Shown here in pieces: positions 1-38,437 of a DNA stretch of 38,437 bases (the stretch's first letter is position 1; the number at the start of each line of letters is the position of its first letter). The notes below the pieces were generated by a model, which saw only the letters and a list, made by a program, of their open reading frames with translations, ran no database searches and was not told where the DNA came from. Location: positions 1-38,437 of the forward strand of contig JAJYLP010000029.1 in assembly GCA_021787615.1 (NCBI GenBank). Direction: 5' to 3'. Origin of the DNA: Pseudomonadota bacterium. Its GTDB lineage: Bacteria; Pseudomonadota; Gammaproteobacteria; Steroidobacterales; Steroidobacteraceae. Position numbers and translations under genes: made by a program.

Positions 1-213
1 ATTGAGATTGCGCTTTTTCGGACAGCCATCACTGCCTTGGCTCCGGTCGGTCACGTTGGACCGGTCGCGTCACGGGCCCACACAACCTGCGCTATGCGGT
101 TCTGCTCCTCGAAATCGGGGGGGTGCCGCAATCGGCGAGCGGCGGTTCAAACGGCCCGCCGCACGTTCTGTGCCGCGAGCAGGTGCTCGATTAGAGCGGG
201 ATCGAGGCAATGG
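1..213. other. Left edge, no gene recognised
   Basis: Downstream flank of the M50 protease gene, which is read leftward and stops at 214. Open frames here are short or continue antisense through the protease gene, and none has a recognisable motif. I see no convincing terminator. Confidence 0.4.
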
Positions 214-894
214 TCAACGTGTCCCCGTGATAAAGAGGATGGCTTTGATCACGGCGTCCGTCGGGCGTCCAATGATCTGCGTGAAGACGTCGAAATGGGC
301 TCCCGTGCGTGCGGCAATGAGGGGAAGGATGAAGAATACCCCGATCACGATCGCGATGCCGTACCGCTCGAGTCGCGCGAGAGGCGCCGCCAGCGCATTT
401 GGCAGCACGCCCACTGCGACGCGCCCGCCGTCGAGCGGTGGCAGCGGAATCAAGTTGAAAACGGCCAGAAGCACATTGAGTTCGATGGCATGCACGAGAT
501 TCGCGAGCATCCACTGGCCGGCTACGGTCGGCAGAAATCCAACCGTATGCAGGAGGAAGGCGGCCACCGTGGCCATGAGAAGGTTCATGCCGGGCCCGGC
601 GGCGGCGACCCAAATCATGTCGCGCCGAGGGTTCCTCAAGCGCTCGAACCGCACGGGTACCGGCTTGGCGTAGCCGAACAGGAAGGGAGCGTGCATGAGA
701 ATCAGAATTGCCGGAAGTGCGATCGTGCCGAAGGGATCAATGTGTTTGAGCGGATTGAATGTCACACGCCCGAGTTGCCAGGCGGTATCGTCTCCGAAAC
801 GCTTGGCGATGTACCCGTGCGCCGCCTCGTGCAGCGTAATGGCGAGCAGCGCGGGAATGACCCAGGTTGACGCCAGATAAAGTATCGAATTGAT
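214..894 (-). CDS. Site-2 protease family M50 membrane metalloprotease
   Basis: Putative intramembrane zinc protease of the M50/S2P family, which cuts membrane-embedded substrates. With the first codon at 892-894 the product has 226 residues. It shows the zinc motif HEAAH (H22, E23, H26), then NPLKHIDPFGT, a GPGMNLL segment and the third-ligand motif NLIPLPPLDGGRV, with about five hydrophobic segments. This is the compact M50 form without a PDZ domain. The first ATG/GTG/TTG in frame is a GTG at 763-765, but starting there would remove HEAAH. The frame is open upstream to a TAG near 949-951 and contains no ATG, GTG or TTG. A good Shine-Dalgarno (AAGGAG, 901-906) lies six bases before an ATC codon followed by INSILYLASTW, which matches the expected N-terminal membrane helix. 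The family call is firm; the ATC start is inferred. A CTG at about 877-879 is the alternative. Confidence 0.8.
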   Translation of the reverse strand: MNSILYLASTWVIPALLAITLHEAAHGYIAKRFGDDTAWQLGRVTFNPLKHIDPFGTIALPAILILMHAPFLFGYAKPVPVRFERLRNPRRDMIWVAAAGPGMNLLMATVAAFLLHTVGFLPTVAGQWMLANLVHAIELNVLLAVFNLIPLPPLDGGRVAVGVLPNALAAPLARLERYGIAIVIGVFFILPLIAARTGAHFDVFTQIIGRPTDAVIKAILFITGTR

Positions 895-900
895 GAGCGG

Positions 901-906
901 CTCCTT
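901..906 (-). promoter_or_regulatory. Shine-Dalgarno that selects an ATC start for the M50 gene
   Basis: On the minus strand this reads AAGGAG. It is followed by six bases and then ATC at 892-894. It is the only strong ribosome-binding site upstream of the HEAAH codons. Confidence 0.5.
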
Positions 907-977
907 CGTTGGGCGGTAGGTATTGTGCCGCCAATGCGCGCCAGGACGCTAGGCCGGCGATTCCTCTTCGCGCAAGA

Positions 978-1013
978 GGGTTGCAACCGGCGTGCGTGAT
1001 CGGTCTGCAACCC
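978..1013. repeat. Inverted repeat upstream of the M50 gene
   Basis: GGGTTGCA (978-985) is the exact reverse complement of TGCAACCC (1006-1013), with a 20-base spacer. It could be a regulator site or an RNA stem-loop. No T-run follows on either side, so it is not a typical terminator. Confidence 0.4.
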
Positions 1014-1412
1014 AAAATTAGCAAAGAGGGATTCGACTGGCCACCGGTGAGTCCCGAGCACCGCTCGTCCGCGATAACGGTGTACTACTGCGTCGCGATA
1101 CCCAAGGACCGCCTGAATCCCGCCCCAGCGATGCGAGAAGCCCGCGGCTTCGGAGCCCCAGAGATCCGAGAATGCTCTGGCCGGACAGCCCTGCGTTGGA
1201 CGAGACTGCGAAATGCAGTGCAATCGGGTCGGTTGGCCGTCTCGCGGGACTTAAACAGAGTCGATGTCCCTGTTGAGCGGCTGGCGTAATGCCGCGCTGT
1301 TCGGGCTCGTCTCTCGAGCAATACCGGTGTTCATTGGGAATTAGGCACCCCCGAAGTCGCCGGCCATGAGCGGCCCCTCGGGTCGTACCGGGCCGTCCAC
1401 CCGCAGGACTGA

Positions 1413-1817
1413 TCAGGCGAGAAGAATGACCCGGACACCAAGGCGTTCGTATATGGGTGCCGCCCTACGGTCGCAGGTGATCAATTCCGCGGAGTGGGCC
1501 ACGGCTGTTACGGCAACGAGGGCATCGTAGGCTGCGCCGCCCGTTATGCCACGTTCCGACAGCTCAAATACAAATTCCCGGTAAGCGCGCGCAGCAAGGC
1601 GAAGGTATGCGTCGCTGAAGCGCAAGCGGAGAAAATCGCGCGCCACCTCGGCGGTGCAACGATGTGGCGGCGGCAGCCGGGTCAGCACGGAATACGTCTC
1701 GAGCGCACACTGATCGATCAGTCGAGCACCATCGTCCAGTACCGCACGTGCCCGTTCGTGGTGCTCATGCCACGATGCGAATGCGGCCACGGCTACGCTG
1801 GTATCAGCCGCCCTCAC
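1413..1817 (-). CDS. vapC: PIN-domain toxin, VapC type
   Basis: A 134-residue PIN-domain protein, predicted to be a magnesium-dependent RNase and the toxin of a type II toxin-antitoxin pair. The acidic residues expected at the PIN active site are present: D5 in the N-terminal ADTS motif, E40, D98 in the AAYDALVA motif and D116 in ITCDRRA. It starts with GTG at 1815-1817, which overlaps the antitoxin stop codon (GTGA), so the two are translationally coupled. The domain fills the protein and no residue is obviously missing, so the toxin may be active. VapC enzymes usually cut tRNA or rRNA; the target here cannot be read from sequence. Confidence 0.88.
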   Translation of the reverse strand: MRAADTSVAVAAFASWHEHHERARAVLDDGARLIDQCALETYSVLTRLPPPHRCTAEVARDFLRLRFSDAYLRLAARAYREFVFELSERGITGGAAYDALVAVTAVAHSAELITCDRRAAPIYERLGVRVILLA

Positions 1818-2059
1818 CGTCGGATACGCTCCAGCGTCTCGCGAACTTCTGCGGCTTTAAGGGTCGGTAATTCTGTCTCCACAATCGCGACGACGCTCTT
1901 TCCGCGGCGCTCCAGCGTCATCGGGGTCGCGGCAATCTCGATCTCAAGCCGTCCATCCCCGACGCGGATCTCGAGGGCCTGTCCCGGCTTGAGATCAAGC
2001 ACTTGGCGCAAAGCCTTCGGCACGACAATCCGTCCAGCGGCGTCGATGGTGGTTCGCAT
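1814..2059 (-). CDS. vapB: AbrB/MazE-fold antitoxin, VapB type
   Basis: An 81-residue protein whose first 45 residues match the swapped-hairpin AbrB fold (start TTIDAAGRIVVPKALR, then LDLKPGQALEIRV). This half should bind DNA and repress the operon. The remaining roughly 35 residues, ending in AAEVRETLERIRR, form the likely toxin-neutralising tail. It lies directly upstream of the PIN toxin, the usual order, with a 4-base overlap. The ATG at 2057-2059 is close to the promoter palindrome at 2070-2087 and has no clear Shine-Dalgarno, so the transcript may have a very short leader. Confidence 0.88.
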   Translation of the reverse strand: MRTTIDAAGRIVVPKALRQVLDLKPGQALEIRVGDGRLEIEIAATPMTLERRGKSVVAIVETELPTLKAAEVRETLERIRR

Positions 2060-2069
2060 GGCAAATAAT

Positions 2070-2087
2070 ATACCATAGATATGGTAT
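2070..2087. promoter_or_regulatory. Palindromic operator of the vapBC pair
   Basis: ATACCATA (2070-2077) and TATGGTAT (2080-2087) form a perfect inverted repeat around a GA centre, ending 11 bases before the antitoxin start. Its A+T richness stands out locally and it overlaps TATATT/TATTAT -10-like sequences read toward vapB. Autoregulation by the VapB-VapC complex is inferred from the usual behaviour of such operons. Confidence 0.65.
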
Positions 2088-2419
2088 TAGATCTGCCAAT
2101 TGGACACCCATTCGTTCGCCGGTTTCCGTGTTCTGTAAAGCAAAGCTTTGGGTAGCGTATGGCTCACACGCGCCGGTATCAGGCGTCGTGCACGACCACC
2201 GTTCCAGATCGGGTACCGAAAGGTTCATTGCGCGAGCGGCGTGCAATCTCGCAGGTCCAGACGGCTGCCTCTGGATGGTCCGACTGGCGGCACACGTATA
2301 GGAACGACCGCTCGCGCTTCCTGCAGTTGCGAGCAAGGCAGGATTTGAACCGATTCTGGCTTGGCGCGATTCTTCAACCTCACACAACCGGCATGCGGGC
2401 TGCCGTGAAGGGGGAAACA
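2088..2419. other. Intergenic gap between vapBC and the amidase gene
   Basis: The region separates the divergent vapBC operon and the amidase gene. The amidase reading frame stays open leftward to 2159, but its translation there shows no conserved sequence and precedes the Tat signal peptide, so it is probably non-coding. A minus-strand patch near 2340-2355 resembles a tRNA T-arm but does not fold into a tRNA. Confidence 0.4.
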
Positions 2420-4222
2420 ATGTCGACGTCTCGACGCGAATTTCTGGTGTCCTCGGCTGCGTTTCTGGGAACGGGCACTGCTGCTTCGCAAGATGCCACC
2501 GATCGTCCGGCACCCGCTGACCGACGGCCTCTCGGCTCACCCCCGGCATTCGGGACGGCAAAGGGCGTCGGCCCGGAAGTGACCGCGGCGACCTTTTCCG
2601 AGGCGCAGAGACTGGTGCGGGTCAAGATGAGCTCCGCCGAACGCACGGAGGCCGCGTCCAACTGGCGCAACAGCATGGCGCCGCTTTACGAGCGGCGCAC
2701 GGGTCCGCGCAAGGTCGATCTTGAGCCGGGGCTCGCGCCGTACTCGCTGTGGAATCCAGTGCTGCCCGGGCACGCCCCAACTCCTCGCCACAATGAATTC
2801 GTCCGCAGCGGCCAGGATCCGGGCCCCCTGCCGGCGGACGATGTCGATATCGCCTTCGCGCCGCTCTGGAAGCTCGCCCATTGGCTTCGGACACGCCAAC
2901 TGCAATCCGAGCGGCTGACCGAGCTTTACCTGCGGCGTCTTGAGATCTGGGGCCCCCGTTTGAAGTGCGTCATCACCGTCACCCGTGATCTCGCCCTCGA
3001 GCAGGCGAGGAGGGCGGACCGGGAGATCTCAGCGGGACAGTATCGCGGCCCGCTGCACGGGATCCCGTGGGGAGCGAAAGATCTTCTCGATACCGCCGGC
3101 ATTCGTACCACATATGGCGCGGAACCCTTCAGGAATCGCGTGCCGGCCAAGGATGCCGTCGTCGTCCACCGATTACGGACGGCCGGGGCCGTGCTCGTCG
3201 CCAAGCTGAGCATGGGTGCATTGGCGCTTAACGACATCTGGTTCGGCGGTCAAACGAAGAATCCGTGGCTCTTGCAGGAAGGTTCGGGCGGCTCGAGCGC
3301 TGGCCCCGCCGCCGCGACCGCCGCCGGCCTGGTCGGCTTCTCGATCGGCAGCGAGACCGAAGGCAGCATCGTCGATCCGAGCGACCGCTGCGGGGTATCC
3401 GGCCTGCGTCCCACCTTCGGGCGCGTCCCTCGCACCGGAGCGATGACATTGTGCTGGTCGCTCGACAAGCTTGGGCCGATTGCGCGCGGCGTCGAAGACA
3501 CGTTGCTCGTCCTGCAGGCAATTTCCGGGCCAGATGCCGGCGACCTCTCCAGCGTGCCGAGCGTGCTCGATTTCAATGCCCAAGCCAGCGTCAGGGGACT
3601 GCGCGTGGGGTACTTCCCGCGCTGGGAACGAGCTGCGACGGAAGTCGACCGGCACGCGCTCCAGCAGCTCAGGTCACTCGGCCTCGAAGCGGTACCAGTG
3701 GATATTCCCGACTGGCCTTACGACTCGCTGAACACGATCCTGTTCGCCGAGGCCGCCGCGGCCTTCGAGAAACTCACGCTCAGCGGTGGCGTGGATCAAC
3801 TGCGGATGCAGACACCGGATGCATGGCCGAACACGTTTCGCCAGGCACGCTTCCTCTCCGCCGTCGATGCCGTGCAGGCCGACCGGTTCCGGCGCCTGGT
3901 CGCCCAGGAAATGGACAAGCTGTTCTCGAAAGTCGACCTGCTCATCGTGCCGTCGCTGCGCGGTGAAATGCTGACGATCGGCAATTTCACCGGCTATCCG
4001 TCGCTGACACTGCGAGCGGGCTTCATTGACATCACGCAGGCCCGCAGCGACTGGGCCCCCGACCCGCTTCGGCCGCTGCCGCACTTCGATCCACCGCGCC
4101 GAGTGCCGCACAGCGTCACCTTGGTGGGACGCCTGTTCGATGAGGGAACGATCGGCCGGGTTGGCCTCGCGCTCGAGCAGATGCTGAAGGTCGCAGGCGA
4201 ACGACCACCGGGGTTCGCTTGA
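2420..4222 (+). CDS. Tat-exported amidase-signature family hydrolase
   Basis: A 600-residue member of the amidase signature family, which hydrolyses amides through a Ser-cisSer-Lys triad. The triad is visible: K220 in GIPWGAKDLL, S292 in the GSGGSSAG loop and S316 in GSETEGSI (spacings of 72 and 96 from the lysine, normal for the family). The glycine-rich core runs from about 210 to 360 and the C-terminal FTGYPSLTL segment is typical. The ATG at 2420 is chosen because it follows GAAGGGGG and begins a twin-arginine signal (SRREFLVSSAAF), so the enzyme should be exported folded to the periplasm. The long linker at 30-150 is poorly conserved. The substrate is unknown. It stands alone, divergent from vapBC. 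Confidence 0.88.
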   Translation: MSTSRREFLVSSAAFLGTGTAASQDATDRPAPADRRPLGSPPAFGTAKGVGPEVTAATFSEAQRLVRVKMSSAERTEAASNWRNSMAPLYERRTGPRKVDLEPGLAPYSLWNPVLPGHAPTPRHNEFVRSGQDPGPLPADDVDIAFAPLWKLAHWLRTRQLQSERLTELYLRRLEIWGPRLKCVITVTRDLALEQARRADREISAGQYRGPLHGIPWGAKDLLDTAGIRTTYGAEPFRNRVPAKDAVVVHRLRTAGAVLVAKLSMGALALNDIWFGGQTKNPWLLQEGSGGSSAGPAAATAAGLVGFSIGSETEGSIVDPSDRCGVSGLRPTFGRVPRTGAMTLCWSLDKLGPIARGVEDTLLVLQAISGPDAGDLSSVPSVLDFNAQASVRGLRVGYFPRWERAATEVDRHALQQLRSLGLEAVPVDIPDWPYDSLNTILFAEAAAAFEKLTLSGGVDQLRMQTPDAWPNTFRQARFLSAVDAVQADRFRRLVAQEMDKLFSKVDLLIVPSLRGEMLTIGNFTGYPSLTLRAGFIDITQARSDWAPDPLRPLPHFDPPRRVPHSVTLVGRLFDEGTIGRVGLALEQMLKVAGERPPGFA

Positions 4223-4538
4223 ATACCGCTGGGCACCTGATCCTCTTGCAGAGCATCCAGCTTGGCGCGGCGCGCCGCTCACGATTTGGTTGGACCCGGC
4301 AAGCGCTTTCGAGCCCTCGCCCGAGGCAATCGGATGCGCGTTGCAGTCTTTCCTAAGGCGACCGGATCGACGAGCCCGCATTGCGCGGCGATACCCAGCC
4401 CGGCACCGTTGGTCGCTCCGACTCTCTTGCTCTTCGCGGGCCGAGCAATGACAATCCGGTACGAGCCAGGTGAAGCGGATGTAAGACGCGGAACGTCCGT
4501 GATCAGCCCGGGATAGGGACTCGAGCACCGGAGTCATT
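4223..4538. other. Intergenic gap, no gene recognised
   Basis: About 316 bp between the amidase and the FMN reductase. Open frames on both strands have no recognisable motif and no good ribosome-binding site. It could hold a relic too decayed to identify. Confidence 0.35.
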
Positions 4539-5099
4539 GTGCTGAATATTCTCGCCCTGTCCGGCAGTCTGCGGGCTGCGTCCATCAATTCGATGATTCT
4601 ACGTGCCGCTGCGCGGCTTGCACCACGCGACGTCGACGTCTCGGTCTTCACCGGGCTCGGTGAGCTGCCGCTGTTCAATCCTGATCTTCAAGAGAGTCTT
4701 CCTCCAAGCGTACTGAGTTTTCAGCGTGCGGTCGCTCGCGCAGATGCGCTGCTTATTGCCAGTCCGGAATACGCTCATGGCGTGACCGGAACCATCAAGA
4801 ACGCACTTGATTGGCTTGTCGGTTTCGAACCATTTGCCTGCAAATTCGTGGCAGTTCTGAACACCTCGCCGCGGGCGCACCACGCAGATGACGCTTTGCG
4901 CGAAACACTCCGGACGATGGCCGCGCTGATCGTCGAGCCGGCATCGATCTGCGTGCCATTGCTCGGGGCCGGTCTTGACGAGCCCGGGATCGTAGCCACG
5001 CCTGCCATCGCGGATACAGTCCGCGCATGCCTTCGCGCTCTCGAGCACGCAGTTGCATCGCGCCGCGAACCACTGACGGCGGAACTCCCCGTCCATTGA
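4539..5099 (+). CDS. NADPH-dependent FMN reductase / quinone reductase-like flavoprotein
   Basis: A 186-residue flavodoxin-fold protein of the NADPH-dependent FMN reductase (ArsH/YieF-like) family. Visible motifs are the N-terminal phosphate-binding LSGSLRAASINS (about residues 6-17), the flavin-contacting SPEYAHGVTGTIKNALDW (about 76-93) and the downstream NTSPRAHH loop. Such cytoplasmic enzymes transfer hydride from NAD(P)H to FMN, quinones, chromate or azo compounds. The physiological substrate cannot be assigned here. The start is GTG at 4539, preceded by GGAG (4530-4533) at good spacing. It appears monocistronic. Confidence 0.87.
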   Translation: MLNILALSGSLRAASINSMILRAAARLAPRDVDVSVFTGLGELPLFNPDLQESLPPSVLSFQRAVARADALLIASPEYAHGVTGTIKNALDWLVGFEPFACKFVAVLNTSPRAHHADDALRETLRTMAALIVEPASICVPLLGAGLDEPGIVATPAIADTVRACLRALEHAVASRREPLTAELPVH

Positions 5100-5539
5100 T
5101 CCCGTCGATCACTCGAACCGTCGAGGTCCGGCGTTGCCGCTGCGGCTCGAAGCCAAGTCACGGGCGCAACGATCCAGCGTCAACGGGCGGGAGCAGGAAA
5201 GGCTCCGGCGATTCAGCCTGACCTCAATGTCTTCATATCGCTTTCCAATTCTCCGTGAGCAGACGGTTGTACGGCCGCACTCGCCAGCCAGCGATTCGGT
5301 GCCGCTCGCCGAACAATCAGGCGCATCTCCAATCCCCTCAGCCAGGGCGCCGTCATACAACAAGCAGACTCCTCGATGACGACACTACACCGGCGCATCG
5401 CCCACAAGGTGCAGTGGCGATGCGGAGTTCGGTGCGCGTGGCAGCATGAAGCAGGTGCGCCTGGCAAAGTTAAGGTTGCGTTCACGGGCGCTGTGGTATT
5501 CAAGAATCAGTTGAAGATCATGAGCTTGCTGGAGGATTC
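5100..5539. other. Intergenic gap of 440 bp
   Basis: No frame shows a recognisable protein. The only clear signal is the GGAGG ribosome-binding site at 5531-5535, which belongs to the small membrane protein that follows. Confidence 0.4.
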
Positions 5540-5668
5540 ATGCCCTTGATGCAAGTTTTCTTTGCTCTGGTCCTGGGGCTGGCGAGCCTCGGCTCGCTCG
5601 CCTTCGCTGTGATCAGCAGCCGCCCCCCGGCTCGGGATTCGCACATCAGACTTGAAAGAAGTAAGTGA
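5540..5668 (+). CDS. Small membrane protein, 42 residues
   Basis: An ATG at 5540 sits four bases after a perfect GGAGG and opens a 42-codon frame ending in TGA at 5666-5668. The product starts MPLMQVFFALVLG and has one hydrophobic helix (about residues 4-26, ending near AFAVISS), followed by a basic, polar tail (RPPARDSHIRLERSK). This topology fits a single-pass inner-membrane protein or an uncleaved signal anchor. I do not recognise the family. The exact ribosome-binding site and clean amphipathic layout support a real gene; the short length keeps confidence moderate. Confidence 0.5.
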   Translation: MPLMQVFFALVLGLASLGSLAFAVISSRPPARDSHIRLERSK

Positions 5669-6012
5669 CGTGCCGTGACCGATCTTGATCCGCGCCTTTA
5701 GTTTGAGGCTCGGCCGAGCCCAGCACCCTTGCTGTCCGCGATGCGATAGGCGATCCGGAGGCCTTGCTTGGAGCGTACTTCGATCTCAAATCGCTCTCGG
5801 ACCTCAAGGCTCAACAGCGTCCTCTAGGGACGCGATTCTGCTTGCGCGGCTTTATCTAAGCCTTCGGTGCCTCCGCGACGCGCTGGGCAGAGCTGGGGCG
5901 CCACTCTCGGCACTGGCGGCGCGCGAATGGGTTCCTTGGTAATCGGGCATCGCCGACGCACGGCTGCGACGGAGTTTTGACTCAAGCCTCCTGACGGGCG
6001 CATATTTTCCGC
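5669..6012. other. Intergenic gap of 344 bp
   Basis: No recognised family. A minus-strand frame at 5698-5814 encodes a 38-residue stretch containing VRERFEIEVRSKQGLRIAYR, whose composition looks protein-like. It lies just after an in-frame stop that ends another minus frame, so it could be a gene relic. Confidence 0.3.
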
Positions 6013-7425
6013 ATGAGGCATCACGTAGCGATTCGTCCACTGTTGGGCATCGGCATGGTCTTGTTGCTTGCCGTCCCGGGCGCGCGCGCACAGGACTGGC
6101 CGATGTTCGGCGGCAATGTGCAGAGCGCGAGCGCCAACCCTCGGACTGCGGGAATCACCGCCGCGAACGTCAAACGGCTCCGGCTCCGTCGAGTAAAGCT
6201 GGACGGCATCGTGGATGCAAGCGCGATTTACCTACGCGGCGCAGTCATCGATGGCGCTCGCCGCAACGCGATCTTCGTGACCACGAGCTACGGCAGGACC
6301 ATCGCGTTGGATGCCGATGACGGCGATGTTTTGTGGAAATACACGCCGGCGAGTTATGGCGATCTCGCGGGCACGCATCAGTTCACCAACTCGACGCCGG
6401 TTGCCGATCCTGACGAGAAGTTCATTTACGCCGCTTCCCCAGACGGGTACATTCAGAAGCTGGCAGTCAGCAACGGCCGGCTCGTTTGGCGCACTCCCGT
6501 CACGGAGCTGCCGCAGCGGGAGAAAATGGACTCGCCGCTGAAGTTCTTCCAGGGCCATGTAATCGCCGTCACGGCGGGATACATCGGCGATCGGCCGCCC
6601 TATCAGGGCCACGTCGCCATTCTCGACGGCAGATCCGGCAAGCTACTTCACGTGTGGAACACGCTGTGCAGCAATCGAGCGGGCCTGATCCGGCCAGAGT
6701 CCTGCCGGCAATCCCGCTCGGCCATCTGGGGCCGCGCCGGGGCCGTCATCGATCCCGATGGTGGTCACATTTTCATCGCCACGGGCAACGGGCGGTGGAA
6801 CGGCAGCACCGACTGGGGTGATGCGCTCGTTGAGCTCAATTCCACGGCCACCAAGATGCTCGGCAACTATACTCCGACCAACACGGCGGAACTTGACTAC
6901 GATGATCTGGACTTGGGCTCGACGTCGCCCGTGCTGCTGGGCAGCGGCTTGATTGCCCAGGGGGGCAAGGATGGCAAGATCCGCCTGCTCAGCGAACGCG
7001 AAATCGCTGGCGACACTGCGCACAAAGGCCACGAGCTGCAGATCGTCGCAACGCCCGGCGGCACGGATCTATTCAGTCAGCCCGCGGTATGGCGATACCG
7101 CCGCGCGACCTGGATGTTCGTTTCCGACAACGATGGTACCGCAGCCTGGCGGTTGCGCAACGGCCGCCTCCATCGAGAATGGATCAACGACACCGGCGGC
7201 ACCAGCCCATTTGAGGCCGACGGCCTGCTGTTCGTCTATGCGCCGCGCGGCGGACTCAACGTGTATGCAGCGACTTCCGGCAAGCGCATTGCAAGGCTGC
7301 CCTGCGGTCCGGGCCATTGGAACAGCCCCATTGTGGTCGACCGCATGATCATTCTCCCGGAAGGCAATGCCAATAGCCGAGCAACGATCGGGGTGCTGGA
7401 TATATGGTCATTGACCGGCCGGTAG
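6013..7425 (+). CDS. Secreted PQQ-binding-like beta-propeller protein
   Basis: A 470-residue protein with a signal peptide (about residues 1-26, cut after ARA before QDWPMFGG). It then shows repeated beta-propeller blades of the PQQ-dehydrogenase/quinoprotein type: strands such as RTIALDADDGDVLWKY, GYIQKLAVSNGRLVWR and HVAILDGRSGKLLHVW recur with the usual aromatic and W/G turn positions. It lacks the full-length PQQ alcohol dehydrogenase architecture and I see no cytochrome c CXXCH motif. It could be a structural propeller or a small quinoprotein, acting in the periplasm. The start at 6013 lacks a strong Shine-Dalgarno but is the only ATG giving an intact signal peptide. No partner gene lies close by. 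Confidence 0.82.
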   Translation: MRHHVAIRPLLGIGMVLLLAVPGARAQDWPMFGGNVQSASANPRTAGITAANVKRLRLRRVKLDGIVDASAIYLRGAVIDGARRNAIFVTTSYGRTIALDADDGDVLWKYTPASYGDLAGTHQFTNSTPVADPDEKFIYAASPDGYIQKLAVSNGRLVWRTPVTELPQREKMDSPLKFFQGHVIAVTAGYIGDRPPYQGHVAILDGRSGKLLHVWNTLCSNRAGLIRPESCRQSRSAIWGRAGAVIDPDGGHIFIATGNGRWNGSTDWGDALVELNSTATKMLGNYTPTNTAELDYDDLDLGSTSPVLLGSGLIAQGGKDGKIRLLSEREIAGDTAHKGHELQIVATPGGTDLFSQPAVWRYRRATWMFVSDNDGTAAWRLRNGRLHREWINDTGGTSPFEADGLLFVYAPRGGLNVYAATSGKRIARLPCGPGHWNSPIVVDRMIILPEGNANSRATIGVLDIWSLTGR

Positions 7426-7799
7426 CCGCAGCGATCACTTGTTCGGACGGAGAGCGACGAGGTTGCTGATCGCGCGTTGGCCGAGTCTGGTTCATGCCGG
7501 GTTACGCAAGACTGACGTCATCGTGAATGGACTGCGCGCCGGCCAACCACGGCCGTGCGGCCGGGATTCTGCCGCCGGCACGGCGTCCGGCGGAGCTCGC
7601 TACCGTTGTGATGAGCCGCGGCGGCGGTCCTCGTTCTCCAGCGCAGCGCAACCGCTCGCTGTAGGCTTTTGGTCCTTCGATGTGCCGTCGCTTCCTGAGA
7701 ACCGGAGCGTCAATTTCGCCGCCGAGCGGCCGCGACGGACACGAAGCATTGCATCACCGGTGCCCTGGCGCGGAACTCGCGGCTATTCACGCTCCTGAC
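7426..7799. other. Convergent intergenic gap, no gene recognised
   Basis: About 374 bp between the stop codons of the PQQ-like propeller (+) and the VPS10/BNR protein (-). No coherent frame and no clear intrinsic terminator are visible. Confidence 0.4.
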
Positions 7800-10700
7800 T
7801 CAGCCCAAGTGCGAAGCGGCGGGCGCTCGGATGTGCCCGCTCGCTCGCGCCACGAGGGGCAATATGTTGTCGTGGATCAGCATCTGGTCGAACTGCCGCA
7901 GGTCTTGCTGCATCAGCGTCTGGTATTGCGCCTTGGCCGCATCGAGTCGCTGATCGAGCAGGTGAAGGACTTGGATGGTCGCATCGGTCGGAGGATAGCC
8001 CGGATCTCCATACACATCGCCTGCGCCGGTGCCCAGCTCTCCGTTCAGCCAGATCAGGTCGAGGTACAGGCTGTACGGGGCCAGGTAACTCTTGTCGTCG
8101 CTGTTGGCGAGCGCCGGTGACAGCAGCTGGTTTTCCACATCCTGCATTTTGCGGCTCATCGTCTTGATCGCCTGTAGCATTTTCGCATGGCTCGGCTTCT
8201 TGCCTGCCTTCAGCATCGCTTTGACGGTCTGTAGTTGCCTGCGCAGCCATTCGATCTGATTTACCATGGCCGACACACTGGAAATGTCATTGCGAATATG
8301 CAGCAACGTCTTGACTCTCGCTGAGGTCTGCGCCGGAGTCTCGCGTGAGTGCGGGCTGGGACGCACCTGGAACGTCTGGCGGTAGGACTTGCTGCCAACC
8401 GTCACGCGCGCGGTGTATGTGCCGGGCGCGACCATCGGACCGACCTCCGCTTCGCGGATCCCCCAGTGGGTGATGGGCCGGGAATTCTTGCCCATGAAAC
8501 GAAGTGCGTCCCAGACATGCGGGTTCGTCGAGGGCGTTGAGCGCAGTTTGATCAGCTTCGGTGGCGCATACCGCAGATCCCAGTAGACTCGATTGATGCC
8601 GGCTTGTACGCGCGCAGCGGGGTTGCGCACCCACCGGCCGTGCTTGAATTTCGGATTGAGCCCCGGCTTCTTGTGCGTCACGAGCTTGAGATTGCGAACC
8701 AGTGCTCCTTTCGAGTCCAGAATCGCAACCGTGATGCCCGCCGTCGCTTTCTCCTTCTGCCGTTCCTTATAGGTCTTGTGCTTCGCAGTCCTCTTGACTT
8801 TCGGCACCGAATGAAGCCAGAAGTCAACAAAGTCATGGGCTCCGCGGAAGAAGCGGTACGCCGGTCTCGACTGGAAGACCCGCACGGGCGCCGTGGCGCC
8901 GGCGCCTGCCAGCTGCTCGAGCGGGCTGATGTCCTCCATCACGTAGATGCCGCGCCCGTAGGTCGCGACCACGAGGTCATGGAAACTCTTCTGCACCGTC
9001 TCCCAGGAGACCGGGGCGTGCGGCAGCCCGGCCTGCAGCGGAACCCAGTCTCCACCGGCGTTGAACGAGACGTACAGCGCGTTGTTGGTCCCAGCGAAGA
9101 GCAGATCGCGGTTGTACGGATCCTGGGCAATCGAGCTCACATTGCTCGTGGGGCCGACCGGAATGCCGCGCACCATGAGCCTCCAGCTGCGTCCGAAGTT
9201 CGTTGTCTTGTAGAGATACGGTTTGGTATTGCCCATCAGAGCAAGGTCCACCGCGATGTAGGCCGTTCCGGCGCTGAAGTGCGACGGCTCAATGCGGCTG
9301 ACCGCTCCCCACGGCGGCAGATGCGGGATGTTCTTCGTGACATTGGCCCAGTGACCGCCGCCATCCTGCGTGAGCCAGACCTGCCCGTCATTCGTCCCCG
9401 CCCAGACCAGCCCTTCCTGCACCGGCGAGGGCGCGATGGCGTAAACAACCTCGCCGTAGAACTGCCCCAGGTTGTCCTGTCGGCGCATTTTCCCCTTGTC
9501 GGGAATCCCGCCTGAGGGCACGAGGTACTTGGGATTGCGTGTCGAAAGATCAGGGCTGATCACCGTCCAGCTCTGGCCGCCGTTGCGCGTCCTGAAAATC
9601 ACCTGGCAGCCGTAATACACGGTGTTGTGATCGAGCGGGTCGATCGCCAGCGGCGGCGTCCAGTGACAGCGGTACTTCAGATCCTCCGGGGGTGAATCGA
9701 GGGAATGCAGGGGCCACGGACTCACCGCCCGCGGATAGCCGACTCGGGTGTCGAGCCGGGTGATCTCGTCTCCGTAGCAGGTGCTCCAGATGATATGGGC
9801 GTTGGTCGGGTCCGGATAGATGAAGCCGGATTCACACCCGCCGAGCGGCTCCTGCCAGCCGGCGTTCGGCTCCCCGATGCCCCCAAGCAGCGGCGTGGAA
9901 CGCGGATAGGCCGGACCGCGTTCGGAATCGTCGTCCTGCATGTTCGCGTACACCCAGTAGGGCGCGCGGTTGTCGACGGCGACGTGATACATCTGACCGA
10001 TGGGCAACTCCACCGTGTGCCAGTTCCTTGCGCCTGTGGTGCTGATCTCGACCCCGCCGTCAAAGCTGTCCATCATCCGCTTCGGGTTGTTCGGGTCAAT
10101 CCAGATATCATGGTTGTCCCCGCCCCAGTGAATCTTCTGGAAAGTCTTGCCCCCGTCACCGGACACGAAGAAGCTGTTGCTCGCGACGTAGACCTTGTCC
10201 TCGTCGGTCGGCGAAACGGCGAGACTGACGCTGTAGCCGGCGCGCTCGGTCAGCAGCCGGCTGTAATTGTCCACGTGCCAGCGCTTGCCGCCATCGTTGG
10301 AGCGCCACAGCGATCCCTGCTGAGCCGTCTCGATGAGAGCGTACACGCGCTGCGGATTGGACGGTGCGATGGCCACGTCGATCTTGCCCACGGGAGGATG
10401 AGGCATGCCGTGGCCTTTGATCTCCTTCCACGTGTTGCCGCCGTCGTGCGAGACATAAACGCCGCTTGACGGCCCGCCGCTCGTCATTGCCCATGGGCGG
10501 AGCTTCCATTGCCACATGCCGGCGAACAGGATGTGCGGATCCTGCGGGTCCATCGCCAGGCCGGAACAGCCGGTGTTGCCGTTGACGAACAGGACATGCT
10601 TCCAGGTCTTGCCGCCGTCCTCGGTTCGCCACACACCGTGGGATTTCTGCGGCCGCGTACCGGTCCCCAGCGCGCAGACGAAGACGTTTTTTGAATCGTA

Positions 10701-11168
10701 CGGGTTGACGACGATGCGGGCGATCAGCCCGCTGTCGGTCAGCCCCATATGAGTCCAGGTCCGCCCGCCGTCGCTGGACTTGTAGACCCCATCGCCCGGC
10801 GTGATGCCGTTGCGGATGACCCAGGATTCGCCCGTGCCTGCCCAGATCACGGCATGATCACTGGGATCGATCGCCAGGGCCCCGATGGACTGAACCGGCT
10901 CCTTGTCGAAGATCGGCTTGAACTTGTAGCCTCCATCAGTCGATTTCCACACGCCACCGGAGGCCGCGCCGATATAGTAGACGTTGGGGTCGCCCGGGAC
11001 GCCGAGGACGGCGCTCGCGCGGTTGCCGCGATCCGGGCCGACGAAACGGAAGCGCATGGACTGAAGGTCCTTTGGAACGATACCGTGCGCTGCGGCTGCC
11101 GGCGACACACTGAGTATCGCGAGCAAGGACAGCGCAATGAGCGATGTCGTTGAGCAGGTGGCATTCAT
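7800..11168 (-). CDS. Large secreted VPS10/BNR-repeat beta-propeller protein
   Basis: A 1122-residue exported protein of the sortilin-like VPS10/BNR (Asp-box) class. About nine Asp-box motifs of the S-x-D-G-G-x-T-W type recur in the first 750 residues (for example STDGGYKF, SSDGGRTW, TEDGGKTW, SHDGGNTW, SGDGGKTF, TQDGGGHW), giving one or two large propellers. A beta-sandwich-like stretch (VAPGTYTARVTVGSKSYRQTFQV) and a helical C-terminus with lysine-rich parts follow. The ATG at 11166-11168 is preferred over 11175-11177 because GAAGGA lies nine bases before it but directly abuts the first one. The signal peptide covers about residues 1-27 (ending SPAAAAHG). Such proteins are often labelled glycosyl hydrolase or sialidase, but I see no proof of catalysis. 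Confidence 0.85.
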   Translation of the reverse strand: MNATCSTTSLIALSLLAILSVSPAAAAHGIVPKDLQSMRFRFVGPDRGNRASAVLGVPGDPNVYYIGAASGGVWKSTDGGYKFKPIFDKEPVQSIGALAIDPSDHAVIWAGTGESWVIRNGITPGDGVYKSSDGGRTWTHMGLTDSGLIARIVVNPYDSKNVFVCALGTGTRPQKSHGVWRTEDGGKTWKHVLFVNGNTGCSGLAMDPQDPHILFAGMWQWKLRPWAMTSGGPSSGVYVSHDGGNTWKEIKGHGMPHPPVGKIDVAIAPSNPQRVYALIETAQQGSLWRSNDGGKRWHVDNYSRLLTERAGYSVSLAVSPTDEDKVYVASNSFFVSGDGGKTFQKIHWGGDNHDIWIDPNNPKRMMDSFDGGVEISTTGARNWHTVELPIGQMYHVAVDNRAPYWVYANMQDDDSERGPAYPRSTPLLGGIGEPNAGWQEPLGGCESGFIYPDPTNAHIIWSTCYGDEITRLDTRVGYPRAVSPWPLHSLDSPPEDLKYRCHWTPPLAIDPLDHNTVYYGCQVIFRTRNGGQSWTVISPDLSTRNPKYLVPSGGIPDKGKMRRQDNLGQFYGEVVYAIAPSPVQEGLVWAGTNDGQVWLTQDGGGHWANVTKNIPHLPPWGAVSRIEPSHFSAGTAYIAVDLALMGNTKPYLYKTTNFGRSWRLMVRGIPVGPTSNVSSIAQDPYNRDLLFAGTNNALYVSFNAGGDWVPLQAGLPHAPVSWETVQKSFHDLVVATYGRGIYVMEDISPLEQLAGAGATAPVRVFQSRPAYRFFRGAHDFVDFWLHSVPKVKRTAKHKTYKERQKEKATAGITVAILDSKGALVRNLKLVTHKKPGLNPKFKHGRWVRNPAARVQAGINRVYWDLRYAPPKLIKLRSTPSTNPHVWDALRFMGKNSRPITHWGIREAEVGPMVAPGTYTARVTVGSKSYRQTFQVRPSPHSRETPAQTSARVKTLLHIRNDISSVSAMVNQIEWLRRQLQTVKAMLKAGKKPSHAKMLQAIKTMSRKMQDVENQLLSPALANSDDKSYLAPYSLYLDLIWLNGELGTGAGDVYGDPGYPPTDATIQVLHLLDQRLDAAKAQYQTLMQQDLRQFDQMLIHDNILPLVARASGHIRAPAASHLG

Positions 11169-11629
11169 CTCAGTCATTCCTTCGGCGCGGTTTGAGCCCA
11201 CGACAGGGCACACGGGCGGGCCGCTGTTCGGCGGCGGTCCGGCAGTTTCGACCCAGATTGAGACATGGCGCCCGGCGGGCGCGAGGAGGGGCTCGCGACG
11301 GGAAACACATGCCGCCTCAGGCATCCGCGAAGATTGCGTGGTTGCGGAAGTGCATCCCGAACCAACCCCCGGCGAGATGGCCTGGCGGCCCCTCGGTTTC
11401 TCATTGGCCCGCATCTTAGCGCATGAGCGCCGTGAATTGTGGTCGCTGACTGCCGGTGAGATGGGCCGTGGCAGGATCAACCGGTTTGTGATCCGACACC
11501 CCACGCGCCTTCACTCTCAGGGACCGCACGCTGGCGCGGAAAGTTTAGAAGGAACGGATTCTGTCGACTAGTCAGACGCGGTGAGATGCCTTGTGTCCGC
11601 GCCGAAGCGTCGCAATGCCGCGCTCGCAG
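11169..11629. other. Intergenic gap with the leader of the VPS10/BNR gene
   Basis: About 460 bp. The right side abuts the amidotransferase relic. I could not identify a convincing promoter for the leftward VPS10/BNR gene, and none of the short frames has recognisable content. Confidence 0.35.
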
Positions 11630-12288
11630 CACGGCAGGCTCGCTGAAATTTGTACCGGCGACCTCCAATACCAACCATGCTGCTCCGTACTCCCGCCGAT
11701 GGCGATCCGCCGATAGCATCGGCGGCGTCCCATGAACTGCCGTGCCGCCGGCCGACGCACCGCTGCAAGGGCATCCTCGCCGCTCGACCGCCGAAACGAC
11801 CAGCCGGCGCGGCCGCTCGCTATGCGCGCGAGTCGTCGCTCCCGTACCTCGACGCCCGCGGTGGGCGTCAGCATGCGGTAATCGAGTACGCGAGGAATGT
11901 GCTCGGGTGAAAGGACACCGACCATGCGGAGAGCTCACCGGATGCCGAGAGCGCGGTCATTTCGGCGCTTGAGTGCGCACTGGTCGAGGCAAGTCGCCGC
12001 GTTCGTCCCCTGCCCGGTATCGGAACCCGCCGAGCCTGTGGGGCGCTTGCAGCCGAGGCGCAGTACCGGCGCCGCTACGGCCTGAGCCCGTGCTTTCGCC
12101 AGCAGGTCCCCGGCGGCGCCCTGTGTGCCTCTGCCCAGGATGCAGCCGCGGCCGTGCGTGCGATCGAGCTCGACGGCCGTCCGTTCCTCGTTGCGCCGCT
12201 GTTCCAGCCGGAGCGGGCGGCACTGAGAGCCGCACCCGTTGCGCCGACGGCGACTCGGGTCAGAACCTGGCTCGCCCGGGCCGGGTAG
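11630..12288 (+). pseudogene. Decayed CTP-synthase-like glutamine amidotransferase
   Basis: Relic of the 'CTP synthase C-terminal region-related (seleno)protein' family, a stand-alone class I amidotransferase-like domain. One frame carries most of the homology: AARYARESSLPYL, then DARGGRQHAVIEYARNVLG (ending 11907), then a TGA at 11908-11910, and in the same frame SAVISALECALVEASRRVRP, a YRRRYGLSP block, an AIELDGRPFLVAPLFQPER block and a TAG at 12286-12288. Where the family has the nucleophile in a GTCGG-type motif, this copy reads DARGG, so the catalytic cysteine is an arginine. The N-terminal third is scrambled, with traces in another frame (LKFVPATS) and stops near 11644. Missing N-terminus, lost nucleophile and the stop together argue for a pseudogene. 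The family assignment is from recalled motifs. Confidence 0.75.
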
Positions 12289-12397
12289 CCACCACTGCAA
12301 ACCTGGGCGTCACGGCGGGTCGATGCGTACGCAGGCTCGCTATACCGCCGGGGCGCGGCGGTCGGATGCGGACAAACGGCCGGATCCAGATTCGCGG

Positions 12398-13495
12398 TCA
12401 CGCCTGAGACGCAACCGGTTGCGCGTCGGAACCGCCATCCGGTTCGGCCGCCTGCATCTGTACGCGCGTGACGGGTAACGCCAGCTGCCCGCCATGGCGC
12501 CTGATGATCCGCGCGGCACTCAGCAGCACATCCTCCTGGACCGCCAGCGACTCGCCCCACTGAACCGTTCCGGCGAAGCAGTAGATCAGAATGTCGAGTG
12601 AATGGGTGCCGTAGTTGGTGAAGTTCACGATCTCGCTTTGGTGATGGTCGATCCCAGGGTGACTGGCAATGTAGGCGCGCAGGTCCTTCAGGATCGCGGG
12701 CAATCGCTCCACGTCCGAATACCGCACCGGCAGCGTCTGCTGAATCCGCCTGGCCTGCATGCGCGGTGGCGTCTCCACGACGTGCGTGTTGAATAGATAA
12801 TTCGGAACATAGTACGGGCTCGTGTCGAACCCCCGCAGCAGTGTGGAGCGCCAGCCGATGTGTTCCACGGTGCCGGAGATATTCATCGCCGGCAGCACGA
12901 TCCACTCGCCGATCTTGAATGGCTTGTCCAGATACACCACCACCGCACCGAACAGGTTGGACACGACGCCCTGGGCAGCGAAGCCGATCGCGATCCCGGC
13001 GACGCCGCCGACAGTGAGCAGACTGGCGATGGGGAAGTGCAGCGTGCGCAGGATCAGCAGTGCCGCGAGCACGAGCAGTGCGAGCCGGGAAAACTTGCCG
13101 ACCAGATCGTAGATCATCGGATCGAGATCATGGCCGCGCGGGTAACGGATATCTGGATACATCTTCAGAAGGTTCCAGCCCGCCCAAGCGACCACCGAAA
13201 TGATTCCGACGTGCAGCGACGGATCGAGGACATCAGAAAGCACCCCGGCATGGATCCGCCCGTCGATCAGCGTGCCGATCAGATACGCGCCGCAAAGGAT
13301 GATGAGCGCGCGCATGGGAGAATGAGCCGATCGATACAGGGCCCCGCGAAAGGGATCCGCCCGGCGCGTCGATCTGGCGATGAGCCGCCGTCCCGCGAGG
13401 CGCAGTGCCCTCACCAGAAGGGCGCAGGCGATTGCGATGATGCCGGCCTGAACAATCAGGCCTTGATACCGATCAAACCACTTCGCATGAATCAT
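12398..13495 (-). CDS. MscS-family mechanosensitive channel
   Basis: A 365-residue inner-membrane channel of the small-conductance mechanosensitive family, which opens under membrane tension to release solutes on osmotic downshock. It has several hydrophobic helices (about 12-32, 60-80, 93-110 and 135-155). The pore-lining TM3 region is glycine/alanine rich (VGGVAGIAIGFAAQGVVSNL, about 160-180) and leads into the conserved YLDKPFKIGEWI start of the beta domain. The C-terminal alpha/beta domain follows (IVNFTNYGTHSLDILIYCF). It is longer than E. coli MscS (286 residues), with extra N-terminal helices as in YbdG/YnaI-type members. The start is an ATG at 13493-13495. It appears monocistronic. 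Confidence 0.9.
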   Translation of the reverse strand: MIHAKWFDRYQGLIVQAGIIAIACALLVRALRLAGRRLIARSTRRADPFRGALYRSAHSPMRALIILCGAYLIGTLIDGRIHAGVLSDVLDPSLHVGIISVVAWAGWNLLKMYPDIRYPRGHDLDPMIYDLVGKFSRLALLVLAALLILRTLHFPIASLLTVGGVAGIAIGFAAQGVVSNLFGAVVVYLDKPFKIGEWIVLPAMNISGTVEHIGWRSTLLRGFDTSPYYVPNYLFNTHVVETPPRMQARRIQQTLPVRYSDVERLPAILKDLRAYIASHPGIDHHQSEIVNFTNYGTHSLDILIYCFAGTVQWGESLAVQEDVLLSAARIIRRHGGQLALPVTRVQMQAAEPDGGSDAQPVASQA

Positions 13496-13950
13496 GGTTG
13501 GGCCTCGCCAAATCGATGATCAGACACAAACAGCGTGTGACGCTCGACAGCCATTTACCGCAGAGTCTTGTGCTCGCGCAAACCGCAAACGTCATCTGCC
13601 GGCGTCGCGCGGCCGCGACAGGGCGAGTTGATCGAGCGCTTGGTTGCGCTCCCCGCCGGAGATCCGTCTGGTGCGGGATCGTCTCAGCCGCATGCCTGGC
13701 GCGGCAAAGAACTATTCGGGCCGTGGCGGCGCTGACGATTCGGATGCATACGACCCGAGGACGCTCATCACTCAAGCGATGCTCGTCGAACCTCAGCCCT
13801 CGAGTCCGCCGGGGTGACGGCGCGCGGCGCGGCAACCATTGCGGGCCGACGGAGAGGACGCCGTTTGCGTGAAAAGGTTTCGACATCTTTGACCGGCACC
13901 TCTCAATCATTGCGATGAACGAGTCAGCTTCAGAAACCCACAGCGGCCGA
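13496..13950. other. Intergenic gap, no gene recognised
   Basis: About 455 bp between the start of the MscS gene and the stop of the TetR gene, both on the minus strand. Open frames on both strands are basic and motif-free. Confidence 0.4.
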
Positions 13951-14604
13951 TTATTGCGGCGCGGTGCCCGCTACTCTTCTTCGTCGACCGCGCGATTTCG
14001 TCCGGGCGCGCGACGGCTCGCCGCGAACCCGCTCGCCGCCCAGGAGCGCGCGTGCCGCCGATTGGAGAATCCGCGTGGCCCCGACGCGTGACAGACGCCC
14101 ATCGCTGGTGAACGCGCCGTCGACGAGGAGCGCGATCTGGTACGCCGCATCATCCGGCTGGCGGGTCCCGATGCGTCTCGTCAGAGCCTTGAGCCGCTCG
14201 AACATCGCCGCTTTGTGGCGCGCACGGATCGTGCGCGCGGGATGATCGCGGTCCGAGAACTCGGCTGCGACGTTGATCTGGGGACAGCCGCGATAGCCAT
14301 CACGGCTCACGCGCTGACCGATCCAGTCGAGCAATGCCATGAGTTCGCGCCGCGGGTCGCCCGCGACGGCTTTGACGACCTTGTCCCACTGCGTCCAGAA
14401 CTCGCGGTCCTCCCGCTCCAGGAAGGCCGCGATCAGGTCGTCCTTGGTGTGAAAGTGACGATACAGGCTCGTCTTGGCCACTCCCGACTCCGCGACGATC
14501 CATTCAACGCCGACCGCCCGGGCGCCATGCGCGTAGAACAGCCGGGACGCGGTCGCGAGCAGACGCTCGGCGGTGTCGAGCTCATCGGCATGAGCGCTCT
14601 TCAC
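13951..14604 (-). CDS. TetR/AcrR-family transcriptional regulator
   Basis: A 217-residue repressor. The N-terminal TetR DNA-binding domain spans about residues 10-57 with a helix-turn-helix (ARAVGVEWIVAESGVAKTSL, then YRHFHTKDDLIAAFL). The rest is a helical ligand-binding and dimerisation domain with a typical TetR_C segment (CPQINVAAEFSDRDHP). The last 25 residues are very arginine-rich. Translation starts at GTG (14602-14604) behind AAGGAG (14610-14615). It is transcribed away from the saccharopine-dehydrogenase-like gene, and the 140-bp gap holds a double palindrome (14693-14727) that fits a TetR operator. It therefore most likely represses its divergent neighbour. The inducer is unknown. 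Confidence 0.9.
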   Translation of the reverse strand: MKSAHADELDTAERLLATASRLFYAHGARAVGVEWIVAESGVAKTSLYRHFHTKDDLIAAFLEREDREFWTQWDKVVKAVAGDPRRELMALLDWIGQRVSRDGYRGCPQINVAAEFSDRDHPARTIRARHKAAMFERLKALTRRIGTRQPDDAAYQIALLVDGAFTSDGRLSRVGATRILQSAARALLGGERVRGEPSRARTKSRGRRRRVAGTAPQ

Positions 14605-14682
14605 GGCATCTCCTTCGGGTCAGCCAGTGCCCTCGCGGCCAATATGCAACGGTGCGCCGCGAAGCACAATGGGCCATGCCGC

Positions 14683-14711
14683 TTGACGACGCTACCGATC
14701 GGTATCATGAT
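14683..14711 (+). promoter_or_regulatory. Probable sigma-70 promoter overlapping the TetR operator
   Basis: TTGACG (14683-14688) and CATGAT (14706-14711) are 17 bases apart. The first operator half lies in the spacer, so bound repressor should occlude RNA polymerase. The predicted start of transcription is near 14718. Confidence 0.45.
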
Positions 14712-14727
14712 GCGATACCGATTGGTA
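14693..14727. promoter_or_regulatory. Double palindromic operator for the TetR regulator
   Basis: TACCGATCGGTA (14693-14704) is a perfect 12-base palindrome. TACCGATTGGTA (14716-14727) repeats it with one change. Centres are 23 bp apart, about two helical turns. Together they also form a 14-base inverted repeat with a 7-base spacer. This geometry suits two TetR dimers side by side, as in QacR-type operators. Confidence 0.75.
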
Positions 14728-14744
14728 GCGTGAGATCCCCGGCG

Positions 14745-15782
14745 ATGACCTCAGCGGCGATTGCGGTGTACGGTGCGGCGGGTCATACGGGGCAATTCGT
14801 CCTGCGTGAACTCGAGCGCCGCGGGTATCAGACGGTGCCGATTGGCCGGAGCGAGGGAGCGCCGGCCGTGGGTGGCGACGTAGACGCGCCGAGACTGTGG
14901 CGGCGAGCCGTGTGCGACGACCCGGACGCGCTCGACGAGGCGCTGCGCGGGACCGGCGCCGTCATCAACTGCGCCGGCCCGTTCCTCGACACAGCTCCCG
15001 CCGTCATCGAGGCGGCCCTGCGCGCGGGGATCCACTACTTCGACGTCACCGCGGAGCAGCGTTCCGTGCGACAGTCATTGGCGACGTACCACGATGAGGC
15101 GCGTCACCGCGGTTCGGTGGTGATGCCGGCGGTCGCATTCTACGGCGGTCTTGCCGATCTGCTCGCAGCCGAGGCGACCCGTGGGGCCCGATCCGTCGAA
15201 CGCATCGAAGTGGGCATGGCGCTCGATTGTTGGCATCCGACGGCGGGGACGCGGAGGACGGGGGAGCGCAATACCGCGCGTCGCTTCCTCGTCGCAGACG
15301 GGTGCTTCACGCCAGTGCCGCATCCGGCGCCGGTTCGGGAGTGGACGTTTCCCGCGCCCTTCTACGTGCAGCAGGTGATGGCCGTGCCCCTGGCGGAAAT
15401 TGTCACCATCAGCCGGCACATCGCCGCTCGCAACGTCTGCAGCTACCTGAATACGGCGCCGCTTCGCGACCTGGAAGATCCCCGCACGCCCGCACCGATC
15501 GCGGCGGATCCGTCCGGCCGCTCCGCGCAGCAGTTCGTAATGGAGGTTCGGGCAACGTCGGGTGATCGTCGAGCGGAGATTACCGCCGCGGGGCGAGACA
15601 TCTATGCGGTCACCGCACCGATCGTCGCCGAAGCGTGCGCACGGGTGCTGGCGGATCCGCCCGCAACGGGCGGCGCGTTCGCGCCCGCGGAGCTGTTCGA
15701 CGCGAGTGATTTTCTTCACGCGTTGGCGCCACATTTGGCGATAGTGCGGACGGACGGTGACCGCTCGGCGCGCCGCGAGTGA
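14745..15782 (+). CDS. Saccharopine dehydrogenase-like NAD(P)-binding protein
   Basis: A 345-residue protein with an N-terminal Rossmann fold (AIAVYGAAGHTGQFVLREL, residues about 5-23, glycine motif GAAGHTG) of the saccharopine dehydrogenase NADP-binding family. A second motif (GAVINCAGPFLDTAPAVIEA) lies near residues 75-95. These relatives are often trans-acting enoyl reductases or uncharacterised oxidoreductases rather than true lysine-pathway enzymes, and no lysine genes are nearby. An in-frame GTG at 14730 is an alternative start; neither start has a strong Shine-Dalgarno. The operator and promoter lie immediately upstream, so expression should be induced when the TetR regulator binds its ligand. 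Confidence 0.82.
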   Translation: MTSAAIAVYGAAGHTGQFVLRELERRGYQTVPIGRSEGAPAVGGDVDAPRLWRRAVCDDPDALDEALRGTGAVINCAGPFLDTAPAVIEAALRAGIHYFDVTAEQRSVRQSLATYHDEARHRGSVVMPAVAFYGGLADLLAAEATRGARSVERIEVGMALDCWHPTAGTRRTGERNTARRFLVADGCFTPVPHPAPVREWTFPAPFYVQQVMAVPLAEIVTISRHIAARNVCSYLNTAPLRDLEDPRTPAPIAADPSGRSAQQFVMEVRATSGDRRAEITAAGRDIYAVTAPIVAEACARVLADPPATGGAFAPAELFDASDFLHALAPHLAIVRTDGDRSARRE

Positions 15783-15873
15783 TGCGGCCCGACGCGCTCC
15801 TGCGGACGGACTCGCGCTGGTGCACGCTCCATGGGCTTCCGAACGCGTCACGAACGTGATACAGATTCCCGCC

Positions 15874-17025
15874 ATGAAGCGGATTGCGCGCGACGTATGT
15901 CTTGCCTTTTGTCTGGCCGCACCCCTTCCCGCCGTCGCGGCCCCAAGGTGCCCCGCTCCGGCAAGACCCACGCTGACAGCCGTCCCCGGTGATCCGTTCT
16001 CCGCGGCGCCGACGAGTGATGGATGCTGGCTGTTCGTCTCGCTCAGCGGTCGGCACGATCACGGCTCAGTTGCGGTGCTGCGTGACGAGCGCGGATCGTT
16101 CGACCTGAACCGCACCGTCGCGTTGAACGCCGCAGCCCTGGGCGAGGCTCTCTCGCCCGACGGACGGCTGCTCGCGGTCACGACACTCGCTGGGGTGGAT
16201 CTTCTCGATGTGGCGCGGCTCGAGCGGCCCGGGGGCGATCCGCTCGTTGCCCGCCTCAGGGACGGCAGCCCGCAACCGGTGTACGCCGCCATCAGTCGGG
16301 ACAATCGGCTGCTGTTCGTCAGCGACGAGACGTCGCACCGGATCAGCGTGTTCAACCTGGTGTTGGCCGACAGTCGGCGACACCGGGCCGCTGCGCTCGT
16401 CGGCCACATACCGACGGCGTTCGCCCCCGTGGGACTCGCCGTGTCGCCCGATGGAAAGTGGCTTTATGCGACCAGCGAAGTCGCCCCACGCGTCTCGGGC
16501 TTTGCGGACCGCTGCTCGCCGCCGTTCGACGCATACGGCAGGCACCAGCCGGTCGGCGTGCTCTTGAAGATCGACATCGCCAAGGCCGCGACCGATCCGC
16601 GCCATTCCGTCGTCGCGGGCGTTCCGGCAGGGTGTGAACCGGTGCGGGTTGCGGTGTCACCGTCCGGAAAGACGCTCTGGGTGACCGCGCGCGGCGACAA
16701 TGCACTGCTCAGGATTCCCGCGGCCGACCTGAGTTCCGGCGCGGGGCACCTCGACACGGACTCGTTCCCCATCGGGACGGACCCCGTCGGGCTGGCCGTA
16801 CGGCCCGACGACAGGCAGGTCTGGGTCGCGGATTCCGCGCGGTTCGTGTCGGGCAGATCAGGCCACCTGGCGGGCCTCGCCGGCATTCATGGCAAGGGAA
16901 AGGTCGAGCTGATGTCGGCCGCCGCAAAGGGATTCCCGCGGGAGCTGAGCTTCTTGCCCGACGGACGCACCCTCGTGGTCACGCTGTTCAGCGCCAGGGC
17001 CGTCGAGTTCATGCCCACTCCTTAA
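15874..17025 (+). CDS. Secreted YncE-like beta-propeller protein
   Basis: A 383-residue protein with a signal peptide (about residues 1-22, CLAFCLAAPLPAVAA) and a seven-bladed propeller of the YncE / 6-phosphogluconolactonase-like class. Blade signatures recur: ALSPDGRLLAVTT, AISRDNRLLFVSDE, AVSPDGKWLYATSE, AVSPSGKTLWVTAR, AVRPDDRQVWVAD and FLPDGRTLVVTL. The ATG at 15874 is chosen because the signal peptide begins there; the frame stays open upstream into the preceding gene's end. It is probably periplasmic. It follows the saccharopine-dehydrogenase-like gene by 91 bp and may be co-transcribed. I see no lactonase active-site evidence. Confidence 0.82.
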   Translation: MKRIARDVCLAFCLAAPLPAVAAPRCPAPARPTLTAVPGDPFSAAPTSDGCWLFVSLSGRHDHGSVAVLRDERGSFDLNRTVALNAAALGEALSPDGRLLAVTTLAGVDLLDVARLERPGGDPLVARLRDGSPQPVYAAISRDNRLLFVSDETSHRISVFNLVLADSRRHRAAALVGHIPTAFAPVGLAVSPDGKWLYATSEVAPRVSGFADRCSPPFDAYGRHQPVGVLLKIDIAKAATDPRHSVVAGVPAGCEPVRVAVSPSGKTLWVTARGDNALLRIPAADLSSGAGHLDTDSFPIGTDPVGLAVRPDDRQVWVADSARFVSGRSGHLAGLAGIHGKGKVELMSAAAKGFPRELSFLPDGRTLVVTLFSARAVEFMPTP

Positions 17026-17123
17026 GATCGACCGCCCGTCGGCGCGCCATCCACCCCGGCAGCTCGGTTCGCGCGACACCTCAAGCCCGCCAGACGCCGC
17101 TGCCCGATGCGGCTGCGTGCAAC

Positions 17124-17333
17124 TCACGGGAGTTCGACCCATTCGTCGCCTTGTTTGATGTAGCGCCGCTTGACAGCCGCCCAGGCGATCCGGTGCGCGG
17201 CCTCCTCCTGCCGCGGGTCGCCGCTGTGCGCCGCGAACGCGCGGTTGAACGCCGCGCGGTAAATGTCCTGGGCGTGCCCTGGCAGATGGCCGCGCACCGA
17301 TGGCGGGAGGTCAGAATTCTGCCTGTAGGGCAC
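17124..17333 (-). CDS. chaB: ChaB-family protein
   Basis: A 69-residue protein matching the ChaB family, named as a putative regulator of the ChaA cation antiporter in E. coli. It shows the family pattern: N-terminal DLPPSVRGHLPGHAQDIYRA, central AFNRAF, then EEAAHRIAWAAVKRRY and a final aromatic/acidic EWVELP. Translation begins at GTG (17331-17333) behind GGAGAG (17340-17345). No chaA or other cation antiporter is in the window, so its role here is uncertain. It is convergent with the YncE-like gene. Confidence 0.88.
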   Translation of the reverse strand: MPYRQNSDLPPSVRGHLPGHAQDIYRAAFNRAFAAHSGDPRQEEAAHRIAWAAVKRRYIKQGDEWVELP

Positions 17334-17632
17334 CCGTTTCTCTCCGGTACCGCCGATTCATTTGCCGGTCGTCACTTCGAGGTCCGCCGGCCCGCTCATT
17401 TAAAGGGTCTCGTGCTCGTGTGCTGCGGGTCCCACGCATCGGCGCACCTGAGTGAGGCCGGGCACATCGGCGCGCGCGGCGCAGCAGGCTCGTGTCGAGG
17501 GAGCCGTTCGCCCGATCGGCAAACCCGCCGGAGCGGGCGCGGCCAGCGTGCATCCCTGATAGACTCGCCGCAGAATCTGCGCGCCTCGCCCCAGGGTGTC
17601 AATCGCGCAGCCGATCCGAGGAAGGACAGACA

Positions 17633-18157
17633 ATGCGCGGGCACCTGATCCATCTGGTGTGCGGCTCGACCGGCGCCGGCAAGACGACCTATTCACGTCA
17701 ACTCGCCGATGCGCTCAGCGGCATCGTGTTCTCCATCGATCAATGGATGGCGTCCCTGTTTTGGATGGACAGCCCGAAGCCTCTCCAGGCGGCCTGGTCG
17801 ATGGAGCGAGTCGAGCGATGCGCGGCACAGATCTGGGCGATGGCCTCTGAGGTTGCGCCGCTCGGCGTCCCCTGTGTTCTGGATCTGGGCTTTACGCAGC
17901 GGGAAACCCGGGCACGGTTCGTGCAATTCGCGAGGCAATCGGGACTGTCGGCGCAACTGCATGTTCTCGATGTGCCGGCCGACGAGCGCTGGCGGCGCGT
18001 GCTGGCACGCAACAGCGCGGGCGGGACTGCCGCTCAGCTTCCATTCGACGTCACGCGGGACATGTTCGACTTCGTCGAGACGCTGTGGGAGCCCCCGACG
18101 GATGAGGAACTCGCGGCCTGCGATGGCATCCGCGCGGCCGGCCCGGCTCCCGGGTAA
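17633..18157 (+). CDS. P-loop kinase-like ATPase
   Basis: A 174-residue protein beginning with a Walker A motif (GSTGAGKTTYSRQLADAL, about residues 11-28). The zeta-toxin/chloramphenicol phosphotransferase-like AAA_33 group of small kinases is the best fit, with a Walker B-like VLDLGFTQRETR segment and an arginine-rich lid (DERWRRVLARN). Such enzymes phosphorylate small molecules or nucleosides; the substrate is unknown. The ATG at 17633 follows GAGGAAGGA (17618-17626) at ideal spacing, so the open upstream frame is ignored. A decayed GNAT gene follows 64 bp downstream. Confidence 0.82.
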   Translation: MRGHLIHLVCGSTGAGKTTYSRQLADALSGIVFSIDQWMASLFWMDSPKPLQAAWSMERVERCAAQIWAMASEVAPLGVPCVLDLGFTQRETRARFVQFARQSGLSAQLHVLDVPADERWRRVLARNSAGGTAAQLPFDVTRDMFDFVETLWEPPTDEELAACDGIRAAGPAPG

Positions 18158-18221
18158 GACCGGGCGGTCGCTGCGGCGGCGGGCGGCGCGCCGCGTCACG
18201 GGCTTTCGATAGAATCCGGGC

Positions 18222-18709
18222 ATGCTCAGTCTCCGCAACGCCGGGCCGCGCCATGCGCCGCAAATTGCCGCCATCATTCTCCCGACCATTCGCGAGGGCG
18301 CAACGTATGCGCGCGATCCGGACATGAGCGAGGCCGAGGCGCTGGCCTACTGGATGGCCCCCGATAAGGAGACCTTCGTCGCCGAGCAGGACGGGACCGC
18401 TCTTGGGACGTGTTACCTGCGAGCCAACCAGGCCGGCGGCGGGAGCGGCACGTCTGCCATTGCGGCCACATGACCAAGCCCGGGGCCGCGGGACGAGGCA
18501 TCGCGCGGCGCATGTGCGAGCACTCGCTCGCGTATGCGCGCGCACGCGGCTAGCGCGCCATGCAATTCAACTTCATCGTCAGCACGATCGAGCGGGCGCT
18601 GCGGTTGGGGCAGTCGTTGGGATTTGAGGTCCTCGGCCGCCTCCCTGGCGCATTCAGGCATCCCTGCGCCGGCGCTGTCGATGCGCGCGTGATGTATCAG
18701 CAGCTTTGA
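18222..18709 (+). pseudogene. Frameshifted GNAT N-acetyltransferase
   Basis: A GNAT acetyltransferase broken in two places. The first 80 or so residues (start MLSLRNAGPRHAPQIAAI, then DKETFVAEQDGTALGTCYLR) are in one frame and reach GGGSGTSAIAAT, ending in TGA at 18471-18473. The homology resumes in another frame with HVCHCGHMTKPGAAGRGIAR and RMCEHSLAYARARG (the acetyl-CoA-binding GxGxA region). It hits an amber TAG (18551-18553), then continues with AMQFNFIVSTIERALRLGQS, LGFEVLGRLPGAFRHP and a TGA at 18707-18709. A 2-base gain (or 1-base loss) near 18445-18450 explains the shift. The TAG replaces a residue that is usually F or A in relatives. Unless these are sequencing errors, the gene is dead. 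Confidence 0.82.
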
Positions 18710-18908
18710 GCCGTTGCCGGACCGGTGCCGAGGCGCTCATCGTGCAGGTGCCCACAGGGCGGGCCGGCGGCAGCGGCGCGTCATCACCGTAAAAGTCCTG
18801 CCCCGAAGCGACAGTCCACGGCCCGCCGGGACGAGCCCGATCCGCACGCGCCGGCGGGCGCCGGGAACGGCCGGTCGCGGAGCGCAAACGACGCGCAGCG
18901 CACGCGCC

Positions 18909-18914
18909 TATAAT
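18909..18914 (+). promoter_or_regulatory. Consensus -10 box of the S9 peptidase gene
   Basis: A perfect TATAAT lies 43 bp before the peptidase start codon, with only a weak -35 region 17 bases upstream. GAGGAGA (18944-18950) supplies the ribosome-binding site. Confidence 0.5.
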
Positions 18915-18956
18915 GCGTAGCTTCGCCGGAGAACGCCCGCCCCGAGGAGAGCTCTC

Positions 18957-21161
18957 GTGAAGCATCTGATCGGCCTGACGGCCCTGCTGCTGATTGCCCC
19001 GGGCCCCGTGTGGGCGAGCAGCGCCGCCGCGACGCCCGCCGCCCGCTATACGATCGCGCAGATATTCGCGCGCCCGGGGCTGACCGGCTATTCACCGGAG
19101 CAGGTGCAATGGAGTCCCAATGGACGCTATCTGACCTATCTGCTGCGGCACGGTCCGGCGGGCCGGGCGAACCTCTATCTCGTCGATGTCGCACGCGGCA
19201 CGCGCTCGATCCTGCTCTCGAGCCGGCAGCTCGCCGGCGCGGCCGCCCCCGCCTGGACCATCAAGAACCAGATCAAGCGCGAGCGCATCACACGCTACGG
19301 AGTGAAGAGCTACCGCTGGTCGCCCAAGGGCGATGCGATTGTCTTCCTCAGTCATGATCAGATCTATCTCTACGATCTCGCCTCCCATCGGATCACGCAG
19401 ATCACGCACCAGCCGGGCGCCAAGGGCGGCCCGCGGCTCTCCCCGGACGAGCGCTGGGTCAGTTACCGCTCTCACGGCATGCTGCATTACCTTGCCGTGC
19501 GCGGCGGCCGGGTGCACCGGGTTGCCGCGCGCGGCAAGGATGTCCTGAACGGCGAGCTCGACTGGGTCTACACCGAGGAGCTCGCTCTGCGCTCGGCCTA
19601 CGCGTGGTCGCCCGACAGCCGCTACATCGCGTTCCTGCAGTTTGACGAACGGCCGGTGCACCGCTTCCCCATCGTGAATTACCTCAGCGGACGGCCCCAC
19701 GTCTACGAGCAGCGATATCCCACCGCCGGATCACCCAACCCGATCGTGCGCCTGGGCGTGCGCGACGTCCTCACCGGCAAGACCACCTGGCTAGACATGG
19801 CCGGGACCCCCAACACCTACCTGGCGCGCTTCGGCTGGCTGCCCGAGGGCGATCGCGTGTACGGCGAGGTTCTGAACCGGGCCCAGACCCGGCTGCAGCT
19901 GCTCACCGCGAACCCCAGCTCGGGCGCGACGCGCACGCTGGTCACGCAGAGTGATCCCGACTGGGTCGACGTGCATGGCGGCCCGCATTTCCTCAAGGAT
20001 GGACGGTTCATCTGGGGCACGGAGCAGGACGGCTGGTACCACCTGTATCTGTATGCCGGCGATGGCCGGCTGATACGCCGACTCACGCCCGGCGACTACA
20101 ACGTGCTCGCGCTCGATGGCGTGGAGCAGCAGCGCGGCGAGGCGTACTTCAGCCGTTACACGCATGGCCCGCTCAATACGGAGCTATTCCGGGTGCCGCT
20201 GCGCGGCGGTCAGCCTGTCGCGGTCACCACCCGGCCCGGAACGCACGCCATCGACATGGCCCCGGATGCCCAGGCCTATGTGCAGACGTATTCCAACTCC
20301 GTGACGCCACCGTCCATCACGCTGGTCGACCTGCGCAACGCCCGGCGCACCGTCATCCAGCCGGCGGCTCGGCTGCCGTACCGGTTCCAGAGGCCGCGCT
20401 TCCTGACCATTCCCGCCGCGGACGGGCATACGCGCCTCTACGCGCGCCTCACCGTGCCGCCGCATTTCGACCCGCGCAAGCGCTACCCGGTCATCATGTA
20501 CCAGTACGGCGGCCCGGATGTGCCACCCACGGCGCGGGATGCCTGGCGGGGCGCCGTCTTCCTGTTCGATCAGCTGCTGGCGCGGCGTGGCTTCGTGCTG
20601 TTCGCGACCGACAACCGCGCCGCCACCTATTTCAGCCATCGCGCCCAGGCGCAGGTGAAATTCCATCTCGGCAGAATCGCGCTGGCGGATCAGCTCGCTG
20701 CGGTGAAATGGCTCCGGCGCCAGAGGTGGGTGAACCCGAAACGCATCGGCATATGGGGCTGGAGCTTCGGCGGCTACATGACCGCATACGCCCTCACTCA
20801 CGCGCCCGGCGTGTGGCGGGCCGGCATCGCCGTCGCCCCGGTGACGCGATGGCAGGACTACGACACGCTGTATACGGAGCGCTACATGGGCACGCCTCAG
20901 CAGAACCCCTCGGGCTACGCCGGCAGCTCCGATGTGGCCGCGGCTCGCAATCTCGCCGACCCGCTGCTGCTCGTGGCCGGCACGGGCGACGACAACGTGC
21001 ACTGGCAGAATACTCTGCAGTTCATTCAGGCGCTGATCAACGCCGACGAGCCTTATCAGCTGCTGGTCTACCCCAACAAGACACACGGCATCTCGGGGCC
21101 TGCTGCCCGGACACACCTGTTCACCGCCATGGAGCGCTTCTGGCTGCGCCAACTGCAATAG
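18957..21161 (+). CDS. Dipeptidyl-peptidase IV-like S9 serine peptidase
   Basis: A 734-residue secreted peptidase of family S9B. A signal peptide (about 1-22, ending VWASS) is followed by the DPP4 N-terminal beta-propeller, including the substrate-gating Glu motif GELDWVYTEELAL. The C-terminal alpha/beta-hydrolase domain carries the catalytic triad S603 (GWSFGGYM), D678 (GTGDDNVHW) and H710 (NKTHGI). The spacings 75 and 32 match human DPP4 (78 and 32). It should remove X-Pro or X-Ala dipeptides from peptide N-termini in the periplasm. Translation begins at GTG 18957. It is followed after 28 bp by the cysteine-cluster protein gene, possibly as an operon. Confidence 0.93.
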   Translation: MKHLIGLTALLLIAPGPVWASSAAATPAARYTIAQIFARPGLTGYSPEQVQWSPNGRYLTYLLRHGPAGRANLYLVDVARGTRSILLSSRQLAGAAAPAWTIKNQIKRERITRYGVKSYRWSPKGDAIVFLSHDQIYLYDLASHRITQITHQPGAKGGPRLSPDERWVSYRSHGMLHYLAVRGGRVHRVAARGKDVLNGELDWVYTEELALRSAYAWSPDSRYIAFLQFDERPVHRFPIVNYLSGRPHVYEQRYPTAGSPNPIVRLGVRDVLTGKTTWLDMAGTPNTYLARFGWLPEGDRVYGEVLNRAQTRLQLLTANPSSGATRTLVTQSDPDWVDVHGGPHFLKDGRFIWGTEQDGWYHLYLYAGDGRLIRRLTPGDYNVLALDGVEQQRGEAYFSRYTHGPLNTELFRVPLRGGQPVAVTTRPGTHAIDMAPDAQAYVQTYSNSVTPPSITLVDLRNARRTVIQPAARLPYRFQRPRFLTIPAADGHTRLYARLTVPPHFDPRKRYPVIMYQYGGPDVPPTARDAWRGAVFLFDQLLARRGFVLFATDNRAATYFSHRAQAQVKFHLGRIALADQLAAVKWLRRQRWVNPKRIGIWGWSFGGYMTAYALTHAPGVWRAGIAVAPVTRWQDYDTLYTERYMGTPQQNPSGYAGSSDVAAARNLADPLLLVAGTGDDNVHWQNTLQFIQALINADEPYQLLVYPNKTHGISGPAARTHLFTAMERFWLRQLQ

Positions 21162-21189
21162 GGATGATCGGCGCGCGACCAACGGCCCG

Positions 21190-22818
21190 GTGCCCGGGGA
21201 GCAGTCCCCGGCGGCGCGCAGCGGCACGGTGAGCGGTACGGACGCCGCCTCGGACACCGAGCCGCGCATCGATGCGCAGCGGTTGAGCGCATTGGGCGCG
21301 GCGTTCCTGCGCGCGCTGTGTGATCCGGACGGCGGCGAGTCGTTGTACCAGATGCACGCCCCGGAGGCGCCGCTGCGCCAGGGCGAGGGCATCGGTCCGG
21401 CCAGCGGGATCGGCATAGGCCGCTTCGCGGCGGCGCATCGACAGATCAGCCGGCGCGGCGTGGAGCGCCTGCCACGCTTCGGCGCCGCTTCGCTGCGGCA
21501 ACTCACGCGCGGCGAGGACCCGGCCGAGGCAGTCGGCTGGTTCGAGGTCGCCGAGGAGCGAGAGAACCGGCACCTGTTCGCCGCCCTCGGCGTGCGCGCT
21601 GTCGCAGGAGAACCGCGCGTCGTATGGTGCAGCCCGTGCGAGCGCATTCTGTCCTGGTCCTTCCGCGAGGGGTTGCTGCAATCGCTTGCCGACTATCCGT
21701 GGATGCGGCGCGCCGAGCCGGCCGCGGCGCGTGCTTTGCTCGATGCCGGCTATTTCCGGCTCTACTGGCGTCCGCCGGTCACGTTCGCAACGCTGCCCGA
21801 GGCCCGCTTCAGCTGCCACATGAGCGCGGCGTGCTGCCGGCACGACTACGAAATCACCCTGCCGGGCGAGGCACAGCTGCTGATCGACGCCATGCCCTGG
21901 CAGACGATCGCGCCGCAGCTCGCCGGCACGCGCCTGCCCGTGCGCGCCGACGGCACGCTGCAGCTGAAATCGCCCGCGGAGGTCTGCCGGTTTCTCGGGC
22001 CGCGCGATCGATGTCTGATTCACCAGTCCCTCGGCCGCCAGCCGTTCGGCGCCTGCTGCGTGTTTCCCTTCTCGTTCGCGCGCACGCCGGAGGGTATCGC
22101 GGTCGCTCTCAGCCCGATCTGCGGCAGCGTCCGGCTCGGACTCGGCATCCCGCCTGAGGAGCGCACCGAGGATCTGCGCGAGCGGCTGGCGCATGCCGAA
22201 CCGCGCTCGACGGAGGCCTACCGCCTCGCACCCGGCGTCGCCATTGCCTGGCAGCCGTTCCGCGACATCGAGAAGGGGTTGTGCGATTGCCTCGCGGCCC
22301 AGGAGCTGCCGCTGCGGCGGCGGCTGTACGTGGGCGCGCGGCTGCTCGGTGCGCTCGCCGACGGGAGCAGCATTGACGTGCCGGCGTGGCGCAGCGAAGC
22401 ATTGCCCTGCCTGAAGCCCGAGCTGCGCGCGGCCATCCACGGCATGCTCTCGCGCCTGCTCGGCGGGAACCGCGCAGTGCTGCGGGAACTGCCGCGCGAG
22501 ATCCCCGCCGATCTGCCGGCGCTCGAGGCGAATGAGGCGCCGCTCGTGACGCACATCCTGCGCAATACGCTCTTCTGCAAGGTGTATTCCTATCCTCTCG
22601 ATCTGACGACCGCGCACAACTACCTGATCGTGCTGTACCTCATGGCGCTGATCATGCAGACCGCCGCGGCGGGACCGCTGCCTGAGCGGATGTGGCGTGA
22701 GCTCGGCTCGCTCGGCGTGCACGGCCTGCTGAAGACCATGCTGCACGAGGGCATGCCGGATGCGTTCCGCGCCCTGCTCGGGCGCAGTGAATTCGGCCTG
22801 TGGATGCTGGCCGCCTGA
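21190..22818 (+). CDS. Large protein with a YkgJ/FliB-type cysteine cluster
   Basis: A 542-residue protein with no confident name. Its central region carries a metal-cluster-like set of cysteines: C209, C215 and C216 (FSCHMSAACC), C266 and C275 (CRFLGPRDRC), C289 and C290 (FGACCVFPF) and C311 (PICGS). The order and the 'CxFL...C.IH' and 'C..FPF' context resemble YkgJ-family zinc/iron-chelating domains and the flagellin lysine methylase FliB. The N-terminal 200 residues and the helical C-terminal 200 are unlike anything I recognise. An in-frame GTG at 21229 is an alternative start; neither GTG has a clear ribosome-binding site. No flagellin gene is in the window. Confidence 0.7.
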   Translation: MPGEQSPAARSGTVSGTDAASDTEPRIDAQRLSALGAAFLRALCDPDGGESLYQMHAPEAPLRQGEGIGPASGIGIGRFAAAHRQISRRGVERLPRFGAASLRQLTRGEDPAEAVGWFEVAEERENRHLFAALGVRAVAGEPRVVWCSPCERILSWSFREGLLQSLADYPWMRRAEPAAARALLDAGYFRLYWRPPVTFATLPEARFSCHMSAACCRHDYEITLPGEAQLLIDAMPWQTIAPQLAGTRLPVRADGTLQLKSPAEVCRFLGPRDRCLIHQSLGRQPFGACCVFPFSFARTPEGIAVALSPICGSVRLGLGIPPEERTEDLRERLAHAEPRSTEAYRLAPGVAIAWQPFRDIEKGLCDCLAAQELPLRRRLYVGARLLGALADGSSIDVPAWRSEALPCLKPELRAAIHGMLSRLLGGNRAVLRELPREIPADLPALEANEAPLVTHILRNTLFCKVYSYPLDLTTAHNYLIVLYLMALIMQTAAAGPLPERMWRELGSLGVHGLLKTMLHEGMPDAFRALLGRSEFGLWMLAA

Positions 22819-22832
22819 GCGGCGGCGCTCAG
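22815..22832. terminator. Convergent hairpin between the cysteine-cluster gene and dut
   Basis: CTGAGC (22815-22820) and GCTCAG (22827-22832) form a 6-bp stem with a 6-base loop spanning both stop codons. There is no T-run, so factor-independent termination is doubtful. Confidence 0.3.
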
Positions 22833-23302
22833 TGCCGGCCGGAGTGGCCGAAGCCGCCCGCGCCACGCACGCTCTCATCGAACGTCTCGACCACCTCGAG
22901 CGCCACTTGCACCACCGGGACGACCACCAGCTGGGCAATGCGCTCACCGGGCTGGATGACGAACGGCTCCTGCCCGCGGTTCCAGCACGACACCATCAGC
23001 TGTCCCTGATAGTCCGAGTCGATCAGTCCGACGAGATTGCCGAGCACCACGCCGTGTTTGTGGCCGAGACCGGAACGCGGCAGGATCACGGCCGCGAGCC
23101 CCGGATCCTGAAGATGAATGGCCATGCCGGTCGGGATGAGCTCGGCGCGCCCGGGCGCCAGCGCGAGCGGCGCATCGACACAGGCGCGCAGATCCATGCC
23201 CGCCGAGCCGGCGGTGGCATAAGCCGGCAGCGGGAACTCCCGGCCGAGGCGCGCATCGAGGATGCGCACCCGCAGCGGGCGCGCCGCCTCGGGGGCGCTC
23301 AA
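22829..23302 (-). CDS. dut: dUTP pyrophosphatase
   Basis: Hydrolyses dUTP to dUMP, keeping uracil out of DNA and supplying the dTMP precursor. The 157-residue product contains all five trimeric dUTPase motifs: AGSAGMDL (31-38), [11 protein letters not shown] (75-85), GLIDSDYQG (92-100), ERIAQLVV (120-127) and [11 protein letters not shown] (146-156). The reading frame has no ATG or GTG upstream of motif 1 that fits. TTG at 23300-23302, which overlaps the coaBC stop (TTGA), gives the normal length and implies translational coupling. The coaBC-dut order is conserved in gammaproteobacteria. Confidence 0.95.
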
Positions 23303-24522
23303 GCCCGCACCGTGCCGCGGGGCCGCGCCTCGCCGGCCGCGCTGCAGGATGCGGCGATGAGCCGGACGAGCTCGCGTGCCAGGGCCAGCTTGGGGCCTGA
23401 GCCGAGGTCCTGCCGCGCGTTGCGCGACAGCACGATGAGGTGATTGTCCTCGCTGTCGAAGCCCTTGGTGTGGCTGACCTCGTTGGCGGCGATCATGTCG
23501 AGGTTCTTCTTCAGCAGCTTGGCGCGCGCGTTCTGCTCGACGGACTCGGTCTCGGCGGCAAAGCCGACGACGAACGGCCGCTTCGCTCGTGCCGCGACGC
23601 TCGCCAACACGTCGGTGGTTCGCTCCATCTCCAGCGTCAGCCGCTCGCTGGTCTTTTTGATCTTCTGCCCGGACGGATGCGCCGGGCGGTAGTCGGCCAC
23701 TGCGGCCGTCGAGATGAAGATGTCTGCGGCTTCGACCTCGCCCTGCACCGCCGCGAGCATCGCCTCGGCGCTCTCCACGTCCACACGCCGCACGCCGGGC
23801 GGCGTCGGCAGCGCAACCGGTCCGCTGATCAACACCACGTCCGCGCCCGCCTCGCGCGCGGCCTGTGCCACGGCGAATCCCATCTTGCCGGAGCTGCGAT
23901 TGCTGATGAAGCGCACCGGATCGATGCGCTCGCGCGTCGGCCCGGCGGTGATGAGCACCCGCCGGCCGCTCAGGGGCCCGGCGCTCGGCAGCAGGTCGCA
24001 GAGGCGCTCGGCGAGTTCCGGGGACTCGAGCATCCGGCCCTCGCCGACTTCGCCGCAGGCCTGCTCGCCTTGGGCCGGCCCGAACACCCGTATGCCGCGC
24101 TGACGCAGACGCTCGACGTTGGCGACGGTGGCGGCATTGGCCCACATCATGCGATTCATGGCGGGCGCGACCGCGATCGGCGCGGTGGTGGCCAGGCACA
24201 GCGTCGCGAGCAGATCGTCGGCGCGCCCTTCGGCCAGACGGGCGAGGAAGTCCGCGGTGGCCGGCGCCACCAGCACCGCCTCCGCCCAGCGCGCGAGCTC
24301 GATGTGACCCATCGCCGCCTCAGCGGCGCTGTCCCAAAGATCGGTGCGCACGGGCCGCCCCGAGAGGGCCTGGAAGGTGAGCGCGCCGACGAATTCCCGG
24401 GCGGCGGCCGTCATGACCACCTGGACTTCGGCACCGCGCTCGCGCAGGCGCCGGACGAGCTCCGCGCTCTTGTACGCCGCGATGCCGCCGGTGACGCCAA
24501 GCACAATGCGTTTGCCTTGCAT
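23299..24522 (-). CDS. coaBC: Bifunctional phosphopantothenoylcysteine synthetase/decarboxylase
   Basis: Catalyses two steps of coenzyme A synthesis: CTP-dependent joining of cysteine to 4'-phosphopantothenate (CoaB) and FMN-dependent decarboxylation (CoaC). The 407-residue product has the CoaC domain first (about 1-180), with H73 in the [12 protein letters not shown] motif, PAMN at 120-123 and the active-site C156 in [11 protein letters not shown]. The CoaB domain follows ([20 protein letters not shown], then AAVADYRP and a KIKKTSE motif). The ATG at 24520-24522 gives the family start [19 protein letters not shown]. It is divergent from radC and overlaps dut by 4 bases. Confidence 0.96.
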
Positions 24523-24666
24523 AGCCGTGATTATCCGACCCCGCTCCCCGGGGACGCAAACCGGCCGCACCCCGGTGTGCATTTGTGCACGAACCGAACG
24601 ATTATCCGCCTTCCTGGATGGCGCGGGCGGACGGCACGATGCGCCGCTGAGCAACGGAGCCCGTTC

Positions 24667-25365
24667 ATGCCGCCGACCCCCGCCACACCGACGCTCGCGA
24701 TTCGAGACTGGCCGCGCACCGAGCGCCCGCGCGAGAAGCTGATCGATCGCGGTCCGCGCGTGCTCTCCGACGCCGAGCTGCTTGCGCTGCTGATCGGGTC
24801 GGGCACCCGGGGCTGCTCGGCGGTGGAGCTGGCGCGAGGGCTGCTCGTGGACTTCGGCTCACTGCGCGCGCTGCTCCTCGCCGAGCGCTCGCGCTGGACG
24901 CGCAAGGGCCTGGGTCCGGCTCGCTATGCGGCCGTCCAGGCGGCCGTTGAGCTCGCACGCCGCCACCTGCAGGAGGAGCTGCGTTCGGGCCAGCCGCTCA
25001 CGACGCCCCAGGCCGCGTTCCGCTTCCTGCAGGCGCAGCTGCGCGACCGCCCCTACGAGGTGTTCTGCTGCCTGTATCTCGACAACCGGCACCGGCTCAT
25101 CGCCTTCGAGGAGCTGTTCCGCGGCACCGTGGACTGCGCGCAGGTGCATCCCCGCGAAGTCGTGCGTCAGGCCCTGCTGCACAATGCGAGCGCCTTGATC
25201 CTGGCGCACAACCATCCCTCGGGCGGCATCGAGCCGAGCCCCGCCGACGAAGCCATCACGCGCCGCCTTAAGGCCGCTCTGTCTCTGATGGACATGCGCG
25301 TGGTGGATCACGTCATCGTCGGCGGCAGCCACTGCTACTCGTTCGCCGAGCACGGGCTGCTGTAG
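24667..25365 (+). CDS. radC: RadC family JAMM-motif protein
   Basis: A 232-residue RadC-like protein. Residues 1-100 include a helix-hairpin-helix-like part ([18 protein letters not shown]). The C-terminal MPN/JAB domain carries the JAMM metal motif ([17 protein letters not shown], with H181, H183 and D194). The molecular function is unresolved; the old link to DNA repair is doubtful. The ATG at 24667 gives the expected start [19 protein letters not shown] region. It sits divergently from coaBC, as in E. coli, but here the HiPIP gene separates it from rpmB. Confidence 0.94.
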
Positions 25366-25739
25366 CGACAGCCGCGCGCCGCCGGGGCGATGGTGCAATC
25401 GCCGGGCGCGTCAACCGCCGCGGCACCGGCGAAGCATCGTGGCGCAGGCGCCGTCCCGCTCGATCCGATATGCGACAAAAATGACATTTGTCGCCCCTTC
25501 AGCCTTTTTTGGAAGGCTTCATCATCAAATCCACCATGACTTCGTTATCGTTGCCGACCTCATGAGGGCGGTGCGGATTGCTGATTCGATACCAAAGGAG
25601 CTGCGGCGCGCGCGTCATCCCAGGAGCGATGCCCTCGCCGAGCGAGCCCCCTGCCGAGCGCGCTCGGGTCCGCGCCGCGAGCCCTCACGGCATCCGATCG
25701 CATCAACATTGACACTCAGAACATTGAGAGAGGTTCGAC
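25366..25739. other. Regulatory-looking gap between radC and the HiPIP gene
   Basis: No gene is visible. It contains an inverted repeat (25472-25494), a hairpin AGCCTT/AAGGCT (25501-25518) and a tandem AACATTGA repeat (25705-25712 and 25720-25727) just before the ribosome-binding site. A TTGACA (25709-25714) has no matching -10. Confidence 0.4.
25472..25494. repeat. Inverted repeat upstream of the HiPIP gene
   Basis: GCGACAAA (25472-25479) and TTTGTCGC (25487-25494) are perfect reverse complements around a 7-base AATGACA centre. Its A+T-rich core stands out from the GC-rich surroundings. It looks like a dimeric regulator site. I cannot assign the regulator. Confidence 0.5.
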
Positions 25740-26099
25740 ATGTCTCAAGACAATGATCGCCACGATCCCTCCCGACGCACGTTTCTCGCGACCGCCGCCG
25801 TTGCCGCCTCCGTGGCCGTCATCGGCCTGCGCCCCCGGTCGGCGCGCGCGGCCGCGGGCTCGCTGCCGCACCTGACCGAAAACGCCGATCCGCTGGCGAA
25901 ATCCTTCGGCTACGAGCCCAGCGCCAAGGCGGTGAACCGGGCAAAATTCCCCAATTACAAGCCGGGCGAGCGCTGCGCGATGTGCCGTTTCTTCCAGGGC
26001 TCAGCGGACGAGGCGGCCGGCTTTGCAGGCTGCGCGATCTACCCCGGCTATGCCGTGAACGCGCAGGGCTGGTGCGGCTCCTTCGTCGCCCGCAGCTGA
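25740..26099 (+). CDS. High-potential iron-sulfur protein (HiPIP)
   Basis: A 119-residue periplasmic [4Fe-4S] electron carrier. A twin-arginine signal (SRRTFLATAAVAASVAVIGL, about residues 11-30, with the RR at 12-13 and ending SARAAAG) directs export of the folded protein. The mature domain has the HiPIP cysteine pattern C79, C82 (CAMC), C98 and C112 with the conserved GWC and aromatic residues around the cluster. HiPIPs shuttle electrons between cytochrome bc1 complexes and reaction centres or terminal oxidases. The ATG follows GAGAGAGG (25726-25733). It lies between radC and rpmB, an unusual insertion in a conserved cluster. Confidence 0.94.
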   Translation: MSQDNDRHDPSRRTFLATAAVAASVAVIGLRPRSARAAAGSLPHLTENADPLAKSFGYEPSAKAVNRAKFPNYKPGERCAMCRFFQGSADEAAGFAGCAIYPGYAVNAQGWCGSFVARS

Positions 26100-26155
26100 G
26101 CCTGAACGGCCGCCGCCGCACCATGGCGGCCCTGCATGGAGATGCGGGTGCCGGC

Positions 26156-26187
26156 GGAAGCGGCCGCGCGCGGCGGCGGCCGCTTCC
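26156..26187. terminator. Strong GC hairpin downstream of the HiPIP gene
   Basis: GGAAGCGGCCGC (26156-26167) and GCGGCCGCTTCC (26176-26187) form a perfect 12-bp stem with an 8-base loop. A second, smaller hairpin (GGCCGCC/GGCGGCC, 26108-26131) precedes it. Without a T-run this may slow polymerase or protect the HiPIP transcript rather than terminate cleanly. Confidence 0.45.
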
Positions 26188-26219
26188 CGCGCGGGCGTCC
26201 GCGCGGTTCCGGGCGGCGC

Positions 26220-26248
26220 TTGCCGCCGCGTCGCACTGCTGGTATAAA
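26220..26248 (+). promoter_or_regulatory. Sigma-70 promoter of rpmBG
   Basis: TTGCCG (26220-26225), a 17-base spacer and TATAAA (26243-26248) match the consensus well. The predicted transcript starts near 26255 and gives a 59-base leader before rpmB. Confidence 0.7.
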
Positions 26249-26313
26249 GCTCGGCTCCTGCGGACGGGACACGTACGTCTGCGCCAAGTATTTGATTTTT
26301 AAGGTCGTTGCAT

Positions 26314-26550
26314 ATGTCGCGCGTCTGCGAGATCACCGGCAAAGGGCCGGCCGTCGGAAATCGTGTTTCCCACGCGAATAACAGGAAGCGCCGCCGCTTC
26401 CTGCCGAACCTGCACACCCAGCGGTTCTGGCTGGAAGGCGAGAAGCGCTGGGTGTCGCTGCGCGTGTCCGCGCACGGCCTGCGCACCATCGAGAAGAAGG
26501 GCATCGATCGGGTCGTGGCCGACCTGCGCGCCCAGGGCATGAAGATCTGA
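26314..26550 (+). CDS. rpmB: 50S ribosomal protein L28
   Basis: Ribosomal protein L28, 78 residues. It starts [20 protein letters not shown] and has the typical basic [13 protein letters not shown] segment and an [13 protein letters not shown]-terminus. The ATG at 26314 is used; the in-frame TTG at 26308 does not match the family start. It is followed 17 bases later by rpmG, as in E. coli. Confidence 0.97.
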
Positions 26551-26567
26551 CGGTTAGGAGCTCAGCC

Positions 26568-26723
26568 ATGCGCGACAAGATCAAACTCCTTTCCTCCGCG
26601 GGCACTGGCCATTTCTACGTGACGACGAAGAACAAGCGGCTGCATCCGGACAAGCTCGAAGTGCGCAAGTTCGACCCGGTGGCGCGCAAGCACGTCGCCT
26701 ACAAGGAAGCCAAGATCAAGTAG
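26568..26723 (+). CDS. rpmG: 50S ribosomal protein L33
   Basis: Ribosomal protein L33, 51 residues: starts [17 protein letters not shown], then [19 protein letters not shown] and the C-terminal [11 protein letters not shown]. It lacks the CxxC zinc motifs seen in some L33 paralogues, so it is the zinc-independent form. TAGGAG (26555-26560) precedes it at normal spacing. Confidence 0.97.
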
Positions 26724-26731
26724 CTTGCGGC

Positions 26732-26754
26732 GCCGCGCGCATCAGGCGCGCGGC
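26732..26754. terminator. Hairpin at the convergent rpmG/ftsX boundary
   Basis: GCCGCGCGC (26732-26740) and GCGCGCGGC (26746-26754) form a perfect 9-bp stem with a 5-base loop. It overlaps the last codons of ftsX and begins eight bases after the rpmG stop, so it could stop transcription from both sides. No T-run follows. Confidence 0.5.
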
Positions 26755-27665
26755 TCGATGCCCCGCAGATGCCGGCGGGCGGAGATCCACGCCCCGAGCC
26801 ACCCCAGCGCCATGCCGCCGCCGAACAGCACGGCAAGTTCCCGGCCGGCAAGTCCCGCAAGGACGAAGCCGCTGCCGTAGAGGCTCGCCAGATGCGCCAC
26901 CGGGGCCTGCAGACCGAGCACCGCAGTCTCGAGCACCAGCCAGGCGAGCAGCGCGCCACCGAGCCCATACAGCGTCCCGGTGTAGAGAAACGGCCGGCGC
27001 ACGAACGCGTTCGAGCCGCCCACGAGCTTCGTCACCTCGATCTCGTCGCGCCGATTGAGAATCTCCAGGCGGATGGTGTTGCCGATCACGGCGAGCACTC
27101 CGGCGCCGAACAACACCGCTGCAATGGACACGAGGCGGCGGACCACTGCGAGAATCGCGTTGAAGCGCAGCACCCACTGCGCATCGAGCTGCACCATGCC
27201 CACCTCGGGCCAGCTGGCGAACGTGCGCCGCAGCGCCTCGAGCGCCGCGGGGCCGCTCGAGCGCGGCTGCGGCACGATGCGCAGCACGTTGGGCAGCGGA
27301 TTGCTCTTCAGCGCATCGAGGGCGGCGCCGAAGCCGGAGTACTGGCGGAACTGACGCAGCCCTGCGGCGGCGGAAATCACGCTCACCGCGGCCACGCCCG
27401 GCTCGGCGCGCGCCTCGACGGCGAGCTCGCGGGCCCGCGCCAGCGACACACCGCGCTTGAGATACACTGACATGTCGACCGCGTGCCCGAATCCGCCCGT
27501 GGCCGACTCGGCGTTGCGCACCAGCAGCCCGAGGGCCGCCGGCAGCACCAGCGCGAGCCCGATGACGAGCAGCGTCAGAGCCGTGGCGAGCGGCGCGCGG
27601 GCGAGGCGGCCGAGCGCTCCGAACAGCGCCTGCGTGTGCCGGGTGGTGAGTGTGCCGAGTGCCAT
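26742..27665 (-). CDS. ftsX: Cell division ABC-transporter-like permease FtsX
   Basis: The 307-residue membrane partner of FtsE. Together they form the divisome complex that activates septal peptidoglycan hydrolases via EnvC-like factors. A short cytoplasmic N-terminus precedes TM1 (about 26-48). A large periplasmic loop follows, then three C-terminal helices of the FtsX domain, with the signature IGNTIRLEILNRRDEIEVTKLVGGSNAFVRRPFL just after TM2. It is cotranscribed after ftsE (8-base gap). rpoH, which usually follows ftsX in gammaproteobacteria, is not next to it here. Confidence 0.95.
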   Translation of the reverse strand: MALGTLTTRHTQALFGALGRLARAPLATALTLLVIGLALVLPAALGLLVRNAESATGGFGHAVDMSVYLKRGVSLARARELAVEARAEPGVAAVSVISAAAGLRQFRQYSGFGAALDALKSNPLPNVLRIVPQPRSSGPAALEALRRTFASWPEVGMVQLDAQWVLRFNAILAVVRRLVSIAAVLFGAGVLAVIGNTIRLEILNRRDEIEVTKLVGGSNAFVRRPFLYTGTLYGLGGALLAWLVLETAVLGLQAPVAHLASLYGSGFVLAGLAGRELAVLFGGGMALGWLGAWISARRHLRGIEPRA

Positions 27666-27673
27666 GGTCGGCC

Positions 27674-28366
27674 TCAGCGGCTCGCCACGAGGGACGGCAG
27701 CGGGTCGGGCGAACCACCGGTGATCTGACCGCTCGTCAGCGTGATCTCACGGCCGCCGAATTCGCGCACGATGTGCAGGTCGTGCGTCGCCACCAGCACC
27801 GTCACGCCGACCTCGCTGAATCGCTTGAACAACCTCATCACCTCCAGCGACAGATCCGGATCGAGATTGCCCGTGGGCTCATCGGCCACGATCAGCGGCG
27901 GCTTGCCGACGATCGCCCGGGCAATGCCTACGCGCTGCTGCTCACCCACCGACAGCTCCATCGGCAGCAGCCGCTCCTTGCCGAGCAGCCCCACCTGATC
28001 GAGCGCCGCGCGCACCCGCTTGTCGATCTCCTTCAGCGGCGTGCCGGCCACCACCAGCGGCAGCGCGACGTTGTCGAACACCGGGCGGTCGGCGAGCAGC
28101 TTGTGATCCTGAAAGACCACGCCGATGTGCCGGCGGAACGCCGGGATGTGCCGCGCCTTCAGCGCCCCGGTGCTGCGGCCGTTGACGGTCACGCTGCCGC
28201 GGGTCGGGCGCTCGAGCAGCGCGATCAGCTTCAGCAACGTGCTCTTGCCGGCGCCCGAGCGGCCGGTGAGGAACACCAGCTCGCCGCGATCGACGAAGAA
28301 ACTGACGTTGGTGAGGGCTTCGCGCCCGTTGGGGTAACGCTTGCTGACGCGCTCGAGCTGTATCAT
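27674..28366 (-). CDS. ftsE: Cell division ATP-binding protein FtsE
   Basis: The 230-residue ATPase subunit of the FtsEX complex. It has Walker A (GRSGAGKST, 35-43), the ABC signature (LSVGEQQRVGIARA, about 139-152) and Walker B (LIVADEPTGNLD). The start is ATG at 28364-28366, overlapping the ftsY stop by 4 bases (ATGA), so ftsY-ftsE-ftsX form one operon. Confidence 0.96.
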   Translation of the reverse strand: MIQLERVSKRYPNGREALTNVSFFVDRGELVFLTGRSGAGKSTLLKLIALLERPTRGSVTVNGRSTGALKARHIPAFRRHIGVVFQDHKLLADRPVFDNVALPLVVAGTPLKEIDKRVRAALDQVGLLGKERLLPMELSVGEQQRVGIARAIVGKPPLIVADEPTGNLDPDLSLEVMRLFKRFSEVGVTVLVATHDLHIVREFGGREITLTSGQITGGSPDPLPSLVASR

Positions 28367-29349
28367 GCCCGCTCCTGTCCGGCCGGCGCGTGCGAGCCTT
28401 CGACCAGCGCCGCGGCGAAGGCGTGCGCGTCGAACTCGCCGAAGTCCGCGGGCTGCTCGCCGATGCCGATGAAACGGATGGGCAGCCCCAGGCGGCGCGC
28501 GATCGCGATCACGATCCCGCCCTTGGCGGTGCCGTCGAGCTTGGTGATCGCCAGTCCCGTGACGCCGATCGCCTCGTGAAACTGCACCGCCTGCACGAGC
28601 GCGTTCTGGCCCTGGTTGGCATCGAGCACCAGCAGGACCTCGTGCGGCGCGCGGGGGTCCCCGCGCTGCAGAACGCGCTTGACCTTCTTCAGCTCCTCCA
28701 TCAGATGCGATTGGCTGTGCAGCCGGCCGGCGGTATCGCAGATCAGCACATCGGTGCGGCGCGCGCGCGCGGCCTGCAGCGCATCGAACACCACCGCGGC
28801 CGGATCGGCGCCGGCGTGCTGCGCGATGCAGCCCGCGCCGGTGCGCTCGGCCCACACCGTCAGCTGCTCGATGGCCGCGGCCCGGAAGGTGTCGCCCGCG
28901 GCGAGCATCACGCTGCGTCCCTCGCCGGTGAAGCGGCGCGCCAGCTTGCCGATGGTCGTGGTCTTGCCCGAGCCATTCACACCGACCACGAGGAGGGTGA
29001 AGGGCTTGCAATCCGGATCGATGAGCAGCGGCTGCGCGCAGGGCGCGAGAATCTCCTCCACCGCCGCGCGCAGCGCCGCGATCAGGGCCTCGACGTCGGC
29101 GAGCTCCTTGCGCGCCAGGCGCTTATTGAGGCCCGCGAGGATGAATTCCGTGGCCTCGACCCCCACGTCGGCGGTGAGCAGCCGCGCCTCGAGCTCCTCG
29201 AGCAGGTCGGCGTCGATCTTGCGGCCGCGGAACAGATTGGCCAGATCGACGGTGAGCCTGCCGCGCCCGAGCCGCTGCGTCAGGCGCCTGAGGAAGCCCT
29301 GACGCTGCGCGGGGCCGGCCGAGGCTTCTTGGGTTTCACGTCCGAACAT
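28363..29349 (-). CDS. ftsY: Signal recognition particle receptor FtsY
   Basis: The SRP GTPase receptor that delivers signal-sequence-bearing ribosomes to the membrane. The 328-residue product contains the N helix bundle (about 20-100) and the G domain: G1 GVNGSGKTT (123-131), the DTFRAAA box, G3 DTAGR (205-209) and G4 TKLD (269-272). It lacks the long acidic A domain of E. coli FtsY (about 497 residues), so membrane binding must rely on its short basic N-terminus. It is the first gene of the leftward ftsYEX operon and divergent from rsmD. Confidence 0.95.
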   Translation of the reverse strand: MFGRETQEASAGPAQRQGFLRRLTQRLGRGRLTVDLANLFRGRKIDADLLEELEARLLTADVGVEATEFILAGLNKRLARKELADVEALIAALRAAVEEILAPCAQPLLIDPDCKPFTLLVVGVNGSGKTTTIGKLARRFTGEGRSVMLAAGDTFRAAAIEQLTVWAERTGAGCIAQHAGADPAAVVFDALQAARARRTDVLICDTAGRLHSQSHLMEELKKVKRVLQRGDPRAPHEVLLVLDANQGQNALVQAVQFHEAIGVTGLAITKLDGTAKGGIVIAIARRLGLPIRFIGIGEQPADFGEFDAHAFAAALVEGSHAPAGQERA

Positions 29350-29403
29350 GAATGCCGGCTAGTGTATCGTAGCGGCCTGGTCCGCAGGTTCGAAAGACAG
29401 CGC

Positions 29404-30494
<1,091 letters not shown>

Positions 30495-30498
30495 AATC

Positions 30499-31314
30499 TC
30501 AGCGCTGGCACGCCGGGCAGTAGTAGCTGGAGCGGCCCTGCTGCATACGGCGGCGGATCGCCGCGCCGCATACCCGACAGGGCTGACCGGCGCGCTCGTA
30601 GACGTAGAGCTTCTGACGGAAGTGGCCCGGGGAACCGTCCGCGCCCACATAATCACGCAGAGTCGTTCCCCCAACATGGATGGCTTGCGTCAGAACCCTG
30701 CGCACCGCGCTCACCAGCCGCGCCGCCTCGGGGCGCGTGAGACGCCGTGCCTCGCGCCCCGGGCGGATACGCGCCCGGAACAGCGCCTCGCTGGCGTAGA
30801 TATTGCCGACGCCGACCACCAGGTGGCTGTTCATGAGCAGTTGCTTGATGGCGAGGCGCCTGCCGCGCGTCACGCGCCAGAGGTACTCGGCATCGAAGGC
30901 GGCATCGAACGGCTCCGGCGCCAGATCCCGCAGCAGCCGGTGATCGTGCGGGTCGGCTCCGGTGTAGTGCAAACTGCCGAAGCGGCGCGGATCGTTGAAG
31001 CGCAGGATGCGCCCCGAATCGAGCCGCAGGTCGTATTGATCGTGCCGCAGCCGCGGCGTGCCGTCCGCGAGCACGCGCAGGGAGCCGGACATGCCGAGGT
31101 GCACGATCAGCGTGCCACCGTCGAGTCCGATGAGCAGGTATTTGGCGCGCCGTCCCGCGGCGAGGATGCGCCGGCCCGCCAGCTGCGCGGGCAAGGCGCG
31201 CGCGACCGGCCAGCGCAACCGCGGCTCGTACACCTCAAGCGCCACGATGGTCCGCCCGATCACGTGCGGCTCGATGCCGCGGCGGGTGGTCTCGACCTCG
31301 GGTAGTTCCGGCAT
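30499..31314 (-). CDS. mutM: Formamidopyrimidine-DNA glycosylase
   Basis: Excises 8-oxoguanine and formamidopyrimidines, with AP-lyase activity. The 271-residue product begins MPELPEVETTRRGIEPH (Pro2 is the catalytic nucleophile, Glu3 the acid). It contains the helix-two-turn-helix region (LLMNSHLVVGVGNIYASEAL) and a C-terminal zinc finger with C246, C249, C266 and C269. It is convergent with coaD, with only four bases between stops. Confidence 0.97.
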   Translation of the reverse strand: MPELPEVETTRRGIEPHVIGRTIVALEVYEPRLRWPVARALPAQLAGRRILAAGRRAKYLLIGLDGGTLIVHLGMSGSLRVLADGTPRLRHDQYDLRLDSGRILRFNDPRRFGSLHYTGADPHDHRLLRDLAPEPFDAAFDAEYLWRVTRGRRLAIKQLLMNSHLVVGVGNIYASEALFRARIRPGREARRLTRPEAARLVSAVRRVLTQAIHVGGTTLRDYVGADGSPGHFRQKLYVYERAGQPCRVCGAAIRRRMQQGRSSYYCPACQR

Positions 31315-31401
31315 GCTCTCCGCGACCCGGGCGCGACCGGCCGCTGCAGATGGGGGGGCGACAGCGTAGCCGGCGCGCGGGCTTCCCGGAAGGCGCGCGG
31401 C

Positions 31402-31959
31402 TCAGCCGGCCCGCTTGCCGGGCAGCATGCGCCGCAGCACCGAGTCGCGCCTGACGTAATGGTGCATCAGCGCCGCCGCGGCGTGCAGGCCCGCCACGAT
31501 CACCAGCAAGTCAGCCAGATCGCTGTGCAGCTCGCCGGCGGTGCGCACCACCGAGCGGGTGGCAAACGCGGGCCGCGGGAAGGTGAACCAGTCAAAGACC
31601 GAGAGGCCGTGCACCCACGCGCTCGCCGCACCGAATACCACGGTGAGGACCAGCAGAAGGTACAGGCCGTAGTGGACCGCTTTGGCCAGCAGGTTCAACC
31701 AGCCCTCATCGACCGACGGCAGGCGCCGTCCGCCGGTCGAGCGCCACGCGATGCGCACCAGCACGACGGCGCCGACGAGCAGGCCAAGCACCATGTGCAC
31801 CGAGAGGGCGGCATGGCGCGGCGCACCCTTCGTGAACTCGTCCATCAGCTGCCCGAGTGTCCACAGCACGGCCACCAGCGCGGTGGTAAGCCAGTGCAGC
31901 ATCATGCTGAAGCCGTCGTATTTCAGTTCCGTCGTCGCGGTCGATGCCGTAGTCGCCAA
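31402..31959 (-). CDS. Cytochrome b561-family membrane protein
   Basis: A 185-residue four-helix di-heme cytochrome of the bacterial b561 family (YceJ/CybB-like), which moves electrons between quinol and periplasmic acceptors. Candidate heme-ligand histidines lie in the helices: H22, H55, H96 and H145/H159/H166. Helices run about 20-38, 50-70, 95-115 and 145-168. The start is TTG at 31957-31959 with GGGGAG four bases upstream; no ATG or GTG fits. The HiPIP gene 5 kb away is the only other redox gene nearby; no direct link is shown. Confidence 0.88.
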   Translation of the reverse strand: MATTASTATTELKYDGFSMMLHWLTTALVAVLWTLGQLMDEFTKGAPRHAALSVHMVLGLLVGAVVLVRIAWRSTGGRRLPSVDEGWLNLLAKAVHYGLYLLLVLTVVFGAASAWVHGLSVFDWFTFPRPAFATRSVVRTAGELHSDLADLLVIVAGLHAAAALMHHYVRRDSVLRRMLPGKRAG

Positions 31960-32149
31960 GTCGCTCCCCTTAGGTGGCGTTGATGAACGGATGGATCGAG
32001 CCAGAAGCTCGCGGCAGGCGCAATATTGGGTTTTCCGGAAAGATTGATGAAAACCGGAACGCTTTGGGCCACGCTGGCCGACATAAATTCTGCTTAAGCT
32101 TTAGCTTAGCAGTCAATCCCCTCGCCCCGGCTGGGAACCCTGTGGGTCA

Positions 32150-32176
32150 TTAGCACTCAAAAGACCCGAGTGCTAA
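32150..32176. promoter_or_regulatory. CIRCE operator (HrcA binding site) upstream of rpoH
   Basis: TTAGCACTC (32150-32158), nine bases, GAGTGCTAA (32168-32176): this is the textbook CIRCE consensus with no mismatch. CIRCE is bound by HrcA, usually at groESL and dnaK/hrcA operons. Here it ends 29 bases before the rpoH start codon. Confidence 0.95.
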
Positions 32177-32179
32177 AAT
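32150..32179 (+). promoter_or_regulatory. Candidate rpoH promoter embedded in CIRCE
   Basis: TTAGCA (32150-32155) and TAAAAT (32174-32179) are 18 bases apart and match -35 and -10 at 4/6 and 5/6 positions. Both boxes lie in or at the edges of the CIRCE repeat, so HrcA would block polymerase directly. The leader would be about 20 bases. Confidence 0.5.
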
Positions 32180-32205
32180 TGGCTCATAGCGTTTTGGGAG
32201 CATCC

Positions 32206-33090
32206 ATGAGTACAGCGACTGCACTGATTGCCCGGCCGTGCGAGTTCGCCCTCGCCGGACCAATCGGCAGCGTCGATGCCTACGTCGACCGGGTGAGCCG
32301 CATCCTGGTCCTCGACCGCGAGGCCGAGCGCGCGCTGGCCGTGCGTTTCCGTGACGATGGCGACCTGGACGCCGCCCGCCAGCTGGTGCTGGCGCATCTG
32401 CGTTTCGTGGTCCACATCGCCCGCGGCTACCGCGGCTACGGACTGCCCTTCGGCGACCTGATCCAGGAAGGCAACGTGGGACTGATGAAGGCGGTCAAAC
32501 GATTCGACCCGGCGCTGAATGTGCGCCTGGTGTCCTTCGCCGTTCACTGGATCCGGGCGGAGATCCACGAGTACGTCCTGCGCAACTGGCGGCTGGTGAA
32601 GATCGCCACCACCAAGGCGCAGCGCAAGCTCTTCTTCAATCTGCGACGCATGAAGAAGAACCTCACCTGGCTGTCCGTAGAGGAGACGGCGGCGGTGGCC
32701 CGCGACCTCGGTGTCACGCCGGGCGAGGTAACCGAGATGGAAAAGCGCCTTGCGGCGCACGACGTCGCATTCGATCCGGCGCCGGATGCCGATGAGGAGG
32801 AAACCTACAGCCCGGCGGCGTATCTGCCGGCCCCCGATGCCGACCCCGCCGACCAGGTGGAGGGCGCCGAGTGGGAAAGCGACTCCGCAGCCCGGCTGCG
32901 CAGCGCTCTCGGCCGCCTCGATGAGCGCAGCCGCGACATTCTCGAGCGGCGCTGGATGCGCGAGGACAAGGCGACGCTGCACGAGCTCGCCGGCCAGTAC
33001 GGCGTATCTGCCGAGCGCATCCGTCAAATCGAGGTCAATGCGCTCGGCAAGCTGCGCGGCCTGATGGCGCCGGAGCCGGCTCCGGCCTGA
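32206..33090 (+). CDS. rpoH: RNA polymerase sigma-32 heat-shock factor
   Basis: Sigma factor that directs transcription of heat-shock genes. The 294-residue product has region 1.2 (start of the SVDAYVDRVSRILVLDREAE segment), region 2 (LAHLRFVVHIARGYRGYGL, GDLIQEGNVGLMKAVKRFDP), the RpoH box QRKLFFNLR (139-147, diagnostic for sigma-32) and region 4 (LHELAGQYGVSAERIRQIEV). The ATG at 32206 follows GGGAG (32196-32200); the in-frame GTG at 32170 lies inside CIRCE and is excluded. It stands alone instead of following ftsX, and CIRCE makes it a likely HrcA target. Confidence 0.96.
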   Translation: MSTATALIARPCEFALAGPIGSVDAYVDRVSRILVLDREAERALAVRFRDDGDLDAARQLVLAHLRFVVHIARGYRGYGLPFGDLIQEGNVGLMKAVKRFDPALNVRLVSFAVHWIRAEIHEYVLRNWRLVKIATTKAQRKLFFNLRRMKKNLTWLSVEETAAVARDLGVTPGEVTEMEKRLAAHDVAFDPAPDADEEETYSPAAYLPAPDADPADQVEGAEWESDSAARLRSALGRLDERSRDILERRWMREDKATLHELAGQYGVSAERIRQIEVNALGKLRGLMAPEPAPA

Positions 33091-33100
33091 GGGCCGGCTC
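33073..33100. terminator. Hairpin at the convergent rpoH/malic enzyme boundary
   Basis: GAGCCGGC (33073-33080) and GCCGGCTC (33093-33100) form an 8-bp stem with a 12-base loop spanning the rpoH stop codon, just before the convergent malic enzyme stop. No T-run follows. Confidence 0.35.
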
Positions 33101-33113
33101 GCGCCACCGGCGC

Positions 33114-34415
33114 TCAGGACGGATAGGCCGCCTGCACCGCGGCGGCCACCCGCTCGTGCACGGTCTTGTCGAGCGGATCGGGGACCAACGCATCCTCCTG
33201 CGCCAGGGAGGCGAGCTCAGCGAGCGTCTGCGCCGCCGCCATGAGCATCGCATCGGTGAACTGCGGGGCCCTGGCGGCAAGCGCCCCTTTGAACAATCCC
33301 GGAAACGCCAGGATGTTGTTGATGCCCTTGCCGTCGGCGGCGAAGGCGGCGCCGTGCTCGCGCGCCACATGCGGCTCGATCTCCGGATCAGGATTGGAGA
33401 GGGCCAGAATGACCTGCCCCGGACGGATCCACTGCGGCTGGATCAAGCCCTTCACGCCCGTGGTCGCGATCACGATGTCCGCGCGCCGCATGAGCTCCTC
33501 GAGGCTCGCCCCCTCGGCGCCGAGCGTCCTGATACGGGCGATCGCCTCGGGGTTGCGATCCGCGCCGAGCACCTGATTGACGCCGTATGCCCGCAGCAGA
33601 CGCACGATGCCCGTGCCCGCCGCGCCGAGCCCGATCTGCCCGACGGTGCTCTCGGGCAGACTTCGGCGGGCGCGCCGCGCGGCGTTGATCAGCGCCGCTA
33701 GCGCCACGACCGCGGTGCCATGCTGATCGTCGTGCAGCACCGGCTTGCGCAACCGCTCGCGCAGCCCGGCCTCAATCTCGAAGCACTCCGGGGCGGCGAA
33801 GTCCTCGAGCTGGATGGCGCCGAAGGACAGGTGGATGCCGGCGATGAGCTCGATGACTTTCGGCACGCGCGTCTCCTCGAGCAGGATGGGCACGCCCGAG
33901 AGCCCGACCAGATCGGAGAACAGCGCCGCCTTGCCTTCCATCACGGGCAGGCCCGCGAGCGGCCCGATATTGCCGAGTCCCAGAATCGCCGTGCCGTTGG
34001 TGATCACCGCCACCGTGCTGTCGATGCTGGTGTACTCGTGGGCGAGCTGGGGGTCCTGCCGGATCGCCAGGCAGACCCGCGCGACGCCCGGGGTGTACAC
34101 ATCGCGCAGGGTCTGCAGCGTGTTGATGGGCAGGCTGGCCACCATGCGGATCTTGCCGCCGCGATGGCGGTTGAATACCCGGTCGGATTTGCCGATGAAG
34201 CGGGCGTTGGGCAGCTGGTCGATGCGCGCGTAGAGGTCGTGATTGGCCTCCTCGTCCATCTCCAGGGTGATCTCCCAGAGCGTGCGGCCCTGCACGCGTC
34301 GCACAGCGGTGAGGTGCTCAATGGTCAGACCGGCGTCGGCGATCACCTGCAGCACCTTCGCGAGGCTTCCTGGCTGGTGGACGGTCTCGACGATCAGGAT
34401 CTCGGGTATCTTCAT
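33114..34415 (-). CDS. NAD(P)-dependent malic enzyme with N-terminal ACT domain
   Basis: A 433-residue malic enzyme (malate to pyruvate and CO2). An N-terminal ACT domain (about residues 1-75, starting [20 protein letters not shown]) is fused to the malic enzyme core: [10 protein letters not shown], the metal/substrate loop ([20 protein letters not shown], then [15 protein letters not shown]) and the NAD-binding [13 protein letters not shown]. The ACT domain suggests allosteric control by an amino acid or similar effector. It lacks the phosphotransacetylase tail of MaeB-type enzymes. The ATG at 34413-34415 starts the ACT fold cleanly. A TATAGT at 34452-34457 (minus strand) is a possible -10 box. 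Confidence 0.93.
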
Positions 34416-34491
34416 GATCTTGGCTGTGCGCTGCCGTGAAGCGGTAGCGTCACTATAAGCGACCCGACTGAAGTATGGCTTAAACGAACTG

Positions 34492-35694
34492 ATGCGACCC
34501 TGGCTCAAGCTTTTGCTGCTCGTCCTGGTCACCCTGGTTCTGCCCTGGGACGGCGTGCGCTACGCGCGCCAGATGGAGGCGACGCTGCGCCAGAGCGAGC
34601 GGCAGGACCTGCGCTCCCTGGCCGGAACGCTCGCGGCCTCGCTGCAGGGGCGCGTGCGCCTCATCTACCGCTTTCCGGCCGAGGGGACGGATCCGGGGCG
34701 CTATGACCTCGTCCCTGTGCCCCTGCCCGCGCCGGTTTATGTCGACGGCTATACCGACGGCTGGCCGCCAACAGCGCATCGCTGGCGCCGCTACGGCAAC
34801 GCCGCGCATCACTTCGATATCCTCACAGGCGTCAGCGGGCGGATGCTCTACGTGCTGCTGCGGGTGGCCGATCCGCATCTCGTGTTCGATGCGCCGCTCG
34901 CCAATCCGCTGGGCCACAGCAGCAGGGGCGATCGGATCTGGATCGGCTTCACCGGCGCGCAGGGGCATCCGCACGCAGAATTCCTCGCGCTCACCGGCGC
35001 CGGGCCTGTCGTGGCGCACCGGATCGTCCGCGGCGAATACGGGCGCCGGCGGGCGGTCGCCGATCCGCGCATCGTCGGCGCCCTGCAGCTTCAGCCCGGC
35101 GGCTACGACGTCGAGATGTCGGTTCCCCTGTCGATGCTGGGCGGGCGGTTCGGGGTCCTGGTCGATGACCACGGTGACCTCGGAGGCACGCCGATCCGCT
35201 ACGGCATGCTGCGCCGCGCCAACCTGCATGCGCGCGGCGGCCTCATCCTCGCCTCGGCGACGCTGCCGTCCTATCTGAGCCGCCTGCTGCGGCCGGGTCT
35301 GCGGCTGTCGGTCACCACCCCTTCGGGCGCCCTGCTCGCGCAGGCGGACAAACCCACCGTGCCCGGCATCCCGGCGCCGCAGCCGGGGCTGCTGGCGCGA
35401 CTGTTTCGGCGTCTCATCGGGCCCGGCGGCAACTCGCGCATCGCCGCGGCCGCGCCCATCCATGGAGTTGGGAGCCGCGGTGTCATCGCGCGTCTTCAGA
35501 TCACGCAAACTTCCAGTCGTTGGGCCGAGCTGCGGGACCGGACGCTCGAGCGGATGTTGAACCTCACGCTCGCCACCAGCGCCCTCGCGTTGCTCGTCGC
35601 GGTCGTCCTTGCAGTCCAGATGGCGGCGCGCGCCTGGCACCGCCGTCGCGCGCATGGGCAAACCCAACCCGGTCCCGGCGCGCCCCGCCCGTGA
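34492..35694 (+). CDS. PdsS-like sensor ectodomain protein lacking a kinase
   Basis: A 400-residue two-TM membrane protein. TM1 is at about 4-20 (LKLLLLVLVTLVLPW) and TM2 at about 357-378 (LNLTLATSALALLVAVVLAV). The periplasmic part has a CBM9-like sandwich (PAPVYVDGYTDGWPP, LYVLLRVADPHLVFD, GDRIWIGF) and a juxtamembrane region (ARLQITQTSSRWAELRDRTL). This order matches, from memory, the sensor half of PdsS, the histidine kinase of the proteobacterial dedicated sortase system. PdsS continues with HAMP, HisKA and HATPase domains. Here the protein stops 20 residues after TM2 (ending PGPGAPRP) and the next gene is unrelated, so no kinase is encoded. No sortase or PdsR is in the window. Confidence 0.72.
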   Translation: MRPWLKLLLLVLVTLVLPWDGVRYARQMEATLRQSERQDLRSLAGTLAASLQGRVRLIYRFPAEGTDPGRYDLVPVPLPAPVYVDGYTDGWPPTAHRWRRYGNAAHHFDILTGVSGRMLYVLLRVADPHLVFDAPLANPLGHSSRGDRIWIGFTGAQGHPHAEFLALTGAGPVVAHRIVRGEYGRRRAVADPRIVGALQLQPGGYDVEMSVPLSMLGGRFGVLVDDHGDLGGTPIRYGMLRRANLHARGGLILASATLPSYLSRLLRPGLRLSVTTPSGALLAQADKPTVPGIPAPQPGLLARLFRRLIGPGGNSRIAAAAPIHGVGSRGVIARLQITQTSSRWAELRDRTLERMLNLTLATSALALLVAVVLAVQMAARAWHRRRAHGQTQPGPGAPRP

Positions 35695-35836
35695 GCGGCG
35701 CTCGCCGGGAGGGTGTGTGATTTCACTTGCATCGGCTGAAGTTCTCGCGCACCATTCGCGCCGCGTCGCGGGGTGTGGTGCCGCCCGCGGCGCCCAGCGA
35801 TGGCGGTCCGGACCCCCAGGAGGTGTGGCCAGCGAC

Positions 35837-36211
35837 ATGAAGCAGCGAAATGCGTCGCGTGATCCCCGTCCCGCTCTGTGCAGCGTCAATTCGTATCTGG
35901 AAAAGAATTTCCCCGACTTCTTCGCCGAGGCACGCTTTCAGGTCGGCGACGACGACTATTTTCTCTACGCGCGCTTCGGCCAGTATCTGGCCCGCACCAT
36001 CGAACAGAACCGCGCGCCCCGCCAGAAGATCAACCGCGGATTCACCGTGCTCAACAAGATGGCCCGGGCATCGGCACGACACCCCGGCATCCGTCAGATC
36101 CTCGTCTCCGGCCCCCTCGAGTACCTCGTCGATGCGCCCAAGGCGCGCGCGCTGGCGCTGAAGCGCCTCTCGCCGGTCGCCCAGGGATATCTCGAGAGCC
36201 TCTGCGAGTAG
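35837..36211 (+). CDS. Small conserved-looking protein of unknown function
   Basis: A 124-residue protein I do not recognise. It contains VNSYLEKNFPDFFAEARFQV and DDDYFLYARFGQYLARTIEQ with an even spread of aromatic and charged residues, and a C-terminal LKRLSPVAQGYLESLCE. It looks like a soluble alpha-helical protein with no signal peptide; a DUF7674-like fold is possible but unproven. The ATG at 35837 is preferred, although AGGAGG (35818-35823) is 13 bases away; an in-frame GTG at 35825 sits too close to it. The DUF924 gene starts six bases after its stop, so they are probably co-transcribed. Confidence 0.65.
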   Translation: MKQRNASRDPRPALCSVNSYLEKNFPDFFAEARFQVGDDDYFLYARFGQYLARTIEQNRAPRQKINRGFTVLNKMARASARHPGIRQILVSGPLEYLVDAPKARALALKRLSPVAQGYLESLCE

Positions 36212-36217
36212 CACACC

Positions 36218-36868
36218 GTGAGCGCCCCGCGCGGCCATGCTCCGGTGGACGAGGCGCTCGAGGTCAATCGATTCTGGTTCGGCCCGCCGCCGCTCGGACT
36301 GCACACGCTGCGCGACCGCGAGAAGCTGTGGTTCGGCGTGTGCGCCACGGTGCAGCAGCAGGCCGCCATCGACGAGATGATCCGCGAGCGCTTCGCCGGG
36401 CTGATGGAGCGCGCCGCGGCCGGCGCGCTCGGCGCCTGGGCCGCGAGCCCCCATCGCCGGCTCGCACTGATCCTGCTGCTCGATCAGTTTCCGCGCAACG
36501 CGTTTCGCGGCACGGCCCGCGCATTCGCCACCGATGAGCAGGCCCTCGCGCTCGCGCTCTCGGGGATTCAAGCTGGGGCCGATGCGGCGCTCTCGTCGCT
36601 GGAGCGACTGTTCCTGTGCATGCCGCTGCAGCATGCCGAACGGCTCGACGTGCAGGAGGAGTCCGTCGCCGCCTACCGTCGGCTGCTCGAGGAGGCACCG
36701 GTCGAGCTGCGGCCATTCTTCGCCGGCGTAGGGGCCTTCGCCGAGCGTCATCACGCGATCGTGCGCCGCTTCGGGCGCTTCCCGCACCGCAATGCGACGC
36801 TCGGGCGCGCGAGCACGCCCGAGGAGCAGGTCTATCTGGCCAGCAGGCCGGACCGCTTCGGTCAATAA
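36218..36868 (+). CDS. DUF924 family protein
   Basis: A 216-residue all-helical protein of the DUF924 family (TPR-like fold, function unknown). Diagnostic stretches are the N-terminal VNRFWFGPP, LALILLLDQFPRNAFRGTARAF, LERLFLCMPLQHAERLDVQE and the final GRFPHRNATLGRASTPEE. It is cytoplasmic. Translation starts at GTG 36218, six bases after the previous stop. Confidence 0.93.
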   Translation: MSAPRGHAPVDEALEVNRFWFGPPPLGLHTLRDREKLWFGVCATVQQQAAIDEMIRERFAGLMERAAAGALGAWAASPHRRLALILLLDQFPRNAFRGTARAFATDEQALALALSGIQAGADAALSSLERLFLCMPLQHAERLDVQEESVAAYRRLLEEAPVELRPFFAGVGAFAERHHAIVRRFGRFPHRNATLGRASTPEEQVYLASRPDRFGQ

Positions 36869-37044
36869 GCCGCGCACGCCGGCGCGCCCGCGCCGCGCGC
36901 CTCGAATTGGTGCGGTGAACGCTCGCACGGGTCCAAATCGGGGCACGCAGCGCGCGTACCTTCGACCCAACGGGCCTCGCAGCGGCTCGGTGGGGTGGCA
37001 TGGGCGTTGCATCGGCCTGGCCACACCATGCCCCGGCCCCCGCA

Positions 37045-37956
37045 ATGATGCGCCTCTCCCGTCCCCCGCCGACCCGAAGCCTGCGGGTCTTCTGCGTCGC
37101 CGCCCGTCACCGCAGCTTCAAATTCGCCGCCGACGAGCTGTGCCTGACACCGTCGGCGGTCAGTCATCAGATTAAGGATCTCGAGGACACCCTGGGTGCG
37201 CGCCTCTTCGAGCGCCGGCCGCGTTCACTCGAGCTGACGCGCGCCGGTGCTGCGCTGCTTGCGCAAGTCGAGCCGCTGCTCGAGGCGCTCGACCGCAGTG
37301 TCGCCGAATTCGCGCGTGGCGGCGGCCGGCGCAGCGTGCGTATGGTGCTGCCGCCGTTCTTCGCCAGCGAGCTGTTCATTCCACGGCTCGGTGCATTCTG
37401 CGCGCACCATCCCGGGATCGATCTGCAGATCGATTCACACGATCCGCGCCCCACCGCCCATCCGCCGAGCGCCGACGTATCCGTTCTGCTGGTCGACTCC
37501 GAGCCGCAGGGCCTGCAGTGCACGCCGCTCTTTGCACTGTCGTTGAGCGCGGTCTGTGCGCCGCAGCATCTGTGCACGATCGCTCGGCTGGGCGGCGCGG
37601 TGTTCAAGGAGTTGACGCTGATCGTACACAAGAGCTCGGCCGAGGCGTGGAGCGAGTGGGCGCGCGAAGTGGGGATCGAGGCGCCGGAGCCGTCCCGCGT
37701 GCTCGAGCTCGACACCATGCATGCGGTGGTACGCGCCGCTGAACACGGCATCGGCGTGGCTCTCGTGCCCACGGCGCATTGCGCGGAAGGCTTTCGCACC
37801 GGTGCGCTGGCACGGGTATTTCCCGTCGAGCTCCGTACGCCCGACACTTACTATCTCGTCAATCGCGCCAAAGACGGCGACAGGCCCGACGTGCGCGCGC
37901 TCGCCGACTGGATGCGCGAGCAATTCGGCTCCGCGAAACAAACATCTCCGTGCTGA
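37045..37956 (+). CDS. LysR-family regulator, GcvA/AmpR-like
   Basis: A 303-residue LysR transcriptional regulator. The winged helix-turn-helix is at the start (LRVFCVAARHRSFKFAADEL, then CLTPSAVSHQIKDLEDTLG), with the linker helix in the LLAQVEPLLEALDRSV region. The effector domain (RSVRMVLPPFFASELFIPRL onward) resembles the GcvA/AmpR subgroup, with a matching VRAAEHGIGVALVPTAHCAE block. The ATG at 37045 is used; an in-frame upstream start at 37000 is possible. The next gene (38076, same strand) and a palindrome at 37967-37978 suggest a possible target, but LysR targets are more often divergent, so this is only a hint. Confidence 0.88.
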   Translation: MMRLSRPPPTRSLRVFCVAARHRSFKFAADELCLTPSAVSHQIKDLEDTLGARLFERRPRSLELTRAGAALLAQVEPLLEALDRSVAEFARGGGRRSVRMVLPPFFASELFIPRLGAFCAHHPGIDLQIDSHDPRPTAHPPSADVSVLLVDSEPQGLQCTPLFALSLSAVCAPQHLCTIARLGGAVFKELTLIVHKSSAEAWSEWAREVGIEAPEPSRVLELDTMHAVVRAAEHGIGVALVPTAHCAEGFRTGALARVFPVELRTPDTYYLVNRAKDGDRPDVRALADWMREQFGSAKQTSPC

Positions 37957-37966
37957 TTGAGATGCG

Positions 37967-37978
37967 CTCATGCATGAG
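37967..37978. promoter_or_regulatory. Palindrome downstream of the LysR gene
   Basis: CTCATGCATGAG is a perfect 12-base palindrome, 98 bases before the start of the following secreted-protein gene. It could be a regulator site in that gene's promoter region. Confidence 0.35.
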
Positions 37979-38075
37979 ACAATTCTTTTCGTTTGTGGCC
38001 CCACCGGCCGCGCCCTATCCTGGCCCCGCGCTGACGAAGCGCTCGAACCGGGCATCACCGGACAGGAGAGCGGAC

Positions 38076-38437
38076 ATGACGCCACACTGCCGCAAGCATC
38101 GCGCGTTGCCTCTGGCGCTGTATGCCGGATTCGCTCTGGCGGGCTCGGCGGCCGCGCGCGCGGGCACCCAACCCCACCCCTTCGTGCTCACCGCGTACGG
38201 CGCCGGGCCCGGTGGCCGGGATCTGCTCGCCGGCCGCTACCCCGCCGCACTGCGGCGACTGCGAGCCCGCGGCGGCGCGGCCCCCGACCCCAGGGCGTTC
38301 AGCGCCAACAGCTGCGTAGCGTTCGAGATGACACAACATTTGCGCGCCGCGCAATCCGCATGCGACGCCGCGGTCCTCGCCGCCGAGAGCGCGCGCCTCG
38401 ATGCCGCGCCCTGGAGCGGCTCATCGAGGATCAGCGC
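38076..38437 (+). CDS. Secreted protein, partial, function unknown
   Basis: The frame opens at ATG 38076 behind GGAGAG (38065-38070) and runs off the window after about 120 residues without a stop. It begins MTPHCRKHRALPLALYAGFA with a signal peptide cut near SAAARAG (about residue 30). The mature part is alanine- and arginine-rich, with the helical pattern GRDLLAGRYPAALRRLRARG and the cysteine-bearing FSANSCVAFEMTQHLRAAQS, then ACDAAVLAAESARL, which resembles a degenerate TPR pair. Function is unknown. The gene continues beyond the window. Confidence 0.65.
   Translation, partial: MTPHCRKHRALPLALYAGFALAGSAAARAGTQPHPFVLTAYGAGPGGRDLLAGRYPAALRRLRARGGAAPDPRAFSANSCVAFEMTQHLRAAQSACDAAVLAAESARLDAAPWSGSSRIS

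Follow-up and report, generated by a model that had tools for sequence, protein, structure and literature searches.

The classical regulon of the repressor HrcA and its operator CIRCE is that of Bacillus subtilis, in which groESL is a target and titration of the chaperonin is the known signal for HrcA. The heat-shock response is taught from Escherichia coli, where the output of rpoH (sigma-32) depends on translation, stability and a sigma-E promoter. To our knowledge E. coli has no hrcA, and it was not among the control genomes with an HrcA family match in the present analysis. Promoters recognised by RpoE follow a consensus of a GGAACTT-type -35 element, about 16 nt and a TCNNA-type -10 element.

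The locus described here lies in a stretch of DNA of 38,437 nucleotides, analysed as a whole and referred to as the window. It shares the operator consensus, the regulator family and the groESL target with B. subtilis, but differs in that the perfect site stands at a sigma-factor gene, the left arm of the groESL operator is degenerate and conserved, and hrcA-grpE has no CIRCE. A likeness is also found in Geobacter sulfurreducens, for which a CIRCE upstream of rpoH has been predicted at -51 (Rodionov et al. 2004, PMC545781), and the link between CIRCE and rpoH is therefore not itself new. An exact CIRCE precedes rpoH in both (-51 there, -56 here, from the start codon) and groESL is also a target in both. 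In G. sulfurreducens, however, CIRCE is also placed at hrcA-grpE-dnaKJ, where the genome of the window has none, and the accessible part of that account (PMC545781) mentions no overlap with a sigma-E promoter of the kind predicted in the window.

Methods

The class sample comprised 140 genomes, representing 139 families and each with a completeness of at least 90%; 105 of them carry hrcA. RpoH was identified at E <= 1e-60 in 130 of the 140 genomes (129 families), and CIRCE was searched for over 500 bp ahead of each rpoH gene, or 272 bp at one locus. The background for the GAAC counts was obtained from shuffled 40-nt segments of the 89 CIRCE-bearing upstream regions. At the family level, 20 of 21 groESL candidates have groES and were kept (L004, L115-L131, L133, L134), while L132, which lacks it, was left out.

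Results and discussion

An exact CIRCE before rpoH

The window carries an exact 9-N9-9 palindrome, TTAGCACTC-AAAAGACCC-GAGTGCTAA, which agrees with the operator of the HrcA/CIRCE regulon (TTAGCACTC-N9-GAGTGCTAA) without mismatch and is the only match in the window at up to three mismatches. A chance palindrome was ruled out, as no match was obtained in 100 dinucleotide shuffles or, at up to three mismatches, in 1300 Markov-simulated upstream regions (four at up to four mismatches). The gene that follows scores well above the cut-off of the RpoH equivalog (Table 1) and its translation contains QRKLFFNLR, which we take to be the RpoH box. Thus, the original prediction of an exact repeat directly upstream of a sigma-32 gene with a clear RpoH box is borne out. 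The likely start of rpoH is the ATG at 32206, 29 bp past the CIRCE; the mechanically called start of the ORF, a GTG at 32170, falls inside it. The nearest named relatives of this RpoH come from metagenome-assembled genomes labelled Gammaproteobacteria or Steroidobacteraceae.

Table 1. Positions in the window of rpoH and of the elements in front of it
Feature	Position	Strand	Evidence
Sigma-E-type -35, GGAACCC	32134..32140	+	GAAC at -15/-16 from CIRCE in 26/28 family and 57/89 class sites
CIRCE operator, exact 9-N9-9 palindrome	32150..32176	+	No mismatch; none in 100 shuffles; conserved upstream of rpoH in relatives
Sigma-E-type -10, TCAAA	32157..32161	+	16 nt after the -35 heptamer
Sigma-70 extended -10, TGCTAAAAT	32171..32179	+	Mostly CIRCE right arm
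Shine-Dalgarno-like GGGAG	32196..32200	+	Read directly
rpoH (sigma-32), 294 aa	32206..33090	+	TIGR02392, 392.3 bits against a cut-off of 323.1

Searches for hrcA elsewhere in the genome and for a CIRCE at groESL or dnaK had been proposed as checks, and both were positive. A single hrcA was identified in the genome (3.73 Mb, 176 contigs), on contig C7, with both Pfam domains above cut-off (PF01628, 213.7 bits against 22.2; PF03444, 23.9 against 21). An ORF judged GrpE-like by eye lies immediately downstream of it, and the genome-wide scan revealed no CIRCE at hrcA-grpE at three mismatches or fewer. The only additional CIRCE in the genome at that threshold (contig C35, 9957-9983; L004) has two mismatches and precedes the groESL operon; counted from its first base on the groES strand, it lies 80 bp before the groES start. 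A second groEL (contig C34, 19498-21003; L005) has no CIRCE, and no groES occurs in the 900 bases around its start.

The genome also encodes RpoE (TIGR02939, 293.8 bits against a cut-off of 236.15), and the ORF adjoining it behind matches RseA_N (49.5 bits), giving a pair of rpoE and anti-sigma genes. Inspection by eye of the region ahead of rpoE shows TGAACTT-N16-TCTAT, which departs from TCNNA; a pattern scan of part of this upstream region for a sigma-E promoter gave no match.

Candidate promoter elements sharing bases with the operator

The original prediction had placed both the -35 and the -10 elements of rpoH within the repeat. The -10 stands, the extended -10 element TGCTAAAAT being formed mostly by the right arm, but the -35 candidate in the repeat, TTAGCA (32150-32155), is poor (9 of 12 positions matching across the two hexamers) and a better one, of sigma-E type, is situated outside. 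Together with TCAAA it forms a sigma-E promoter pattern, GGAACCC-N16-TCAAA, that was absent from the earlier account and shares bases with the operator, TCAAA consisting of the last two bases of the left arm and the first three of the spacer.

The same overlap was observed in much of the class sample. When the 89 CIRCE-bearing upstream regions were aligned on the repeat, GAAC was found at -15 in 49 and at -16 in eight; within the 13-nt interval from -22 to -10 it occurs in 61 of the 89, against a mean of 3.3 and a maximum of 10 in the shuffled segments. TCNNA follows the GAAC-type -35 at 16 or 17 nt, with TC at the end of the left arm and NNA in spacer bases 1-3. As TC is given by any CIRCE, the informative base is the A at spacer base 3, which is present in 53 of the 57 sites with the -35 at -15 or -16 as against 14 of the 32 without (p = 4.9e-7). 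The T at the sixth position of the extended -10, the third base past the repeat, is found in 78 of the 89. In the family, the rpoH sites have GAAC at -15/-16 in 26 of 28, the spacer A in 25 of 28 and the T in all 28. The T is found in none of the 20 family groESL sites and the spacer A in five, so the promoter-like bases are a property of the rpoH site rather than of CIRCEs in general.

Not all sites conform. Among the 32 class sites without GAAC at -15/-16, two have it one base nearer and nine carry a sigma-E-like promoter whose end falls 2-15 nt short of the CIRCE, without overlap; in 21 of the 89 genomes the motifs used detect no such promoter at the CIRCE or beside it. The nine sites, the 21 genomes and the -35 of the window itself, which is GGAACCC and not the best GGAACTT, agree with an alternative in which HrcA gates only the sigma-70 promoter, the sigma-E-like elements being fortuitous here or the sigma-E polymerase escaping the block, so that rpoH has two independent inputs. 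We consider this unlikely, as the offset of GAAC is fixed and matched by the spacer A, and the shared bases would leave little room for independent access of polymerase and repressor.

Conservation in the family and a distinct groESL operator

CIRCE was detected at up to two mismatches in 147 of 150 family genomes, typically twice per genome. Among the family CIRCE loci listed, 28 of 30 lie upstream of rpoH, as predicted for close relatives, with rpoH starting 47-100 bp past the first base of the repeat. The remaining two are a groESL site (L006, the same place as L127) and a site at neither rpoH nor groESL (L019).

The left arm is TTAGCACTC in all 28 family rpoH sites, and TTAGCAGCC in 19 of the 20 groESL sites, in which the right arm is perfect. 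Nearly all groESL CIRCEs are immediately preceded by a TTGAA-type element with CTAT-like bases after it (TTGAA in 19 of 20, by eye). Since the same degenerate left arm is kept, it looks selected, which suggests a deliberately weaker operator at groESL. The greater closeness of the rpoH site to consensus, and the general absence of CIRCE where hrcA is absent, make it highly improbable that the rpoH operator is a relic, with HrcA controlling mainly groESL and RpoH levels governed, as they are in E. coli, by translation and proteolysis, even though the RpoH box is retained.

Conservation in the class and phylum

At up to two mismatches, a CIRCE precedes rpoH in 85 of the 98 class genomes with hrcA and in four of the 32 without it; at up to three the counts are 90 and five, with the same result when G311 is omitted. 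Thus, 13 hrcA-bearing genomes lack the operator at the stricter threshold and eight at the looser one. The median position is -54, and the reversed pattern gave no match in the class rpoH upstream regions. The operator is therefore shared by relatives and goes together with hrcA, although these counts are not phylogenetically independent. The recurrence in both family and class rules out a peculiarity of the window genome alone, and extends the predicted conservation to more distant relatives. It also removes the notion that CIRCE at rpoH is an unusual arrangement: among the sampled gammaproteobacterial genomes with hrcA it is the usual state, and it had been predicted earlier in G. sulfurreducens.

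For 50 of 80 RpoH relatives, 31 have both hrcA and CIRCE, 17 neither, one hrcA only (L082) and one CIRCE only (L037). On a tree built from RpoH of 79 relatives, the state without CIRCE takes at least six changes, two of them forced by starred branches. The tree offers three well-supported independent pairs differing in hrcA, of which about two agree in CIRCE and none opposes, a result that is not significant.

In the phylum, 76 of 299 genomes matched, a count that mostly reflects CIRCE alone because the scan tolerates loss of GAAC. Among the matches listed, an intact GAAC was seen by eye only in genomes of the class of the window. Of eight places inspected with an intact or near-intact element, seven have rpoH downstream and one a ClpB-like ORF (L302, genome G260). 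The latter (contig C8, 1370-1396) is a perfect CIRCE with GAAC at -15, the ORF being named by eye, and the rpoH of the same genome (L311) has no CIRCE; the element may have switched its target from rpoH to the ClpB-like ORF.

Genomes without hrcA

Four genomes (G309, G279, G316 and G213; loci L171, L179, L248 and L249, respectively) have a CIRCE with at most one mismatch before rpoH and no PF01628 match, which may reflect an assembly gap, an hrcA gene lost recently or binding by another protein. They are the cases that would fit a palindrome bound generally by a protein other than HrcA. Such a binder is the least probable of the readings considered, in view of the exact CIRCE consensus and the strong co-occurrence with hrcA, and the four exceptions, with completeness of 97-99%, may themselves be assembly gaps.

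In three other genomes without hrcA a sigma-E-like promoter remains and the repeat is damaged: the left arm is near consensus and the right arm broken in G265, G263 has three mismatches, and the repeat is not recognisable in G201. These few cases fit a decay of the operator around a retained sigma-E promoter where hrcA is absent. Of the 27 hrcA-lacking genomes without CIRCE, 20 have no sigma-E-like motif, and four of the other seven have it only elsewhere upstream. The rpoH upstream region of E. coli K-12 (L271) has TGAACTT-N16-TCTGA, presumably the promoter P3, a sigma-E element of the same kind and spacing as that of the window; no CIRCE was found in its 260 bp, the best match having eight mismatches.

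A proposed circuit

From the sequences, gene content, conservation, spacing and co-occurrence with hrcA, we infer HrcA binding, repression, the use of both promoters and dependence on GroEL. Most likely, HrcA would shut both the housekeeping and the envelope-stress promoters of rpoH, and a single operator probably gates the two until GroEL is titrated. In this scheme rpoH would be transcribed from two closely spaced promoters, one of sigma-E type and one of sigma-70 type (Table 1). Because the operator shares bases with both -10 elements, bound HrcA would cover them, exclude both polymerases and keep rpoH low; HrcA would thereby gate the envelope-stress input as well. Unfolded protein occupying GroEL would leave HrcA no longer kept active and would release rpoH together with the HrcA-repressed groESL. 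RpoH would additionally drive groESL from a sigma-32-like promoter beside the groESL CIRCE, and newly made GroEL would re-activate HrcA, closing the loop. As groESL carries a CIRCE too, a feed-forward arrangement in which HrcA represses both the activator and the chaperonin operon is plausible.

The control of rpoH had also been described as distinct from the RNA-thermometer and proteolytic control of E. coli. A link through HrcA does not require that those controls be replaced: the RpoH box is present, and the RNA analyses neither show nor exclude control at that level. In the search for an RNA thermometer, no Rfam match was obtained across 31700-33300, and the 253-nt fold is only slightly better than shuffled sequences (z -1.30; 27 of 200 shuffles equally good). 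Overall, the original interpretation is supported in part.

The new part is the fused sigma-E promoter and HrcA operator before rpoH. No title or abstract opening was found on a gammaproteobacterial rpoH CIRCE or its sigma-E overlap; a full-text description is possible, likeliest in Permina and Gelfand 2003. We suggest tentatively, with slightly less than even confidence, that this fusion was the ancestral gammaproteobacterial rpoH promoter, in which chaperonin capacity would license the housekeeping or the envelope-stress polymerase, and that the E. coli scheme is a remnant after loss of hrcA. On this reading the family maintains a weaker operator at groESL than at rpoH, and a mild shortage of GroEL would derepress groESL, with rpoH following when the shortage deepens. 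If hrcA-bearing Gammaproteobacteria commonly place this promoter under a repressor that senses the chaperonin, the E. coli circuit would be a stripped-down version of theirs, and stress signals from the cytosol and the envelope would converge on a single element of about 45 bp.

Genomic surroundings

In E. coli, rpoH follows ftsYEX, whereas in the window the ftsY- and ftsE-like ORFs (27674-29349, named by eye) are on the minus strand, opposite to rpoH and about 3 kb from it. A sigma-70-like promoter, TTGACT-18-CAGAAT (32116-32087, minus strand), faces the opposite way to rpoH; the ORF towards which it points is cytochrome b561-like, also named by eye (31402-31959, minus strand).
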